Assembly (NCBI RefSeq): GCF_004360145.1
Contig: NZ_ML178718.1
Span: 3,886 to 67,885 of the forward strand
Length of the DNA stretch: 64,000 bases
Source: Aliiroseovarius marinus
GTDB taxonomy: Bacteria > Pseudomonadota > Alphaproteobacteria > Rhodobacterales > Rhodobacteraceae
Reading direction: 5' to 3'
Shown here: positions 1 through 64,000 of the stretch, in pieces
Layout: every line of letters begins with the position of its first letter
Numbering within the stretch: position 1 is the stretch's first letter
Notes under the pieces: generated by a model
Databases searched by the model: none
Seen by the model: the letters and a program-made list of their open reading frames with translations, nothing else
Told to the model about the DNA's origin: nothing
Position numbers and translations under genes: made by a program

Positions 1-31
1 ACGCCACTTCCGGTACGGAAAGGAACATCCT

Positions 32-652
32 GTGATCCAGCGCCCTGCCCTTCCGAAGCACACCGGCTTGCGCGCAGCCTTGGGGCGTGTCGGCATGCTG
101 ACCGTGGTCGCCTCGGCCATGGTGCTGGCCGGGTGTCAAACCAACTCCACCGGCTTCGGGCGCGCGCCTGACAGCCCCTACGCCCCCGGCACATATGGCA
201 CGCTGGAAGACTCGGTCGACGGGTTGATCGTCGGTCACCGCCTGACGGCAGCGGGCGAACATGAGCTTGCGCTGAAGGCCTATAAGCGGGCGGCCGTCGA
301 ACACGGGTTCACCGTCGACGTCCTGTCAGCCCTTGGGTCCGCGAATTTGCAACTTGGTCGGCTGGGACAAGCCGAGAAGCTGTTGCGCAGGGCCACTCAG
401 GTGGATGTGAACTTTGCGCCGGCTTGGAACAATTTAGGCGTTGTGCTGATGGAAACTGGCCAAGTCAGCGAAGCGGTCCGTGCTTTCGAGATCGCATTTG
501 GCCTAGATCGTGGCCAATCTGCCGAAATTCGAGAGAATTTGCGCCTAGCGCTCGCCAATCAAGGCAATCCGGACTATGATCCAGCCAATAATGATACATT
601 TTCGCTGGTTCGGAGAGGCTCGGGTGACTACCTGCTACTGTCCGAAATCTAG
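32..652 (+). CDS. TPR lipoprotein, TadD-like (Tad pilus locus)
   Basis: The 206-residue product starts with a GTG preceded by an AAAGGA ribosome site. It has a lipoprotein signal ending in a VLAGC lipobox (Cys about residue 35), so it should be anchored to a membrane after SPase II cleavage. Residues about 75-175 form TPR helices (LGSANLQLGRLGQAEKLLRR and a following NNLGVVLMETG repeat). TadD proteins are TPR lipoproteins thought to assist assembly of the Flp/Tad pilus secretin; the assignment here rests on this architecture and on a second TPR lipoprotein and a prepilin peptidase directly downstream. The rest of the Tad locus would lie left of the window. Another TPR lipoprotein function cannot be excluded. 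Confidence 0.75.
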   Translation: MIQRPALPKHTGLRAALGRVGMLTVVASAMVLAGCQTNSTGFGRAPDSPYAPGTYGTLEDSVDGLIVGHRLTAAGEHELALKAYKRAAVEHGFTVDVLSALGSANLQLGRLGQAEKLLRRATQVDVNFAPAWNNLGVVLMETGQVSEAVRAFEIAFGLDRGQSAEIRENLRLALANQGNPDYDPANNDTFSLVRRGSGDYLLLSEI

Positions 653-682
653 ACGGAGAGACGAGCAGTAAAGGACGCGAAC

Positions 683-1549
683 ATGCGCCACTCCACTCTA
701 CTTGTGCTTTGCGTAAGCAGCGCCTTGGCCCTATCGGCATGTCAAAAAACCAAGGGTGAAGGTGAAGACGTCGCACGTGCGATGGCTGATCTGAATGTCA
801 TCGATGAAAGTAACCTGAACGACATCATGTTGACGGTCGGAGACGCTGACGAAGCCGCAGCCTATTTCCGCAGCGCCGTTCAGCAGAACCCTGATCGCAT
901 TGATCTTCAACGTGGCCTTGGACAATCGCTTGTCCGCGCCAAGCGCCCGTCGGAAGCCGTTGGTGCCTGGAAGAAGGTCGTATCACTTCCCGGCGCCACC
1001 AACGAAGACCGTGTCTCGTTGGCGGATGCACTGATCCGTGCAGGGGATTGGGAGCAAGCCGAGGCCGAGCTGGACAAGATCCCGCCGACACACGAAACAT
1101 TCCGTCGCTACCGACTGGAGGCGATGATTGCTGACAGCAATGAAGAATGGAAGAAAGCCGACAGCTTCTATGAGACCGCGGTTGGCCTGACGACGAACCC
1201 GGCGACCGTTCTGAACAACTGGGGTTATTCCAAGCTGACGCGCGCAGACTATAAAGGCGCAGAAGATCTGTTCAGCCAGTCCCTCAGCTATGATGCCAAG
1301 CGCTTCACCACCAAGAACAACCTGATCCTGGCACGCGGCGCGCAGCGCAAGTATGACCTGCCCGTCATCTCGATGACCCAGATCGAACGCGCGCAGCTTC
1401 TGCATACGCTGGCACTGTCCGCGATCAAGCAAGGCGATGTGACCATCGGGAAAGGTCTGCTGCAGGAAGCGATCGACACCCATCCACAGCATTTCGAGGC
1501 CGCGGCACGCGCGCTTGAAGCTTTGGAAAATAACGTCTCCAACGGGTAA
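683..1549 (+). CDS. TPR lipoprotein of the Tad pilus locus
   Basis: The 288-residue protein has a short signal with an LSAC lipobox (Cys20) and then an array of degenerate TPR repeats through to the C-terminus (for example around residues 55-95 and 165-215, NNWGYSKLTRADYKGAEDLF). It lies 30 bp after the preceding TPR lipoprotein and 5 bp before a prepilin peptidase, so all three are probably co-transcribed. Roseobacter Tad loci commonly carry two such lipoproteins near tadC/tadD; the exact role of the second is not established. I infer a scaffold role in pilus biogenesis in the outer membrane or periplasm. Confidence 0.7.
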   Translation: MRHSTLLVLCVSSALALSACQKTKGEGEDVARAMADLNVIDESNLNDIMLTVGDADEAAAYFRSAVQQNPDRIDLQRGLGQSLVRAKRPSEAVGAWKKVVSLPGATNEDRVSLADALIRAGDWEQAEAELDKIPPTHETFRRYRLEAMIADSNEEWKKADSFYETAVGLTTNPATVLNNWGYSKLTRADYKGAEDLFSQSLSYDAKRFTTKNNLILARGAQRKYDLPVISMTQIERAQLLHTLALSAIKQGDVTIGKGLLQEAIDTHPQHFEAAARALEALENNVSNG

Positions 1550-1554
1550 GGCGC

Positions 1555-2055
1555 ATGCACATAACCCTGACACAATGGGCAGCGATGCTGTTCCTGCCCC
1601 TCGCCCTTCCGGTGTCCGCTTGGGTGATGTGGTCGGACATGTCCCGCATGAAGATCCCCAACAAGGCCGTCATGGTCTTGTTGATCGGTTTTGCTGTTCT
1701 GGGCTTCTTTGCCTTGGACCTGACCGCCTATCTGTGGCGGTGGTCGCATTTTGCAGTCATTCTTGTCCTTGGATTTCTGATGAATGCGGCACGCATGCTG
1801 GGGGCTGGCGATGCCAAGTTTGCAGCAGCCATTGCGCCCTTCGTCGCCGTACAGGACACATTCCTTGTGGCGACCATCTTTGCCGCAATGATCGTTATCG
1901 GGTTCACGGTGCACAGAATTCTGCGCCGCATCAAACCCTTGCGAGAGATGACGCCGGATTGGGAAAGCTGGTCACGTCGCGACTATCCGATGGGATTAAG
2001 CATCTGCCTGACATTCCTGACCTATCTGATTTGTGGTCTACTCTACGGCGCTTAA
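1555..2055 (+). CDS. cpaA: Prepilin peptidase, TadV/CpaA type (A24 family)
   Basis: The 166-residue protein is hydrophobic with about five to six membrane helices, the length of the short TadV/CpaA peptidases that lack the N-methylase domain of PilD. The two catalytic aspartates of the GXGD aspartyl protease family are visible: Asp28 in a WSDMSRMKIPN segment and Asp86 in GAGDAK. It would cleave the leader of Flp prepilin in the inner membrane. It follows the TPR lipoproteins by 5 bp and is the last gene before a strong terminator, so it closes the Tad operon as seen here. Confidence 0.85.
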   Translation: MHITLTQWAAMLFLPLALPVSAWVMWSDMSRMKIPNKAVMVLLIGFAVLGFFALDLTAYLWRWSHFAVILVLGFLMNAARMLGAGDAKFAAAIAPFVAVQDTFLVATIFAAMIVIGFTVHRILRRIKPLREMTPDWESWSRRDYPMGLSICLTFLTYLICGLLYGA

Positions 2056-2080
2056 CATCCAGCCTACACAACAAAAGAAA

Positions 2081-2107
2081 CCCGCAGCTGTCGGCTGCGG
2101 GTTTTTC
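2081..2107. terminator. Bidirectional intrinsic terminator
   Basis: An 8-bp perfect GC stem (CCCGCAGC / GCTGCGGG, loop 5 nt) has a T run on the right and an A-rich run on the left, so it can end the plus-strand Tad genes and the converging minus-strand membrane protein gene. Confidence 0.85.
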
Positions 2108-2135
2108 TTTTCTATCTTCAACGTAAACGGCCGCT

Positions 2136-3824
2136 CTACGAGGTTTCGTCCTCGGTATCGGCTTTGCGCTCAACCGGCTCGGCCTTTTCCCCGGGCAAGG
2201 CGTAGAGCGTATATAGCTCGGTCCGGCGTACCTCGGTCACCCTGTCTGCCCAGCTTTGTGCAGAGATGTCATCAAGGATGGCCTTGCGTGTTGGGGCCGA
2301 CAAGGGGCACTTGGGCACCAGCAGATAATCCGCGTTCTCGATCCCCGACAAGTCGCCATAGTACCAAGGCGCACCGCGCTTCAGAGGCGCCAGCTCGGCG
2401 TAGAGCCAATAGCTGGACAGAAGGTCTGCTGTAAACAGCGCAGCACCCTCGCCGCCGTCCCAACTGGCGATGTCATTGGCAACGGTCTCAAACCATCCGA
2501 CCAGCCCCAATTCCAGCGTACAATAGGCCATGTCTTCGCCTTGGAAGGTGACCTCCAGCTTATCCCGATCCGTATACTCGGCATATTGTGCAAACGCCGT
2601 GCCCTCGCCATCCATCGCCGCACGGAAGTCCAGCTGGAAAGCACGCGGAGCAAATGTCTGAAGGTCCTCATGCGGGCCGGAACCGGGCATCAAGGGCTCG
2701 TACTTCTCGACATCCGTGGCCAGATGACGCAACGGGCTTGCCGTCAAGTTCATGAAGCTTGGTGTGGCAAGCGCCAGTGCTGCAATGGCGCACAGCGTTA
2801 CCGATTGCCGCAGCTCCCAGCCAAATCCGTTTCGAAGTCCCGCATCAGGAAGTCGCGCAAACAGCAGCAGGCCCAGAAGCCACAACCACTGGGGATCATT
2901 GCCGAAATTCTGGTAGGTCACATAGAAGAAGGCAGGTGCCAGCAGCAACAGCATCAGCCCCTCGGGCTTGCGATCAGCTTGCCGCATCAGAACCACCGAC
3001 ACCAGAATGATCAGGGACCCCCCGATATAGGCGGGCGCGCTGACTACATAGCCGAAATCGCGCCCCGGCTGGGGACGCACTTCGGATCCAGCGACGTTCA
3101 GAAGATCCTGCAGATAGGCCAACCAGAAGATTGGCGTCCCAACTGCCAGCGTTGCCAATCCAGCAGCAACGACCCCGCTGATGACCGCCCAGAGCACGGT
3201 GCGCCCTGCCCCACGTGCCAACAACCCGATCAGAACCGGAAAGAAGAATGCCGCGAAATACGTCACTTTGATCAGCGCCATCACGACCATCATCGTGCTG
3301 ACCACCACCCCGTCAGAGATGGACGCGCTGCGGGTGCCGCTTGACGGGATCATGGCGACCGTGATGGCCAAGAAGGCCGCAGCCCAAGCCCAGCGATTGT
3401 AGTGCATCGAGACCGAGACCGCGTCCACGGCCTCGCCATGGACCAGCGCCACGCAGAAAATCAGGATTGTCGCCGCAAACAGATAGGTCCAGCCACCCGA
3501 GAACCGGCTTCTTGCCACCCACCAGATGAAAGGAAACAGCGCCAAGGCCACAAGATATTGGCCTGCCAAAATCGCCTGCCCGGCACCAAATCCAACTTTC
3601 AGGAAGACGACAATGGGCGCGAAGGCCAAGATGCCGATCGGGGTGACGAAATCGAAATGCGGCCAGTCCCCGCCCTGCATCCGAAACAACATTTGCAGCA
3701 GGTGCAGCGTGTCCCCTTCGTGCTTTCCGATAAAGAACCCGCCTTTCAAAAAGGTCAGGGTTGCATACGCCGCCAGAAGAACGGCCATGAAGACCGCCAA
3801 AATCTTACCACTATTTGCGCTCAT
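2136..3824 (-). CDS. Polytopic membrane protein, possible GT-C-like glycosyltransferase
   Basis: The protein is 562 residues from the ATG with the better GAGGGCAGGG ribosome site (a second ATG lies 12 bp upstream). It has an N-terminal helix, then roughly ten membrane segments up to about residue 360, and a soluble C-terminal region of some 190 residues ending in an acidic tail. An acidic loop after the first helix (GKHEGD) and a HFDFVTPIG segment recall the first periplasmic loop of GT-C/Dol-P-mannose-type transferases, but the similarity is weak. I do not recognise a named family. It converges on the Tad genes and is divergent from an AAA ATPase gene. Confidence 0.6.
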   Translation of the reverse strand: MSANSGKILAVFMAVLLAAYATLTFLKGGFFIGKHEGDTLHLLQMLFRMQGGDWPHFDFVTPIGILAFAPIVVFLKVGFGAGQAILAGQYLVALALFPFIWWVARSRFSGGWTYLFAATILIFCVALVHGEAVDAVSVSMHYNRWAWAAAFLAITVAMIPSSGTRSASISDGVVVSTMMVVMALIKVTYFAAFFFPVLIGLLARGAGRTVLWAVISGVVAAGLATLAVGTPIFWLAYLQDLLNVAGSEVRPQPGRDFGYVVSAPAYIGGSLIILVSVVLMRQADRKPEGLMLLLLAPAFFYVTYQNFGNDPQWLWLLGLLLFARLPDAGLRNGFGWELRQSVTLCAIAALALATPSFMNLTASPLRHLATDVEKYEPLMPGSGPHEDLQTFAPRAFQLDFRAAMDGEGTAFAQYAEYTDRDKLEVTFQGEDMAYCTLELGLVGWFETVANDIASWDGGEGAALFTADLLSSYWLYAELAPLKRGAPWYYGDLSGIENADYLLVPKCPLSAPTRKAILDDISAQSWADRVTEVRRTELYTLYALPGEKAEPVERKADTEDETS

Positions 3825-3910
3825 CCCTGCCCTCATTTTTTTGTAGCCAGATTAGCGTCAATGTATTCTCTGGCAAGGCTTTGTAAGCTATACAGGTGCA
3901 TATATACACG

Positions 3911-3926
3911 GATTAATGGAATAATC
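3911..3926. promoter_or_regulatory. Dyad symmetry in divergent intergenic region
   Basis: The 126-bp AT-rich spacer between the divergent membrane-protein and ATPase genes contains GATTA-N6-TAATC, 25 bp before the ATPase ATG. It could be an operator or simply part of an AT-rich promoter. Evidence is limited to symmetry and position. Confidence 0.25.
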
Positions 3927-3950
3927 TGAACGAATGATCGGGCAAAGAAA

Positions 3951-5264
3951 ATGAATGTGCAACAGGCTGATATGATTGCGCCTCCGGGCCTGAAAACTGC
4001 AAGCGACCTTGGTCTGACCACGGTGATGATGCGGGACATCCTGCTGAAGACCATGTTCCGCACCAATCTGGAACGGATCACCGATCTGGAGCGTGTCCTG
4101 TGCGTGCCCGCCCGCGTGGTGCAAGAGCTGATCGACATGGGGCGTGAGCTCAGCCTGATCGAGGCGATGGGGACCATGCATGCCGGCGCGCAAAGCTCGG
4201 AAATGGGATACCGTCTGTCCGATACCGGCAAGGCGCGCGCGCTGGATGCGCTGTCGCAGTCCGAATATTTCGGAGCCATGCCCGTCCCGATGGAAGTCTA
4301 CGCCAAGCAGGTGAAACGCCAGTCGATCCGCAACATCACCATGACCCGCGATCAGCTGACCGGCGCGATGGGACATCTGATCCTGCCCGACAACCTGCTG
4401 GACCAGCTTGGGCCCGCTGTTGGCTCGGGACGTTCGATCCTGATGTATGGCCCGCCCGGCAACGGCAAGTCCTCGATCTCGAACGGGATCCGGGATGCGC
4501 TGGGGGACAAAATCTATGTTCCGAAAGCGATCGAGTATTCGGGCCAGATCATCACCGTTTATGACCCGATTGTGCATTCCTCGGCCGAAGAGGATTTCGA
4601 CAACCCGGATTCGCTGCGCCGTAAGGCCCGGAAATACGACCGCCGCTATGTGCTGTGTGACCGCCCGACTGTGATCACCGGCGGTGAACTGTCGCTGGAC
4701 ATGCTGGACCTTGTCTATAACCCCACGGCGCGGACCTACACCGCCTCGCTCCAGCTGAAATCCACTGGCGGCGTTTTCATCGTGGACGACCTTGGACGTC
4801 AGGCTGAACCGCCGCAGGCGCTGGTCAACCGCTGGATTGTTCCGCTGGAAGAAAACAAGGACATCTTGGCCCTGCAATCGGGCGAGAAGTTCGAGGTCCC
4901 CTTCGACACGTTGGTCATCTTCTCGACCAACTTCCACCCGAACAAGATCTTCGATAGGGCGGCACTGCGCCGGATCTTCTATAAGATCAAGATCGACGGC
5001 CCGGACCAAGAAGACTATCTGAAGATCTTTGCCATGGTCGCGAAGAAGCGGAAGATGCCCCTGTCGCAAGAGGCCCTGATCCACCTTCTGAAGAACAAGT
5101 ACCCGCTGATTGACAACGTCTATGCGAACTATCAGCCGATCTTCCTGATCGACCAGATGATCTCGATCTGCGAATTCGAAGGCATTCCCAACCAGATGTC
5201 GCCGGAACTGATCGACAGGGCGTGGGAAAACATGTTCGTCAAAGAAGAAGAGATCATTCACTAA
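3951..5264 (+). CDS. AAA-type ATPase with N-terminal helical/winged-helix-like region
   Basis: The 437-residue cytoplasmic protein has a Walker A GPPGNGKSS at residues 167-175, a Walker B VFIVDD near 275-280, and a sensor-like IFSTN segment near residue 325, followed by an arginine-rich stretch (AALRRIF). The first 110 residues are helical and resemble a small DNA- or protein-binding domain (DLERVLCVPARVVQELIDMG). No transmembrane segment is seen. It lies close to the end of a Tad pilus locus but behind two oppositely oriented features, so a link to pili is only positional. I recognise it as a conserved proteobacterial AAA ATPase of unknown role; no substrate can be named. Confidence 0.75.
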   Translation: MNVQQADMIAPPGLKTASDLGLTTVMMRDILLKTMFRTNLERITDLERVLCVPARVVQELIDMGRELSLIEAMGTMHAGAQSSEMGYRLSDTGKARALDALSQSEYFGAMPVPMEVYAKQVKRQSIRNITMTRDQLTGAMGHLILPDNLLDQLGPAVGSGRSILMYGPPGNGKSSISNGIRDALGDKIYVPKAIEYSGQIITVYDPIVHSSAEEDFDNPDSLRRKARKYDRRYVLCDRPTVITGGELSLDMLDLVYNPTARTYTASLQLKSTGGVFIVDDLGRQAEPPQALVNRWIVPLEENKDILALQSGEKFEVPFDTLVIFSTNFHPNKIFDRAALRRIFYKIKIDGPDQEDYLKIFAMVAKKRKMPLSQEALIHLLKNKYPLIDNVYANYQPIFLIDQMISICEFEGIPNQMSPELIDRAWENMFVKEEEIIH

Positions 5265-5280
5265 GCGAATGACGATTAAC

Positions 5281-5320
5281 CGGGCGGGCTCTGCATGTCA
5301 GATCCCGCCCGATTTTCTTT
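5281..5320 (+). terminator. Intrinsic terminator after AAA ATPase gene
   Basis: An 8-bp stem CGGGCGGG / CCCGCCCG (loop 15 nt) is followed by ATTTTCTTT, 17 bp after the ATPase stop. Confidence 0.75.
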
Positions 5321-5353
5321 GCCGGTCAGGGACGGAACCGGCAAATTCTGGGG

Positions 5354-5848
5354 TCAGTGATCCTCGCCGGATGCGAACAACGCTGACATGGCTGCGGATT
5401 GCAGGCCGAAATCTCCTCCGGTGGCGTCCGCAAGGCTTTGCCCCGGCTGCAACTCAACGCCTGCTTCGGACAAGAGCATTCGGCCCTCTTGCAGGTCATG
5501 CCCGGACAGGGCCATCAGCGTCGCCTCGTCGGCCTGTGTCACAGCCATCACCATGCTGCGAATGGGTGGCTCGCCCGCGCCGCCGATTGGTAGCATCGTC
5601 GCGACGGTCAACGCGGCCCCAACACCCATGATCCACATCGCCAGCGGGCGTTTGAAATAGGTGGTCAGCGCGCGCCAGTTCAGCAGGATATGCGCCCCGA
5701 CACCAATCAGCATCAACCACCCTGCCCATTCATGAATCACCTTCCCCAACATGGTGTTCATGTGGAAAAACATCAGCGTGCCCGTCACGCCCATCACAAG
5801 AAATGATCCCACCGTCAGTGGCGTGGCCCATTTGCGCAGTGTCGACAT
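5354..5848 (-). CDS. DUF4405-like small membrane protein
   Basis: The 164-residue protein has about three membrane helices in its first 100 residues. His residues lie in helix-associated positions (FFHMNTM, KVIHEWAG, GAHILLNW), the pattern of DUF4405 proteins, which resemble cytochrome b561-type membrane anchors; heme binding is an inference from those histidines. The remaining 65 residues are soluble. It is transcribed divergently from the helicase gene and converges with the ATPase gene. Function unknown. Confidence 0.6.
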   Translation of the reverse strand: MSTLRKWATPLTVGSFLVMGVTGTLMFFHMNTMLGKVIHEWAGWLMLIGVGAHILLNWRALTTYFKRPLAMWIMGVGAALTVATMLPIGGAGEPPIRSMVMAVTQADEATLMALSGHDLQEGRMLLSEAGVELQPGQSLADATGGDFGLQSAAMSALFASGEDH

Positions 5849-5953
5849 CGTATTACTCCTTTGGTCGTCATGGGTAATACGAATGTCCCGCGATTTTCCG
5901 TCGTGCCGAAAAGAGCAATTTCACCTCGCCTTAGAATTTTCTATTCTGCCAGC

Positions 5954-8401
5954 ATGACGTCCCTTCCCGCCGCGTTTCAAAGCTGGTTCACCGACCGCAA
6001 CTGGTCGCCGCATCCGCATCAGGTTCAGATGCTGGAGCGCGCACGGGATCCTGCATTGATGCTGATCGCGCCGACGGGTGGTGGTAAGACACTTGCAGGT
6101 TTCCTGCCTAGCTTGGTTGAACTCGGCACCAATCCTGCACCGGGTTTGCATACACTCTACATCTCGCCCCTGAAGGCGCTGGCGGCAGATATGCGGCGCA
6201 ACCTGACCACGCCAATCAGCGACATGGGCCTGCCCATCCGGGTCGAGGACCGCTCGGGCGACACTTCGCAGACCCGCAAGAAAGCCCAACGCGCCGACCC
6301 GCCACACATCCTGCTGACCACGCCGGAAAGCCTGGCCTTGCTACTAAGCTACGAGGACGCACCGCGCATCTTCGCGGGCTTGAAGCGCGTTGTGGTCGAC
6401 GAGCTACACGCGTTGGCAGAAAGCAAACGGGGCGACCAGCTGATGCTGTGCCTCTCCCGCCTGCAGGCAATGTGTCCGGGTCTGCGGCGTGTGGGGCTGT
6501 CCGCAACGGTCGAGGATCCCCCCGCGCTTGCCCGCTTCGTCGCGCCCCACCCCGCCCCCTGTCACATCATCCATGCCGACCCCGGCCCGGACCCGGACAT
6601 TGGCATGCTGACCACCGACACCCCGCCCCCATGGTCGGGCGGCGGCGGGCGCTATGCCATCCCAGAGGTGCTGCTGCAGGTCGCTCAGCACAAAACGACG
6701 CTCATCTTCCACAACACCCGCGCACAGGCCGAGATCTTCTTTCACGAGCTGTGGTTGGCCAACACGGATGGCTTGCCTATCGGCATCCACCACGGCTCGC
6801 TCGCGCTGGAACAACGTAAGAAGGTCGAGGCCGCGATGGTCGCGGGCCAGCTGCGTGCGGTGGTCTGTACCGGGTCGCTGGATCTGGGGCTGGACTGGGG
6901 TGACGTGGATCTGGTCATTCAGGTCGGAGCCCCCAAGAACGTAAAGCGTCTGGTGCAACGTATCGGCCGCGCCAATCACCGCTATAACGCGCCATCAAAA
7001 GCACTGATCCTGCCCGCCAACCGCTGGGAGGTGATTGAATGCCACGCCGCGATCGAGGCGGTGCTCGCCCATGATCTGGACGGAGACCCCCGCGGCCCCG
7101 GCCCGCTCGATGTGCTCTGCCAGCATATCCTGATCACCGCCTGCGCCGCCCCTTTCGATGCGGACGCCTTGTTCACGGAAGTCACCGGCGCTGGCCCCTA
7201 CCGCGCCCTAACCCGCGTGCAATTTGACGACTGTCTGGAGTTTGTCGCGACCGGCGGCTATGCCCTGCGCGCCTATGACCGCTGGCAACGCCTGATGCAG
7301 CGCACGGACGGGCTGTGGCGGCTGCGCGATCCGCGACTTGCCCAGCAAGTGCGCATGAATATCGGCACGATCATCGACACAGATACATTGAAAGTGCGGA
7401 TGAAGGGGCGGTCTGGGGCGTCCGCAGGTAAGCCCTTGGGCGAGGTCGAGGAAAGCTTCGCCGCGTCTCTGACCCCCGGCGACACTTTCCTGATGGGCGG
7501 GAACATTGTCCGGTTCGAAAGCCTGCGCGAGATGGAGGTGCAAGTCAGCCGCGACCGGGGCCGCAAGCCGAAGCTCGCTGTATTCTCGGGGACGAAATTC
7601 GCCACCTCAACACAGCTCTCTGTCCGCATCCTGGACCTGCTCCATCGTCCCACCCTGCCCGACCTGCCCCGGCATACGTTGGACTGGATCCGCCTGCAGG
7701 CACAGGTCAGCCATCTGCCCCGCACGGGCCGCATCCTTGTCGAAAGCTTTGACCACGACGACCGCGCTCATACCTGCATCTACGGCTTTGCCGGCAAGAA
7801 CGCGCAGCAAACGCTGGGCCTGATGGTCACCCGCCAAATGGAGGAGCTGGGCCTCGGCCCGCTTGGCTTCGTCGCCACGGATTACGCCACGCTGATCTGG
7901 TCCATTGCCCATGTGACGGACCCAGCGCAGGTGCTGAATGCAGATCAGTTGCAAGACGGGCTTGAGGGCTGGCTGGCCGACAATGCGCTGATGAAACGCA
8001 GCTTCAAGGGCGCGGCCACCATCGCCGGGTTGATCACCCGTAACTTGCCCGGCAAACGGTCATCTGGGCGGCAAGCGACGTTTTCCTCCGACATCCTCTA
8101 TGACACTTTGCGCAAATACGATCCGGACCACCTGCTGCTCCAGATCACCCGGACCGAGGCGATGCGCGGCCTGATCGGCTTTGGCCGCATTGACGAGATG
8201 CTGGAGCGCACACAGGGCCGCATCGACCACGTTGTCACCGATCAGGTCACCCCCTTCGCCGCCCCTCTGTTCCTTGAGGTGGGCAAAGTGCCCGTCGACG
8301 GCGCTGGCCGCGAGGCGCTTCTTCAGGCCGAAGCCGACCGCCTGATGGAGCAATCCGGCCTTGCCACCCTGATCGCAACTGGCCAGAACGCCGATGGATA
8401 A
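5954..8401 (+). CDS. Ligase-associated DNA damage response DEXH-box helicase (Lhr-like)
   Basis: From the ATG at 5954 the protein is 815 residues (the frame is open 93 bp further upstream but without a better start). It carries Walker A APTGGGKT (about residues 40-47), the DELH box of superfamily 2 (VVDELHAL), the SATVED motif III, and the C-terminal helicase motif with QRIGRANHR. The long C-terminal part matches the Lhr-core winged-helix and beta-barrel region. Members are encoded with PdeM, an SNM1-type exonuclease and an ATP-dependent ligase in many bacteria and are associated with DNA damage response. Here PdeM follows directly (15 bp), while no ligase or exonuclease gene is in the window. 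Confidence 0.9.
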   Translation: MTSLPAAFQSWFTDRNWSPHPHQVQMLERARDPALMLIAPTGGGKTLAGFLPSLVELGTNPAPGLHTLYISPLKALAADMRRNLTTPISDMGLPIRVEDRSGDTSQTRKKAQRADPPHILLTTPESLALLLSYEDAPRIFAGLKRVVVDELHALAESKRGDQLMLCLSRLQAMCPGLRRVGLSATVEDPPALARFVAPHPAPCHIIHADPGPDPDIGMLTTDTPPPWSGGGGRYAIPEVLLQVAQHKTTLIFHNTRAQAEIFFHELWLANTDGLPIGIHHGSLALEQRKKVEAAMVAGQLRAVVCTGSLDLGLDWGDVDLVIQVGAPKNVKRLVQRIGRANHRYNAPSKALILPANRWEVIECHAAIEAVLAHDLDGDPRGPGPLDVLCQHILITACAAPFDADALFTEVTGAGPYRALTRVQFDDCLEFVATGGYALRAYDRWQRLMQRTDGLWRLRDPRLAQQVRMNIGTIIDTDTLKVRMKGRSGASAGKPLGEVEESFAASLTPGDTFLMGGNIVRFESLREMEVQVSRDRGRKPKLAVFSGTKFATSTQLSVRILDLLHRPTLPDLPRHTLDWIRLQAQVSHLPRTGRILVESFDHDDRAHTCIYGFAGKNAQQTLGLMVTRQMEELGLGPLGFVATDYATLIWSIAHVTDPAQVLNADQLQDGLEGWLADNALMKRSFKGAATIAGLITRNLPGKRSSGRQATFSSDILYDTLRKYDPDHLLLQITRTEAMRGLIGFGRIDEMLERTQGRIDHVVTDQVTPFAAPLFLEVGKVPVDGAGREALLQAEADRLMEQSGLATLIATGQNADG

Positions 8402-8416
8402 AGCGGACAGGAACCC

Positions 8417-9082
8417 ATGACTCAAGGCTTTCACTTCACCTTTGCAGGCACGCAACTGACCTTTCTGCCCTCAGGCGCATTGTGGTGGGCTGAACGCGCG
8501 CTCCTCTGCGTCTCGGACCTGCATCTGGGCAAATCCGAACGGATCGTCCGCCGCTCGGGCGATATGCTGCCGCCGTATGAAACACGCGACACGCTGGGGC
8601 GGTTGGAAGAGGATTTGCGCCACACCAACGCCTCCACCGTCGTCTGCCTTGGCGACAGTTTTGACGACCTGCTAGCCGCACAAAACCTGCCCGAAGACGA
8701 AATACTGTGGATCACCCGCCTAATGGCTGGCCGCCGCTGGATCTGGATCGAGGGCAACCACGACCCCGGTCCGGTCGAGTTCGGGGGAACACATCTGGCC
8801 GAACTCCACGAGCCCCCCCTGACCTTCCGCCACATCGCGCACAAGGACACCAGCGGCGAGATCTCGGGCCACTTCCACCCCAAAGCGCGGCTTCAACTAC
8901 GTGGCGGTGGTGTCAGCCGCCCCTGCATGCTGGTTGACGCCAACCGCGTGATCCTGCCCGCTTATGGGACGTATACGGGCGGGTTGCGCTCGGACGATGC
9001 CGCCCTGTCGGGTCTGATGCGCGATGATGCGATCGCGGTCCTCACAGGCTCCCCACCCCGACCCATTCCGATGCCTCGCTAA
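8417..9082 (+). CDS. pdeM: Ligase-associated endonuclease PdeM (metallophosphoesterase)
   Basis: The 221-residue protein has the calcineurin-like phosphoesterase signature: SDLHLGKSE (D-x-H), LGDSFDD (GD), EGNHD (GNHD) and a later GHFHP (GH-x-H). Together these are the ligands of a two-metal site. It is the expected size for PdeM. PdeM has been described as a phosphoesterase associated with the Lhr-like helicase and DNA ligase modules. The gene is 15 bp downstream of the helicase and presumably co-transcribed. Confidence 0.88.
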   Translation: MTQGFHFTFAGTQLTFLPSGALWWAERALLCVSDLHLGKSERIVRRSGDMLPPYETRDTLGRLEEDLRHTNASTVVCLGDSFDDLLAAQNLPEDEILWITRLMAGRRWIWIEGNHDPGPVEFGGTHLAELHEPPLTFRHIAHKDTSGEISGHFHPKARLQLRGGGVSRPCMLVDANRVILPAYGTYTGGLRSDDAALSGLMRDDAIAVLTGSPPRPIPMPR

Positions 9083-9149
9083 CCTATGACGTGGCGTTTT
9101 GATATCGCGGTCGCCTTCCGGGGCTATGCTGATCGCGAAAGGAACCGCC

Positions 9150-9593
9150 ATGACCGACTTGTCCCCTGACACCGAAATTCGCCTGCGCGACAGCTTTGCG
9201 GCTCAGTCCCTGATGACATTTGCAGGCGCCGAGGTAGAAAGCTGCGCCTATGGGACATTTCGCATCACCAGCCCCATCCATGATGACATGCGCCAGCAGC
9301 ATGATTTCGGCCACGCGGCGCTGACCTTCGCCTTGGGCGACACGGCGGCGGGCTATGCCGCGATGTCCGTCATGCGCCCGGACCAAGAAGTGCTGACGGC
9401 CGAGATGAAAATCCAGCTCCTCGCGCCCGCAAAAGGCCAGCGCCTGATCGCCGAGGGTCGCATTATCAAAGCCGGACGCCGCCTGATCCCGGTCGAGGCT
9501 GACGTTTGGGCCGAGGACGGCGACAAGACCACCCACATCGCGCGACTGATCGGAACGATGGTGCCCGTCGACATCCCGGTTGCCGCGACGTGA
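9150..9593 (+). CDS. PaaI-family hotdog-fold thioesterase
   Basis: The ATG at 9150 has a GAAAGGA ribosome site and gives a 147-residue protein, normal for a single hotdog domain. The segment HDDMRQQHDFGHAALTFALGDTAAGYAAM spans the hotdog helix, with the acidic residue (D in ALGDTA) usually catalytic in PaaI-like acyl-CoA thioesterases. It would hydrolyse an acyl-CoA in the cytoplasm; substrate unknown. It lies between pdeM and a crotonase gene, and the pairing with the crotonase suggests acyl-CoA metabolism. Confidence 0.8.
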   Translation: MTDLSPDTEIRLRDSFAAQSLMTFAGAEVESCAYGTFRITSPIHDDMRQQHDFGHAALTFALGDTAAGYAAMSVMRPDQEVLTAEMKIQLLAPAKGQRLIAEGRIIKAGRRLIPVEADVWAEDGDKTTHIARLIGTMVPVDIPVAAT

Positions 9594-9650
9594 GACTTGC
9601 GCGCCCATGACCTGACGGCGCAAAGTGCATTGAACACAAAGGATAAAATC

Positions 9651-10445
9651 ATGTCAGACCGCGTTTCCATCACCGAAGAAAACCAAGTCGCCACCGTCAC
9701 CCTGACCCGCGCAGACAAGCGAAATGCGCTGGATCTGGACATGATCCGTGCCATCGTGGATGCGGGCGAAACCCTTGCCGCGCGCAAAGACATCCGCGCC
9801 GTGGTGCTGACCGGTGACGGGCCCGCGTTTTCTGCTGGGCTGGACCTGAACGCCATGCCCAAGATCGCCCAATACGCGATGCAGGGCGGCGTGTTTCTGG
9901 AACGCACGCATGGGAACTCGAACCTCTTCCAAGCCGCCAGCATGGTCTGGGCCGAGATGCCTCAGCCCGTGATCGCCGCTGTGCATGGCTATGCGTTCGG
10001 CGGCGCCTTCCAGATCATGCTGGGCGCAGACATGCGCATCGCCGCCCCCGACACGCGGTTTTCGATCATGGAGGGCCGCTGGGGCATCATCCCCGACATG
10101 GGCGGCATGGTCCTGATGCGCCGCTTGGCGCGGGGCGACGTGATCCGCAAACTGACCTACTCCGCCGAGCAATTCGAGGCCCCCGCGGCGCTGGATTGGG
10201 GCTTTGTGACCGAAATCTCTGACACGCCTCTGGACCGCGCCCACGCCATCGCCGCCGAGATCGCCTCGAAATCCCCCGACGCCATCCGCGCCGCCAAAGC
10301 CCTGATCCGCGACACCGAATTGACGGGTGTTCGCGACACGCTGATTGCCGAAAGCAAAGCGCAAGAAAAGCTGATGGGCACGCCCAATCAGATGGAGGCC
10401 GTGATGGCCGGGATGCAGAAGCGGAAGGCGGAGTTTAAGGATTGA
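9651..10445 (+). CDS. Crotonase / enoyl-CoA hydratase family protein
   Basis: The 264-residue protein (ATG at 9651, first Met after an upstream open stretch) has crotonase features: the SAGLDLNAM oxyanion-hole segment, a HGYAFGGAF second oxyanion segment, and EGRWGIIPDMGG, where canonical hydratases carry a catalytic Glu in the E-x-x-x-G-x-x-P-D-x-G region. The Asp of IPDMGG is retained. The exact reaction (hydratase or isomerase) cannot be assigned from the sequence. It follows a thioesterase gene by 57 bp in the same direction. Confidence 0.8.
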   Translation: MSDRVSITEENQVATVTLTRADKRNALDLDMIRAIVDAGETLAARKDIRAVVLTGDGPAFSAGLDLNAMPKIAQYAMQGGVFLERTHGNSNLFQAASMVWAEMPQPVIAAVHGYAFGGAFQIMLGADMRIAAPDTRFSIMEGRWGIIPDMGGMVLMRRLARGDVIRKLTYSAEQFEAPAALDWGFVTEISDTPLDRAHAIAAEIASKSPDAIRAAKALIRDTELTGVRDTLIAESKAQEKLMGTPNQMEAVMAGMQKRKAEFKD

Positions 10446-10523
10446 GGGGAAAGTGTGTGCTAGATCTATAAAGTATGTTTTTTAGCAAATCTAATCTAGT
10501 GAATCAAAACCTGTGATGGGAAT

Positions 10524-11015
10524 TTAGTTGCCATCCCCAATGGCATTTGAGAACAAATACAAGAACGCACTTGCATCATTCCATTCCGGATCGTGTTGCA
10601 TTTCGTAGGCCCAATCGCGCCGCCAGTCCTCATTCCCAAGCAGGGTTTGAAGTGTGCTATCTGCTCTATCAGGATCGTGAACATGAAAGATGAGTTCTCT
10701 AGTACCAGCCCAAGTACTTCTTGCGACGAATAGAGTATTGATCGAGCCAAACTCAGTTAGAGAACCAAGTACTGCCGCTTCGATCTTATCGCTGATACTA
10801 TTCAGTATTTCTTGCTCGCCCACAGTGGGCATCTCGTTCTCCGCGAAAACGGAATAGCTGACCTTGATCGACAGCCTCCACGGGAAGATTTCGAGATGTG
10901 GAAAATTCAGTAACGCACCATTCACAACGACGACAGCCGGCAAGCCACCACGTGAAGTGTTGAGCAAAGAAAAAACTGGTTCCGGCAATTCGAGTTGAAT
11001 GTTGTCTTCGGTCAA
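10524..11015 (-). CDS. DUF695-like protein in an AT-rich patch
   Basis: The 163-residue protein is soluble with no signal peptide. The central and C-terminal pattern (MPT-x2-E, a run of spaced hydrophobics, then STWAGTRELIFHVHD and a late Y-x-MQHDPEW) fits the DUF695 family, which has no known function. The gene and its flanks (10446-11185) are visibly AT-richer than the neighbours and use codons such as TTT, AAT and ATA that are rare nearby, suggesting recent acquisition. It sits alone between a crotonase gene and folD. Confidence 0.6.
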   Translation of the reverse strand: MTEDNIQLELPEPVFSLLNTSRGGLPAVVVVNGALLNFPHLEIFPWRLSIKVSYSVFAENEMPTVGEQEILNSISDKIEAAVLGSLTEFGSINTLFVARSTWAGTRELIFHVHDPDRADSTLQTLLGNEDWRRDWAYEMQHDPEWNDASAFLYLFSNAIGDGN

Positions 11016-11131
11016 AACTCTATCTCAGCTTTCGGAAATACGACGAAACTCTAGCATGCAAACATTCCGCTTTTGAAGGATATCAACAACCAAGCAAACG
11101 GAAACGTTGTGTACTGCTTCGTTATCCCAAC

Positions 11132-11161
11132 AAAAAACGGCGCCAAGTTCCCCTGACGCCG
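11132..11161 (-). terminator. Intrinsic terminator after folD
   Basis: Read on the minus strand, a CGGCG / CGCCG stem is followed by six T residues, 25 bp beyond the folD stop. The stem is short with a long loop. Confidence 0.5.
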
Positions 11162-11185
11162 CTTCAATTCTCTTAAACCCTCAGG

Positions 11186-12076
11186 TTACGCTGTCAGCCC
11201 ATCCGGCTCGGCCAAGCCGTTGGCGCGGCAGCAGGCGGTCAGGGTGTTGGCCAGAAGGCAGGCGATGGTCATTGGGCCGACGCCGCCGGGCACGGGCGTA
11301 ATGGCCCCTGCCACTTTCGAGGCGCTCTCAAAGTCCACGTCGCCGACCAGCTTGTTCTTGCCGTCACGCTCGATGCGGTTGATGCCCACATCGATCACGG
11401 TGGCACCTTCGCGGATCCAGTCTCCGGGCACCATTTCCGGGCGGCCCACGGCGGCAACCACGATGTCCGCGCCGCGCACGACCTCGGGCAGGTCTTTGGT
11501 GCGGCTATGTGCGATGGTGACGGTGCAGCTGTCGCCCAGCAGCAGTTGCGCCATCGGCTTGCCCACGATGTTCGAGCGGCCAATCACAACAGCGTTCAGG
11601 CCGGACAGCGAGCCATGGTGGTCGCGCAGCATCATCAGGCAGCCCAGCGGCGTGCAGGGCACCATCGACTTCTGACCGGTGCCCAGAAGGCCCACATTCG
11701 AGATGTGGAAGCCGTCTACGTCCTTGGCCGGGTCGATCGAGTTGATCACAAGGTCTTCGTTCAGGTGACCGGGCAGCGGCAGCTGGACCAGAATGCCGTG
11801 TACGGCGGGGTCGTTGTTCAGCTTGTCGATCAGCGCCAGAAGATCCTCTTCCGAGGTGTCAGCGTCCAGCTTGTGCTCATAGCTGTTCATGCCCACTTCA
11901 ACGGTCTGCTTGCCCTTCGAGCGGACATAGACCTGAGACGCGGGATCTTCGCCCACCAGCACCACGGCCAGACCCGGCGTGATGCCGTTTTCTTCTTTCA
12001 AGCGGGTCACGTGACCCGCGACCTTCTCGCGGACAGTTGCGGCAAACGCCTTGCCATCAATGATCTGAGCCGTCAT
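11186..12076 (-). CDS. folD: Bifunctional methylene-THF dehydrogenase / methenyl-THF cyclohydrolase
   Basis: The 296-residue protein (ATG at 12076 with AAGGAG site; the codon before it is a GTG) has complete FolD signatures: YVRSKGK with the catalytic Lys at residue 54, QLPLPGH with the Gln near 98, [15 protein letters not shown] for NADP binding, and the terminal [11 protein letters not shown]. It interconverts 5,10-methylene-THF and 10-formyl-THF in the cytoplasm. It is the last gene of fhs - folD2 - folD, 17 bp after a second, diverged FolD. With Fhs it can run C1 units in either direction between formate and methylene-THF. Confidence 0.95.
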
Positions 12077-12093
12077 CACGCTCTCCTTACCAG

Positions 12094-12987
12094 TCAGTCA
12101 AATTCGGAACGCGCATAGGCGTCACGATAGTGATTCATCTGCATTTCCGTTGCCAATACCGCGTTGGACATCAGGGTCGCAACCGTCACGGGGCCAACGC
12201 CGCCGGGAACAGGGGTAATCCAACCGGCAACTTGGCTGCAGCTTTCGAAATCCGCGTCGCCCACGGTCTTGCCGTCAACGCGGTTGATGCCGATGTCGAT
12301 CACCGCGCAGCCGGGTTTCAACATCTCGCCGGTCACCAGACCGGGCTTGCCCACGGCGACGAAGACCGCGTCCGCAGCGCGACTATGCATCGCGACCGAG
12401 CGGGTCATGTGGTGACACACGGTCACGGTCGCGCCCAGCCCCATCAGCAGGAAGGCGATGGGTTTGCCGACGATTTCCGAGTGGCCGATCACGGTGACGT
12501 TCAGCCCTTCCATGTCCAAGGGTAACGTTTTCAGGATTTCCACAGCGGCCACAGCCGTACAGGGCCCCAGCGCCAGATCGTTATAAACGATGTTGCCGAT
12601 GGACGCGGGGTGCATGCCTTCCACGTCTTTCAGCGGATGGACCAGCTTTTGCAGGGTCTTCACCGGAATATGGTCCGGCAGCGGACGCTGAATGATAATG
12701 CCGTTCACGCGCGGGTCTGCGTTCAGGCCTTGGATGATACCTGTCAGCTGCTCAAGCGAGGTTTCGGCCGGATAGTTGCGCGCCTCGAACTCGACCCCGG
12801 CGCTTTCCGCCGATTTCTGTTGGTTGCGGACGTAAAGCTCGGCTGCGGCGACGTCACCGACGGACAGCGAGACAAGCTTGGGCGACCAGCCCTGTTCCGT
12901 CAGTTCAGCTGCGCGGACGGCCACATCTTTGCGCATATCGGCAGCAATGGCCTTGCCGTCGATCAGAGTGGCAGTGTTGCCAATCAT
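12094..12987 (-). CDS. FolD paralogue with altered active site
   Basis: The 297-residue protein (AAGGAG before its ATG) aligns along its full length with FolD and keeps the NADP-site GHSEIVGKP and the [10 protein letters not shown] ending. Two active-site positions differ from the neighbouring canonical FolD: YVRNQQK has Gln56 where the cyclohydrolase Lys is expected, and KDVEGMH has Glu123 where Asp is usual. The folate-site Gln100 (QRPLP) is kept. In the human enzyme, replacing this Lys abolishes cyclohydrolase but leaves dehydrogenase activity, so this paralogue may be dehydrogenase-only or act on another C1 carrier; that is inference. It lies between fhs and folD in one operon. Confidence 0.85.
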
Positions 12988-13028
12988 GGCCTCTCCTTCT
13001 TCGCGGGAATTTTGGGGGTCTTAAAAGT

Positions 13029-13053
13029 GAAGGGCGGGATATCCCCGCCCTTC
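13029..13053 (-). terminator. Hairpin between fhs and folD2 (possible attenuating terminator)
   Basis: A 10-bp perfect stem (GAAGGGCGGG / CCCGCCCTTC, loop 5 nt) lies 11 bp after the fhs stop; on the minus strand it is followed by ACTTTTAAG, a weak U tract. It may end most fhs transcripts and reduce expression of the two folD genes. Confidence 0.5.
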
Positions 13054-13063
13054 GTTATCCTGC

Positions 13064-14740
13064 TTAGAACAGGCCTTCGATTTCGCCTTCGGCGTTCAGG
13101 CCGATGGACAGAGCCGCAGGTTTGCGCGGCAGGCCCGGCATGGTCATGATGTCGCCGCAGACGACAACGATGAAGCCAGCACCAGCCGACAGGCGAACCT
13201 CACGCACCGGAACCGAGTGGCCGGTGGGTGCGCCGCGCAGCGACGGGTCGGTCGAGAACGAGTACTGGGTTTTCGCCATGCAGACCGGCAGATCGCCGTA
13301 ACCGGCTTCTTCCCAGTCACGCAGTTGGTTGCGCACTTTAGCGTCGGCCAGAACTTCGTCCGCACGGTAGATGCGCTTGGCGATGGTCTCGATCTTCTCG
13401 AACAGCGGCATTTCGTCCGGATAGATCGGAGCGAAGGCGGCAACGTCAGCATCTGCGATTTCGGCAACGCGGGTGGCCAGATCAGCCGAGCCTTCCGAAC
13501 CCAGTTCCCAGTGACGCGACACGATGGCTTCGGCACCGTGACCGTCCACGTAGTCTTTCACCGCGGCAACCTCGGCATCGGTGTCGTTGACGAAGTGGTT
13601 GATGGCAACCACAACCGGCACACCGAAGCCCTTCAGGTTCTCGATGTGGCGACCCAGGTTGTCACAACCGTTTTGTACGGCCTCGACGTTTTCAGCGCCC
13701 AGATCAGCCTTGGCAACGCCGCCGTTCATCTTCATGGCGCGCACAGTGGCAACCAGAACAACAACCGACGGAGCGATGCCTGCCTTGCGGCACTTGATGT
13801 TCATGAACTTCTCGGCGCCAAGGTCGGCACCAAAGCCAGCTTCGGTCACAACGTAGTCGGCCAGTTTCAGCGCGGTTTTGGTTGCGATGACCGAGTTACA
13901 GCCGTGTGCGATGTTGGCGAACGGGCCGCCATGTACGAAGGCCGGGTTGTTTTCCAGCGTCTGCACCAGGTTCGGCTGCATGGCGTCCTTCAGCAGAACG
14001 GTCATTGCGCCGTCTGCACCGATGTCACGGCAGTAGATGGCTTTACGCTCGCGGGTGTAGGCCACGATGATGTCACCCAGACGTTTCTGCAGGTCCTGCA
14101 GATCGTTGGCCAGACACAGGATCGCCATGACTTCCGACGCCACGGTGATGTCGTAACCGGTTTGACGCGGGAAGCCGTTGGCAACGCCGCCCAGCGAACA
14201 CACGATGTCACGCAGAGCACGGTCGTTCATGTCGACCACGCGGCGCCACGCCACGCGACGCTCGTCGATTTCCAGCTCGTTACCCCAGTAGATGTGGTTG
14301 TCGATCATGGCCGACAGCAGCGAGTGCGCCGAGGTGATGGCGTGGAAGTCACCGGTGAAGTGCAGGTTCATCTCTTCCATCGGAACAACTTGAGCGTAAC
14401 CACCACCAGCAGCACCACCCTTCATACCGAAGTTCGGACCCAGCGATGCTTCGCGGATACAGACCATGGCGTTCTTGCCAATGCGGTTCAGACCGTCGCC
14501 CAGACCTACGGTGGTGGTGGTTTTACCCTCACCAGCGGGGGTCGGGTTGATCGCGGTCACAAGGATCAGCTTGCCGTCCTCTTTGGACTGGACCGAGTTG
14601 ATGAACTCCTGGCTGACCTTGGCTTTGTCGTGGCCATAGGGCAGCAGGTGTTCGGTCGGAATGCCCAGCTTATCGCCGATTTCCTGAATCGGGCGTTTTT
14701 TCGCTTCGCGGGCGATTTCGATGTCAGATTTATAGCTCAT
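13064..14740 (-). CDS. fhs: Formate--tetrahydrofolate ligase
   Basis: The 558-residue protein has the ATP-binding loop TPAGEGKTT at residues 67-75, a [19 protein letters not shown] segment, and [16 protein letters not shown], all diagnostic of Fhs; length is as expected (about 555-560). It makes 10-formyl-THF from formate, ATP and THF, or runs in reverse to yield ATP and formate. It heads an operon with two folD genes, so the three enzymes connect formate to methylene-THF. In Roseobacter-group bacteria such a route is used in C1 oxidation from compounds such as methyl groups of osmolytes; no such donor gene is seen here. Confidence 0.97.
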
Positions 14741-14952
14741 GGCAGATCCTTCAGAAACGAGAGCATGTTCAAGGCAGCTGCATCCCTGTTAGCGCTGCAG
14801 CCAAATATCTTCCTCTGCATAACGATCCTAAAACCGACTCACAGGGTGAAATCCGACATGTTTGCCGCCGATTTCGTCGGATCATTGACGCGACGTTTCT
14901 GATCCGCAACGAAGGTTCCGAAACAGCACGAAGATCTTTGCATTTGTTACGG

Positions 14953-15540
14953 TCAGCCCTGCGTTGGCTTCCAAGCCGGTTGGTCCGGCACGAACAGGCG
15001 CAACTGATCCCCTGTTTTCAAGGCGCCTGCGTGCTCAACCCACGCCGTCACCCCCCGTTTTCCTTGCGCAGCCTGTTTGTAGCCAATGCCATGTCCGGGC
15101 ATGGCGCGCTCGACCTCGCGACCTGTGATGTTGCAGGGACGGTTTTCCATGTCGATTACAAGGCAAGTGCCATTTTCCGACATCAGACGCGATGATGGGG
15201 GCACATGGGTAAAGTCGGGAATACCTTCAACAATCAGGGATGCGCCAAGCCACGCGGGGTCAAGTGCATCCAGATCCAACGTCTTCGCAACCTCTGCCAG
15301 TTCTTCGGCAGACAGAATCGAGATCTGCCGCGTGTTTCGGATCTCGGTCCCCTGCGGGTATTGGTTCGTCACCCGGGGACAAGACGCGCGCATCAGTCCC
15401 GAACGCGCTTCGCCGACAAACCCGTCATACGTCACATCAACCACATCGCGCGCTTCGCTGCGCAGGGTGGCATCACGATCCGGCGTGACCCCAAGCCACG
15501 TGATCGTTGCAATATAGTCGGTGGGGACCAAGGCAGGCAT
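14953..15540 (-). CDS. MOSC domain protein
   Basis: The 195-residue protein starts at the ATG at 15540, which has an ideal AGGAG site; the frame is open upstream but lacks one. The NTRQISILSAEELAEVA segment, LGASLIVEGIPDF and CLVIDMENRPCNITG with a conserved Cys match MOSC (MoCo sulfurase C-terminal) domains, here as a stand-alone protein. Such proteins bind or transfer sulfur or molybdenum cofactor; substrate is unknown. It lies between the fhs operon and ftsH, same strand. Confidence 0.8.
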   Translation of the reverse strand: MPALVPTDYIATITWLGVTPDRDATLRSEARDVVDVTYDGFVGEARSGLMRASCPRVTNQYPQGTEIRNTRQISILSAEELAEVAKTLDLDALDPAWLGASLIVEGIPDFTHVPPSSRLMSENGTCLVIDMENRPCNITGREVERAMPGHGIGYKQAAQGKRGVTAWVEHAGALKTGDQLRLFVPDQPAWKPTQG

Positions 15541-15615
15541 GGGTACTCCTATCGTTTTCAGGCACCCTGCCCGTTCGTGCCGGCCGTCGCAAATCACAGC
15601 TTGTGTCGACCTGAA

Positions 15616-15645
15616 AGAAAAACCCCAGAGCGTCGCTCTGGGGTT
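15616..15645 (-). terminator. Intrinsic terminator after ftsH
   Basis: An 11-bp perfect stem (AACCCCAGAGC / GCTCTGGGGTT, 3-nt loop) just beyond the ftsH stop is followed on the minus strand by TTTTTCTTTC. It separates the long Tol-Pal/FtsH block from the MOSC gene. Confidence 0.9.
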
Positions 15646-15653
15646 TTGGTGTT

Positions 15654-17570
15654 TTATGCGGTGGGTTCCGGTTCCATCCCGCCATCGTCAGACGATTTCT
15701 TGCGCGGTTTGGTTTTCGGGATCGCGGCGACCGACGGGGCGTTGCCTTCGTCCGGCGTGTCATCGTCGTCGGATGCATGGGGCGGTTCGCCCTTCATCAC
15801 GCGCTCGATTTCCGGGCCGGTCAGGGTTTCGTATTCCAACAGACCCTGAGCAAGGTTTTCCCACTCCTGTTCGTGCTCTTTCAGAAGCTTGAACGCCGTT
15901 TCATAGCCGTTCTGGATGAAGCCTTTGACCTCTTCCTCGATCAGCTCTTTGGTATGCGCCGAGACAGAGAAGCCAGCGGTGTTGCCCTGATAGCCTTCAT
16001 GCGCTTCGGCATAGTCGATGTTGCCGACCTTGTCGGACATGCCCCAGCGCATCACCATGGCGCGCGCCAGACCCGATGCCTGCTGGATATCCCCAGCCGG
16101 ACCGTTCGAGACATTGTCTTCGCCATACTTGATGATTTCGGCAGCCTTGCCCGCCATGGTCATGGCCAGCTTTTCTTCGCATTCCGACTTGTGCCAGTTC
16201 AGGCGGTCGATTTCCGGCAGGGACACAACCATCCCCAGCGCACCACCGCGCGGAATGATGGTCGCCTTATAGACCGGATCACATTGCGGCAACTTCAGGC
16301 CAACCACAGCGTGACCGGCCTCGTGATAGGCGGTCTTCTCTTTCTGATCATCGGTCAAAACCATGGACCGACGCTCGGCCCCCATCATGACCTTGTCTTT
16401 CGCGTTCTCGAAATCTTCCATGGTCACGAAACGACGCCCCACACGGGCAGCCATCAGCGCAGCCTCGTTCACGAGGTTCGCCAGATCAGCACCCGAGAAG
16501 CCCGGCGTACCACGCGCGATGATGCGCATGTCAGCATCGGGGCCCAACGGCACCTTGCGGGCATGAACGCCCAGAATTTTCTCGCGGCCTTTGATGTCGG
16601 GATTCGGCACGGTGACCTGACGGTCAAAACGGCCGGGGCGCAGCAGCGCCGGGTCCAAAACGTCACGACGGTTGGTCGCGGCCAGAATGATCACGCCTTC
16701 ATTGGCTTCAAAGCCGTCCATCTCGACCAGCAGCTGGTTGAGCGTCTGTTCACGTTCGTCATTGCCGCCGCCATAGCCTGCGCCACGCGACCGGCCCACG
16801 GCGTCGATCTCGTCGATGAAAACGATACAGGGTGCGTTTTTCTTGGCCTGTTCGAACATGTCGCGGACACGGGAAGCACCCACACCGACGAACATCTCAA
16901 CAAAGTCAGAACCCGAAATAGTGAAGAAGGGCACACCTGCCTCGCCTGCAATCGCACGCGCCAAGAGCGTCTTACCCGTGCCCGGAGGGCCAACAAGCAG
17001 CGCACCTTTGGGGATCTGACCGCCAAGGCGGCTGAACTTCTGCGGGTTGCGCAGGAATTCCACGATCTCTTCCAGCTCTTCCTTGGCTTCATCAATGCCT
17101 GCCACATCGTCAAAGGTCACACGACCTTCGCGCTCGGTCAGCATCTTGGCTTTCGATTTGCCAAAGCCCATGGCACCGCCGCCCCCGCGACCTTGCATCC
17201 GGTTCATCATGAAGAACCAGAAGCCGATCAGCAGAGCCACCGGCAAAAGCAGCGTTACAAGGCTCATGAAGCCCGATTGCTGCTGCGCTTCGGCGGTCAC
17301 CTCGACGCCCTCGGCGATCAGGAACTGCGTAACTTCCGCATCACGCGGCGCGATGGTTTGATAAATCTTGCCGTCGCCAGCCTGATAGATCAGCTTTTCG
17401 CCATCAATCGTGACGGATTTTACATTGTCGCCCTCAACGGCGGCGATAAACTCCGAATAAGTTGCCTGAGACGATGCAAGCCCAGACTGACCGTTCGAGA
17501 ACAGGTTGAACAAGGCCAGGATGAGCACGAAGAGCACAATCCAGAAGGCGAAATTTCTCGCGTTGCCCAA
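15654..17570 (-). CDS. ftsH: ATP-dependent zinc metalloprotease FtsH
   Basis: The 638-residue protein has two N-terminal membrane helices (about residues 5-25 and 100-120) flanking a periplasmic segment. The AAA domain has Walker A GPPGTGKT, Walker [10 protein letters not shown] and the second region of homology, followed by the zinc site HEAGH and a distal Glu/Asp ligand region. It degrades misassembled or short-lived membrane and cytosolic proteins. A basic and acidic C-terminal tail follows the protease domain. It is the last gene of the minus-strand run ending at a strong terminator, 88 bp after tilS, an order common in alphaproteobacteria. Confidence 0.98.
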
Positions 17571-17658
17571 GGGGGATCTCCTTTAGATGCCATAGCGACG
17601 GGACGCCAAGCGGAACGCTTAACGCCGTGTTCTTAAAATAGGGATGATTGGCCGAGGT

Positions 17659-18897
17659 TCAATGCGATAAAATCGCCTTTAGGAAATCGGCCTTGCTTGG
17701 CCCGGTCAGGGTGACGCCATCGCACAAAAAACCAGCAGCGGGTGCGGCCATCAGTTGATCGCCGTCAAAGAGCGCGGGTGTGGCCATCAGACGGCTGCGG
17801 GGCTGGCCGGTTTCGCGCCAGTTGGGGCAATCCGAAATCGCCTCGCCCAAGGCGCGCACTTGTGTATTTGCAGGCCCGGTCAGCCCCCAGCGCCCATCCC
17901 AAACCGCGCCGGGATATGCGGTTTCAGAGCGAACGGCATTCAGCTCGCGCCCAATTGCGATCTGCCCGGCTATCAGGTCCAGCGTACAGCCTGACAAGGT
18001 GCGGCGTTTCCCGTCCAGCACTTGCGCCTCGACCTCTTTCAACGCGTCATAGCGCGGGCGATAAGCCGCACCCGAGACAAAACGGATTGCAGCGGACAGC
18101 AGGCGATGGCGGGTTTCGGTGGGAAGAGCCACATAGGCTGCGGCGTCGAAAACAACATCCCCTAACTCAACTTCGGCGCAGGCTTCCGCGGCTTCAATCG
18201 CCGCCTGCGACAACGCCTTACGTGCCTCGGCCATACGAAGGGCTGTGCCAACCAGCCGGTCGCGGTCCAAGCCAAGCCGTGCCAGATCCTCCATCGCCTT
18301 ACGTACCCGAACACGCTCAAAGCGGGTATCGGTGTTCGAAGGGTCGTCAATCCACCCCACCCCACGGTCGGTCAGAACCTGCCGCAATCCCTCACGACTT
18401 GCTGCCAGCACCGGGCGCAGCCAGCGCATATCTTGCGCCACCCAGTCATCTTGCATTGCAGACAGTCCGTCTACGCCCGAGCCGCGCGCCAGACGCATCA
18501 CGAAGGTTTCAGCCTGATCATCGGCAGTATGGGCGACAGCCACAGCATCCAGATCGCATTGCAGTGCCCATTTACCCAGCAGGTCATAACGGGCCGTGCG
18601 CCCCGCGTTTTGGACGTTCCCGCTAGGTGCCCCCGCCCATGTCAGCGTGTCATGGGGCAGCCCAAGCTCGGCACAGCGCGCGGCGACCCAGCTGGCCTCC
18701 GCGGCTGCTTCAGGTCGCAACCCATGGTCCACCGTTGCCACCTGCAGCTTAGCCCCGGTCCCCTTGGCCCAGTCGGCCGCCAAGATCATCATCGCCATGC
18801 TATCGCTGCCGCCAGACACCGCCAGCCCAAGACGCGAAACGGGCCCGCGCTGGCGGGCCCGGTCCAAGGCAATTTCGAATGTCTGCGCGGGCGTCAC
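17659..18897 (-). CDS. tilS: tRNA(Ile)-lysidine synthase
   Basis: The 412-residue protein has the PP-loop motif SGGSDSMAM near residues 29-37 and the VDHGLR and HTADDQAETF segments typical of TilS N-type ATP pyrophosphatases. It converts C34 of tRNA-Ile2 to lysidine so that AUA is read. Its start overlaps the cpoB stop by 4 bp, indicating translational coupling. Confidence 0.93.
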   Translation of the reverse strand: MTPAQTFEIALDRARQRGPVSRLGLAVSGGSDSMAMMILAADWAKGTGAKLQVATVDHGLRPEAAAEASWVAARCAELGLPHDTLTWAGAPSGNVQNAGRTARYDLLGKWALQCDLDAVAVAHTADDQAETFVMRLARGSGVDGLSAMQDDWVAQDMRWLRPVLAASREGLRQVLTDRGVGWIDDPSNTDTRFERVRVRKAMEDLARLGLDRDRLVGTALRMAEARKALSQAAIEAAEACAEVELGDVVFDAAAYVALPTETRHRLLSAAIRFVSGAAYRPRYDALKEVEAQVLDGKRRTLSGCTLDLIAGQIAIGRELNAVRSETAYPGAVWDGRWGLTGPANTQVRALGEAISDCPNWRETGQPRSRLMATPALFDGDQLMAAPAAGFLCDGVTLTGPSKADFLKAILSH

Positions 18898-19727
18898 GGA
18901 CAGCTCAGCGCCTGACGCGCGGCTTGCGCATCGGCCACCGCTGGCGCGCCGGGGAAACGCTTGCCGACTTCTGCCAGCGTGGCACAGGCTTCGTTCACCT
19001 GTCCAAGCTCGCCCAGCGAAAAGCCCAGACGATATAGTGCATCCGGTGCGCGGTCGCTGTTGGGCGCCCCCGAGAACGCGTTCAGATAGGCCCGTGCGGC
19101 ATTCTTCACATCGCCCGTTCCGGTCAAAGCTTCGCCGCGCTGGAAATGCGCCTCCGATGTCAGCGGACTGCCCGGGTAGTTCTCGATAAACTGCGTATAG
19201 AGCGTCGCAGCCTGCGCGAAGTCACCCGCTTCCAGCGCCCCACCAGCGGCGTCAAAGTCCTGTTGTTCGCCCACTGCAAGCTCGGTCGCCGGGGATGTTG
19301 GCGCGATAGGTGCCGTCACCGGACCTTCCGGTGCAACCCCGCCCCCAAGGGTCGAGGTTTCGCCCAGTTGGGAAATATCCCCACCTTCCAGCTCGACCAG
19401 ACGGAACTCCAGATCGCCAATGCGGTTGGTGCCGTCTTTCACGATCGAGTTGATACGAAACTCCAGCTGTTCGGTCTTCGAGGTCAGGCGCGACAGCTCG
19501 CCTTCAATGGCCGCCATGCGCTGAGACAGGCTGCCCACGCCGGTGGTCACATTTGCGCCCCCGGTGGTCGACAGCTCGGTCTTCAGCTTCTGGATCTCGA
19601 CATAGAGCACGGTCAGTTCCTGCCGGATATCCGCCAAGGACTGCGCCCGGTCCTGCGCTGACGCCAAAGCGGGCGCACCCGCTAGGACAGCGCCCAGCAA
19701 CAGTGCTTTCAAAGATCTTGCCACCAT
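18894..19727 (-). CDS. cpoB: Tol-Pal system protein CpoB (YbgF)
   Basis: The 277-residue protein has a signal peptide (cleavage likely after ALASA near residue 24), a short coiled coil around residues 35-110 (TSKTEQLEFRINSIV), a linker, and about three TPR units in the last 120 residues (GDFAQAATLYTQFIENYPGS). This is the CpoB arrangement: trimerising coiled coil plus TPR. It acts in the periplasm coordinating Tol-Pal energised outer-membrane constriction with peptidoglycan synthesis. It follows pal by 27 bp and overlaps tilS. Confidence 0.93.
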   Translation of the reverse strand: MVARSLKALLLGAVLAGAPALASAQDRAQSLADIRQELTVLYVEIQKLKTELSTTGGANVTTGVGSLSQRMAAIEGELSRLTSKTEQLEFRINSIVKDGTNRIGDLEFRLVELEGGDISQLGETSTLGGGVAPEGPVTAPIAPTSPATELAVGEQQDFDAAGGALEAGDFAQAATLYTQFIENYPGSPLTSEAHFQRGEALTGTGDVKNAARAYLNAFSGAPNSDRAPDALYRLGFSLGELGQVNEACATLAEVGKRFPGAPAVADAQAARQALSCP

Positions 19728-19754
19728 GTCTCAGCCCCTCTTTGTCCTGTTGGA

Positions 19755-20258
19755 TCAGCTGGTGATCGCACCCGCAGCCAGCACGGTCACGGCGCGGCGG
19801 TTTTTGGAATAGCACAGCTCGTCCGAGCAGATCTCGAGCGGGCGTTCTTTACCATAGCTGACGGTCTGCAAACGGTTCGGCGCGACACCGCGATCAATCA
19901 GGAAGTTCTGCACGGCCGAAGCACGACGCGCACCCAGTGCAAGGTTGTATTCACGTGTGCCCTGCTCGTCTGCGTGACCTTCGATCACGGCGGTATAGCT
20001 GGTGTTTTCCATCAGCCACGTGGCCTGCTGGGTCAGCACCTGAACGGCTTCCGGGCTGAGCGTCGACTGGTCGACGGCGAACAGAACGCGGTCCCCGATG
20101 GTTTGGTTGAAGTAGGCGGGCGAGCGCGGGTCGGACGGGCTGCCTGCCACGAAATCGCCGGAACCACCGCCAAAGCGGCCATTTCCAAAGCGGTCGTTCG
20201 AACAGGCCGACACGGCCAATGCGCCCACGAACAGCGCAGTCATCGCAATATGTTTCAT
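19755..20258 (-). CDS. pal: Peptidoglycan-associated lipoprotein Pal
   Basis: The 167-residue protein has a lipobox (VSACS, Cys19) and a C-terminal OmpA-like domain with the peptidoglycan-binding signature EGHADEQGTREYN and ALGARRA. It anchors the outer membrane to peptidoglycan and is the partner of TolB and TolA. It lies between tolB and cpoB. Confidence 0.97.
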   Translation of the reverse strand: MKHIAMTALFVGALAVSACSNDRFGNGRFGGGSGDFVAGSPSDPRSPAYFNQTIGDRVLFAVDQSTLSPEAVQVLTQQATWLMENTSYTAVIEGHADEQGTREYNLALGARRASAVQNFLIDRGVAPNRLQTVSYGKERPLEICSDELCYSKNRRAVTVLAAGAITS

Positions 20259-20371
20259 GGTCTTTCCTGTATCATTTTGCCCTTTTTGGGCATGCTCTTT
20301 CGTATTCTTGCCGGAAGTTTAGCATCTTGCCGGCGGTTTGAAAACAAAGCGCGTTTTGCGCCTGTTTCGGT

Positions 20372-21721
20372 TTAGTTCAGCAGGGGCGACCACGCGGGGT
20401 CGGACGCGGCCCCTTCGGTCAGCACCCGGCGCAGGTTGCGGCCCGTGATGTCCACCGAATAGAGCGACGCCTCGCCCGTTTCGCCCTGGCTTTCTCGGGT
20501 AAACATGATCACGCGGCCATTGGGCGACCAGGTCGGTCCTTCGTCGAGGAAAGACGCCGTCAGAAGACGTTCTTCGGACCCGTCGGTGCGCATCACGCCG
20601 ATATGGAAGCGGCCCGCATTTTGCTTGGTAAACGCAATCAGATCACCACGCGGCGACCAAACCGGGGTGCCATAGCGGCCTTGACCAAAGCTGATCCGCG
20701 TCGCCTCGCCGCCCGTGGCGGGCATGACGTAAAGCTGCTGGCTGCCCGAACGGTCGCTTTCAAAGACGATCTTCGATCCATCGGGCGAAAAGCTGGGCGC
20801 GGTTTCGATCGACGGGGCTTGGGTCAGACGACGCGCTTGCCCGCTGGCAATGTCCATCGTGTACAAGTCGGTGTTGCCGCCTGCTGACAGTGAATACACC
20901 ACCGTGCGGCCATCCGGCGAGAAGCGCGGCGCGAAGGTCATGGTGCCCTCTTGGCTGGACAGCACACGGCGGCCAACGGTGGCCACATCCAGCACATATA
21001 CTTGCGGGAAGCCGGTTTCATAGCTGGTATACAGCACCCGATCCCCTTGCGGCGAGAACCGTGGCGCCAGCACCAGCGCTGAGCTGTCGGTCAGGTACTG
21101 CACATTTGCGCCGTCATAATCCATGATCGCCAGACGCTTGCGACGGGCGTTTTTCGGGCCGCTCTCGGCCACGAACACCACACGGCTGTCGAAATATCCG
21201 CTCTCGCCGGTGATCCGGCTATAGACAATATCGGCAACCTTGTGCGCCATGCGACGCCAGCCGCCCGCGCCGCCTGAGAACTGCAAACCCTCGCCTAGCG
21301 GCTGGCCAGAAAACACGTCGAACACGCGGAATTTCACGTTGATGCTGTCGCCCGAGCTGCTGACCGCGCCGGTGATCAGCGCCTGCGCGTTGATCGCCTT
21401 CCAATCGGCATAGGCCACGGGGCTTGAAAAGTTGGTCACGCCCGAGATGAACGCATCCTGCGGGATTTCGCGAAACAGCCCGGTGCTGGCCAGATCCGCC
21501 GCAATTACGCGCGAGATCGAACGGGCGAAATCGGATGCACCGCCATCTTCCGCGACAAATTCGGGAATGGCGAAGGGCAAGGGCTCGATAACACCATCGG
21601 TGATCTCGATCCGCAGGGGACCGTTGGATTGCGCGGTCGCGGCCATGGGCGTCAGCGCCCCCGCTGCGAGTACCGCACAAGCGGCCATCAGGCACGAGAC
21701 TTTCTTCAGACCACGTTTCAT
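20372..21721 (-). CDS. tolB: Tol-Pal system periplasmic protein TolB
   Basis: I place the start at the ATG at 21721, giving 449 residues with a classic Sec signal (MKRGLKK basic start, hydrophobic core, cut near ATAQS); the frame stays open to 21934 and an ATG at 21742 is also possible. The N-terminal domain is followed by a six-bladed propeller with repeated FSPDG / WSP motifs ([40 protein letters not shown]). TolB binds Pal and TolA in the periplasm. The longer reading would overlap tolA by 52 bp, which argues for the shorter start. Confidence 0.96.
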
Positions 21722-21882
21722 CTGCTCGGATGTCCTTTTCATTGCGCGACTGCCCCTTTTTGTTTTGCTTAGCTTAGGCATAAATTCAGCACCCCCTTCA
21801 ACGACGGGGGAAAAATCGGCGGAAACTGGCGCGAAACGGTTCATTTGCACCACTATAGGTGGGACGAAGGGGAGCATCTGCA

Positions 21883-22908
21883 TCACTTGATCCTCATCTT
21901 GTCGGGATTGAAGGTCATTTCGATCTCGCGCCACTGGCCATATTTTTCGGCAGGCAGGTCAAAGCCACGCGCGCCACAGCGGATGATGGCGCGGCGGGCG
22001 GCTTGGAACGCGGTGTTCGCGGCGGCTTGGTTCGGGCCGTCCCAACTGTCCAGCTTGATCCCCTCGGGCTTGCCCTCGCGGCTCATGGTGACCAGCACGA
22101 CCACGGTCGTGGACAGCGCATCGGTCGATGAAGACCCGAGGTTCCAGCACTGGCTGACGGCAACACGCAGCCCGTCTTTTTCGCCACGTGTCAGCGGCGG
22201 GCCAAGCGGGATATCTTGCTCGGGAGCGTCCTGCGTACCGCCCGCAACTTCGTTGGCCACGGCATTCGCCACGGCATTTGCATCGGCGGCGGGTGTCTCG
22301 GCAGGCGTTTCCGGCTGTGCCACCTGTGGACGCGGGCGGTTGGGGCGCGTTTTCGGACGCAGCGAGGTAGCAGGCGCAGCTGAAGGATCTGCTGCAGGCT
22401 CTTCCGCCTCGGTTACGATCTCGGTCGTGGCTTCGGGGGGCGCGGCGGGGGTAACCTCTTCCGGTGCAGGGGCCGCTTCAGGGGTCGGCTCGGGCGTCAC
22501 AGCCTCGACAGGCTCGGGGGCTTCTTCGACCGGGGTCTCGGGTTCCGGTGCAGCCTCGGGTGCCACACGAGGGGCGGCTTCAGGCGGCGCGACTTCAGTG
22601 ACCTCGGCAGGTTCCTCCACCGGCACGGGCTCGGGTTCAGGCTCGGGTTCCGGTTCCGGCACGGGCTGAGGCTCTGGCTCGGGCGTCGGCTCTGGTTCAG
22701 GACGCGGGGCGGGCGCCGGGCTTTCTTCGGGCGCATTGGCCTCGCCTTTCGGGGCACTCAGCGCGGCAAACTCATCCTCTGAGATGAACGAAACATCGGA
22801 CACCGACACAAGCTCATCGTCGCGGTCCCACTTGAAGACCCCGCCGAAAAGCACCCACAGGATCAGAACCCCATGAGCGGCTGTCGAGATATACAGCCCC
22901 TTGCGCAT
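21883..22908 (-). CDS. tolA: Cell envelope integrity protein TolA
   Basis: The 341-residue protein has one N-terminal membrane anchor (residues about 5-25), a long Pro/Glu/Ala-rich spacer (roughly 55-230, with repeated PEPE and PEPEP units), and a C-terminal globular domain with a Cys pair and the conserved [14 protein letters not shown] strand. TolA transmits TolQR energy across the periplasm. The Pro/Glu-rich spacer replaces the Ala/Lys helical domain of enteric TolA. It is 7 bp after tolR. Confidence 0.93.
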
Positions 22909-22915
22909 CTCTGCC

Positions 22916-23398
22916 TCAGTTCCCCTGCCCTGTCAGCGTCGGGCCACCACCTTCGGTCACGAAACCAATCTTGGAGAAGCCAGCAGCGTTCAACGCGCCC
23001 ATGATCTGGGCCGTCGTGTCCCATTCCACCTGACCGTCAATCCGCAGGAAGATCTTGTCGTCCACGCGCTCGGCCGCAATGGCACGCAGGCGCGGGATCA
23101 GATCATCGCGCGAAATCTCAGTCGTTTGCAGGAAGACCTGCCCATCGGCGTTGATGGTGACAGCCAAGGGTTCCTCTTCAGGCGCCTCAAGCGACTTCGC
23201 GGCCGTCTTCGACAGCTCGACCGGCACGCCGACCACCGACAGGGGCGCGGCCACCATGAAGATGATCAGAAGCACCAGCATGACGTCCACGAAGGGCGTC
23301 ACGTTGATCTCGGCCATGACCCGGCGGTGCTTGCCACGACGGCGCCCACGACGGGCGCGCCGATCGGCACCCCCGCTGGCTTGCACATTCGCGCCCAT
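22916..23398 (-). CDS. tolR: Biopolymer transport protein TolR
   Basis: The ATG at 23398 lies one base after the tolQ stop and gives 160 residues; the upstream open frame would overlap tolQ. After a basic Gly/Arg-rich N-terminus comes MAEINVTPFVDVMLVLLIIF with the membrane Asp essential for proton use, then the periplasmic ExbD-like domain. With TolQ it forms the proton-driven motor of the Tol system. Confidence 0.96.
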   Translation of the reverse strand: MGANVQASGGADRRARRGRRRGKHRRVMAEINVTPFVDVMLVLLIIFMVAAPLSVVGVPVELSKTAAKSLEAPEEEPLAVTINADGQVFLQTTEISRDDLIPRLRAIAAERVDDKIFLRIDGQVEWDTTAQIMGALNAAGFSKIGFVTEGGGPTLTGQGN

Positions 23399-23399
23399 C

Positions 23400-24095
23400 T
23401 TAACTGTCCAACTGACGGCTGAGGATGGTGGCGAACTCGTCCGCGAAGGCCTCGTAGCCTGCAAGGATGTTATCGCTGTCCACGCTCAGCTTGTTGTAAA
23501 AGACCGCCGCCGGGATCGCGGCCAGAAGCCCCAGACCGGTCGCCAGCAGTGCCTCGGCGATGCCGGGGGCCACAACGGCCAGGTTGGTGTTCTGTTGCTG
23601 CGCGATCTCAATGAAGGCGTTCATGATGCCCCAGACGGTGCCGAACAGGCCCACGAAGGGCGCGGTCGAGGCGACCGTGGCCAAAAAGCTCAGCCCCTTA
23701 TTCAGGTCTTCGCCCTCCTTGGCGATTGCCACGTCCATCGAGCGGTCAATCCGCGACTGCGCGTTGGCGATCAGCCCGCCATCTGCTCGATGCGAACGAC
23801 GCCATTCCAGCATCCCCGCCGCAAAAACCTTTTCCGCTGATCCCGAGGGGCTGGGGCCAATCTGGTCGAACAGCTCGTCCAGCGGCTCGCCCGACCAGAA
23901 CTTGCGGTCGAACACGTCTGCCTCGGCACGGGATTGCCGAAACGCCATGAATTTTGTGATGATGATGGCCCATGACCAGACCGACGCAACAATCAGCAGA
24001 AGCATCACCAGCTTCACTGTAAAAGTTGCACGTAGGAATAGGCCCAAGAAGGAGAAATCAATCTCCGCCGCTGCCGAAAGCGCTTCCGTTTCCAT
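23400..24095 (-). CDS. tolQ: Tol-Pal system subunit TolQ
   Basis: The 231-residue protein (ATG at 24095) has three membrane helices: one near residues 15-40 and two in the C-terminal half around the ExbB/TolQ signature (LSFLATVASTAPFVGLFGTV, GIAEALLATGLGL). It is the stator of the Tol motor in the inner membrane. It lies 111 bp after ybgC and one base before tolR; the 111-bp spacer could hold an internal promoter. Confidence 0.97.
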   Translation of the reverse strand: METEALSAAAEIDFSFLGLFLRATFTVKLVMLLLIVASVWSWAIIITKFMAFRQSRAEADVFDRKFWSGEPLDELFDQIGPSPSGSAEKVFAAGMLEWRRSHRADGGLIANAQSRIDRSMDVAIAKEGEDLNKGLSFLATVASTAPFVGLFGTVWGIMNAFIEIAQQQNTNLAVVAPGIAEALLATGLGLLAAIPAAVFYNKLSVDSDNILAGYEAFADEFATILSRQLDS

Positions 24096-24206
24096 AACTC
24101 TGCCTCTGTACCGCCGCCTCTTTGGGCCGCTTTTCTGCACGAAGATTAACTTATGGAAAGGCAGATGGCTATCAAAACCGCGTCATCGGCAGGTTTTGCT
24201 GTAAAT

Positions 24207-24590
24207 TCAGTGCACCAACCGGCGAATATTTGCCGGAAGACGGGCCGGAGCGCCGGTGTCCGCGACGCATACAATGGTCACAACCGCCTGAAACAAAGGC
24301 TGTTCGCCCCGTTTGACCACCTGCGCCAATACCAGACGCGCAGCGGTCACCTGCTCAACAGATGTTTCAACCTGTAACTCATCGTCAAATTTAGCAGGCG
24401 CAATGTAATCTGCCTCGACCCGGCGCACGGCGAAAACCAACCCCTCGTCGCGCATCGCGTTCTGATCAATCCCGATCTCACGCACCCAATCTGACCGCGC
24501 CCGTTCGATGTAACGCAGGTAGTTGGCATAATAGACGATCCCGGCCATGTCGGTATCTTCATAGTAAACGCGGATGGGGAACTGGTGCAT
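24207..24590 (-). CDS. ybgC: Tol-Pal associated acyl-CoA thioesterase YbgC
   Basis: The ATG at 24590 has a GAGG site and gives 127 residues; a GTG 24 bp upstream is in frame. The 4HBT hotdog motif RVYYEDTDMAGIVYYANYLR contains the catalytic Asp (D in DMAG) and the conserved YAN. YbgC hydrolyses acyl-CoAs or acyl-ACP and is almost always the first gene of tol operons, as here. Confidence 0.94.
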   Translation of the reverse strand: MHQFPIRVYYEDTDMAGIVYYANYLRYIERARSDWVREIGIDQNAMRDEGLVFAVRRVEADYIAPAKFDDELQVETSVEQVTAARLVLAQVVKRGEQPLFQAVVTIVCVADTGAPARLPANIRRLVH

Positions 24591-24615
24591 TTGGGCCTCG
24601 TGATTTTTACCCACT

Positions 24616-25152
24616 TTAGGACGTCAAAGGATAGTCCGCCAAGACCTCGTATCGCGCGCCGTCTGGATGTAGTTCCGAGAGATACAGAGACAGGGTGTCC
24701 AGCAGCGTATCAGGAAAGCCGACCGCGCCGTGGGTTTGCAATACATGCCCCAGCGCCGTCATATCATCCGGCAAGGGTTTACGCGGCAGCCGCGCCACTG
24801 TCACATGGGCGCGAAACCGGCGATGGGGTAACGTGATCCCGGCTTGACGCACGCAGGACTGGACCTGTTTTTGCAACCCATCCACACCCGACACCATCAA
24901 CCCCAACACCGAGGGCACCTTGCCGCCCAAAGGTTCCAGCCCCGAGAATTCGGCGGTGACGGCGGACAGCGGAGTGGCCTCCAAAACCTCGTGCAGATCC
25001 TGCAGCGCCTCGTGGGGCTGATCTTCCAGGAACGCCAGCGTGATGTGCAGATTTTCAAAGGGCTGCGGACGCCCGATCTTCAAACGCGCGGCGAAGCGCT
25101 CCAAATCGTCAGCCAGATCATCCGGCAGAGGAAGAGCGAGAAAACTGCGCAT
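24616..25152 (-). CDS. thpR: RNA 2',3'-cyclic phosphodiesterase
   Basis: The 178-residue protein carries two H-x-T/S-x motifs, HITL near residue 37 and HVTV near residue 116, the paired catalytic histidines of the 2H phosphoesterase superfamily. ThpR opens 2',3'-cyclic phosphates on RNA and had been called 2'-5' RNA ligase. Its ATG overlaps the stop of the preceding hypothetical gene by one base, indicating coupling. Confidence 0.9.
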   Translation of the reverse strand: MRSFLALPLPDDLADDLERFAARLKIGRPQPFENLHITLAFLEDQPHEALQDLHEVLEATPLSAVTAEFSGLEPLGGKVPSVLGLMVSGVDGLQKQVQSCVRQAGITLPHRRFRAHVTVARLPRKPLPDDMTALGHVLQTHGAVGFPDTLLDTLSLYLSELHPDGARYEVLADYPLTS

Positions 25153-25829
25153 CAATGCTGTGTTTCACCATCAGGCACGGCCACCTGCATCCGCGCGAAC
25201 AGACGCAGCGCGTGCGAGGGATCGTCCGCACAGGGCGGCAAGATCGGATCATAGGCCGCTTTGATAAGCGCCGCGATTTCCGGGCGCAGGATGGTCTGTC
25301 CGTCGGGCAGCAACGCCAAGGGGCTTTTCGACCCAAACGCGCCCTCGCCCCACAGGATCACAGCTTGCACGGCCTGCGCCAGCGCGATGCTTTCGGCGGG
25401 TTGTTTCGCCATCTCGCCCGACATACAGACGAAGCTGAAACAGGCCTGAATGGCGCCGTCATCGTCGAAACGGAAGGCACGATACTGGCTGGCTCCGGCG
25501 GCTTTCAGGCGCGCCACCAAGGGGGTTAGGTCCGGCACCATTTTCTCAAGGTTCGGCACGCCCAGCAGCTCGTCCCAATCGCGGAAGAAAAACACCATCA
25601 GGTTGGCGCCCAGTTCGGGATCGGTCTCGGCCATTTTGTGACCGGCAACGACCGCCACGGCCTCGATCGCGCCTTTGACGATCTCCAGCGTCTCTTCCTC
25701 GACCCCAAACACTACTGGCACGATGGGGCGGCCCCAGCGCGCGAAAGTAAAGCTGCCATCAGGCCGCGTGAAATGCGCGGTGACGTCTTCGGGGGTCATC
25801 ATTTGGGGCATCTGAGGGGCGTCGGTCAT
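25152..25829 (-). CDS. Conserved hypothetical protein between ruvB and thpR
   Basis: The 225-residue soluble protein starts at an ATG with an AAGGAG site. No signal peptide or membrane helix is visible. A stretch FFFRDWDELLGVPNL, an FSFVCMSGEM segment and a His/Cys-bearing C-terminus do not match a family I can name. It is coupled to thpR and lies 53 bp after ruvB, so it is co-expressed with RuvCAB and Tol genes; no function is proposed. Confidence 0.75.
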   Translation of the reverse strand: MTDAPQMPQMMTPEDVTAHFTRPDGSFTFARWGRPIVPVVFGVEEETLEIVKGAIEAVAVVAGHKMAETDPELGANLMVFFFRDWDELLGVPNLEKMVPDLTPLVARLKAAGASQYRAFRFDDDGAIQACFSFVCMSGEMAKQPAESIALAQAVQAVILWGEGAFGSKSPLALLPDGQTILRPEIAALIKAAYDPILPPCADDPSHALRLFARMQVAVPDGETQH

Positions 25830-25882
25830 GGCAGTCTCCTTGCTGGGGGCTGTTTCGCGCAGGCTGTGCGTGCATGCAAGAC

Positions 25883-26944
25883 TTAACCGTCGAAGAGCTG
25901 CCCTTGGGCTTTCTGCTCGGTATTGGGCGCCTCTAGCCCGAGATGCCGCCACGCTTTCTGCCCCAACATCCGCCCACGCGGGGTGCGCTGGATCAGACCT
26001 TGCTGCAGCAAGTACGGTTCGATCACCTCTTCCAGCGCATCGCGGCTTTCGGACAGCGCTGCCGACAGCGTCTCGATCCCCACGGGACCGCCACCGTAAT
26101 GTTCCGCCATCAGTCCCATATAGCGCCGGTCCGCGCCATCAAGGCCCAGATTGTCGACGCCTAACCGGGTCAGAGCGTTATCAGCTATGTCGCGCGTAAT
26201 ACGCCCGTCGCCTTCGACCACAGCGAAATCCACCACGCGGCGCAACAGACGGCCCGCGATACGGGGCGTGCCGCGGGCACGTTTGGCAATCTCGCGCGCG
26301 CCGTCTTCGTCTGCGGGGGCACCCAGTTTGACAGCATTGCGCGAGACGATCTCGTGCAGCTCATCCACCGTATAGAATTGCAGCCGCGTCGGAATGCCGA
26401 AACGGTCGCGCAGCGGGGTCGTCAACAGGCCCAGACGCGTGGTCGCGCCGACCAGCGTAAAGGGCTGCAACTCGATCCGCACGGTGCGCGCGGCGGGGCC
26501 TTCGCCGATCACCAGATCGAGCTCGAAATCCTCCATCGCGGGATAGAGCACTTCTTCCACGACCGGGTTCAGGCGATGGATCTCGTCAATGAACAAAACG
26601 TCATTGGCTTCCAGATTGGTCAGGATCGCCGCAAGGTCCCCCGCCTTGGCCAAAACAGGCCCCGAGGTCATGCGGAAATTCACCCCAAGCTCGCGCGCCA
26701 TGATTTGCGCCAGCGTGGTTTTCCCCAGACCGGGCGGGCCGTGGAACAGCACATGGTCCATCGCCTCGTTCCGGCGACGCGCACTTTCGATGAAGACGCG
26801 CAGGTTGGCGCGGGCCTCGGCCTGACCGATGAAATCACCAAGCGCTTGTGGGCGTAAAGCACGATCCACCTCGGCGCGCTCTTCCGGCGTCGGTGCGGGG
26901 CGCAGGGTGGGGTCCGGGCTGTATGCAGGGTCCGAGATCGACAT
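25883..26944 (-). CDS. ruvB: Holliday junction branch migration helicase RuvB
   Basis: The 353-residue protein has Walker [10 protein letters not shown], Walker [10 protein letters not shown], sensor 1 VGATTRLG and the C-terminal winged-helix segment with TPRGR. It is the AAA+ motor that, with RuvA, drives branch migration. It is 18 bp after ruvA in a ruvC - ruvA - ruvB order. Confidence 0.98.
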
Positions 26945-26962
26945 GTCTTAATCCTTCAACCC

Positions 26963-27664
26963 CTAGCCCTTGGGCGCAAGCAGTTTCAGCGCGGCGCGGA
27001 TCAACCCGGCGGTGTTTAGCGCCGGATCATCCCCCAAGGCTTGCGCCACGGCCGACGCGGCCTCGCCGGGCGCGTAGCCAAGATTGGTCAGGGCCGAGAG
27101 GGCCTCGGCCTGCGCGGCGGGATCCATGCTGGGCGCGGTGGGGACTGCGGTCGCAACCGCAACCGCGGGTGTCTCGATGACCGTGTCATCGAGATCAGGC
27201 TCAGGCGCGGCGGCGCCTGAGCCTGCCCCAGCCGATCCCCCTGCCCCCGCCAAGGCCATCACGCTGGCGGCTTTGTCTTTCAATTCGTTGGTTACGCGCT
27301 GCGCCGTCTTGGGACCGATGCCCTTCGCCGCTTTCACCGCGTTCCAGTCGCCCAAGGCAATCGCCCGGCTGACGCCATCCGCGCCAAGCGTCCCCAGAAT
27401 GGCCATCGAGGCTTTCGCGCCCACGCCTTGCACACTCATCAGCAACCGATGCCATTCCTTCTCGACCAGCGAGGTAAATCCGAACAGCTGCAAATTGTCT
27501 TCACGCACCAAAAGGTCGGTATAAAGCGCCACAGCTTCGCCATTGCCGGGCAGCGCTGACATGGTCCGGTCCGAGACGTAGACCAAATAGCCCACGCCCT
27601 TCACGTCGATCAGCACGTGATCGTCGGCCCGATAGTCAATGCGTCCTGCGATCCGTCCGATCAT
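26963..27664 (-). CDS. ruvA: Holliday junction branch migration protein RuvA
   Basis: The 233-residue protein begins with the OB-fold start [10 protein letters not shown], has helix-hairpin-helix segments ([28 protein letters not shown]) and a C-terminal UBA-like domain that binds RuvB. An Ala/Gly-rich linker of about 45 residues makes it longer than the E. coli protein. The start overlaps ruvC by 4 bp. Confidence 0.97.
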
Positions 27665-28167
27665 GCTGTCGCCCTTTTCACTGCGGCCTCAAGGCGGCCT
27701 GCGTTCTGTGCGTGGAAGGAATGGCAAATGGCAATCGCCAAAGCGTCGGCCGCATCCGGCCCAGTGATCTGCACGCCCGGCAATTGCATCCGCACCATGT
27801 GATCCACCTGTTGCTTATCGGCGTGACCAACCCCCACCACGGCTTTCTTCACCGCGTTGGGGGCATATTCCCCAATCGACAGCCCCGCCTGTGCCGGCAC
27901 CAACAATGCGATCCCCCGCGCCTGTCCCAGCTTCAGCGTGCCGACCGCATCCTTGTTCACGAAAGTCTGCTCTACCGCCGCCGTATCCGGCTGGAACCGC
28001 GCCACCACATCCGAGAGCTGTTCATGCAACGACAAAAGCCGCGATGCCAGATCGCCATCGCGCGAGGTGCAAACGCCATTGGCGACATGCGACAGGCGCG
28101 TTCCCGCGGTGTCCACCACCCCCCAGCCCATGTTTCGAAGTCCCGGGTCAATGCCAATGATGCGCAT
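27661..28167 (-). CDS. ruvC: Holliday junction resolvase RuvC
   Basis: The 168-residue protein has the RNase H-like core with [12 protein letters not shown] (first catalytic Asp), the Glu in [11 protein letters not shown], and the ending [11 protein letters not shown] with the C-terminal acidic residue. It resolves Holliday junctions. It is the first gene of the ruvCAB - tol run and its promoter should lie in the region 28168-28260. Confidence 0.97.
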
Positions 28168-28430
28168 ATCCTGCCCTGCTTTACTGCTATGCGGCCTTTT
28201 CGGCGCGTTTTTGTTACACCGCCAGAACTAGCACGAAACGAGAACATTGACCAGCCAGATTTGCGCAGCTCCACCCAGGAAGACTGCCTGACGCGAAGCT
28301 TAAATAAAAATCGAAGAAAAAGTTTTGGTCACCTAGCAATCATCTACGGTGATTTTTGCCATTTTCCGACCAATTTCGACCCCGCATTTCCTGAAAACGA
28401 CCCGTTGCACAAAACGCATATGGGGCATGC

Positions 28431-28458
28431 AAAAACCGTTCTTGTGGCAACGGTTTTT
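28431..28458 (+). terminator. Terminator-like hairpin upstream of the DUF1127 gene
   Basis: A 10-bp perfect stem AAAAACCGTT / AACGGTTTTT with an 8-nt loop lies 65 bp before the DUF1127 ATG. The right arm ends in a T run, so it could terminate a short leader RNA started upstream, or act as an attenuator. Confidence 0.5.
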
Positions 28459-28469
28459 CGGCCCTAGAT
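28442..28469 (+). promoter_or_regulatory. Possible RpoH-type promoter of the DUF1127 gene
   Basis: CTTGTGG (28441-28447) and CCCTAGAT (28462-28469) are separated by 14 bp, near the spacing and form of heat-shock sigma factor promoters (CTTG... / CCCATAT-like). DUF1127 genes in related Rhodobacter species are stress induced. The match is partial. Confidence 0.3.
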
Positions 28470-28523
28470 GGCGTTTCAGAGCAATTCAGCTCACCCAACC
28501 TCTTTTTTGTGAAGGACACGAAA

Positions 28524-28718
28524 ATGGCTGCTTTCGAAACCATGACTCCCGTAACCGGCGGTGTCTTCGGGGGCCGTCTGTCCGACGCCATGCGCGGTAT
28601 TGTTGCCGCTGTGGTCGCCTGGAATGACGCTCGCGAGACCCGCAACGCACTGTCGAAACTGACGGATCGCGAGCTTGAAGATATCGGGCTGTGCCGCGCC
28701 GATATCGAGGCGATCTAA
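28524..28718 (+). CDS. DUF1127 small basic/acidic protein
   Basis: The 64-residue protein (ATG at 28524, GAAGGA site) has the DUF1127 C-terminal motif ETRNALSKLTDRELEDIGL-C-R-ADI. These YjiS-like proteins are common in alphaproteobacteria; in Rhodobacter sphaeroides one (CcaF1) is co-transcribed with stress-induced small RNAs and acts in RNA metabolism. I see no CCUCCUCCC-type sRNA motif downstream here. A strong terminator follows 52 bp after the stop. Confidence 0.88.
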   Translation: MAAFETMTPVTGGVFGGRLSDAMRGIVAAVVAWNDARETRNALSKLTDRELEDIGLCRADIEAI

Positions 28719-28770
28719 GACCTCACCACTCACTGTACGAGTTGGACTGACCGAGTTTGGTCAAAACTAA

Positions 28771-28803
28771 AAAACCCGCGCTTCTCAAGCGCGGGTTTTG
28801 TTT
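28771..28803. terminator. Bidirectional intrinsic terminator, DUF1127 gene / degP
   Basis: A 13-bp perfect stem (AAAACCCGCGCTT / AAGCGCGGGTTTT, 3-nt loop) has T runs in both directions and serves the two converging genes. Confidence 0.92.
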
Positions 28804-28843
28804 TGCCCGCCAGAGCTTGTCCGGCGGGAAATCTCGTTTCGAA

Positions 28844-30334
28844 TTATTCTTCGAGGGTCAGCGCGACAAAGCGCGGATTGCCATCACGGCGCACCAGAAG
28901 CAGGACCGATTTGCGGCCGCCATCACGGGCAACCTCGAGGCTAGCTTCCAGATCCTCGATCGAGGCAACGGGCTGCTGCCCCGCTTCCGAGATCAGGTCA
29001 CCCGCACGGATGCCTTTTTCGAAGGCTTCTGTGTCTTCATCGATGTCCAGAACGGCCAAACCTTCTTCACCGGGGTTCAGACCCAGTGCCTCGCGCGTGC
29101 TGTCATCCAGCGGCGCCAGTGTCATGCCCAGAACCTTGCTGGGTTCGGCAGGCGCGGAAGGTTCTTCACCCGTTTGGTTCGAAGCAGCTACAGCGTCTTC
29201 ACGACGGCCCAGCGTCACCTTGATGGTTTCGGTTTTCCCGTCACGCAGGATCATCACGCGGACAGCCTTGCCAACCGGAGCATTGCCAACTGTGCGCACC
29301 AGCGCGCCCGAATCCGTGACATCCACACCGTCAAAGCTCAGGATCACGTCATTGACCTGAATGCCTGCGTCCTTCGCCGGACCATCCGGCACGTCCGTTA
29401 CCAGCGCTCCATCGGTGCTTTCCAGCCCAAGCGCTTCGGCAATGTCATCGGTGATGTCCTGAATGCGCACACCCAGCCACCCGCGACGAGTTTCGCCGAA
29501 CTCTTTCAGCTGGCCAACCACGCGGTCCACCACGGCCGAGGACATGGCGAAGCCGATCCCGATCGAGCCACCATTGGGGCTGAGGATCGCAGTGTTCACG
29601 CCAATCACCTGACCATCCATGTTGAACAGCGGACCACCCGAGTTGCCCCGGTTGATCGCCGCGTCGGTCTGAATGTAGTCGTCATAGCTGCCTGACAGCT
29701 CGCGGTTGCGCTGCGACACGATCCCGGCCGAGACCGAGAAGCCCTGCCCCAACGGGTTACCAACAGCCATCACCCAATCGCCAACGCGCATGATGTCGCT
29801 GTCGCCAAAGCTGACATAAGCCAGCGGCTCGTCACTTTCGACTTTCAGAAGTGCGATGTCGGTGTTCGGGTCGGTGCCAACCACCTTGGCTTCCAGTTGC
29901 TCTTCACGGTCGAAGAACTCAATCAGGATTTCGTCGGCCCCTTCAATCACGTGGTTGTTGGTGACGATGAACCCATCTTCGGAAATCACAAAGCCCGAGC
30001 CCAGAGCCTGACTGCGACGCTGGCGCTGCTGCTGGCCGCCGTTCGGACCTTGCTGGTTGCGATCAAGGAAGTCGCGGAAGAACTCTTCAAACGGGCTACC
30101 TTCCGGGATCATGGGCTGCGGGCCGCCTTCGCGCCCGGCCACAATGGTCGAGGTGGTGATATTCACCACGGCGGGGCTCACCTGTTCAGCCAGATCCGCG
30201 AAGCTTTCCGGCGCGCCACGCGCGTCTGCACGAACGGAGGTTGCCAACAATGTGGCGACCGCAAGGATCAGGGCCACAAATCCCCGATAATACTCTGTTT
30301 GCACCTGCCTAAGGGCGTATGCCTGCGCTCTCAC
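28844..30334 (-). CDS. degP: Do-family periplasmic serine protease (DegP/HtrA type)
   Basis: I start at a GTG (30334) with an AAGGAG site, giving 496 residues; the open frame continues 36 bp upstream. A signal peptide precedes ADARG. The trypsin-like domain shows the triad His in NNHVIEG, Asp in NTDIALLKV and Ser in RGNSGGPLF, followed by two PDZ domains (near residues 280-370 and 400-490). It degrades or refolds damaged envelope proteins. A Gln-rich loop follows the N-terminal region (residues about 95-110, RNQQGPNGGQQQRQRR). It follows hflKC on the same strand, a frequent alphaproteobacterial grouping. Confidence 0.95.
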   Translation of the reverse strand: MRAQAYALRQVQTEYYRGFVALILAVATLLATSVRADARGAPESFADLAEQVSPAVVNITTSTIVAGREGGPQPMIPEGSPFEEFFRDFLDRNQQGPNGGQQQRQRRSQALGSGFVISEDGFIVTNNHVIEGADEILIEFFDREEQLEAKVVGTDPNTDIALLKVESDEPLAYVSFGDSDIMRVGDWVMAVGNPLGQGFSVSAGIVSQRNRELSGSYDDYIQTDAAINRGNSGGPLFNMDGQVIGVNTAILSPNGGSIGIGFAMSSAVVDRVVGQLKEFGETRRGWLGVRIQDITDDIAEALGLESTDGALVTDVPDGPAKDAGIQVNDVILSFDGVDVTDSGALVRTVGNAPVGKAVRVMILRDGKTETIKVTLGRREDAVAASNQTGEEPSAPAEPSKVLGMTLAPLDDSTREALGLNPGEEGLAVLDIDEDTEAFEKGIRAGDLISEAGQQPVASIEDLEASLEVARDGGRKSVLLLVRRDGNPRFVALTLEE

Positions 30335-30471
30335 ACTACTCTCCTTTTCGATATCTACCGGATGATGCATCCGTTTAAATGATAGTCTCTAGATAGGAGC
30401 GGGAAAGCGCAACGCAAAGTTTGGGGGGAAAACTCACCGCTATGTGAACACACGTAACACGGCGTGAGGCG

Positions 30472-30744
30472 TCAGGCGGGGGTCACGGTGACGTGGCAGC
30501 AGTCGCCGGTGTCGACGCCAGCCTTACGGCACTGCACTTGCGTTAGATTGAAAAAATAGGCCTTTGATCCCTTTCCCCACGGGTGAATACGCCGGTGAAA
30601 CGGGGCGCAATCATTCAACGTGATTTGAGCATCAAATGATCCCGAGAACGCACGGGCGATCTCGGGCTTCACAAGGATGTAGCGGGGCAGATCGTCCTGC
30701 TTGCGCAGGATCACAGCATCAAAGCTGATCGCCCCCTGCGTCAT
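30472..30744 (-). CDS. DUF1905-like small protein
   Basis: The 90-residue protein resembles the small beta-barrel DUF1905 domain (DDLPRYILVKPEIARAF, then a late KAGVDTGDCCHVTV). The function of this family is unknown. Its ATG overlaps the DUF2065 stop by 4 bp, so it is translated with hflK - hflC - DUF2065. Assignment is by pattern only. Confidence 0.5.
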   Translation of the reverse strand: MTQGAISFDAVILRKQDDLPRYILVKPEIARAFSGSFDAQITLNDCAPFHRRIHPWGKGSKAYFFNLTQVQCRKAGVDTGDCCHVTVTPA

Positions 30745-30932
30745 GGCCGCACACCTGACAGCCAGACCAGAAGCACGCCCAGCGCAAGTGCGACCAGACC
30801 GATCATCCTCCGTTGGTCGCGGGTCATCGCCGCCATCATCGCAACCAGATCATCCAGACGCGAAGGGGCCAGTGCGAACACCAGCCCCTCGATCACGAGC
30901 ACAAGCCCGATACCTAGTATCAGAAGGCTCAT
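30741..30932 (-). CDS. DUF2065 membrane protein
   Basis: The 63-residue protein has two membrane helices (residues about 3-22 and 43-60) joined by a short basic loop with DQRRMIG. DUF2065 genes regularly lie next to hflKC in proteobacteria. It overlaps both neighbours by 4 bp (ATGA), indicating a coupled operon. Role unknown, probably associated with the HflKC complex. Confidence 0.85.
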   Translation of the reverse strand: MSLLILGIGLVLVIEGLVFALAPSRLDDLVAMMAAMTRDQRRMIGLVALALGVLLVWLSGVRP

Positions 30933-31801
30933 TGCCGACCCTGTTGCGACCCAAGATAGTCGAAGAATTCGCTATCCGGTGAAATCACCAGCGACGAATT
31001 TCCGGTGGTCAGTGAGTTCTCGTAAGCTTCCAACGAGCGCAGGAAGGTGAAGAACTCTTCGTCGCGACCCAGCGCTTCGGCCAGAATGGCAGTCCGGCGG
31101 GCATCGGCCTCACCACGCACGATCTGAGCGTTCTTGCGGGCTTCCGACACGGTTTCCACCACGGTACGATCTGCAGCTGCACGCAGACGCTGAGCGGCCT
31201 CGTTACCGCGGGCGATCTCGTCCGCTGCCAGACGCTGACGTTCAGCGCGCATACGTTCGAACGTGGCTTCAAGGTTCTGCTTGGGCAGGTCGGCGCGCTT
31301 GATGCGCACGTCGATGATCTCGACACCCAGCGACAAGGCCTGCGAACGGGCTTGATCACGGATCTGGTTCATCAGAACAACACGGTCTGCCGACAGAACG
31401 GCGCCCGAGTTTACCTTACCCAGAACCTCACGCAGTTCCGCGTTCAGAATGCGTTCCAGACGCGGCACAGCGCCCGCGATCGAGCTTGAGCCCACCGCAC
31501 GACGGAACTGCTTGGCATCCGCAACACGCCAACGGGCGAACGCGTCGACCTCAAGGCGGCGACCGTCAACCGGCGTAACTTCCAGCTTGCGGGTATCCAA
31601 TGGCAGGATACGGTCGTCATACTTGACGATCTCATGCAGGAACGGGATTTTGAAGTTCAGGCCCGGCTCGCGAATTTCAGCGGTAACTTCACCGAACCAC
31701 AGGCGCAGAGCCGTTTCACGTTCGTCCACGATATAGACCGCCTGCAGCGCACCAAACACCAGACCGGCCAGAACGAAAAGAGCAACTTGAGTACGTTTCA
31801 T
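30929..31801 (-). CDS. hflC: FtsH modulator HflC
   Basis: The 290-residue protein has an N-terminal anchor (residues about 6-24) and an SPFH/prohibitin domain with the HflC signatures VDERETALRLWFGEV and RRAVG-x-RLERILNAELRE. It forms with HflK a large periplasmic cage around FtsH hexamers that restrains proteolysis of membrane proteins. Its start shares a base with the hflK stop. FtsH is encoded in the same window but in another operon. Confidence 0.96.
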   Translation of the reverse strand: MKRTQVALFVLAGLVFGALQAVYIVDERETALRLWFGEVTAEIREPGLNFKIPFLHEIVKYDDRILPLDTRKLEVTPVDGRRLEVDAFARWRVADAKQFRRAVGSSSIAGAVPRLERILNAELREVLGKVNSGAVLSADRVVLMNQIRDQARSQALSLGVEIIDVRIKRADLPKQNLEATFERMRAERQRLAADEIARGNEAAQRLRAAADRTVVETVSEARKNAQIVRGEADARRTAILAEALGRDEEFFTFLRSLEAYENSLTTGNSSLVISPDSEFFDYLGSQQGRQ

Positions 31802-32958
31802 CAGTTCGACCCTCCGCTGTTTGAATTCGACTTATTCAGCTCGTTCAGGGGCAGATAGGGTACAACACCGCTTCCACCACCGATGGCTTCATCCAGAATG
31901 ACCTTATCGATGTTGGTCATGACTTTTTCCAACGTCTCAAGATACAGACGCTTGCGGGTGATGTCCTGCGCCTTCTGGTATTCTTCGAACACAGCCAAGA
32001 AGCGTGCAGCTTCACCTTCGGCTTCGTTCACGACCTGCGCGCGATAACCTTCGGCCTGCTCCAACAACTGCGCCGCTTCACCACGGGCCGCAGCCACAAC
32101 GCGGTTGGCGTAGGCGTCCGCTTGTTTCTGCAGCGTGTCGCGGGTTTGTTCCGCAGCCTGCACTTCACGGAAGCTGTCGATAACTTCAGCAGGCGGGTCG
32201 GCGCGGTCAAAGTTCACACGAATGATGTTCACGCCTGACTGATAGCCGTCGAGCGTGGACTGAATCAGTTCTTCCAGCTCTTGCGCAATCACACCACGAT
32301 CCGAGGTCAGGACCGGCGCCAGAAGCGAACGCGCGATAATCTCGCGCATGGCCGATTCCGACACAGCCTGAATGGTGTTTTCAGGGGCTGCCAGGTTGAA
32401 CACGAATTTCTCGATATCCGAGATGTTCCACACAACCTGGAAGTCGATGTCGACGATGTTTTCATCCCCGGTCAGCATCAGACCTTCAGATGTACCATCA
32501 CCAATGTTAATGACGTTTTCACGCGTCGTAGCATAGATTTCCTTGGTCACGATGGGCCAAGGGGCAAAGTTCAAGCCCTCTTCCCCAACGCCGTAGCGCT
32601 CACCAAACAGCAGCTCGACCGATTGCTCGGACGTGTCTACGCGGTAGAAGCTGGCAAAAACCCAAACGGCAGCAGCAACAAGCGCGATCAGCAGGATCGA
32701 GCCGCGCCCGATGCTAGGACCGCCCGCGCCTTGACCACCGCGACCGCCGCCTTTGCGACTGTCACCTCGGCCACCCATGAGCACGCGCAGTTGCTCTTGG
32801 CCTTTTTTCATCAGCTCGTCGATTTCCGGGATCTGGGGATTGTCACCGCCGGGGCGATTATTGCCGCCGCGGTTGCCACCATTGTTCGAGGGGGGACGTC
32901 CGTCAGAGCCGCCACGGTTTCCACCGCCGCCCCAGGGACCGCCATTATCGCTGGCCAT
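31801..32958 (-). CDS. hflK: FtsH modulator HflK
   Basis: The 385-residue protein has a Gly/Asn-rich cytoplasmic N-terminus (about residues 1-75, many GG and NNGG runs), one membrane helix (about 85-105) and an SPFH domain ending in a Gly/Ser/Asn tail. The FGERYGVGEEGLNFAPWP segment is typical of HflK. It pairs with HflC. It is first in the operon hflK - hflC - DUF2065 - DUF1905. Confidence 0.96.
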   Translation of the reverse strand: MASDNGGPWGGGGNRGGSDGRPPSNNGGNRGGNNRPGGDNPQIPEIDELMKKGQEQLRVLMGGRGDSRKGGGRGGQGAGGPSIGRGSILLIALVAAAVWVFASFYRVDTSEQSVELLFGERYGVGEEGLNFAPWPIVTKEIYATTRENVINIGDGTSEGLMLTGDENIVDIDFQVVWNISDIEKFVFNLAAPENTIQAVSESAMREIIARSLLAPVLTSDRGVIAQELEELIQSTLDGYQSGVNIIRVNFDRADPPAEVIDSFREVQAAEQTRDTLQKQADAYANRVVAAARGEAAQLLEQAEGYRAQVVNEAEGEAARFLAVFEEYQKAQDITRKRLYLETLEKVMTNIDKVILDEAIGGGSGVVPYLPLNELNKSNSNSGGSN

Positions 32959-33033
32959 CTGGTCCTATTCCTTCCGTGTTAAAAACAGGGTTTCGCGCTC
33001 ATAACTGGCCCTTCGGGGCACAGATTTCAAGGC

Positions 33034-33058
33034 AAAGGGGACGCATTGCGCCCCCTTT
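33034..33058 (-). terminator. Hairpin after glutathione reductase gene
   Basis: AAAGGGG / CCCCTTT arms bracket a GCGC-rich loop 30 bp after the gor stop; the following minus-strand T content is weak, so this is a candidate only. Confidence 0.4.
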
Positions 33059-33087
33059 TCATGTGTTTAGATGTCGTAATCGTCAGA

Positions 33088-34455
33088 TCAGTCGCTACGG
33101 GTGGGCGACTTCATCAGCACGATCTCTTCCGACATGGTCGGGTGAACGGCCACGGTCCGGTCGAAATCGGCCTTGGTTGCGCCCATTTTTATCGCCACGG
33201 CGGCCAGCTGGATCATCTCGCCCGCGCCGTCTCCGACGATATGCACGCCCAGCACTTTTTGGGTCTCTTGGCTGACGATCAGCTTGAACAGCACGCGTTC
33301 ATTCGATCCGATGAAGCTTTTCTGCATCGGGCGGAAGGCAGCGCAATAGACGTCGATCTTTTCCTGTGCGCGGGCGTCTTCTTCGGACAGGCCCACGGTG
33401 CCGTACTCCGGCTGGGTAAACACGGCCGAGGCCACATTTTCGTGATCCGGCTTCGTCGGGTTGCCGTTGAAGACGGTTTCGACGAACGCCATGCCTTCGC
33501 GGATCGCAACCGGGGTCAGGGTGATCCGGTTGGTGACATCGCCCACCGCATAGATCGACGGGACCGAGGTCTGGCTATAGTCATCCACGACCACTTCCCC
33601 GCCGCGACCCAGCTTCACGCCGGTCTCTTCCAAGCCAAGCCCATCGGTGTTCGGCACACGACCGGTGGCAAAGAGCACCTGATCAAACACCTCTTCACGC
33701 CCATCGGTGCCCTTGACCCAGATGGCGCCATCACGCTCTTCCATACGTTCGACTTCAAGGCCGACATGCAGGTCCACACCGCGTTCGCGGATATGCTCGG
33801 CCAGGAACCCGCGCACTTCGTCGTCAAAGCCGCGCAGGATCTGCGCGCCGCGATACCATTGGGCGACGTGACTTCCCAGACCGTTGAAAATGCAGGCAAA
33901 CTCGGTCGCGATATAGCCGCCTCCGACGATCAGAATACGTTCAGGGAACTCTTCCAGACTGAACACTTCGTTCGAGGTGATGCCCAGCTCGGCCGCGCCC
34001 GGCGTGTCGGGAATGAACGGTCGCCCGCCAGTGGCCACAAGGATGTGCTTGGCGGTAAAAGTTTGCCCCGTCGACAGCTCGACCGTATGGGCGTCTTTCA
34101 CCACCGCACGCGCGTTATAAATGTCAGCGCCAGAGTTGCCGAGGTTGCGGGTATAGATACCTTCCAGCCGCTCAAGTTCGGCATGCAGCGCGGGGCGGAA
34201 CGTGCCCTTCCAATCAAATTCGCCACGCGCATTGCCCTGCCAGCCATAGGCGGCAGCATCCGCAGCAGCGGGACCATGTTGCGAGGCAAAGACCATCAGC
34301 TTTTTCGGCACACAGCCGCGGATGACACAGGTGCCGCCCATGCGGAACTCTTCCGCCAGCGCCACTTTCGCGCCGCCTTCGGCTGCCACACGACCAGCGC
34401 GCACGCCGCCCGAGCCGCCACCGATTACAAAGAGGTCATAGTCAAATCCGCTCAT
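33088..34455 (-). CDS. gor: Glutathione-disulfide reductase
   Basis: The 455-residue flavoprotein starts at the ATG at 34455, since GAAAGG lies too close to the ATG 6 bp upstream. It has the FAD site GGGSGGVRAG, the redox pair GGTCVIRGCVPKK (two Cys five apart), an NADP Rossmann loop GGGYIATEFA and the C-terminal His-Pro-Thr segment (VAVHPTMSEE) with the catalytic His. It recycles oxidised glutathione using NADPH. It follows rpiA, which feeds the pentose phosphate route that makes NADPH. Confidence 0.93.
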   Translation of the reverse strand: MSGFDYDLFVIGGGSGGVRAGRVAAEGGAKVALAEEFRMGGTCVIRGCVPKKLMVFASQHGPAAADAAAYGWQGNARGEFDWKGTFRPALHAELERLEGIYTRNLGNSGADIYNARAVVKDAHTVELSTGQTFTAKHILVATGGRPFIPDTPGAAELGITSNEVFSLEEFPERILIVGGGYIATEFACIFNGLGSHVAQWYRGAQILRGFDDEVRGFLAEHIRERGVDLHVGLEVERMEERDGAIWVKGTDGREEVFDQVLFATGRVPNTDGLGLEETGVKLGRGGEVVVDDYSQTSVPSIYAVGDVTNRITLTPVAIREGMAFVETVFNGNPTKPDHENVASAVFTQPEYGTVGLSEEDARAQEKIDVYCAAFRPMQKSFIGSNERVLFKLIVSQETQKVLGVHIVGDGAGEMIQLAAVAIKMGATKADFDRTVAVHPTMSEEIVLMKSPTRSD

Positions 34456-34592
34456 ATTCATTGCCTTTCACGTCCCACCCGGTCGGGTGCGCATCACATC
34501 GAGGTTTGCATCCGCTGAAAGCTAGGGGCTTGGCACGCGGCTTTCCACCCCCAGAATTGACACATTGATCACGTTTCCGCGTCTGATACCGA

Positions 34593-35375
34593 TCAGAGAT
34601 CCGCGAAGATGTTGGCGTCCTGCCCGGTTTCCACCTGCACCTCTTTCAAAGTGCCATCGGTCAGGTCCGTCACCTCGATCCGCCCATCGCCGTGCCCCAA
34701 CACCACCATGTCGCAAATGTCGATGAACAGTCCGTTCTCGACCACGGCTGGCACCTGGTTCAACGCAAGCGCCAAATGACGCGGGTCGCCAATCCGTTTC
34801 AGGTGTAAGTCGATGATATGATTGCCTTCATCCGTCACAAAGGGCGTGTCATCGATCATCCGTACCACAGCTTCCCACCCCAGCACATCCATCCCGTCCA
34901 ACATCGCCTCGACCGTAGCGCGGGTGGTTTGCAGGCCGAAGGGAATAACCTCGATCGGCAGGGGAAACGCGCCAAGATGGGCTACGGATTTTGACTGGTC
35001 CGCAATCACGATCATCCGGTCCGAGGCCGAGGCCACAAGCTTTTCATGCAACAGCGCCCCGCCACCCCCTTTGATCAGGGTCAGATCAGCGTCGTATTCG
35101 TCGGTCCCGTCAATGGTCACATCCAGCCACTTGACCTCGTCCAAAGTCGAGATCCGCAGGCCAGCCCCTTGTGCCAGTGCAGCAGTACGGCGGCTGGTCG
35201 GCACGCAGACAATATTCAGGCCTTCCTCGCGCACGCGTTCGCCAAGATATTTGACCATCCAAGCCGATGTCGACCCGGTCCCCAGCCCAACGCTCATCCC
35301 ATCTTCGACGAACTGCACGGCGTATTTCGCCGCGATGCTTTTTGCCGTGTCGATAGGTGAAAGTTCTGCGGTCAT
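34593..35375 (-). CDS. rpiA: Ribose-5-phosphate isomerase A
   Basis: The 260-residue protein has the RpiA phosphate loop GLGTGSTSAWMV, the catalytic segment with DGTDEYDADLTLIKGGGGALLHEK (Asp and Lys of the active site) and a final GHGDGRIEVTD stretch. It interconverts ribose-5-P and ribulose-5-P in the cytoplasm. It is 137 bp upstream of gor on the same strand and divergent from a GST gene. Confidence 0.96.
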   Translation of the reverse strand: MTAELSPIDTAKSIAAKYAVQFVEDGMSVGLGTGSTSAWMVKYLGERVREEGLNIVCVPTSRRTAALAQGAGLRISTLDEVKWLDVTIDGTDEYDADLTLIKGGGGALLHEKLVASASDRMIVIADQSKSVAHLGAFPLPIEVIPFGLQTTRATVEAMLDGMDVLGWEAVVRMIDDTPFVTDEGNHIIDLHLKRIGDPRHLALALNQVPAVVENGLFIDICDMVVLGHGDGRIEVTDLTDGTLKEVQVETGQDANIFADL

Positions 35376-35504
35376 ATCAACGAATCCCTCAAACCAAACA
35401 ACTGTTGCGCAGTTTATAAGGCGCAGCCCCTACATTGGCGAGTACCGAGCCAAACCGGCAACTTTTTTCTGGTCACTTTGCTTGCGATTTGATTGTGTCG
35501 CCGC

Positions 35505-36188
35505 ATGTTGAGACTTCACTACGCCCCCGACAACGCCTCCCTGATTATCCGGCTCGTGCTGGAGGAACTCGGCGAGCCTTACGAAACCGTTCTGGTCGAC
35601 CGCGGCAGCAATGCGCAGCAAAGCCCGGCCTATCTGAAGGTCAATCCGATGGGGACGATCCCGGCGCTTGAGACCCCGCATGGGGTGGTCTTTGAAACCG
35701 CCGCGATCCTTCTGTGGCTGTGTGACCGCGCGGGGCGACTGGCCCCCGCCGTGGACAGCCCGGATCGTGGGGCGTTTCTGTCATGGATGATGGTGGCGTC
35801 AAACGGACTTCAGATGGATTTGCGCCAGCATTTCTATGCTGAACGATTCACCGCAGGGCCGGCCGAAGATCACCGACGCATCGTCGCCAAGCGCCTGAAG
35901 GGCCATCTGGATCGGTACGAGGCGCTGCTGGGCGAAGGGCATGACTGGTTTGGGGGCGAGGCACCGACCGCCTTGGACTATTACGTCGCCACGCCCCTGC
36001 GCTGGTTTGCACTGTATCTGCGGGACGAACCGTGGTTCGTGCTCGGCCACTGGCCGCGCCTGCAATCTCTCGCCAAGCGGATCGAGGCGCGACCGGCAAT
36101 GCAAGCCGCCATGGTCGCCGAGGGATTGGGCGAGAAGCCGCTAAGCAACCCCTCGCCCGCAAATCCGCCGGAAGGGGTGGCGCTGTAG
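35505..36188 (+). CDS. Glutathione S-transferase family protein
   Basis: From the ATG at 35505 the protein is 227 residues. It has an N-terminal thioredoxin-like domain with LRLHYAPDNASLI, the cis-Pro segment MGTIPALE and the E-T/S glutathione gamma-Glu contact (FETAAILLWL), followed by the helical C-terminal domain. Substrate unknown. It is transcribed divergently from rpiA, next to the gor gene, which suggests joint action in glutathione metabolism, as inference. Confidence 0.87.
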   Translation: MLRLHYAPDNASLIIRLVLEELGEPYETVLVDRGSNAQQSPAYLKVNPMGTIPALETPHGVVFETAAILLWLCDRAGRLAPAVDSPDRGAFLSWMMVASNGLQMDLRQHFYAERFTAGPAEDHRRIVAKRLKGHLDRYEALLGEGHDWFGGEAPTALDYYVATPLRWFALYLRDEPWFVLGHWPRLQSLAKRIEARPAMQAAMVAEGLGEKPLSNPSPANPPEGVAL

Positions 36189-36253
36189 GGCGCCATCTGG
36201 ACAATCCATCCCCGGCATCTGAGACTGTCGGGACAGCAACATGGGCGCAGGAC

Positions 36254-36607
36254 ATGGGCAAGGTTTTCTATCTCACGCTTGGGTGGTGCGCCGTCGCGCT
36301 TGGCCTTCTCGGGGTTATTCTGCCCGTGCTGCCGACCACGCCCTTTCTGCTGGTCGCGGCCTTTGCCTTCGGCAACAGCAGCCCGCGCGCCCGTGCGTGG
36401 TTGATTGACCACGCCCATTTCGGCCCCGCCATCCGCGACTGGGAAGAGCGTGGTGCGATCTCGCGCCGGGCAAAAACACTGGCCGTCAGCATGATGACGC
36501 TCGTCCTTGCCGTCTCGCTGATCTTGGGCGCCCCGTGGTGGGTGGTGCTGGCGCAAGTACTGCTGATGGGTGCGGGGGCCGCGTTCATTCTAACCCGCCC
36601 AGATTGA
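36254..36607 (+). CDS. DUF454 (YbaN-like) inner membrane protein
   Basis: The 117-residue protein has the DUF454 signature LGVILPVLPTTPFLLVAAFAF and FGPAIRDWEERGAI. Three to four membrane helices are predicted by eye. Family function is unknown; YbaN in E. coli is an uncharacterised inner membrane protein. The ATG at 36254 has a weak CAGGAC site. Confidence 0.85.
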   Translation: MGKVFYLTLGWCAVALGLLGVILPVLPTTPFLLVAAFAFGNSSPRARAWLIDHAHFGPAIRDWEERGAISRRAKTLAVSMMTLVLAVSLILGAPWWVVLAQVLLMGAGAAFILTRPD

Positions 36608-36700
36608 CCGGAACGCGATTGGCGTAAAAACTGTCGCTTTTTCACGCACCTACTTGCGGAAAATCCGCACAATGGTCTGATGTAACCAAGCGAGGTCAAA

Positions 36701-38080
36701 ATGTTCCTGTCTGTATTCGACATGTTCAAAGTCGGGGTCGGCCCCAGTTCGTCCCACACGATGGGGCCAATGGTTGCGGGTGCCCGCTTTTTGGAATTGC
36801 TGCGTGAACAACCCTTCCAGGTGCATGGGCTGAAAGCCTCGCTGCATGGCTCGCTTGCCTTTACCGGCGTTGGCCACGCGACCGACCGTGCAACCATTCT
36901 GGGCCTCGCGGGCTTCCTGCCCGACAGCTATGACCACGCCCAAGCCGAGGCCGCGCTGGCGGATATCGAGGCAACTGGCACTGTGTCGCCTGACGGTCTG
37001 GGCACGCTGAAATTCGCACCGAAAACTGACCTGATCTTCGACTATGACCACCCCCTGCCCGGCCATGCCAATGGCATGCAGCTGATGGCCACCGATGCGC
37101 AAGGCGACGTTGTGGTGCGCGAGACCTATTATTCGATCGGCGGCGGATTTGTTGTGACCGAGGCCGAACAGGCACAAGAAGCCACGCTGGACGCGCAGGA
37201 CGCGAAAGTTCATCCCTACCCGTTTGAAAACGCCGTGCAGATGCTTGAGATGGCGAAGGCCTCGGGCAAGAGCATCGCGGACATGAAACGCGCCAACGAG
37301 CTGGTGCATATGGGCCCCGCGAGCTTGGCCGAAAAGCTGGATCGGATCTGGGAGGTCATGCAGGACTGTATCCAGCGCGGGCTGGCGAACGAGGGCATCT
37401 TGCCCGGTGGCTTGATGGTCAAGCGCCGCGCCAAAGCCATCTATGATAGTCTAATCGCTGAGCAAGGCCTGAACCTGACCGCCCCGCACACGATCAACGA
37501 CTGGATGAGCGTCTATGCCATGGCAGTGAACGAAGAAAACGCCGCCGGTGGACAGGTTGTGACCAGCCCGACCAACGGGGCCGCGGGCGTGTTGCCTGCC
37601 ACGGTCTATTACTGGCTGAACCACGTCCCGGGCGCGTCTACATCGCGCATCCACGACTTCCTACTGACGGCCTCGGCCATCGGGGCCATCGTCAAGCACA
37701 ACGCGTCGATCTCGGGTGCCGAAGCAGGGTGTCAGGCCGAGGTTGGATCGGCCAGCGCCATGGCCGCTGCCGGCCTGTGCGCCGTTATGGGAGGCACACC
37801 GGAACAAGTTGAAAATGCAGCGGAAATCGCACTTGAGCACCACCTTGGCCTAACCTGCGACCCCGTGCGCGGATTGGTGCAGGTTCCCTGCATCGAACGG
37901 AACGGTCTGGGCGCGATCAAAGCGGTCTCAGCCGCCTCTCTGGCGTTGCGCGGCGACGGCACCCATCTGGTGCCGCTGGACGCCTGCATCAAGACGATGT
38001 TCGAGACCGGTCAGGACATGAGCGAGAAGTACAAAGAGACTTCACTCGGTGGTCTGGCGGTCAACGTTCCGAACTGCTGA
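36701..38080 (+). CDS. sdaA: L-serine ammonia-lyase, iron-sulfur-dependent
   Basis: The 459-residue single-chain enzyme has the N-terminal signature [14 protein letters not shown] and in the C-terminal half the Cys-bearing segments [14 protein letters not shown] and [20 protein letters not shown], which ligate the 4Fe-4S cluster used for dehydration. It converts L-serine to pyruvate and ammonia. Its stop is 18 bp from the end of the converging thiamine pyrophosphokinase gene. Confidence 0.96.
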
Positions 38081-38098
38081 TCGCCTGACGTTCCGGGC

Positions 38099-38782
38099 CT
38101 AGGGGCAGCGCGCCGGGTCGCCCTGCCACAGCACCCGCACGGCCTGTTGCAGGTACGCGCGAGGTAGGATCACCAAAAGCCCTTCACTTTCGGCGGACAG
38201 GGTGACGGGGCCGTCTGTCACCTCGTTTGATGTGCCGATCTGCCCCCAAGGCGCGAACTCCAACGCCTCGACCGGCCAGCGCAACCCGCTGCAGCTCGCC
38301 ACCACGCGGGCCATCGGAAACAGCGACAGGCGCGTGCCTTTGGGCAGGTCCAAGGTGACCTCGTGAGACAGGTGAAAGCAGATGTCTTCTTCGCCCAGAA
38401 GAATCGCCGGTTTCCCGGCCTGGCGGACCAAAACGGAATAGCAGGCCAGCTGATGGTCCATGCGCTTGCCGGTAAAGCCAGTGCACAGGATCACCGGGGC
38501 ATCGACAAGATCCAGCGCCTTGTCGAAATCCGTCCGATTCTGATCCGGCGTCTCGATCAGAATCGAGGGATCCAGCTCCGCGCGGGTCGCGTCAGAGATG
38601 CTGTCGAAATCGCCCGAGACCCCAATGATATCAAGGCCAAGCGCCACAGCGCGGTTTGCGCCGCCATCCACGCCAAACAGATTTGGCGCCACTCTTAACG
38701 ATTCCGCGATGTCTTTCGGCGAAGCTTGACCTCCACCCAGCAACGTAACCCCTTCATCCAGACGTAGAACTTGACAACTCAT
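38099..38782 (-). CDS. thiN: Thiamine pyrophosphokinase
   Basis: The 227-residue protein starts at the ATG at 38782; the frame is open upstream with another ATG at 38809. The motifs VDGGANRAV, GDFDSI, QNRTDFDKAL and GFTGKRMDHQL match thiamine pyrophosphokinases, which make thiamine diphosphate from thiamine and ATP. It converges with sdaA and is divergent from the gene of a large uncharacterised protein. Confidence 0.88.
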   Translation of the reverse strand: MSCQVLRLDEGVTLLGGGQASPKDIAESLRVAPNLFGVDGGANRAVALGLDIIGVSGDFDSISDATRAELDPSILIETPDQNRTDFDKALDLVDAPVILCTGFTGKRMDHQLACYSVLVRQAGKPAILLGEEDICFHLSHEVTLDLPKGTRLSLFPMARVVASCSGLRWPVEALEFAPWGQIGTSNEVTDGPVTLSAESEGLLVILPRAYLQQAVRVLWQGDPARCP

Positions 38783-38926
38783 GGTTAGTATTTTGGCCTC
38801 TTTCCACATTATTGCCACATTTCCGACACACAAAAATACCAACCGCTTCGCGCTTTTGCGCAATTTAAGCATCAATATAGTTAAATGTATCGTTGTCGTC
38901 GTTCTGGTTGAGAAGGTAAATTTTTA

Positions 38927-40921
38927 ATGGTTAACAACAACAAGATCCTCACGGTTTCCTATGGCACGTTTTCCTGCACGCTGGAAGGATTTGATGATCC
39001 CTTCGGCGCAATGAAATCGATTGCCGAGTACTTCCGTGGATTGGCCGAGAAAGACCGCTCGTTCGGGGCCGAGCCTGTGGCGCCGGACACCTCTGTTTTG
39101 CACAAGATTGCAGAGCGCGAATCCCTGAAACAGGTTGATGCCGAAATCGAAGATCAAGGCATTATCCTGCGCCAAAGCGACGAAGACCTAAAAGCCGAAA
39201 ACGCGCCCGCCAAGGTGGCCACGATGGCTCCGACGACGGTTGAACGCGAAGACGACAACGGCGCCGATCACGATCTGAATGAAGATGACGCACTGTCGAA
39301 ACTGTCGCGCCTGCGCGCAGCTGCGATGGACGACACCCAGATCTCGGACGAGTATCTGGAAGATGAGCATGCTGCAGGTTCGGCAAAATCGCCGATGGCG
39401 GAACTGGACGGCCTGAATGAATTTGAAGAGCTGATCAGCAGCCATGCGCGTGCATCGGATGTTGAGGCAGACGAAGAGGCCGTGTCGGAAACTGCCGATC
39501 GCGACGCCAAGCGTCAGCGCGTAAAAGACCAGATCGCTATGAACGACGATGGGGCACCGGAAACCGCCGCGCCGGTAACGGCTGCAAACCTCGACGAGGA
39601 CGCAACTTCCGAAGCCGCACTGGTTGCAACGCCGACGGACGAGTCTGAGCGCCGCGAAACTGCGATGGGCGAGGCAGGCAATGTCTCGCGCGTGCTGCGT
39701 GTGAAACGCAAGCGCCGCACCGACGGTGAAGAAAACGTAGTCATCTCGCAGACCAACACCCCCACAAGCGACAGCATCGAAGACGCGACCGAGGTTGATG
39801 TCGACGCGCCCGCAGAGACCGCAGCCCAGCAAGAGACGGCCCTGAGCGCCGAGCAAGAGGCCGATTTGGCCGCCGAACTGGCACAGGCCGAGGCGGAAAT
39901 CCGTGCCGAGCTTGACGCACAGGCCAAGCCCGCTCCGTCGCTGAAGTCTGCATTCGCCTCGATTGCGCCGCTGCCGCCTCTGCCGCTGGATGATTCCCTG
40001 CGCGTCGCGGTTCAGGAAGTGTCGACCAAGGTTGCAGATGACATCACCAGCGACATCGCGGACAACGCTCCGCGCAGTGAACTGCACAGCGAAATCGAAG
40101 CGCTGCTGTCGACGATGGAAGCCGAAAGCCGCATGGACGCCCGCCGCGAGCGCCGCGCACAGGTGTTTGACGAGCAAGAAGCTGCACGTGACGATACCGC
40201 ATTGGACCGCATTCTGGCCGAAACCAACACCCAGATGGACGATCAGGATGCGTCGCGCCGTCGTAGCTCGATCAGCCACCTGAAAGCTGCGGTTCAGGCA
40301 ACCCGTGCCGACAAGGCAACGGGTCCGATTGAGGGCACAGAAGAAGAGCAGAAGTCGCCCTATCGCAGCGATCTGGCAAAGGCCGTCAAGCCGCCCAGCT
40401 CGGACGCAACGGCACAGAAAACGCCGGAACCTCAGCGTGCTTCGCCTCTGGTTCTGATTTCTGAACAGCGCGTCAAAGACACCGACACCGAGCAGGACGC
40501 ATCGGTCACCGCTCAGCGTGACCGCCTGGTGTGCCCGCGCCGCGTCAACATCAGCACAACCCGCAAGCGCCCGGACGCCGCCGAGGCAGATCCGGATGCA
40601 GAGCCGGTCGTCGCCGCCAATACCGATCTGACCGCCTTTGCGGCGTTCGCCGCCCATATCGACCACGACGACATCGAGGGCTATCTGCGCGCTGCAGCCT
40701 CCTTCGTGACGCAAGCGTCGGGACTGTCGCATTTCCACCGCCCTCAGGTGGTGAAATTGGTGACAAAGCAGGACTCTCCCGACGCGATCTCGCGTGAAGA
40801 TGCGCTGCGTGCCTTTGGCCGTCTTCTGCGCGAAGGCGAGATCATCAAAGTGGCGCAGGGCTGCTATGCGCTGACCAGCGCAGACGCCGCTGTTGCTCAG
40901 GGCGGTCTGCAAACCGCCTGA
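38927..40921 (+). CDS. Large uncharacterised protein with ordered ends and acidic middle
   Basis: The 664-residue protein begins NNKILTVSYGTFSCTLEGFD, followed by a conserved-looking helix through residue 65. The middle (about residues 80-540) is low-complexity, rich in Asp, Glu, Ala and Thr with short coiled-coil-like runs (EQEADLAAELAQAEAEIRAE). The last 110 residues form a second ordered region (FAAHIDHDDIEGYLRAAASF, REDALRAFGRLLREGEII). No signal peptide or membrane segment is seen. I recall similar N-terminal openings in other Rhodobacterales hypothetical proteins but no function. It is monocistronic: a GAGAAGG site in an AT-rich leader and a strong terminator after it. Confidence 0.85.
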   Translation: MVNNNKILTVSYGTFSCTLEGFDDPFGAMKSIAEYFRGLAEKDRSFGAEPVAPDTSVLHKIAERESLKQVDAEIEDQGIILRQSDEDLKAENAPAKVATMAPTTVEREDDNGADHDLNEDDALSKLSRLRAAAMDDTQISDEYLEDEHAAGSAKSPMAELDGLNEFEELISSHARASDVEADEEAVSETADRDAKRQRVKDQIAMNDDGAPETAAPVTAANLDEDATSEAALVATPTDESERRETAMGEAGNVSRVLRVKRKRRTDGEENVVISQTNTPTSDSIEDATEVDVDAPAETAAQQETALSAEQEADLAAELAQAEAEIRAELDAQAKPAPSLKSAFASIAPLPPLPLDDSLRVAVQEVSTKVADDITSDIADNAPRSELHSEIEALLSTMEAESRMDARRERRAQVFDEQEAARDDTALDRILAETNTQMDDQDASRRRSSISHLKAAVQATRADKATGPIEGTEEEQKSPYRSDLAKAVKPPSSDATAQKTPEPQRASPLVLISEQRVKDTDTEQDASVTAQRDRLVCPRRVNISTTRKRPDAAEADPDAEPVVAANTDLTAFAAFAAHIDHDDIEGYLRAAASFVTQASGLSHFHRPQVVKLVTKQDSPDAISREDALRAFGRLLREGEIIKVAQGCYALTSADAAVAQGGLQTA

Positions 40922-40944
40922 TCGCATCAAGCATTGGACACAAA

Positions 40945-40970
40945 AAGGCCCCGATCCGGGGCCTTCTTTT
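40945..40970. terminator. Bidirectional intrinsic terminator
   Basis: A 7-bp GC stem (GGCCCCG / CGGGGCC, 3-nt loop) is flanked by AAAAA on the left and TTCTTTTT on the right, between the 664-residue protein gene and the converging DUF2842 gene. Confidence 0.85.
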
Positions 40971-41251
40971 TATGCGTTATCGTCTTTGTCTTTCAGGGCA
41001 TATTTCCCTGCGGGATCATGGGGATAGTTGGCTTCATCCTCGTCCGGATCCGCCTTACCGACCCCCAAAAACACCTGTTTCAAGGGCACCATCCACAAAA
41101 AGCCAAGTGCCGCGTAGATGATGAACTCCAGCCAGATGGGTGGGCGGTCAAACAGGCTGACCACAAAGACCGCCGCGATGATGTAAACCGGCAGCCCGAC
41201 GACCAGCACCAGAAGTGCCAGTCGCTTGCGAGCCTTGTATCCCAGCGTCAT
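40970..41251 (-). CDS. DUF2842 membrane protein
   Basis: The 93-residue protein has two membrane helices (about residues 12-32 and 42-62) and an acidic tail with DPDEDEANYPHDPAGKYA. This is the DUF2842 pattern, a family restricted largely to alphaproteobacteria. Function unknown. It follows purA by 4 bp, so it is probably co-transcribed with it. Confidence 0.85.
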   Translation of the reverse strand: MTLGYKARKRLALLVLVVGLPVYIIAAVFVVSLFDRPPIWLEFIIYAALGFLWMVPLKQVFLGVGKADPDEDEANYPHDPAGKYALKDKDDNA

Positions 41252-41255
41252 CAGA

Positions 41256-42551
41256 TCAATCCGCGAACGGGTCAGTCACCAGAATGGTGTCGTCCCGTTC
41301 CGGGCTGGTGGACAGAAGCGCCACGGGGCACTCGATCAGTTCTTCCACGCGCTTGACGTACTTGATCGCGTTGGCGGGCAGATCATTCCAGCTGCGTGCA
41401 CCTTCGGTCGATTCCGACCAACCCGGCATCTCTTCATAAATCGGCGTGCAACGGGCTTGCTGATCGGCTGCGGTGGGAAGGTAGTCCATACGCTCGCCGT
41501 CCAGTTCATAACCCACACAGATTTTCAGGGTCTCAAACCCGTCCAGAACGTCCAGTTTCGTCAACGAAATCCCGGTCACGCCCGAGGTTGCACAAGTCTG
41601 GCGGACCAGAGCGGCGTCAAACCAGCCACAGCGGCGCTTGCGGCCCGTGGTGGTGCCGAACTCGTGCCCACGTTCGCCCAGACGCTGGCCGTCATCGTCG
41701 TCCAGTTCGGTCGGGAACGGGCCCTCGCCCACGCGGGTGGTGTAGGCTTTCACGATGCCCAGAACATAGTCGATCGAGCCCGGTCCGATGCCGACGCCGG
41801 TGGCGGCTTGGCCTGCGATCACGTTCGAGGACGTCACGAAGGGGTAGGTGCCGAAATCGATGTCCAGAAGCGCGCCCTGCGCACCTTCGAACAGGATCCG
41901 CTTGCCGGATTTGCGCTTTTCGTTCAGCACTTTCCAGACAGGGGCGGCGAATTTCAGGATGGCGGGCGCGACCTCTTTCAACTGTGCGATCAGCGCGTCG
42001 CGGTCGATGGGCTCGATGCCCAGACCTTTGCGCAGCGGATCGTGGTGCTGAAGCGCGCGGTCAACACGGGCCTCAAGCGTGGCATCGTCTGCCAGATCGG
42101 CAACGCGAATGGCGCGACGGCCAACTTTATCTTCATAGCACGGACCAATACCGCGACCGGTGGTACCGATCTTGGTACCTTTCGAGGCGGCCTCTTCACG
42201 GGCGCGGTCAAGTTCGCCGTGGAAGGGCAGGATCAGCGGGGTGTTTTCCGCGATCATCAGCGTTTCCGGCGAAATATCAACGCCTTGCGCGGTCACGGTT
42301 TCGATCTCTTTCAGCAGGTTCCACGGGTCCAACACGACACCGTTGCCGATCACGCTCAGCTTGCCGCCGCGCACAACACCCGAGGGCAGCGCGTGCAGTT
42401 TGTAAACCGCTCCGTCAATAACAAGAGTATGGCCCGCATTGTGCCCCCCTTGGAACCGGCAGATCACATCGGCACGTTCGCTGAGCCAGTCAACGATCTT
42501 ACCTTTTCCTTCATCGCCCCACTGGGCGCCTACGACAACGACATTGGCCAT
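41256..42551 (-). CDS. purA: Adenylosuccinate synthetase
   Basis: The 431-residue protein starts with [21 protein letters not shown], the GTP-binding signature with catalytic Asp, and contains [19 protein letters not shown] (substrate loop with conserved Arg) and [19 protein letters not shown]. It joins IMP and aspartate using GTP in AMP synthesis. It is followed 4 bp later by a DUF2842 gene. Confidence 0.98.
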
Positions 42552-42734
42552 GGTCTTTTTCCTATCTCAAAGAAAACCCGGCCCGGTATAGCGGCACATC
42601 TTCCCCAGCGAAAGGTGTAAATGCCGCGAAAGCAGAAAGGTCGCGTTCCTGCCCGCGGCGGCTTGCACCCAGCGTTCTTTTCGCCTACATACCCCGGCAG
42701 ATCGAACGAACCCAAACCACGGGAAGCGCCCCAT

Positions 42735-43103
42735 ATGGAAAACGTCATCCTCGTCATTCACCTGATCCTGGCCCTTGGGCTGATCGGGATCGTGCTTTTG
42801 CAGCGCTCTGAGGGCGGTGGCCTTGGCATTGGTGGCGGCGGTGGTGGCGGCGTTATGTCGGCACGTGGTGCGGCAACGGCCTTGGGCAAACTGACCTGGG
42901 GTTTTGCGATTGCGTTCCTGATCACCTCGATCTCGCTGACGATCATTTCGGCAAAGAACTCGGCTGATAGCTCGGTCGTGGATACGCTAGGTCTTGAGGC
43001 CCCTGCTGCTGAAGGTGAAACCGCGCCTGCGGTTCCGGATGTCAGCAATCTGCTGCCGCCGGTCAACACCGACGAAAGCCTGACCCCGCCGCGCGCGGAT
43101 TGA
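42735..43103 (+). CDS. secG: Protein translocase subunit SecG
   Basis: The 122-residue protein (ATG at 42735) has two membrane helices, one at residues about 4-20 and one at 55-73, with the SecG signature VLLQRSEGGGLG and a poly-Gly stretch between. It has an additional C-terminal acidic/Pro tail of about 45 residues, as in other alphaproteobacterial SecG. It assists SecYE in preprotein export. Confidence 0.94.
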   Translation: MENVILVIHLILALGLIGIVLLQRSEGGGLGIGGGGGGGVMSARGAATALGKLTWGFAIAFLITSISLTIISAKNSADSSVVDTLGLEAPAAEGETAPAVPDVSNLLPPVNTDESLTPPRAD

Positions 43104-43108
43104 TCATC

Positions 43109-43126
43109 GGGCAGGTTCGACTGCCC
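43109..43126 (+). terminator. Hairpin after secG
   Basis: A 6-bp stem GGGCAG / CTGCCC with loop GTTCGA starts 5 bp after the secG stop and is followed by TATATCTT; a weak intrinsic terminator is possible. The GTTCGA loop resembles a tRNA T-loop but no tRNA surrounds it. Confidence 0.4.
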
Positions 43127-43142
43127 TATATCTTCGGTCGAA

Positions 43143-43165
43143 CCGGTTTTCGCTTAGAAAACCGG
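43143..43165. repeat. Perfect inverted repeat in the secG - pyrG spacer
   Basis: CCGGTTTT (43143-43150) and AAAACCGG (43158-43165) form an 8-bp stem with a 7-nt loop, but no T run follows. It lies in the 270-bp spacer before pyrG. Confidence 0.5.
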
Positions 43166-43235
43166 ACGATAGACAACCCACACAACACCTAGAGGCGGGG
43201 CGCTGCGCTGCCCCATTATCTAGACGATCCGGTTG

Positions 43236-43273
43236 CACGGGAGGCCGGAATCGGTTATATCTTTAATCCCGTG
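43236..43273. repeat. Second inverted repeat upstream of pyrG
   Basis: CACGGGA (43236-43242) and TCCCGTG (43267-43273) are separated by 24 bp and end 101 bp before the pyrG ATG. It might be a protein-binding dyad or a leader RNA element. No further structure supports it. Confidence 0.35.
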
Positions 43274-43373
43274 AGGACCGGATTCGCAGCGGTGTTTTCT
43301 GCTTGCTGTTTGCGTATCCACTTACAAGCTATTGCGGCGCAACGACGCCAGTATCACGGGGGCAGCCAACCAC

Positions 43374-45017
43374 ATGGCACGTTACATCTTCATCACCGGC
43401 GGTGTTGTTTCTTCCTTGGGCAAGGGTCTGACCTCGGCCGCATTGGGTGCGCTGTTGCAGGCGCGCGGCTACACAGTCCGTCTGCGCAAGCTTGACCCTT
43501 ATCTGAACGTCGACCCTGGCACGATGAGCCCGTTTGAGCACGGCGAGGTTTTCGTGACCGACGATGGCGCCGAGACCGATCTGGACCTTGGCCACTATGA
43601 ACGCTTCACCGGCGTGGCGGCACGCAACACGGATTCGGTTAGCTCGGGCCGCATCTATACCACCGTGTTGGAAAAAGAGCGCCGCGGCGACTATCTGGGC
43701 AAAACCATTCAGGTGATCCCGCATGTCACCAACGAAATCAAAGACTTCATCGAAATCGGTGACGATGAGGTCGACTTTATGCTGTGTGAAATCGGCGGCA
43801 CCGTGGGCGATATCGAAGCCCTGCCCTTCTTTGAAGCGATCCGTCAGTTCAGCCAGGAACGTCCGCGCGGCCAGTGTATTTTCATGCACTTGACCCTGCT
43901 GCCCTATCTGGCTGCTTCGGGCGAACTGAAGACCAAGCCGACGCAGCACAGCGTCAAAGAACTCCGCTCGATCGGCATCGCACCTGACGTGCTGGTCTGC
44001 CGGTCCGAGCATCCGATTCCCGACAAGGAACGCGCCAAGATCGGTCTGTTCTGTAACGTCCGTCAAGAATCGGTCATCCCGGCCTATGACCTGAAGTCGA
44101 TCTATGAAGCGCCGATGGCCTATCACAATGTGGGTCTGGATCAGGCTGTGCTGGACGCGTTCCAGATTGCTCCTGCTCCGAAACCCGACCTGAGCCGCTG
44201 GGAAGACGTCGAAGACCGCATTCACAACGCCGAGGGCGAAGTGAAGATCGCCGTGGTCGGCAAATACACCCAGCTGGAAGATGCTTATAAGTCGATCAAA
44301 GAGGCGCTGGTGCATGGCGGCATGGCCAACCGCACCAAGGTGAACCTGCAATGGGTCGATGCAGAACCCTTCGACAAGGAAGACCCCGCCCCCTATCTGG
44401 AAGGCTTCCACGCCATTCTGGTCCCGGGTGGCTTTGGCGAGCGCGGCACCGAGGGCAAGATCAAAGCGGCGCAGTTCGCCCGCGAGCGTAAAATCCCCTA
44501 TTTGGGCATCTGTCTGGGCATGCAAATGGCCGTGGTCGAAGCTGCGCGCAACGTAGCCGGCATCACCGATGCGGGATCCGAAGAATTTGACCACGAAGCC
44601 GGCGAGACCCGTTTCACTCCGGTTGTCTATCACCTGAAGGAATGGGTGCAGGGCAACTACAAGGTGAAGCGCAAAGTGGGTGACGATAAAGGCGGCACCA
44701 TGCGTCTGGGCGCCTATACGGCTGCGCTGACCGAAGGCTCGAAAGTGGCCGACGTCTATGGCTCCAACACGATCGAGGAACGCCACCGTCACCGCTACGA
44801 GGTCGACACCAAGTATCGCGAGCAGTTGGAAGAGTGCGGGCTGGTCTTCTCGGGCATGTCGCCGGATGGACGTTTGCCGGAAATCGTTGAGTGGAAAGAC
44901 CACCCGTGGTTCATCGGCGTGCAGTTCCACCCGGAGCTCAAGTCGAAACCCTTCGACCCGGCGCCACTGTTTGCGGATTTCGTACGCGCCGCGAAAGACA
45001 TCGAACGGTTGGTGTAA
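43374..45017 (+). CDS. pyrG: CTP synthase
   Basis: The 547-residue enzyme starts with [18 protein letters not shown]. The synthetase domain includes [10 protein letters not shown] (P-loop), [24 protein letters not shown], and the amidotransferase domain contains PGGFGERG, the nucleophile Cys in LGICLGMQM and a final HPE in [12 protein letters not shown]. It aminates UTP to CTP with glutamine. It has the right length and is monocistronic, ending in a strong terminator. Confidence 0.98.
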
Positions 45018-45038
45018 GCCACCTCGAGATTCGGATAC

Positions 45039-45066
45039 GGGCGGGGTTTTCCCCGCCCTTTTCTTT
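45039..45066 (+). terminator. Intrinsic terminator after pyrG
   Basis: An 8-bp stem GGGCGGGG / CCCCGCCC with TTTT loop is followed by TTTTCTTT, 21 bp after the pyrG stop. Confidence 0.9.
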
Positions 45067-45111
45067 GCGCAATCCGTGATTTAGGCTTCGTTCCACCATG
45101 AAGGAGCCCCC

Positions 45112-45501
45112 ATGTCGCACGCTGACAACATCCGCTGGACCGAAGACGCGCAGCGCGCCATGGGCGTGCTCTTGGTGCGTCTGGCACGCGCGGATGCCGA
45201 CTATGCTCAGACCGAGATCGCCCGGATCGGTCGTCTGTTCGCCCGTCACTATGACTTGACCCCGATTAAAGCCGCAAAACTGCGCGCCGAATGCGAGGCG
45301 CAGGAAAAACAGGCTGGTCCGACCGAGGATCTGGCGAAAGCCGTTCAGGACATGATGCCCTTGGCGCAGCGGGTAAAGATCATCACGGCCTTGTGGCAGG
45401 TATCCTTGGCCGATGGCGTTTTGCGCGATGAAGAGGCTGATCTGGTCACCCGCGTGGCCGAGGCTTCTGGTGTCCCGCGCGGCGACATTGTTGTGGAATG
45501 A
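45112..45501 (+). CDS. TerB-like protein, paralogue 1
   Basis: The 129-residue helical protein has a good GAAGGAG site. It shows the TerB-like pattern of an N-terminal LLVRLARADADYAQTEIARI and a later LWQVSLADGVLRDEEADL, each bearing acidic residues that bind metal in TerB homologues. It closely resembles the gene at 46536-46976. The stop overlaps the next gene by 4 bp. Function is unknown; tellurite resistance is not implied by a single TerB-like domain. Confidence 0.75.
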   Translation: MSHADNIRWTEDAQRAMGVLLVRLARADADYAQTEIARIGRLFARHYDLTPIKAAKLRAECEAQEKQAGPTEDLAKAVQDMMPLAQRVKIITALWQVSLADGVLRDEEADLVTRVAEASGVPRGDIVVE

Positions 45502-46175
45502 AGCCCGCGGCCTTCATTGCTTTCGGTCTCATGGCCACCCCGGCGATGGCCGATCCTATCACCCCCGTTCCCTACGATATTGCCGCTCAAAACACCTCCG
45601 GCTTGATCGATTTCGAGAGCTTCCCTGTTCTGCCCGAGCCGGGCCAAGCCATTGCCGGTGCAATCCACGCCCCCGGAGCCACTTTGGGGGCCTCACTTGT
45701 CGGGCAGAGCATTGGCGCTAGCGGTACATTCACCGTGCTGGGTGGCGTGCCAGCGCACCCTGCGCGCGTGGCGCAGCCCCCGACAAGCCCGCCTCTGGCC
45801 ATCGCCTTTCACGCGGGATTTGGCTCGAACGCGGCATTCCCCTTGGGTCCGGACGGATTCGCCCAGCGCTCAGGCCGCGGGGAAGGCAGTGTGGCGATCA
45901 GCTTTAGCGCTCCGATCCGGTCCTTCGCCCTGCGTCTACATCTGGACTATGCCGATCCGCTGGGAAGTCGCTCTGCCCCCGGCCCGGTGTGGCTAAGCTT
46001 CTACGACGCGGACGCCGCGCGGATCCACACAGAGGCGCTGGCGCCCGCGCACGGCGTGCAAAGCTTCGGCTTCCTCAGCACCGCGCCGATCACGGCAATC
46101 ACCCTCACCCATCAGGATCCCGGCGGAATTGCGATTGACGACATCCGCTATTCACTGGACAGTCTGACAAACTGA
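45498..46175 (+). CDS. Secreted protein of unknown function
   Basis: The 225-residue product begins with a Sec signal (MKPAAFIAFGLMATPAMA, cut near residue 18) and continues as a beta-rich, Pro/Gly-rich domain with regular LxFxxP-type strands and the segment IRSFALRLHLDYADP. The closing QDPGGIAIDDIRYSL recalls the jelly-roll ends of PEP-CTERM-type secreted proteins, but there is no PEP-CTERM or other sorting motif. Coupled by ATGA to the TerB-like gene. I cannot name a family. Confidence 0.6.
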   Translation: MKPAAFIAFGLMATPAMADPITPVPYDIAAQNTSGLIDFESFPVLPEPGQAIAGAIHAPGATLGASLVGQSIGASGTFTVLGGVPAHPARVAQPPTSPPLAIAFHAGFGSNAAFPLGPDGFAQRSGRGEGSVAISFSAPIRSFALRLHLDYADPLGSRSAPGPVWLSFYDADAARIHTEALAPAHGVQSFGFLSTAPITAITLTHQDPGGIAIDDIRYSLDSLTN

Positions 46176-46191
46176 AGAACAGGGGGCAGGA

Positions 46192-46485
46192 ATGGCCAAA
46201 GGATACTGGATTGGTCGCGTCGATGTAGAGAATATCGACCGCTACATGGACTATGTTGCAGCAAATGCTGCACCTTTTGCCGAATACGGCGCCAAGTTTC
46301 TGGTACGCGGCGGCACGTTTGAAAGCGTTGAAGGGGACGCCCGGTCCCGCAATGTGGTCATCGAGTTTCCCAGCTACCAAGCCGCTCGCGAATGCTATGA
46401 CAGCGATGGATACCAAGTCGCCAAGGCAATCCGGGACGAGGTCGCGATCAGCGATCTGATCATCATCGAAGGCTATGACGGATAA
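46192..46485 (+). CDS. DUF1330 family protein
   Basis: The 97-residue protein has the DUF1330 pattern: GYWIGRVDVENIDRYMDYV at the start, KFLVRGGTFESVEGDA in the middle and RNVVIEFPSYQAARECYDS near the end, a dimeric alpha+beta barrel fold. Members have no firm function. It lies 16 bp after the secreted-protein gene, so it may be part of the same small operon. Confidence 0.85.
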   Translation: MAKGYWIGRVDVENIDRYMDYVAANAAPFAEYGAKFLVRGGTFESVEGDARSRNVVIEFPSYQAARECYDSDGYQVAKAIRDEVAISDLIIIEGYDG

Positions 46486-46535
46486 GTGAAAGACATTGGG
46501 CTTGGATTTCTACGCGCCGCGCCCACATTAGACAA

Positions 46536-46976
46536 ATGCTGAAATCGCTTCTGGACAGATTGACACAACCCGCCCCCCAGCCCCTTCAGGATGGGGATGC
46601 CCGACTGGCCGTAGCGGCCATTCTTGTGCGGCTGGCACGGGCGGATCACGACTATGACGCCAATGAGAAGCGCGCGATTGATCGGATTTTGGCGCAGCGG
46701 CACAGCCTGTCCGATGCGGATGCGGCAGCGTTGCGCGCCGAGGCTGAAGCGTTGGAGGCGACCGCCCCCGACACGGTCCGGTTCACCAACGCCGTGAAGG
46801 ATGCTGTGCCGTTGGAGGATCGCATTGCCATCCTGGAAGCCGCTTGGTCGGTTGTCCTGACAGACGGAGAACGCGCCTCGGAAGAGGATGCGCTGATGCG
46901 GATGATCCCTCGGTTTCTGGGCATCAGTGACTTGGACAGCAACCTCGCACGCCAGCGGGCCGCAAAGGCGCTGTAG
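46536..46976 (+). CDS. TerB-like protein, paralogue 2
   Basis: The 146-residue protein shares with the 45112-45501 product the motifs ILVRLARADHDYDANEKRAI and a later SVVLTDGERASEEDAL, with the same spacing of acidic residues, so the two arose by duplication or belong to one family. An extra 20 residues at the N-terminus (MLKSLLDRLTQ...) may form an amphipathic helix. Function unknown. Confidence 0.75.
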   Translation: MLKSLLDRLTQPAPQPLQDGDARLAVAAILVRLARADHDYDANEKRAIDRILAQRHSLSDADAAALRAEAEALEATAPDTVRFTNAVKDAVPLEDRIAILEAAWSVVLTDGERASEEDALMRMIPRFLGISDLDSNLARQRAAKAL

Positions 46977-47204
46977 CCCCTCATACCCCTTCAGATCGTG
47001 ATTCCCCGCAGAGCGCGCGGCTCTGTGCCAAAACACGTGCGCTCTACCCGATGTTGATCCCTGTGACACAAACCGACATTTCGCAGCGCGAACCGACCAT
47101 CCACCCGGATTTACGTAACTTCCCCGTCAATTCGCCGTTGCAATCCGTATGAAATTGCTCCCTACTCGTGCACCACAAAACCTTGTTTTAAACCGGAACC
47201 GCCT

Positions 47205-48008
47205 GTGCCTCGCGATAACTCTGACCAGACCCCTACCGACACTCTGCCGGTGATCGAAATCCGCGACCTGCACAAAAGCTATGGCGCGTTGGAAGTGCTG
47301 AAAGGCGTCGATCTGGTTGCGCCCCGCGGGCATGTCGTGTCGCTGATCGGGTCTTCCGGCTCGGGCAAATCCACCCTTCTGCGTTGTGCCAACCTGTTGG
47401 AAGAAAGTCAGCAGGGCGACATCCGTTTTGAAGGTGAGTCTATCACCTGGAAGGGTCAGGGGCTGAACCGGCACCCTGCCGACCGCGCGCAGGTCACACG
47501 CATCCGCACCAACCTGTCGATGGTGTTCCAGCAGTTCAATCTGTGGTCCCACATGACCATCCTGCAAAACGTGATGGAGGCCCCCGTCACCGTCCTCGGC
47601 CGCAACAAGGCCGAGGTTGAAGAAAAAGCCCGCGAGTATCTGGCGAAGGTCGGCATTGGCGACAAATGCGACGTCTGGCCTGCCCAGCTGTCGGGTGGCC
47701 AACAACAGCGCGCCGCGATCGCCCGGGCGCTGTGCATGGAGCCCAAGGCGCTGTTGTTTGACGAACCGACCTCGGCGCTGGATCCAGAGCTGGAACAGGA
47801 AGTGGTCAAGGTCATCAAAGACCTGGCTGCCGAGGGCCGCACCATGATCATCGTGACCCATGACATGCGCATGGCCCATGATGTTTCGGACCACGTGGTG
47901 TTCCTGCATCAAGGTCTGATCGAAGAAGAAGGCGCGCCCTCTGAGCTGTTCGGCAACCCGAAAAGCGAGCGTCTGAAGCAATTCCTGTCTCACTCGCAAC
48001 CCGTGTGA
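47205..48008 (+). CDS. Polar amino acid ABC transporter ATP-binding protein
   Basis: The 267-residue ATPase (GTG start) has Walker A GSSGSGKST, the LSGGQQQR signature, Walker B ALLFDEPTSALD and the H-loop THDM. The HKSYGALEVLKGVDL start and ILQNVMEAPVTVLG segment place it in the HisP/GlnQ/OccP polar amino acid importer group. It heads an operon with a binding protein and two permeases. Substrate likely a basic or polar amino acid; not decided by sequence. Confidence 0.93.
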   Translation: MPRDNSDQTPTDTLPVIEIRDLHKSYGALEVLKGVDLVAPRGHVVSLIGSSGSGKSTLLRCANLLEESQQGDIRFEGESITWKGQGLNRHPADRAQVTRIRTNLSMVFQQFNLWSHMTILQNVMEAPVTVLGRNKAEVEEKAREYLAKVGIGDKCDVWPAQLSGGQQQRAAIARALCMEPKALLFDEPTSALDPELEQEVVKVIKDLAAEGRTMIIVTHDMRMAHDVSDHVVFLHQGLIEEEGAPSELFGNPKSERLKQFLSHSQPV

Positions 48009-48048
48009 GACCAATTTCTAACCAATAAAAGTAACCTGGGAGTAAATC

Positions 48049-48762
48049 ATGAAAAAACTGATCGTCTCGACGGCGGCACTGGCCCTGACGGCTAGCTTCG
48101 CCATGGCCGCGGACACCGTGCGCCTTGGCACCGAGGGTGCCTATGCACCGTGGAACTTCGTGAACGACGCTGGCGAAATCGACGGCTTCGAGCGCGAGCT
48201 GGGCGACGAGCTGTGCAAGCGCGCCGAGCTGACCTGCGAGTGGGTGAAGAACGAATGGGACACCATCATTCCGAACCTCGTATCGGGCAACTATGACGCC
48301 ATCATCGCTGGCATGTCGATCACGGCCGAGCGTGACGAAGTCATCGACTTCACCCAGCCCTACACCCCGCCAGATCCCTCGGCTTACGCTGCTATGTCGG
48401 CTGACGTAGACCCGGCAGCAGGCGTTGTCGCGGCTCAAGCCACCACCATTCAGGCTGCGTTCGTGGCCGAACAGGGCTGGACCCTGGTTGAATTCGCAAC
48501 CCCGGAAGAAACCGTTGCTGCTGTGAAGAACGGCGAAGCTGACGCGGTACTGGCCGACAAATCCTTCCTGGACACCATGGTTGGCGCTGACGGCCTGGTG
48601 ATGCTGGAACGCATGGAAGCCATTGGCGGCGGCGTTGGCATGGGGATCCGTGAAAGCGACGGCGACCTGCGCGCCAAGTTCGACGCAGCCATCCAGTCGA
48701 TGAAAGACGACGGCACGCTGAACACCATGATCGCCAAATGGGAAGTTTCTTCTCAGTGGTAA
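48049..48762 (+). CDS. Amino acid ABC transporter substrate-binding protein
   Basis: The 237-residue protein has a signal peptide (cut after FAMA) and the SBP_bac_3 signature GTEGAYAPWNFVNDAGEIDGFE and GNYDAIIAGMSITAERDEVIDFTQPY. The family binds polar amino acids in the periplasm; the His/Lys/Arg/Orn and octopine groups share these motifs. It lies 40 bp after the ATPase gene and before two permease genes. Confidence 0.92.
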   Translation: MKKLIVSTAALALTASFAMAADTVRLGTEGAYAPWNFVNDAGEIDGFERELGDELCKRAELTCEWVKNEWDTIIPNLVSGNYDAIIAGMSITAERDEVIDFTQPYTPPDPSAYAAMSADVDPAAGVVAAQATTIQAAFVAEQGWTLVEFATPEETVAAVKNGEADAVLADKSFLDTMVGADGLVMLERMEAIGGGVGMGIRESDGDLRAKFDAAIQSMKDDGTLNTMIAKWEVSSQW

Positions 48763-48773
48763 TGTAATGGCCG

Positions 48774-48799
48774 GGCCCGTGTGCACATGCGCGCGGGCC
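48774..48799 (+). promoter_or_regulatory. Hairpin between binding-protein and permease genes
   Basis: GGCCCG (48774-48779) pairs with CGGGCC (48794-48799) around a 14-nt loop, 11 bp after the binding-protein stop and with only TAGCTTTTC following. In such operons a hairpin here often stabilises or partially terminates the abundant binding-protein mRNA. Confidence 0.5.
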
Positions 48800-48830
48800 T
48801 AGCTTTTCTAACGGATAAACTGCACACGCG

Positions 48831-49715
48831 ATGTTTTCCTACTGCACCGATCCTTCCACGCTCGAGGGCTTTAGCTGGCTCAGCTGCTACCTGACCACAG
48901 GCAAGCACATGGCGTTCTATCAGTCCTTCGGGATTGTCTTGGTGCTGTTGGCAATCACCGCGCCGGTGGCCTTGATGTTCGGCTTTGCAGGCGCAACCGC
49001 CGCCCGCTCGCGCATCTGGCCAATCAGCCTTCTGGGCAAGTCGTATACCGCCATCGTGCGGGGCGTACCGGATATTGCGTTCTTCATGTTCTTCGTGATC
49101 GCGCTGGATCAGGGGTTTGAGTATCTGCGCCACAAGGTGAAGTGCTCGGACTGGTCCGAACCTGTGCGCCAAGGCAACGACTTTGTGGTCTGTGCTCAGG
49201 CCAAACTGCCCCTCTCGACCAGCCCTCAATGGGTGCACGAGACCTATGGCTTTGCGCTGGCGGTTCTGACTTTTGCCATCGTCTTTGGCGCCTTCGCCGC
49301 CAACGTCCTTTTTGGCGCCATGAAAGCCGTCCCCCGCGCGCAGCTTGAAACCGCCGAGGCCTATGGCATGTCGTCGCGCCAGACATTCTGGCGCATCATG
49401 GTCCCGCAAATGTGGGTCTATGCCCTGCCCGGTCTGTCGAATCTGTGGATGATCCTGATCAAGGCCACGCCGCTTCTGTTCCTTCTGGGCGTCGAAGACA
49501 TCGTCTATTGGGCGCGCGAGCTTGGGGCGACCAAGACCGCTAGGTTCTCGGACTATCCGCATGGGAACTGGAACGCCTATTACTTCGGCGGGCTTCTCGT
49601 CTTCTACCTGATGCTCACCTCGATCAGTGAACGCGTCTACAAACGTCTATCCCTGCGCCTGTCCCACGGTCAGGCCACCGCCGCCGGTGAAGCGCAACGG
49701 AAGGCCGCGACATGA
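48831..49715 (+). CDS. Amino acid ABC transporter permease (HisQ-like)
   Basis: The 294-residue inner membrane protein has five to six helices and the permease EAA-type loop ETAEAYGMSSRQTFWRIMVPQ (residues about 172-192). An inserted Cys-containing loop near residues 100-130 (KCSDWSEPVRQG) lengthens it relative to typical 230-residue permeases. Its stop overlaps the next permease by 4 bp. Confidence 0.9.
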   Translation: MFSYCTDPSTLEGFSWLSCYLTTGKHMAFYQSFGIVLVLLAITAPVALMFGFAGATAARSRIWPISLLGKSYTAIVRGVPDIAFFMFFVIALDQGFEYLRHKVKCSDWSEPVRQGNDFVVCAQAKLPLSTSPQWVHETYGFALAVLTFAIVFGAFAANVLFGAMKAVPRAQLETAEAYGMSSRQTFWRIMVPQMWVYALPGLSNLWMILIKATPLLFLLGVEDIVYWARELGATKTARFSDYPHGNWNAYYFGGLLVFYLMLTSISERVYKRLSLRLSHGQATAAGEAQRKAAT

Positions 49716-50518
49716 GCTGCGTTCAGACCATCCAAGACTACGCTTTCCGCTCGATCGGCTTCGGCGAACGCCTGCTGCCGCGCGACGACTATACGCTGTG
49801 CGAGCATTTCACGCTGATCGGCTCCGGCATGATCTGGAACATCTATTTCGGCCTGATCGCGATCCTGTTTGGCTTCTTCGCCGCCACCGGGTTGGCACTG
49901 GCCAAGAACAGCAGCTCGGCCCGCGTGCGCAAACCGGCCGAGTTCTTCATCTACGTGTTCCGCGGCTCGCCCTTGTTCATCCAAATGTTCTTCGCCTACG
50001 CGGTGTTCCTGTCGATCAAGCAGAGCGTCCCGGGCTTTTCGCTGCTAACCTCGGCGTGGCTGGGCGCGGCGATCGTCTTGTTCCTGAATACCACCGCCTA
50101 TTCGGCCGAGATCTTCTATGGTGCGCTACAATCGATCCCGAAAGGCGATCTTGAGGCCGCCGACGCCTATGGCATCACCGGTTGGACCCGGTTCAAGCGG
50201 ATCATCTGGCCCTCGATGATGCGTCTGGCATGGCCTGCTTACACGAACGAGGCGATCTTCTTGTTCCACGCCACGGCGCTGGTCTATTTCTCGGGCTTCC
50301 CGGTCTGGCAGCAACGCGGCGACGCGCTGTATTATGCCAGCTATTTCGCGGACAAGACGTTCAACCCGTTCATCCCCTACCCGATCCTGGCTTTCTATTT
50401 CATCCTGCTGACGCTCGCGGTCATCACGATCTTTGGTCGCATCGGCAAGCGTCTGAACCGGCACCTTCCGCAGGCTGTGGTCCGTCGCCCCAGCTTCATG
50501 CGCACCTTGTTTCGCTGA
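49712..50518 (+). CDS. Amino acid ABC transporter permease (HisM-like)
   Basis: The 268-residue protein has about five membrane helices and an EAA-type loop DLEAADAYGITGWTRFKRII (near residues 148-167). The FIYVFRGSPLFIQMFF segment is typical of the HisM/GlnP permease family. It forms the transmembrane heterodimer with the preceding permease. Confidence 0.92.
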   Translation: MSCVQTIQDYAFRSIGFGERLLPRDDYTLCEHFTLIGSGMIWNIYFGLIAILFGFFAATGLALAKNSSSARVRKPAEFFIYVFRGSPLFIQMFFAYAVFLSIKQSVPGFSLLTSAWLGAAIVLFLNTTAYSAEIFYGALQSIPKGDLEAADAYGITGWTRFKRIIWPSMMRLAWPAYTNEAIFLFHATALVYFSGFPVWQQRGDALYYASYFADKTFNPFIPYPILAFYFILLTLAVITIFGRIGKRLNRHLPQAVVRRPSFMRTLFR

Positions 50519-50608
50519 TCATTCATGCAAAATTGCCCTTGCCCCGGCGTCACGGCTCGGGTAGGTCATGTATGACTGCACGATAATTTGATCAAATTTG
50601 GGTAGCAC

Positions 50609-51280
50609 ATGAAAATCGGCATTCTGCAAGCAGGCCATTCCCCCGACGAACTGCGCGACAGTGTCGGAGATTATGGCGAGATGTTCACCCGTCTGCTCGA
50701 CGGGCATGGGTTCGACTTCCAGATCTTCTCGGTCGTGGATGGCGAGTTTCCTGCGGGCACGGACGACGCGGATGGCTGGCTGATCACCGGATCGAAACAT
50801 GGCGTTTACGAGGATCACGACTGGATCCCACCGCTGGAAAAACTGATCCGCGACATCCGCGATGCGGGTCAGCCGCTGGTCGGCGTCTGTTTTGGCCACC
50901 AGATCATCGCCCAAGCGCTTGGCGGGAAGGTCGAGAAGTTTGGTGGCGGCTGGTCGATTGGCCGCACCGAATATGACTTTGGCGATCACAAGCTGGCCTT
51001 GAACGCATGGCATCAGGACCAAGTGATCGACGCGCCCGAAGGTGCCGAAATCATCGCCTCGACTGATTTCTGCGCCAATGCGGCGATGATGATCGGCAAC
51101 AAGATCCTGACCATCCAGCCCCACCCCGAGTTCACCGCCCCGCTTGTCGCGGGTCTGATCGAACATCGCGGGCGCGGCAATGTCCCTGACGCGCTGCTGG
51201 ATGCCGCGGAAGACGCGCTGGACACCGGAACAGACAACGCCAAATTCGCGGACCAGATGGCCGCCGTTCTGAAACGGTAG
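50609..51280 (+). CDS. Class I glutamine amidotransferase-like protein
   Basis: The 223-residue protein has the triad of class I amidotransferases: nucleophile Cys in GVCFGHQ, and His and Glu in QPHPEF near residue 173. The stand-alone domain with TGSKHGVYEDHDW resembles GMP-synthase-like amidotransferases of unknown target and may hydrolyse gamma-glutamyl compounds. It lies 90 bp after the transporter permease genes, so shared regulation is possible. Substrate unknown. Confidence 0.85.
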   Translation: MKIGILQAGHSPDELRDSVGDYGEMFTRLLDGHGFDFQIFSVVDGEFPAGTDDADGWLITGSKHGVYEDHDWIPPLEKLIRDIRDAGQPLVGVCFGHQIIAQALGGKVEKFGGGWSIGRTEYDFGDHKLALNAWHQDQVIDAPEGAEIIASTDFCANAAMMIGNKILTIQPHPEFTAPLVAGLIEHRGRGNVPDALLDAAEDALDTGTDNAKFADQMAAVLKR

Positions 51281-51303
51281 ATCTCGGATCCCGGAAGCAT
51301 CGA

Positions 51304-51330
51304 AAGCCGCGATTAAAACGCGGCTTTTTT
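51304..51330 (+). terminator. Intrinsic terminator after amidotransferase gene
   Basis: An 8-bp stem AAGCCGCG / CGCGGCTT with 7-nt loop is followed by four further T residues, 23 bp after the stop. Confidence 0.88.
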
Positions 51331-51493
51331 GCCCTTTCCACCCCGCAGATTCGTAACAACTGCACGACAAATCAGAAAATATAGCTGCACCCGCAGCACT
51401 GAAACTTCTGGCCAGACTCACCTCACTCTTTTATATTTTCCGAAATGAGTTTTCGAAAAAGCCGAAAAGGCCACACTCGAAAGAGGAGACAGC

Positions 51494-52732
51494 ATGACCC
51501 TGGACCAGACCGCAGCACCCGCCGCCCCGAACGTCCATGACGCCGAACCCATCCCCGAAGCCGCCCGCGCCGAGATCGACCGGCTACTACAATCGGGCGA
51601 CCTTTTCCGCTACACTGCACCGGAAGACGCGCCCGTCGCCCTTCTGGAGGCCGAATTCGCCGAGATGATGGGCGCGAAATACGCACTGGCTGTGGCCAGC
51701 TGCTCGGCCGCGCTGTTTCTGTCTTTGAAAGCCTTGAGCTTGCCGCGTGACACCAAGGTTCTGATCCCCGCCTTCACCTTTGCCGCCGTGCCCAGCTCGG
51801 TCGTGCATGCCGAGTGCAAGCCGGTGCTGGTGGATGTCCAAGCCAACTATCGCATCGACATGGATGATTTTGCCGCCAAACTAACCCCGGATGTGGGCGC
51901 GGTGATCATCAGCCACATGCGTGGGCACACCTCGGACATGGATGCGATCATGCAGCTTTGTGATGCCGCAGAAATCCCCGTGATCGAAGATGCAGCCCAC
52001 TCGCTTGGCACCCTGTGGCATGGACGCAAGATCGGCACGATTGGTAAGATCGGCTGTTTCTCGTTCCAGTCCTACAAGATGCTGAACGCAGGCGAAGGGG
52101 GCATCCTGATCACCGATGACGCCGATCTGGCCGCCCGCGCCGTGATCATGTCCGGCGCCTACGAACACAACTGGAAGAAGCACAAAACCCCGCGCGGCGA
52201 GAACTCGACCGATCTGGCAGACGCCTTTGCCCGCTGGCAAAACCAACTGCCGCTTTACAACACGCGCCTGTCGAACCTGTCCGCCGCCGTCATCCGCCCG
52301 CAAATTCCCGAGCTAGAGCGCCGCGTGACGGACGGCCTGCGCAACCACGACTATGTGGCGGCGAAGCTGGAAAAAAGCCCGTGGATCACCGTCCCCGCGC
52401 CGCTAGCGCCGGAAACCCGCGCGCCGGATTCGATCCAGTTCAACCTGGACAATGTCAGCGACGAAGAAACCATCGCCTTTCAAGCAGCTGCCAAAGCGCG
52501 CGGCGTCGGCGTTCAGGTGTTCGGGAAAAGCGAAGACAACGCCCGCGCCTTCTGGAATTGGCAGTTCATCGACGACCAAGGTCCGCTGCCGCAAACCCGC
52601 GCGATGCTGTCCCGCGCCTGCGACACGCGCCTGCCCGTGCGCCTGACCCCGCCCGAGCTGGACTTCATCGCAGACGCCATTGTGGGCGCCATCGCCGAGG
52701 TCAAAGCTCGGAAGTCGGAAACCGCTGCGTAG
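51494..52732 (+). CDS. DegT/DnrJ/EryC1-family PLP aminotransferase
   Basis: The 412-residue protein (AGAGGAGA site) has the DegT pattern: EDAAHSLGTLWHGRKIG with PLP-contacting residues and the Schiff-base Lys in SFQSYKMLNAGEGG. Members transaminate nucleotide sugars or inositol-type ketones; the group also includes non-sugar enzymes. No sugar biosynthesis genes surround it, so its substrate cannot be named. It converges with a LysR regulator gene. Confidence 0.88.
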   Translation: MTLDQTAAPAAPNVHDAEPIPEAARAEIDRLLQSGDLFRYTAPEDAPVALLEAEFAEMMGAKYALAVASCSAALFLSLKALSLPRDTKVLIPAFTFAAVPSSVVHAECKPVLVDVQANYRIDMDDFAAKLTPDVGAVIISHMRGHTSDMDAIMQLCDAAEIPVIEDAAHSLGTLWHGRKIGTIGKIGCFSFQSYKMLNAGEGGILITDDADLAARAVIMSGAYEHNWKKHKTPRGENSTDLADAFARWQNQLPLYNTRLSNLSAAVIRPQIPELERRVTDGLRNHDYVAAKLEKSPWITVPAPLAPETRAPDSIQFNLDNVSDEETIAFQAAAKARGVGVQVFGKSEDNARAFWNWQFIDDQGPLPQTRAMLSRACDTRLPVRLTPPELDFIADAIVGAIAEVKARKSETAA

Positions 52733-52756
52733 GATTGCACTCTTTTTCTTGTTGTA

Positions 52757-52805
52757 AATATCCTGGGGTGAATGCGCGCAGCGCAGAGGGGCAACGCCCC
52801 TCCCC
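52757..52805. repeat. Tandem-hairpin intergenic element
   Basis: The sequence AAATATCCTGGGGTGAATG leads into TGCGC-GCA-GCGCA (52773-52785) and then GAGGGGC-AAC-GCCCCTC (52786-52802), two adjacent perfect hairpins between the converging aminotransferase and LysR genes. I recall similar AAATAT-CCGGGG... plus double-hairpin units at gene ends in other Rhodobacteraceae, so it may be a dispersed element acting as a terminator; that is from memory, not tested. Confidence 0.55.
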
Positions 52806-52806
52806 C

Positions 52807-53769
52807 TTACAACACTCGAAGCGTGCCCTTCAGCCACGGATAGTCGCGCACCGCAGGCTCGACGATCAATGCGCCCAGAAGCGTTCGGCACTGCGCCGCC
52901 AGATCCCGCGGCAAATCCCCCAGCATATCTGCGCGTGCGACAAGATTGATGCGTCGTGTGAACGGGGCAAAGGGCAACTCAATCAGATCCGCGGCATCCT
53001 TGAAGCGGTGGGCGCGCAGGAACCCCAAAGGCGTAATGATCGTCCACCCGGCCCCGCCCGCCACCATCGCCATGATCGCGTGATAGCTATCCAGCTCGAA
53101 CCGGTTGTCCAGCTTTAGGTTCTGCCGCGCCAGATTGTCGGAAATCACCCGGCCCATATGGTGACGCGCCGTATATTGCACCAGCGGAAGGTCCTTTAGC
53201 ACCTCGCGCGGATCACGATCCCCGATCAGCCCCTTGGGCACTGCGGCAACAAAGGGCTCTTCCAACAGGGAATGCACCTCCATCCACGGCGCAGAAGCAC
53301 CCGTATCTGCGGCCACAATCACGTCCAGTGCCCGCGCGTCCAACTGGTCGTGCAACCGGTGCGAGGCGCCGGTTTCCAGCAGGAACCGCGTGGAGTGCAA
53401 CTGCCCCGCGACCTCGGACAGCAGGCGTGGGGTGACGTCTGCGTCGAAGTCCTCGATCATCCCAAGCCTCAGGCGCGAAAGCTGGGACATCGCCCCCAGC
53501 GTCAGTTCCGCCTTCGCCTGTTCAGCCTCGTTCAAAATGGCCTGCGCGCGTTTCAGGAACAGAGATCCGGCTGCGGTCAGGGACACGGGCCGGGCCGAGC
53601 GGTCCAGCAGGCTGGTGCCCAGTGCTGCCTCAAGATTGGTAAGCTGCTGGCTGACGGAAGACGGGCTGACCCCCAAGCGGCGCGCCGCCACCGAGATCGA
53701 GCGTTCATCGGCAATGGCAACGAACACTTCGACCCCCCAAAGTGTGATCCGTCCGGCAGTTTCAACCAT
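52807..53769 (-). CDS. LysR-type transcriptional regulator
   Basis: The 320-residue protein starts at the ATG at 53769 (AAGGAGAG site). The N-terminal winged helix has AARRLGVSPSSVSQQLTNLE (residues about 25-45), followed by a periplasmic-binding-like effector domain. It may regulate nearby genes or an unlinked target; the neighbouring converging aminotransferase is a possible but unproven target. Confidence 0.9.
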   Translation of the reverse strand: MVETAGRITLWGVEVFVAIADERSISVAARRLGVSPSSVSQQLTNLEAALGTSLLDRSARPVSLTAAGSLFLKRAQAILNEAEQAKAELTLGAMSQLSRLRLGMIEDFDADVTPRLLSEVAGQLHSTRFLLETGASHRLHDQLDARALDVIVAADTGASAPWMEVHSLLEEPFVAAVPKGLIGDRDPREVLKDLPLVQYTARHHMGRVISDNLARQNLKLDNRFELDSYHAIMAMVAGGAGWTIITPLGFLRAHRFKDAADLIELPFAPFTRRINLVARADMLGDLPRDLAAQCRTLLGALIVEPAVRDYPWLKGTLRVL

Positions 53770-53835
53770 CTCGCTCTCCTTTGCGCAGAAAGCTAGGGGC
53801 AAAGACGGGGTCGGGCAACATCCAATCCCGCTTAG

Positions 53836-53865
53836 AGCGCTTCCACGTTTGCTCGTGGAAGCGCT
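53836..53865. repeat. Perfect 12-bp palindrome between comEC and lysR-type gene
   Basis: AGCGCTTCCACG (53836-53847) and CGTGGAAGCGCT (53854-53865) form a 12-bp stem with a 6-nt loop, abutting the comEC stop. No T run follows in either direction, so it is not a standard terminator. Confidence 0.7.
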
Positions 53866-55908
53866 TTAACGGGTCCAAAGGCGCGAAAGATCCTTTGGGC
53901 GGGATGGCTCAATGACCCAGCCGTCTGCGCCAAGATGCACCGCGACCGCACCGCTTTGCGCCAGTACCTTGCGATCCAGCAGGGTACATCCGGCCGGAGC
54001 CGGATCATCCCGCCACGCCGCCAACACCACCAAATCGGCATTCGCACAGGCCTCGGCCAAGCGGGTTTCAGCCTCGCGCCCGGTCAGTTGCATCAAAGAC
54101 AACCCGTGCAGGTCGACCTCAAGATGCCCCTTCTGCCCGTCAAAAAGAGGACGCTCGAACGCGATCTGCTGGGTGGCGGTGTCGCCGTCATTCTCAAGCC
54201 AGGATCGGGCAGCAAACCCCTCGCCGCGCGACTTGGACAGGGCACGACCATCGCTGGTCATCACACCGATCAGCCCGCCCGAGGAACTGATCAGAACTGC
54301 CGGCCGCTCGACCGTGGCCCAGCCTGCGAAGGCCACCACCGTCGGCAGAAGCACCACCCACCTTTCACGCCCACGCAGTAGAACGAAGAAAACTCCCGTC
54401 ACAGCGAGCAGTGGCAGGATGTATCCCGGCGGCGTCGGCACTTTTCCGATCGCCCCGTCCAGAGATGAGACCGTGTCGGCCACCCAAAGGATCCAGCGGA
54501 TCGGCCAATCCATCAGCCATAGGGCCACAGCCTCGAGCCGCACCGCGGCCAACAAGGCTGCAAGCACAGCCAAAGGCATGATCACAGCGCCCATGACGGG
54601 AACGCTCAGAAGGTTGGCAACCAATCCATAGTGACTGACCTGATTGAAATGCACCGCCCCGATGGGGGCTGTTGCTAGCCCCGCCACAGCCGAGGAGACG
54701 ACCACGGTCACAACCGGCCGCAGCCACCCGGGCAACCGCCGGTTTGCTCCGTCGCGCGCATGATCCCGGATCCACGCAAACACCGCGACCAGCGCCGTTG
54801 TGGCGGCGAAAGACATTTGGAATCCCGGTTCGACCAGAGCCTCGGGCGTCAGGATCAGAACAATCATCGCCGCCATGGCGACCGCGCGCAGGGTCAGGGC
54901 GCGGCGGTCGAACAGGATCGCCACGAACATAGTCGTCACCATGATGAAGGCCCGCGTGGTGGCGACGGCTCCGCCGGACAGGGCGAGATAGAACACCCCG
55001 GCCCCGATGGCCGTCACGGCGGCCAGCTTCTTCACTGGAACGTTCAAGGACAGCCGGGGCCACAGCCCCATCAACACGCGCATCGCCTGAAAGACAAACC
55101 CGGTCAGCAGCCCCATATGCAGGCCCGAGATCGCCAAGAGGTGCGCAAGGTTCGATCCGCGCAGGGCGTCTATCGTCGCCCGCTCCATCGAGGATCGGTC
55201 GCCCGTGGTGATCGTCGCGGCAAAGGCTCCGCTTTCACCAGGCAAAACCTCTCGTACGCGGTTTGCAATCTTTTGACGCAACTGCCCCACGGCCAGCGAC
55301 AGCTCGCCCGTGGGGGGTGACAGCAAAAGCGCAGGGCTTAGTGTGTATCCCACCGCTCCAATCCCGCGGAACCACGCCATGCGCTGGAAATCAAAGCCGC
55401 CGGGCTCGACCGGGCCGTTGGGGCCAGACAGATGCCCGGTCAGGGCGATGCGCTGACCAATGGCAGGGGACAGATATCCCTGATCGCCATGAAGCGAGAC
55501 CCGCACGCGGTCCGGCAGTTTCGCGGGGTTCACATCATTCAAGCGCACTTGATCCAAAGTCAGGCGCACCGCGTCCGATTGCGAGCGGTCCATCGCGATG
55601 ATCCGCCCCTCAATCGGGCCGTAATATCGGAAATCCAGTACTGGCCCGGCCACCCAGTGGGCACGCGCGCCAGCGACTCCAAAACCGAGCGCCACGCAGA
55701 TCACGGCGCGCGCCAGTGGTCCGATCCCCCACGGCCAGCGCCATGCGATGCCCGCGCAAATCAGCCCCAGAACGGCCAGCCCGGTGTACATCGCAATGTC
55801 TGGCTCGCGCAGCGGCACGAAGTACAGCCCGATGCCCGTACCAAAGAACAACGGCGCCCAGATCAGGAACCGCCCGCGTTCTTCTTCGATACGAGACAAG
55901 AGATTCAC
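53866..55908 (-). CDS. comEC: ComEC/Rec2-family DNA uptake channel protein
   Basis: The 680-residue protein is taken from a GTG at 55908 with an AAGGG site (a TTG 18 bp upstream is the alternative). It has an N-terminal DUF4131 region with helices, then the competence domain with HLLAISGLHMGLLTGF and about eight helices. The C-terminal region of some 150 residues sits where a metallo-beta-lactamase-like domain is expected, but I see no HxHxDH motif, so this domain looks degenerate. ComEC forms the inner membrane channel for single-stranded DNA entry. Confidence 0.88.
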   Translation of the reverse strand: MNLLSRIEEERGRFLIWAPLFFGTGIGLYFVPLREPDIAMYTGLAVLGLICAGIAWRWPWGIGPLARAVICVALGFGVAGARAHWVAGPVLDFRYYGPIEGRIIAMDRSQSDAVRLTLDQVRLNDVNPAKLPDRVRVSLHGDQGYLSPAIGQRIALTGHLSGPNGPVEPGGFDFQRMAWFRGIGAVGYTLSPALLLSPPTGELSLAVGQLRQKIANRVREVLPGESGAFAATITTGDRSSMERATIDALRGSNLAHLLAISGLHMGLLTGFVFQAMRVLMGLWPRLSLNVPVKKLAAVTAIGAGVFYLALSGGAVATTRAFIMVTTMFVAILFDRRALTLRAVAMAAMIVLILTPEALVEPGFQMSFAATTALVAVFAWIRDHARDGANRRLPGWLRPVVTVVVSSAVAGLATAPIGAVHFNQVSHYGLVANLLSVPVMGAVIMPLAVLAALLAAVRLEAVALWLMDWPIRWILWVADTVSSLDGAIGKVPTPPGYILPLLAVTGVFFVLLRGRERWVVLLPTVVAFAGWATVERPAVLISSSGGLIGVMTSDGRALSKSRGEGFAARSWLENDGDTATQQIAFERPLFDGQKGHLEVDLHGLSLMQLTGREAETRLAEACANADLVVLAAWRDDPAPAGCTLLDRKVLAQSGAVAVHLGADGWVIEPSRPKDLSRLWTR

Positions 55909-56034
55909 GACCGCACCCTTGTTCAAACCCTTCCTTTTGTTAAAAGCATCTCAACAAAACTTGGTTTCAGGCTTTCCCTGAAATGCCACCCCCTCTGCGT
56001 ACCGCGCACATGGTTTCCAAAAGGTTAATGACCG

Positions 56035-57441
56035 ATGTCTCAGACGCCCCAGATTGTCACCCGTTTCGCCCCCTCGCCCACCGGTTATCTGCATATCGGC
56101 GGCGCCCGCACAGCGCTGTTCAATTGGCTCTATGCCCGTGGTCGTGGCGGTAAATTCCTGCTGCGGATCGAGGATACGGACCGCGCGCGCTCGACACCCG
56201 AAGCGACCGAGGCCATCCTGAAGGGCATGGCATGGCTGGGGCTGGATCATGACGGAGAGGTCGTGAGCCAGTTTGACCGTGCCGACCGCCACGCCGAGGT
56301 TGCCCGTGAGATGCTGGCAAACGGCCACGCCTACAAATGCTTCGCCACGCAGGACGAAATTCAGGCCTTCCGCGAGGAAGCCCGGGCCGAGGGCCGCTCG
56401 ACCCTCTATCAAAGCCCGTGGCGCGATGCTGATCCCGCGACCCACCCGGACGCGCCTTACGTGATCCGCCTGAAAGCCCCGCGCGAGGGCGTGACCGTCA
56501 TTCACGACGAAGTACAGGGCGACGTCACCATCCGTAACGACCAGTTGGACGACATGATTTGTTTACGTTCGGATGGCACACCCACCTACATGCTGGCCGT
56601 TGTTGTTGATGACCACGATATGGGCGTGACCCATGTGATCCGGGGGGATGACCACCTGAACAATGCCGCGCGCCAGACGATTGTCTATCAGGCGATGGGC
56701 TGGGACCTGCCCGTTTGGGCGCACATCCCGCTGATCCACGGCCCGGATGGCAAGAAGCTGTCCAAGCGCCACGGCGCGCTGGGTGTCGAAGAATATCAGG
56801 CGATGGGTTATCCCGCGCAGGCAATGCGCAACTATCTGGCCCGTCTGGGTTGGAGCCACGGCGATGACGAGTTCTTCTCGGACGCGCAAGCGCTGGAGTG
56901 GTTTGACCTGTCTGGCATCGGCAAAAGCCCCGCCCGTTTCGACTTCAAAAAGCTTGATAACCTGTCCGGCCAGCACTTGGCCGTGATGGAGGATGCGGAC
57001 GTTCTGGCCGCGCTGCAGGGCTATATGGAGGCTGCAGGCGAAATTTCTTTGCAGTCGCAGCAAATTGATTTGGTGTCATCGGCCATGTATGTGCTGAAAA
57101 CCAGCGCCAAAACATTGCCGCAACTCCTTGAAAAGGCTAGGTTTGCAACTGTTTCACGCCCCATCGACCGAGATGAGAAAGCCGAGAAGGCGCTTGACGA
57201 AGTATCCCGTGGTATACTGAAAGAATTGACGCCGCAGCTGCAAAATGCTAGCTGGGACCGCGAGACGCTTGAGGGAATCCTGAACGGGTTGGCCGAGGCC
57301 CACGGCACGAAATTTGGCAAACTGGCCGCGCCCCTGCGTGCAGCCCTTGCCGGACGCGCCGTAACCCCAAGCGTATTTGATATGATGCTTGTTCTCGGGC
57401 GTGACGAAACCATCGCACGACTGGACGACGCAAGCGCCTGA
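56035..57441 (+). CDS. gltX: Glutamyl-tRNA synthetase
   Basis: The 468-residue class I enzyme has the HIGH-type motif [14 protein letters not shown] at residues 19-32 and KLSKRHG at 241-247. It charges tRNA-Glu and, in bacteria without a tRNA-Gln synthetase, tRNA-Gln as well. Single-copy status cannot be judged. It is followed 55 bp later by gltA in the same direction. Confidence 0.97.
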
Positions 57442-57496
57442 AGCACAAGCGATCGACCAACCGGGGCGGTCGCTTTCTAACACGAAGGGAAAATAC

Positions 57497-58792
57497 ATGG
57501 CTGAACAAACCGGAATCGCAAAGCTCTCGTTCGGAGACAAAGAGCTCGAGCTCCCCATGTACTCCCCGACCGCTGGTCCGGACGTGATCGACATCACCAA
57601 GCTCTATGCTCAGGGTGGCGTTTTCACCTACGACCCCGGCTTCACCTCGACCGCAAGCTGCGATTCGACCATCACCTATATTGATGGCGGCAAAGGCGAG
57701 CTTCTGTACCGCGGCTATCCGATTGATCAGCTGGCTGAAAAATCGCATTACCTCGAAGTGTGCTACCTGCTGCTGTACGGTGAACTGCCGACCGAAGCCG
57801 AGATGGTAGACTTCGAAAACCGTGTGACCCGTCACACGATGGTGCACGAGCAGATGACCAAGTTCTACTCGGGCTTCCGTCGCGACGCACACCCGATGGC
57901 CATCATCACCGGCGTAATGGGCGCCATGTCGGCCTTCTATCACGACTCGACCGACGTGAACGACCCGTGGCAGCGTGAAGTGGCTGCGATCCGCATGATC
58001 GCCAAGCTGCCCACCATCTCGGCCATGGCTTACAAATACTCGATCGGCCAGCCGTTCGTGTATCCGAAGAACGATCTGGACTATGCGTCGAACTTCCTGC
58101 GCATGTGCTTTGCCGTTCCAGCTGAAGAGTATGAAGTGAACCCGATCCTTGCCAAGGCAATGGACCGCATCTTCACCCTGCACGCCGACCACGAACAGAA
58201 CGCCTCGACCTCGACCGTACGTCTGGCCGGGTCGTCGGGTGCCAACCCGTTCGCCTGTATCGCTGCCGGCATCGCCTGTCTGTGGGGCCCTGCCCACGGT
58301 GGCGCAAACCAGGCCTGCCTGGAAATGCTGCGTGAAATCGGCTCGGTCGACAACATTCCGGAATACGTGGCCCGCGCCAAGGACAAGGACGATCCCTTCC
58401 GCCTGATGGGCTTCGGTCACCGCGTCTACAAGAACTTCGACCCGCGTGCGAAGGTCATGAAGGAAAGCGCTGACGAGGTTCTGGGCCTCTTGGGCATCGA
58501 AGACAACGAAACGCTGAAAGTGGCCAAGGAACTGGAGCGCATCGCGCTGGAAGATCCGTATTTCGTGGACAAGAAACTGTACCCGAACGTCGACTTCTAC
58601 TCGGGCATCATCCTCGAGGCCATGGGCTTCCCGACCTCGATGTTCACCCCGATCTTCGCGCTGTCGCGCACCGTCGGCTGGATCTCGCAGTGGAAAGAGA
58701 TGCTGGGCGATCCGGGCCAGAAAATCGGCCGTCCGCGTCAGCTGTACCTCGGCGACACCGAGCGCGACTATGTAGACGTCGAAAAGCGCTAA
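57497..58792 (+). CDS. gltA: Citrate synthase
   Basis: The 431-residue protein starts at the ATG at 57497. It has the type I signature: [16 protein letters not shown], the catalytic [15 protein letters not shown] and [18 protein letters not shown] with the catalytic Asp further on. It makes citrate from acetyl-CoA and oxaloacetate. The N-terminal beta domain of the hexameric Gram-negative form (residues 1-70) is present. Confidence 0.98.
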
Positions 58793-58813
58793 GCCGTACG
58801 ATATCAAAGAAAA

Positions 58814-58838
58814 GCCGCCCACTTTGGGCGGCTTTTTT
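58814..58838 (+). terminator. Intrinsic terminator after gltA
   Basis: A 7-bp stem GCCGCCC / GGGCGGC with 5-nt loop is followed by six T residues, 21 bp after the gltA stop. Confidence 0.92.
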
Positions 58839-58874
58839 CGTTTATGGTAAGCGCGATCAAGCGGCCATCAGCCA

Positions 58875-58900
58875 ATAAAAAAGGAGCCCGTAGGCTCCTT
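58875..58900 (-). terminator. Intrinsic terminator for the minus-strand crotonase gene
   Basis: An 8-bp perfect stem (AAGGAGCC / GGCTCCTT, 4-nt loop) is followed on the minus strand by a run of six to seven T residues, 22 bp beyond the crotonase stop. Confidence 0.88.
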
Positions 58901-58922
58901 ACCAATCGCGATCCGTTTGGGA

Positions 58923-59699
58923 TCAGCGGCCTTCGTATTGCGGCGCGCGTTTCTCGAGGAACGCCAGAACGCCTTCCTTGAAATCACGCGACTTGCCGCA
59001 TTCGCCCTGCAGGCTCGCCTCAAGCGCAAGCTGTTCGTCCAGCGTGTTGCTCAGCGAGGCACGCATGGCCTTCTTGATGTTGCGATAGGACAGGGTCGGG
59101 CCTTTCGCCAGCTGCTCGGCCCGCTTGCGCCAGGTGGCTTCGAATTCGTCTTCTGCCACGCATTCCCAGATCAGGCCCAGATCGGCGGCCTCTTTCGCGG
59201 GCATCTTTTCAGCGAACAGGGCAGCACCCATTGCCTTGGCAAAGCCCATCTGGCGCGGCATCCAGTAGGTGCCACCGGCATCCGGGATTAGACCAATGCG
59301 CGAGAAGGCCTGCATGAAGAAGGCGCTTTCCGATGCGATCACCACATCGGCAGCCAGCGCGATGTTGGCCCCTGCCCCAGCAGCAGCGCCATTGACGGCC
59401 GAGATTGTCGGGATCGGGCTGTCATAGATGGCGCGCAGCAGCGGCTCGTATTCGTCACGCAAGGTGCGCTCCAGATCGACCTCTGCAGCATTTGCGCGGT
59501 CGCCCAGATCCTGACCCGAGCAGAACGCACGGCCCGAGCCTGTGATGACCAGCGCGCGGGCTTTTTTACCTGCCTCTTCCACAGCATGTGCAATCTCGGC
59601 GCGCATCTGGGTGTTCAGGGCGTTCATCACGTCGGCGCGGTCAAAGGTCAGAACCGCCAGGCCATCCGTAATGTCCAATGTGATCGTTTCGTAAATCAT
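58923..59699 (-). CDS. Enoyl-CoA hydratase/isomerase, PaaG-like
   Basis: The 258-residue crotonase (ATG at 59699, GGGAGGATG site) has ITGSGRAFCSGQDLGDR, the AAAGAGANIALAADVV oxyanion segment, and SRIGLIPDAGGTYWMPRQMG in which Asp replaces the second catalytic Glu, as in PaaG-type 1,2-epoxyphenylacetyl-CoA isomerases. It could act in phenylacetate or other aromatic acyl-CoA breakdown, but no other paa gene is in the window, so this is a family-level call. Confidence 0.82.
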   Translation of the reverse strand: MIYETITLDITDGLAVLTFDRADVMNALNTQMRAEIAHAVEEAGKKARALVITGSGRAFCSGQDLGDRANAAEVDLERTLRDEYEPLLRAIYDSPIPTISAVNGAAAGAGANIALAADVVIASESAFFMQAFSRIGLIPDAGGTYWMPRQMGFAKAMGAALFAEKMPAKEAADLGLIWECVAEDEFEATWRKRAEQLAKGPTLSYRNIKKAMRASLSNTLDEQLALEASLQGECGKSRDFKEGVLAFLEKRAPQYEGR

Positions 59700-59793
59700 G
59701 TCATCCTCCCGGAGTTTCACGCAATATAACCGACCAAGCGGTCAGGTAAAGATGAACGCCCCGTCATTTGTGGAAGTTTCCTGTGGTCAGGCC

Positions 59794-60252
59794 TTATTCG
59801 TCCAGCAATTCTTTCAGCCGGGCCTCTTCATCTTGCGTCAACGCGGCAGCGCCGTCCTTCGATTGCGCACGGCGGCGCAGATAGAGCACACACGACAGCG
59901 CGGCGATCAGGAACAGAACCGGTCCGGTCGCCCAAAGAATCAGGTTCGCACCCGAGCGGTTGGGCTTCATCAGAACGTATTCGCCATAGCGTTCGACGAT
60001 GAAGTCCACGACCTCTTCATTGCTGTCACCTTCGACCAGCCGCTCGCGCACCAGAAGGCGCAGGTCGCGGGCAATCGAGGCGTTGCTTTCGTCAATATTC
60101 TCGCCCCGGCAGACCACGCATTTAAGGTCGGACGAGATATCGCGCGCACGTTCTTCCAGCACCGGGTCTGCCAGCACTTCGTCGGGGTTCACAGCGTAAG
60201 CGGGCGCCGCAAGGCAACCCATCACGGCCAGCGAAGCTATCAGACGTTTCAT
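59794..60252 (-). CDS. ccmH: Cytochrome c-type biogenesis protein CcmH
   Basis: The 152-residue protein has a signal peptide (MKRLIASLAVMGCLAAPAYA), the redox motif KCVVCRGENIDES near residue 39 with two Cys, and one C-terminal membrane helix near residues 105-125. CcmH keeps apocytochrome c cysteines reduced for heme ligation with CcmF. It overlaps the ccmF stop by 4 bp. It corresponds to the CycL/Ccl2-type short form. Confidence 0.93.
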   Translation of the reverse strand: MKRLIASLAVMGCLAAPAYAVNPDEVLADPVLEERARDISSDLKCVVCRGENIDESNASIARDLRLLVRERLVEGDSNEEVVDFIVERYGEYVLMKPNRSGANLILWATGPVLFLIAALSCVLYLRRRAQSKDGAAALTQDEEARLKELLDE

Positions 60253-62219
60253 TCTGCAGGCACCCCTTCCATACGGGTCTTGGCGGCCCCAGCGGCCACG
60301 CGGAAGCGGCGGTCAAACAGGCTGAAGATGCCGCCCAAGGCCATGATGATCGAGCCCGCCCAGATCCAGTTGGCGAAGGGCTTGATGAAGGTGCGCACGG
60401 CCCAACCGCCACCTTCCTGCGGGTCGCCGATCACCACATAGATATCGGTCCAGAAACCGTTCGAGATCGCGGCTTCGGTGGTGGGCATCGCCTGCACCGG
60501 ATAGACGCGTTTTTCGGGGTATAGGACAGCAATTTCGGCATTGTTTTCCGAGACAACGATGGTCGCCATTGTCGAGATATAGTTCGGCCCCTGTTCGCGC
60601 CCAACATGCTCCAACGTGATGTCATATTCGGCCACTTGGAAGGTCTCGCCAATTTGGGCAACGCGGATATCTTCGACCTCCCACGCCATCAGGCCGGAAA
60701 TCCCCATCATGGTGATCCCAAGCCCTGCGTGGGCTGCGAACTTGCCCCAATCGGCCCCCGGCAGTCGGGTCAGACGTGACAGGCGGTTCGACAGCGCGCC
60801 ACGTCCCGTGCGGCTGAAGATGTCCGTCATGGAGCCAGTCACCAGCCAGGTGCCCAAGAACATGCCAATCGGGCCCAAAGCAGACTTGCCCGTCTGCATC
60901 GCCCAGACCAGCGCCAGAACCGCAATCGACAGGATCAGAGCGGGCACCAGTTGTTTCACCACGCGCCCGATCTTGGCGCGTTTCCACGGCAGCATTGCCC
61001 CAATAGGCAGCACAAGCGCCAGCACCACCATGAAGGGCGTGAAGGCGGCCTCGAAGAACGGTGCGCCGACCGAGATCTTGCGGTCAAACGCCTCGCCCAC
61101 CAAGGGCCAGATCGTGCCGACGAAGACGACAAACGAGGACACAGCCAACAGGATATTGTTCACCACCAGCGCGCTTTCACGGCTGACGAAACCGAAGACG
61201 CCCTTGGCTTCCATCGCGCCAGCGCGCGCTGCAAACAGCGTTAACGCTCCGCCGGTGAAGAACAGCAGGATGAACAAGATGAACACGCCGCGCTCGGGGT
61301 CCGAGGCAAAGGCGTGGACAGACGTAATCACGCCTGAGCGGACGATGAACGTCCCGATCAGCGAGAAGCCAAAGGCCAAGATGGCAAGTAGGATGGTCCA
61401 GCTTTTCAGGCTTTCACGTTTCTCGACCACGATGGCCGAATGCAAAAGTGCCGCTGCGAACAGCCATGGCATGAAGGACGCGTTTTCAACGGGATCCCAG
61501 AACCAGAACCCACCCCAGCCCAGCTCGTAATAGGCCCACCAGCTGCCCAGCGCGATGCCGATGGTCAGGAAGACCCACGCGGCCAGCGTCCACGGGCGCA
61601 CCCAGCGGCCCCAAGCGGCGTCGATGCGGCCTTCGATCAGGGCGGCGACCGCGAAGGAAAACGCCATCGAAAGACCCACATAGCCCAGATACAGGAACGG
61701 CGGGTGGAAGGCCAAACCGGGGTCTTGCAACAACGGATTCAGATCCTGCCCATCAAAGGGCGGCTGCGCCAGACGCAGGAACGGGTTCGAGGTGAAGATA
61801 ATAAAGGCCAAAAACGCCACAGCGATCGAGCTTTGCACCGACAACACCCGCGCTTTCAAGGTCCGTGGCAGATTTTGCCCGAACCACGCCGCCGTTGCCC
61901 CAAAGCCTGCGATGATCAGCACCCAAAGCAGCATCGAGCCCTCGTGGTTCCCCCACACGCCCGATATCTTGTAAAGCATCGGCTTGGCAGAATGCGAGTT
62001 CAGCGTGACCAGCCGGACCGAGAAGTCCGAAGTCACAAACGCATAGGTCAGCGCCAGAAATGACGTGGAAATCAACAGGAATTGGATCGTCGCCGCGGGT
62101 ACGGCCATCTCCATCCAGCTGTTCCAGCCCTTATGTGCCCCGATCAGTGGCACGATGGTTTGCACCATGGCCACGCCCAGCGCCAAGATCAGCGCAAAAT
62201 GTCCAAGCTCTGTAATCAT
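60249..62219 (-). CDS. ccmF: Heme lyase CcmF
   Basis: The 656-residue protein has about 14-15 membrane helices and the Trp-rich WWD motif (WAYYELGWGGFWFWDPVENAS). It is the core of the cytochrome c heme lyase with CcmH. CcmE, often adjacent, is not seen here. Its start codon is at 62219 and the next gene upstream is a small membrane protein transcribed in the same direction. Confidence 0.96.
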   Translation of the reverse strand: MITELGHFALILALGVAMVQTIVPLIGAHKGWNSWMEMAVPAATIQFLLISTSFLALTYAFVTSDFSVRLVTLNSHSAKPMLYKISGVWGNHEGSMLLWVLIIAGFGATAAWFGQNLPRTLKARVLSVQSSIAVAFLAFIIFTSNPFLRLAQPPFDGQDLNPLLQDPGLAFHPPFLYLGYVGLSMAFSFAVAALIEGRIDAAWGRWVRPWTLAAWVFLTIGIALGSWWAYYELGWGGFWFWDPVENASFMPWLFAAALLHSAIVVEKRESLKSWTILLAILAFGFSLIGTFIVRSGVITSVHAFASDPERGVFILFILLFFTGGALTLFAARAGAMEAKGVFGFVSRESALVVNNILLAVSSFVVFVGTIWPLVGEAFDRKISVGAPFFEAAFTPFMVVLALVLPIGAMLPWKRAKIGRVVKQLVPALILSIAVLALVWAMQTGKSALGPIGMFLGTWLVTGSMTDIFSRTGRGALSNRLSRLTRLPGADWGKFAAHAGLGITMMGISGLMAWEVEDIRVAQIGETFQVAEYDITLEHVGREQGPNYISTMATIVVSENNAEIAVLYPEKRVYPVQAMPTTEAAISNGFWTDIYVVIGDPQEGGGWAVRTFIKPFANWIWAGSIIMALGGIFSLFDRRFRVAAGAAKTRMEGVPAE

Positions 62220-62307
62220 GCGGCGGACTTTACAGAGAGTCGGCCCCAGTCACTAGCCCTTGCCGCATGATGCGGCACCCGGTCACGGGCTTTTGTATGG
62301 TCTGGAC

Positions 62308-62733
62308 CTACTGAACCAGCAGATAGATCACGGACGAACACATCACGGCCAACAGAACAGGCGCTAGAAACGCCGCCCCATGCAGGCCGAAGGATCGATG
62401 AATCACGCTAAAATGCAGAACCGCCCCCGACAGGCAGACGGCCAAGGGCGCGAAATGCAGCGCACTTGCGGTCATCGCCTCGGGCGCGCCCAAAAGGGCA
62501 TAGATCCACCACCACCCCAGCACCAGACTTGCCCCGCACCAGCTATAGGCCATGCCCAGCGCCAAGGGGGTGGCACGTTGCAGGTAGAGCCACAGGAACG
62601 TCAGCGCGATCATTAGCCCCATCAACGTGATGGCCCCAAAGCCGATCTGGAAAATCGCTTGGTATCCAAAGGCCCAGTACCCGGCCTGAAGCAGAACGGC
62701 CAATATCGCGACGAGAAGAGCTGCTTGTTTCAT
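62308..62733 (-). CDS. Small membrane protein downstream of GTA release genes
   Basis: The 141-residue protein is almost entirely hydrophobic with four helices (residues about 5-25, 30-50, 70-90 and 110-138). It has no motif I recognise. Its start overlaps the stop of a 47-residue coupled gene by 4 bp, tying it to the holin/endolysin cluster. It could be a membrane accessory to lysis or an unrelated neighbour. Confidence 0.6.
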   Translation of the reverse strand: MKQAALLVAILAVLLQAGYWAFGYQAIFQIGFGAITLMGLMIALTFLWLYLQRATPLALGMAYSWCGASLVLGWWWIYALLGAPEAMTASALHFAPLAVCLSGAVLHFSVIHRSFGLHGAAFLAPVLLAVMCSSVIYLLVQ

Positions 62734-62873
62734 TTGTGCAAGATACCTCGGACAACCGCATCGAGTTCCGCGGCTGCTTGTTCGTTTCGTGAAAGTGCTT
62801 TTTGAAAGCGGTCCGCCAAAAGAACGTCCTTGAGCCGCTCTTTGACGCAGAGATACAGGCGCCGGATCATCAT
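62730..62873 (-). CDS. Small coupled protein, 47 residues
   Basis: The 47-residue product (start 62873, overlapping the stop of the upstream 62-residue gene by 4 bp as ATGA) is helical and basic at the start (MMIRRLYLCVKERLKDVLL). No family recognised. ATGA overlaps on both sides support it as a real gene despite its size. Confidence 0.55.
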   Translation of the reverse strand: MMIRRLYLCVKERLKDVLLADRFQKALSRNEQAAAELDAVVRGILHK

Positions 62874-63058
62874 CGCCCCCCGCCCGAAGGCAACCGTTCG
62901 CGGATGATGGTCGTGATCTCGATCAGGATGGACGAGTTCTTGTCCAGCACCGCCCGCGTCGCCTGATCCTTCTGCAAGTCGCGATAGAGCAGATAGAACA
63001 CCAGCAAGACCCACGGGCCATGCTCGGCCACCAGTTTCAGGATCATGTCACTTGCCAT
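62870..63058 (-). CDS. Single-TM small peptide, BhlA/holin-like
   Basis: The 62-residue peptide has one helix (GPWVLLVFYLLYRDLQK, about residues 14-30) followed by a charged amphipathic tail with IIRERLPSGGG. This plan, one N-terminal TM and a short charged coil, is that of BhlA/UviB holin-like peptides. It overlaps the 3TM holin stop by 11 bp. An ATG at 63046 would remove the overlap. I infer a second lysis-related membrane peptide; no direct evidence. Confidence 0.55.
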   Translation of the reverse strand: MASDMILKLVAEHGPWVLLVFYLLYRDLQKDQATRAVLDKNSSILIEITTIIRERLPSGGGR

Positions 63059-63632
63059 TTTGCTGCGCCTTCCAGTCCTTCAGGGCTGCATTGTCGCTGA
63101 CATCCACATTCGCTGGGACGGTTGCCGAGAGCGGACGGATGCCCAACGGAGCAAAGCCTGCGGCGAGAGGCTCGACTTCCTGTGGATCTGCAGACGCACG
63201 CAACTCATTGGCGCGCACCAGCACTTCGGCGATCGAGCGCTGGAACTCTTGCCCTTTCACCTGCTGGCGTGCCCCGAAATAGAAGCTGACAATGGCGCCC
63301 ATCAGCCACCATAGCGGCTCGGGCACCAGTGTGATACCCAACATCCGGTCTGCGAACCAAACCGGGTCCACCATCGCCGCTGCGAACAGTCCTAGCGTCG
63401 ACAGGGCCAAGGCCGGACGCGGTAGGCGATTCAGGGCATCCATGAATCGATCAAACCGACCACGACGCGCATGGGCGAATTCCGCTGCGAACGCCTCGAT
63501 CGCGGCCATCTGCAATTCTGCATCGCGGGCCGAGGCCGCCTCGGCATTCTCGCGAAACACTTCCGCAGTCTCGCGCACCACATTACCGCGCCCGCCGAAC
63601 AGCACGCGGATCACGTCTCCGATCAGCCCCAT
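63048..63632 (-). CDS. GTA-type holin (3TM family)
   Basis: The 194-residue protein starts at the ATG at 63632, overlapping the endolysin stop by 10 bp. An N-terminal MGLIGDVIRVLFGGRGNVV is followed by an amphipathic helix, two hydrophobic segments near residues 80-115 (LALSTLGLFAAAMVDPVWFA and WWLMGAIVSFYFGARQ) and a soluble tail. This is the pattern of the three-TM holins used to release gene transfer agents in Rhodobacter capsulatus. It would let the endolysin reach the wall. Confidence 0.85.
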   Translation of the reverse strand: MGLIGDVIRVLFGGRGNVVRETAEVFRENAEAASARDAELQMAAIEAFAAEFAHARRGRFDRFMDALNRLPRPALALSTLGLFAAAMVDPVWFADRMLGITLVPEPLWWLMGAIVSFYFGARQQVKGQEFQRSIAEVLVRANELRASADPQEVEPLAAGFAPLGIRPLSATVPANVDVSDNAALKDWKAQQNGK

Positions 63633-64000
63633 GCCCGCACCCGTTCCCGGTGGGCCGCATCTGTCAGGTGATAGCGCGGCGCGATGAACTCCTCGGCGCG
63701 TTTGATCCAACCGCCTTTCCCGCCATCCTTACGCCGCGCGTATTTTCTGGACGCCGGGCGACGATCCGCCAGACGATAGTAGTAGTTGCGCCGCTCGATC
63801 CCGTAGGCATCCACCAGATGGTCCGGGGCGGCATTCATCGCGTCAAGCGCAATGCCCAACGTCTGCGGCCCAAGCGCTCCATCTTGCGAGAGGGTGTGCC
63901 CCATCTTGGCCAAAAGCCGCTGCAGAATCCGCACCGCATTGCCGCCTGCGTTGACATACATGTCGAACACGGTGGCCTGCAGCGGCTCGGGCAACTCGTT
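63623..64000 (-). CDS. GTA endolysin, glycoside hydrolase 108-type, C-terminal part (partial)
   Basis: The frame continues past 64000, so only the last 125 or so residues are present; the catalytic Glu of GH108 would lie outside. The LQATVFDMYVNAG and LQRLLAKMGH-LSQDGALGP-T segments belong to the GH108 and PG_binding_3 regions of GTA-type endolysins. The C-terminal part (NYYYRLADRRPASRKYARRK) is basic, as common in peptidoglycan hydrolases. It is followed, with a 10-bp overlap, by the 3TM holin. Confidence 0.85.
   Translation of the reverse strand, partial: NELPEPLQATVFDMYVNAGGNAVRILQRLLAKMGHTLSQDGALGPQTLGIALDAMNAAPDHLVDAYGIERRNYYYRLADRRPASRKYARRKDGGKGGWIKRAEEFIAPRYHLTDAAHRERVRAWG

Follow-up and report, generated by a model that had tools for sequence, protein, structure and literature searches.

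GTAs are released by lysis of the producer cells. In RcGTA, the lysis pair rcc00555/rcc00556 consists of an endolysin and a holin; both genes, or one of them, are named in PMC3423380, PMC8601537, PMC9638019, and PMC6854486, and the cited text of PMC11409702 names rcc00555 only. Putative CtrA half-sites were reported at the RcGTA lysis promoter (PMC9638019). Caulobacter is reported to have no canonical holin-endolysin homologues, in contrast with R. capsulatus (PMC13236601). Among small holin-like peptides, the BhlA/UviB/TpeE family (PF10960; TCDB 1.E.27 per PMC9527704) is said to be frequent in Firmicutes and is described by a T-Q-G box before the membrane helix, a K/R-X-N-X-E-R-E motif after it, and a shared plan of helix and charge; BhlA and TpeE are thought to cluster through their short aromatic helices and thin the membrane in the manner of TatA (PMC9527704). 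In PBSX of B. subtilis, vesicle production needed xhlA, xhlB, and xlyA, matching an earlier report on lysis (PMC5589764).

The locus studied here lies at the end of a window, by which we mean the whole 64,000-nucleotide stretch of DNA that was analysed. Like the RcGTA pair, it holds an endolysin and a holin; the RcGTA pair is by published description two genes, whereas here three more overlapping genes follow the holin. All genes are on the minus strand, in the order endolysin, holin, peptide A, peptide B, ORF4, ccmF, and then ccmH. The endolysin (63623..64000) is present as its C-terminal 125 aa, the gene continuing beyond the window end; this part matches PG_binding_3 (2e-20), a PHROG endolysin (3.6e-11), and the NCBIfam holin-associated N-acetylmuramidase NF040573 (3.2e-64, 216 bits against a cut-off of 240, for a protein of which the window holds only a part). 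The holin (63048..63632, 194 aa) matches PF11351, GTA_holin_3TM, at 1.4e-28, a family present in 251/295 genomes of the window's family. Peptide A, the feature under study (62870..63058), starts with ATG and spans 62 codons. Peptide B (62730..62873, 47 aa) is a predicted cationic amphipathic single helix, and ORF4 (62308..62733, 141 aa) is very hydrophobic, with about four membrane helices by eye. The flanking frame (60249..62219) we take from its sequence to be ccmF, a cytochrome c maturation gene, and the next presumably to be ccmH; ccmF is not thought to be a member of the module. Overlaps are 10 nt between endolysin and holin, 11 nt between holin and A, and 4 nt each between A and B and between B and ORF4.

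The window's own genome also encodes a GTA_TIM protein (5.5e-153), a marker of RcGTA-type clusters, so an RcGTA-type cluster is likely there, as judged by this one marker family. Peptide A thus sits beside genes of the GTA type, an endolysin and a 3TM holin, and its genome carries a marker of RcGTA-type clusters. A search of the same genome with the rcc01685-family model gave 0 matches, and the controls were likewise silent. A search of 70 selected genomes for R. capsulatus by a primer sequence from the literature also gave no match.

We then compared peptide A with the BhlA plan, which the sequence-only reading had recognised in a 62-residue frame with an N-terminal membrane helix and a charged tail. 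Charges, structure prediction, and profile alignment all agree with that description. The AlphaFold2 model (mean pLDDT 73) has a helix at residues 2-13, a break at G14-P15, and a second helix at 16-55, so that peptide A is predicted to form one short membrane helix following the Gly-Pro break and then a long charged helix. Over 68 aligned relatives, the median net charge is -1 at residues 1-14 and +2 from residue 26 onward. The membrane helix is short and aromatic (G-P-W, then V-F-x-L-L). Peptide A therefore follows the BhlA plan: a short membrane helix near the N-terminus, negative charge at the predicted outer end, positive charge at the predicted inner end, and a helical tail. Neither the tail nor the N-terminal stretch was amphipathic beyond column shuffles (141/500 and 76/500 shuffles equally high, respectively), which counts against a simple TatA-like surface helix.

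To Holin_BhlA (PF10960), the window's peptide alone scores 15.2 bits, under the Pfam gathering score of 22.6; across the A family, 23/33 members reach E<=1 with this model, the strongest at 9.2e-4 (an estimated 19.6 bits or so), and any other Pfam family listed is matched by one A member alone. PHROG 2429 (“bacteriocin production or immunity”) matches 7/33 members (best 1.4e-4), and four further PHROGs match 1-4 of the 33 more weakly. We aligned the A profile by hhalign with 32 phage BhlA sequences and found that columns 1-63 matched columns 1-70, i.e., the full length (E 2.5e-6, probability 88.8, score 33.2). For comparison, the highest score among 40 shuffles of the A columns was 16.5, and A reversed gave 18.6. 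The phage set was gathered with a consensus pattern from PMC9527704 (80 of at least 120 loci used, giving 59 proteins, 32 distinct); since a QGPFA-type motif was the selection criterion, uniformity of the Gly-Pro stretch is built into the set. Neither the Pfam nor the PHROG matches depend on this motif. The proposed kinship with holin families thus held at the level of full-length profiles and did not hold for the single sequence, which stays below the family cut-off.

Peptide A resembles BhlA/UviB/TpeE in size, in the helix behind Gly-Pro, in aromatic positions, in the charged helical tail, and along the full-length profile alignment; it is unlike them in a helix shortened by R26-D27 and in its motifs. 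In place of T-Q-G, the A family mostly has x-E/D-H-G, with a few TEQG, SEQG, or GEQG, and after the helix it has R-D-x-x-K-D-x-A-T-R rather than K/R-X-N-X-E-R-E, so that peptide A carries neither of the two motifs that mark BhlA. Because of these changed motifs we name it BhlA-type and divergent: as judged by profile, it is a distant homologue of phage BhlA and no plain member of the family. The family is described as frequent in Firmicutes (PMC9527704), whereas peptide A belongs to Rhodobacteraceae GTA loci that also carry B and ORF4. An assignment to XhlA (PF10779) was rejected, with no XhlA match for A. A phage origin of peptide A itself was also rejected: no A relative was confirmed among 44 pattern matches in viral contigs, and none was found in 50,697 phage records.

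To characterize where peptide A occurs, we searched 295 family genomes, one per genus, with a profile built from six sequences and found A in 31 (E<=1e-3). In an order sample it was present in 12/196 genomes, every one in the window's family, and in a class sample of 240 it was present in the window's own genome only. As far as sampled, peptide A is limited to part of one family, the Rhodobacteraceae, where it is conserved in certain marine members. Carriers include culture-collection strains of Celeribacter, Maritimibacter, and Pacificibacter. A scan of genome contigs found 119 stretches encoding A relatives, of which the best 80 were retained; 80/80 of these re-match the A profile. At one locus, L090, the A frame ends at a stop after 39 residues.

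Peptide A adjoins the holin in 28/30 family-genome loci fetched and in 76/80 contig-scan loci, where adjacency means an A start within 200 nt of the holin end, itself taken as the first stop past the holin match. The two sets share genomes, with 98 distinct loci among the 110. The 31st A genome, G019, has a fragment at a contig start only and falls outside the 30 loci. Contig ends cut three of the exceptions (L033, L113, and L123), the first stop lies 232 and 217 nt upstream in two others (L119 and L137), and the holin is absent from the last (L056, in genome G048). In this last locus there is no endolysin or holin between ccmE and A, and A, B, ORF4, and ccmF are retained. The overlap with the 3TM holin gene pointed out by the sequence-only reading, 11 nt in the window, recurs widely: among 104 A loci beside the holin, 100 overlap it by 4, 8, or 11 nt, most often by 11 nt (18 family-genome and 54 contig-scan loci). 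Downstream, ccmF is conserved in 76/80 contig-scan A loci. The expected synteny with GTA holins is accordingly borne out in nearly all loci with A and does not extend to the family at large: peptide A is absent from 264/295 genomes, and because most family genomes lack it, it is not necessary for GTA release generally.

We next compared constraint across the genes by pooling pN/pS over 15 related loci. With synonymous sites near saturation, so that the rank order alone is firm, peptide A had the lowest value (0.078), followed by the endolysin (0.243), ORF4 (0.268), the holin (0.356), the B core (0.358), and the stretch preceding the B core (0.809). The low pN/pS, the recurrence in 31/295 genomes, and the further relatives rule out a chance open reading frame; peptide A is a conserved, constrained protein.

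Upstream of the endolysin there is a conserved TTAA(C) half-site; the window's own promoter lies beyond position 64000. On 155 distinct upstreams, TTAA was present 80 to 35 nt before the inferred endolysin start in 92/92 A loci, 8/8 loci with an XhlA-type peptide behind the holin, and 47/55 others, against a background of 1-5/155 in 25-nt bins more than 100 nt upstream. A full CtrA site (TTAA-N7-TTAA) was found in 0/163 loci and was rejected, the half-site alone being present. This pattern suggests GTA-type control of the whole chain from endolysin to ORF4.

A second small frame, peptide B, stands behind A in nearly every locus. Peptide B was first picked by a regular expression and then tested by a whole-genome profile search; it has the core L..A..RN..AA..LD.AVREVL and a cationic N-terminal stretch. 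B was found in 29/295 family genomes, all within the 31 A genomes (G058 and G170 are without B), and since the profile was built from A loci, the absence of B outside A genomes is the informative part of this count. An extra weak match in G168 falls inside an unrelated 770-codon frame. The predicted model is one helix (pLDDT 86), amphipathic beyond column shuffles both in the core (2/500 equally high) and in the N part (8/500). ORF4 was found in 24/295 family genomes, again all within the 31 A genomes, in 68/80 contig-scan A loci, and in 0/65 sampled holin loci without A. Searches of Pfam and NCBIfam gave no match for B, and for ORF4 a single chance-level Pfam match (E 0.76) and none in NCBIfam. 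One genome, G007, has the gene order A-ORF4-B. A variant of B that lacks the N-terminal helix and is extended at the C-terminus was seen at L044 (=L102), L046 (=L116), L050, L110, L121, and L133, and all six distinct loci are without ORF4. Full-length B without ORF4 was seen at L099, L130, L134, L135, and L138.

We also considered B as a copy of the A tail. The best profile alignment pairs A columns 21-65 with B, N to N and in the expected register (score 13.1, at a marginal E of 0.058); 28 usable column shuffles scored at most 9.9 and reversed B 7.4, with two more shuffles scoring absurdly (127 and 130). The A tail alone aligned in another register of 10 columns (E 0.0052), and against the phage BhlA profile B gave no match (E 0.43). 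With its marginal E and second register, the copy was rejected as an account of B and kept as a hint.

To see what stands behind the holin elsewhere, we examined 71 holin loci from 71 genomes (the window, the 30 best-scoring, and 40 listed, with A genomes skipped in the last 40). The endolysin is upstream of the holin in 71/71 of these Rhodobacteraceae loci, and by A and XhlA profiles the place behind the holin held A in 6, an XhlA-type peptide in 8, and neither in 57. Across the 295 family genomes, XhlA (PF10779) was matched in 32, 14 of them exceeding the curated cut-off. The XhlA-type peptide adjoins the holin in 23 genomes (13 by coordinates, 10 by locus reading) and lies away from it in 9, as far as the contigs tell. 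Loci with such a peptide behind the GTA holin include L006, L014, L160, L162, L165, L188, L189, and L199, among others, and the peptides examined mostly overlap the holin stop. The one at L014 also matches NF048001, the rcc01685 GTA head formation family, weakly (E 0.035, far under the cut-off). XhlA-type peptides thus occupy, in other genera, the same place as A behind the same 3TM holin, and are likewise small one-helix lysis peptides; they are built the opposite way, with the charged helix first and the membrane helix last, and have no sequence match to A. Both types together behind one holin were not seen among the family genomes; G042 carries both on separate contigs. A further type of peptide was seen at L177, small and hydrophobic with about two membrane helices, overlapping the holin and by eye neither BhlA- nor XhlA-like.

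On a FastTree tree of endolysin plus holin (157 rows), A, XhlA, and neither were scattered, with 11 changes for the three labels. A single clade of A loci was rejected on the best tree, which needs 10 A-label changes; on well-supported branches alone, however, no more than 2 changes per label are required, and the tree over-represents A rows. The scatter is consistent with repeated loss and replacement. A second holin type (about T-P-N-A-T-R near the start; L003, L004, L005, L007, L013, and others) makes up a separate branch of 22 rows, most of which have no ccmF downstream.

From the homology, synteny, and constraint shown above we infer the function of peptide A: as a divergent holin-like peptide of the BhlA type, it probably plays an accessory part in GTA release. 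By analogy with BhlA/TpeE and the PBSX precedent, A would aid the 3TM holin in opening the membrane. Its N-terminus would face outward and its charged tail inward; clustered short aromatic helices would thin the inner membrane, as proposed for TpeE/BhlA, and the 3TM holin could then open it to the muramidase at a lower threshold. The gene overlap may couple the output of A to that of the holin. B and ORF4 are best read as partners of A in GTA release: we would guess that B, as a cationic amphipathic helix, acts on the A tail at the inner membrane face as a timer or partner, and that ORF4 is a third membrane component. Further observations that count for an accessory holin are that B and ORF4 are confined to A genomes and that an XhlA-type peptide stands in the same place in 23 other genomes, taken together with the xhlA requirement in PBSX. 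Against it count that most genera have neither A nor XhlA, that G048 keeps A-B-ORF4 without endolysin and holin at this place, and that A combines sub-cut-off single sequences with a lost T-Q-G. A more elaborate account, which we regard as tentative and on balance doubtful, is that A, B, and ORF4 form a dedicated, undescribed three-part membrane module that times or shapes the opening of the GTA producer and has been repeatedly lost or swapped for an XhlA-type peptide. Here A would be a BhlA-derived membrane-thinning peptide, B a tail mimic, holding A or nucleating it at the membrane face, and ORF4 a membrane platform; the endolysin-holin core would stay constant while the release machinery behind it turns over.

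Small membrane proteins next to holins often have a regulatory role, and peptide A could be an antiholin that joins the 3TM holin in the membrane and makes it open later, B and ORF4 adjusting by how much. The overlap may keep amounts of A and holin matched, as such a role would need, and a small frame between holin and endolysin of R. capsulatus phages was left as holin or antiholin (PMC8601537). The homologues BhlA and TpeE are, however, described as holins or membrane-destabilising peptides and not as inhibitors (PMC9527704), and we consider an inhibitory role unlikely. Less likely again is that A and B are a small membrane toxin and its partner, kept as a stabilised addiction or anti-phage unit behind the holin. 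The pairing of a one-helix peptide with a small gene for a partner, the co-occurrence of A and B, and the likening of small holins to type I toxins (PMC9527704) would agree with this; one fixed position in nearly all loci, the strong constraint, and the lack of any relative among the viral pattern matches and phage records searched make it very improbable.

The surroundings of the locus raise another explanation, in which A, B, and ORF4 have their role in cytochrome c maturation and not in GTA release. CcmD is also a small one-helix protein, 68/80 contig-scan A loci are flanked by ccmE on the upstream side and ccmF on the downstream side, and G048 retains A-B-ORF4 between ccmE and ccmF where endolysin and holin are lost. 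Yet 39/65 holin loci without A have the same ccmE and ccmF neighbours, and at L098 and L140, with about 5 kb of downstream sequence, A-B-ORF4 follows the holin with no ccmF. Peptide A moreover starts within the holin gene and matches BhlA but no Ccm family, and XhlA-type peptides take up the same place behind the holin in other genomes. A role in maturation is therefore improbable, and the position between ccmE and ccmF would be historical.

A small holin-like peptide beside a holin is already known. Within the open-licence papers searched, where no title or abstract opening listed describes B, ORF4, or a peptide of BhlA or XhlA type at the lysis genes of a GTA, the presence of A in a GTA operon, its divergent form, and its companions B and ORF4 appear to be new. 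The sequence-only reading had proposed one second small peptide for GTA release; A does stand beside the holin, and it is not alone, being accompanied by B and ORF4 and answered elsewhere by XhlA-type peptides. On the accessory-holin reading of peptide A, BhlA-type peptides would have a place in a phage element domesticated by Gram-negative bacteria. The gene chain also brings to light a new putative partner, peptide B, found solely alongside A. Celeribacter, Maritimibacter, and Pacificibacter are named genera in which the role of A in release can be tested. GTA release here probably involves more components than the endolysin and holin described so far, and the alternation of BhlA- and XhlA-type peptides in one place behind the holin suggests that an accessory membrane peptide recurs in the release machinery of many Rhodobacteraceae.
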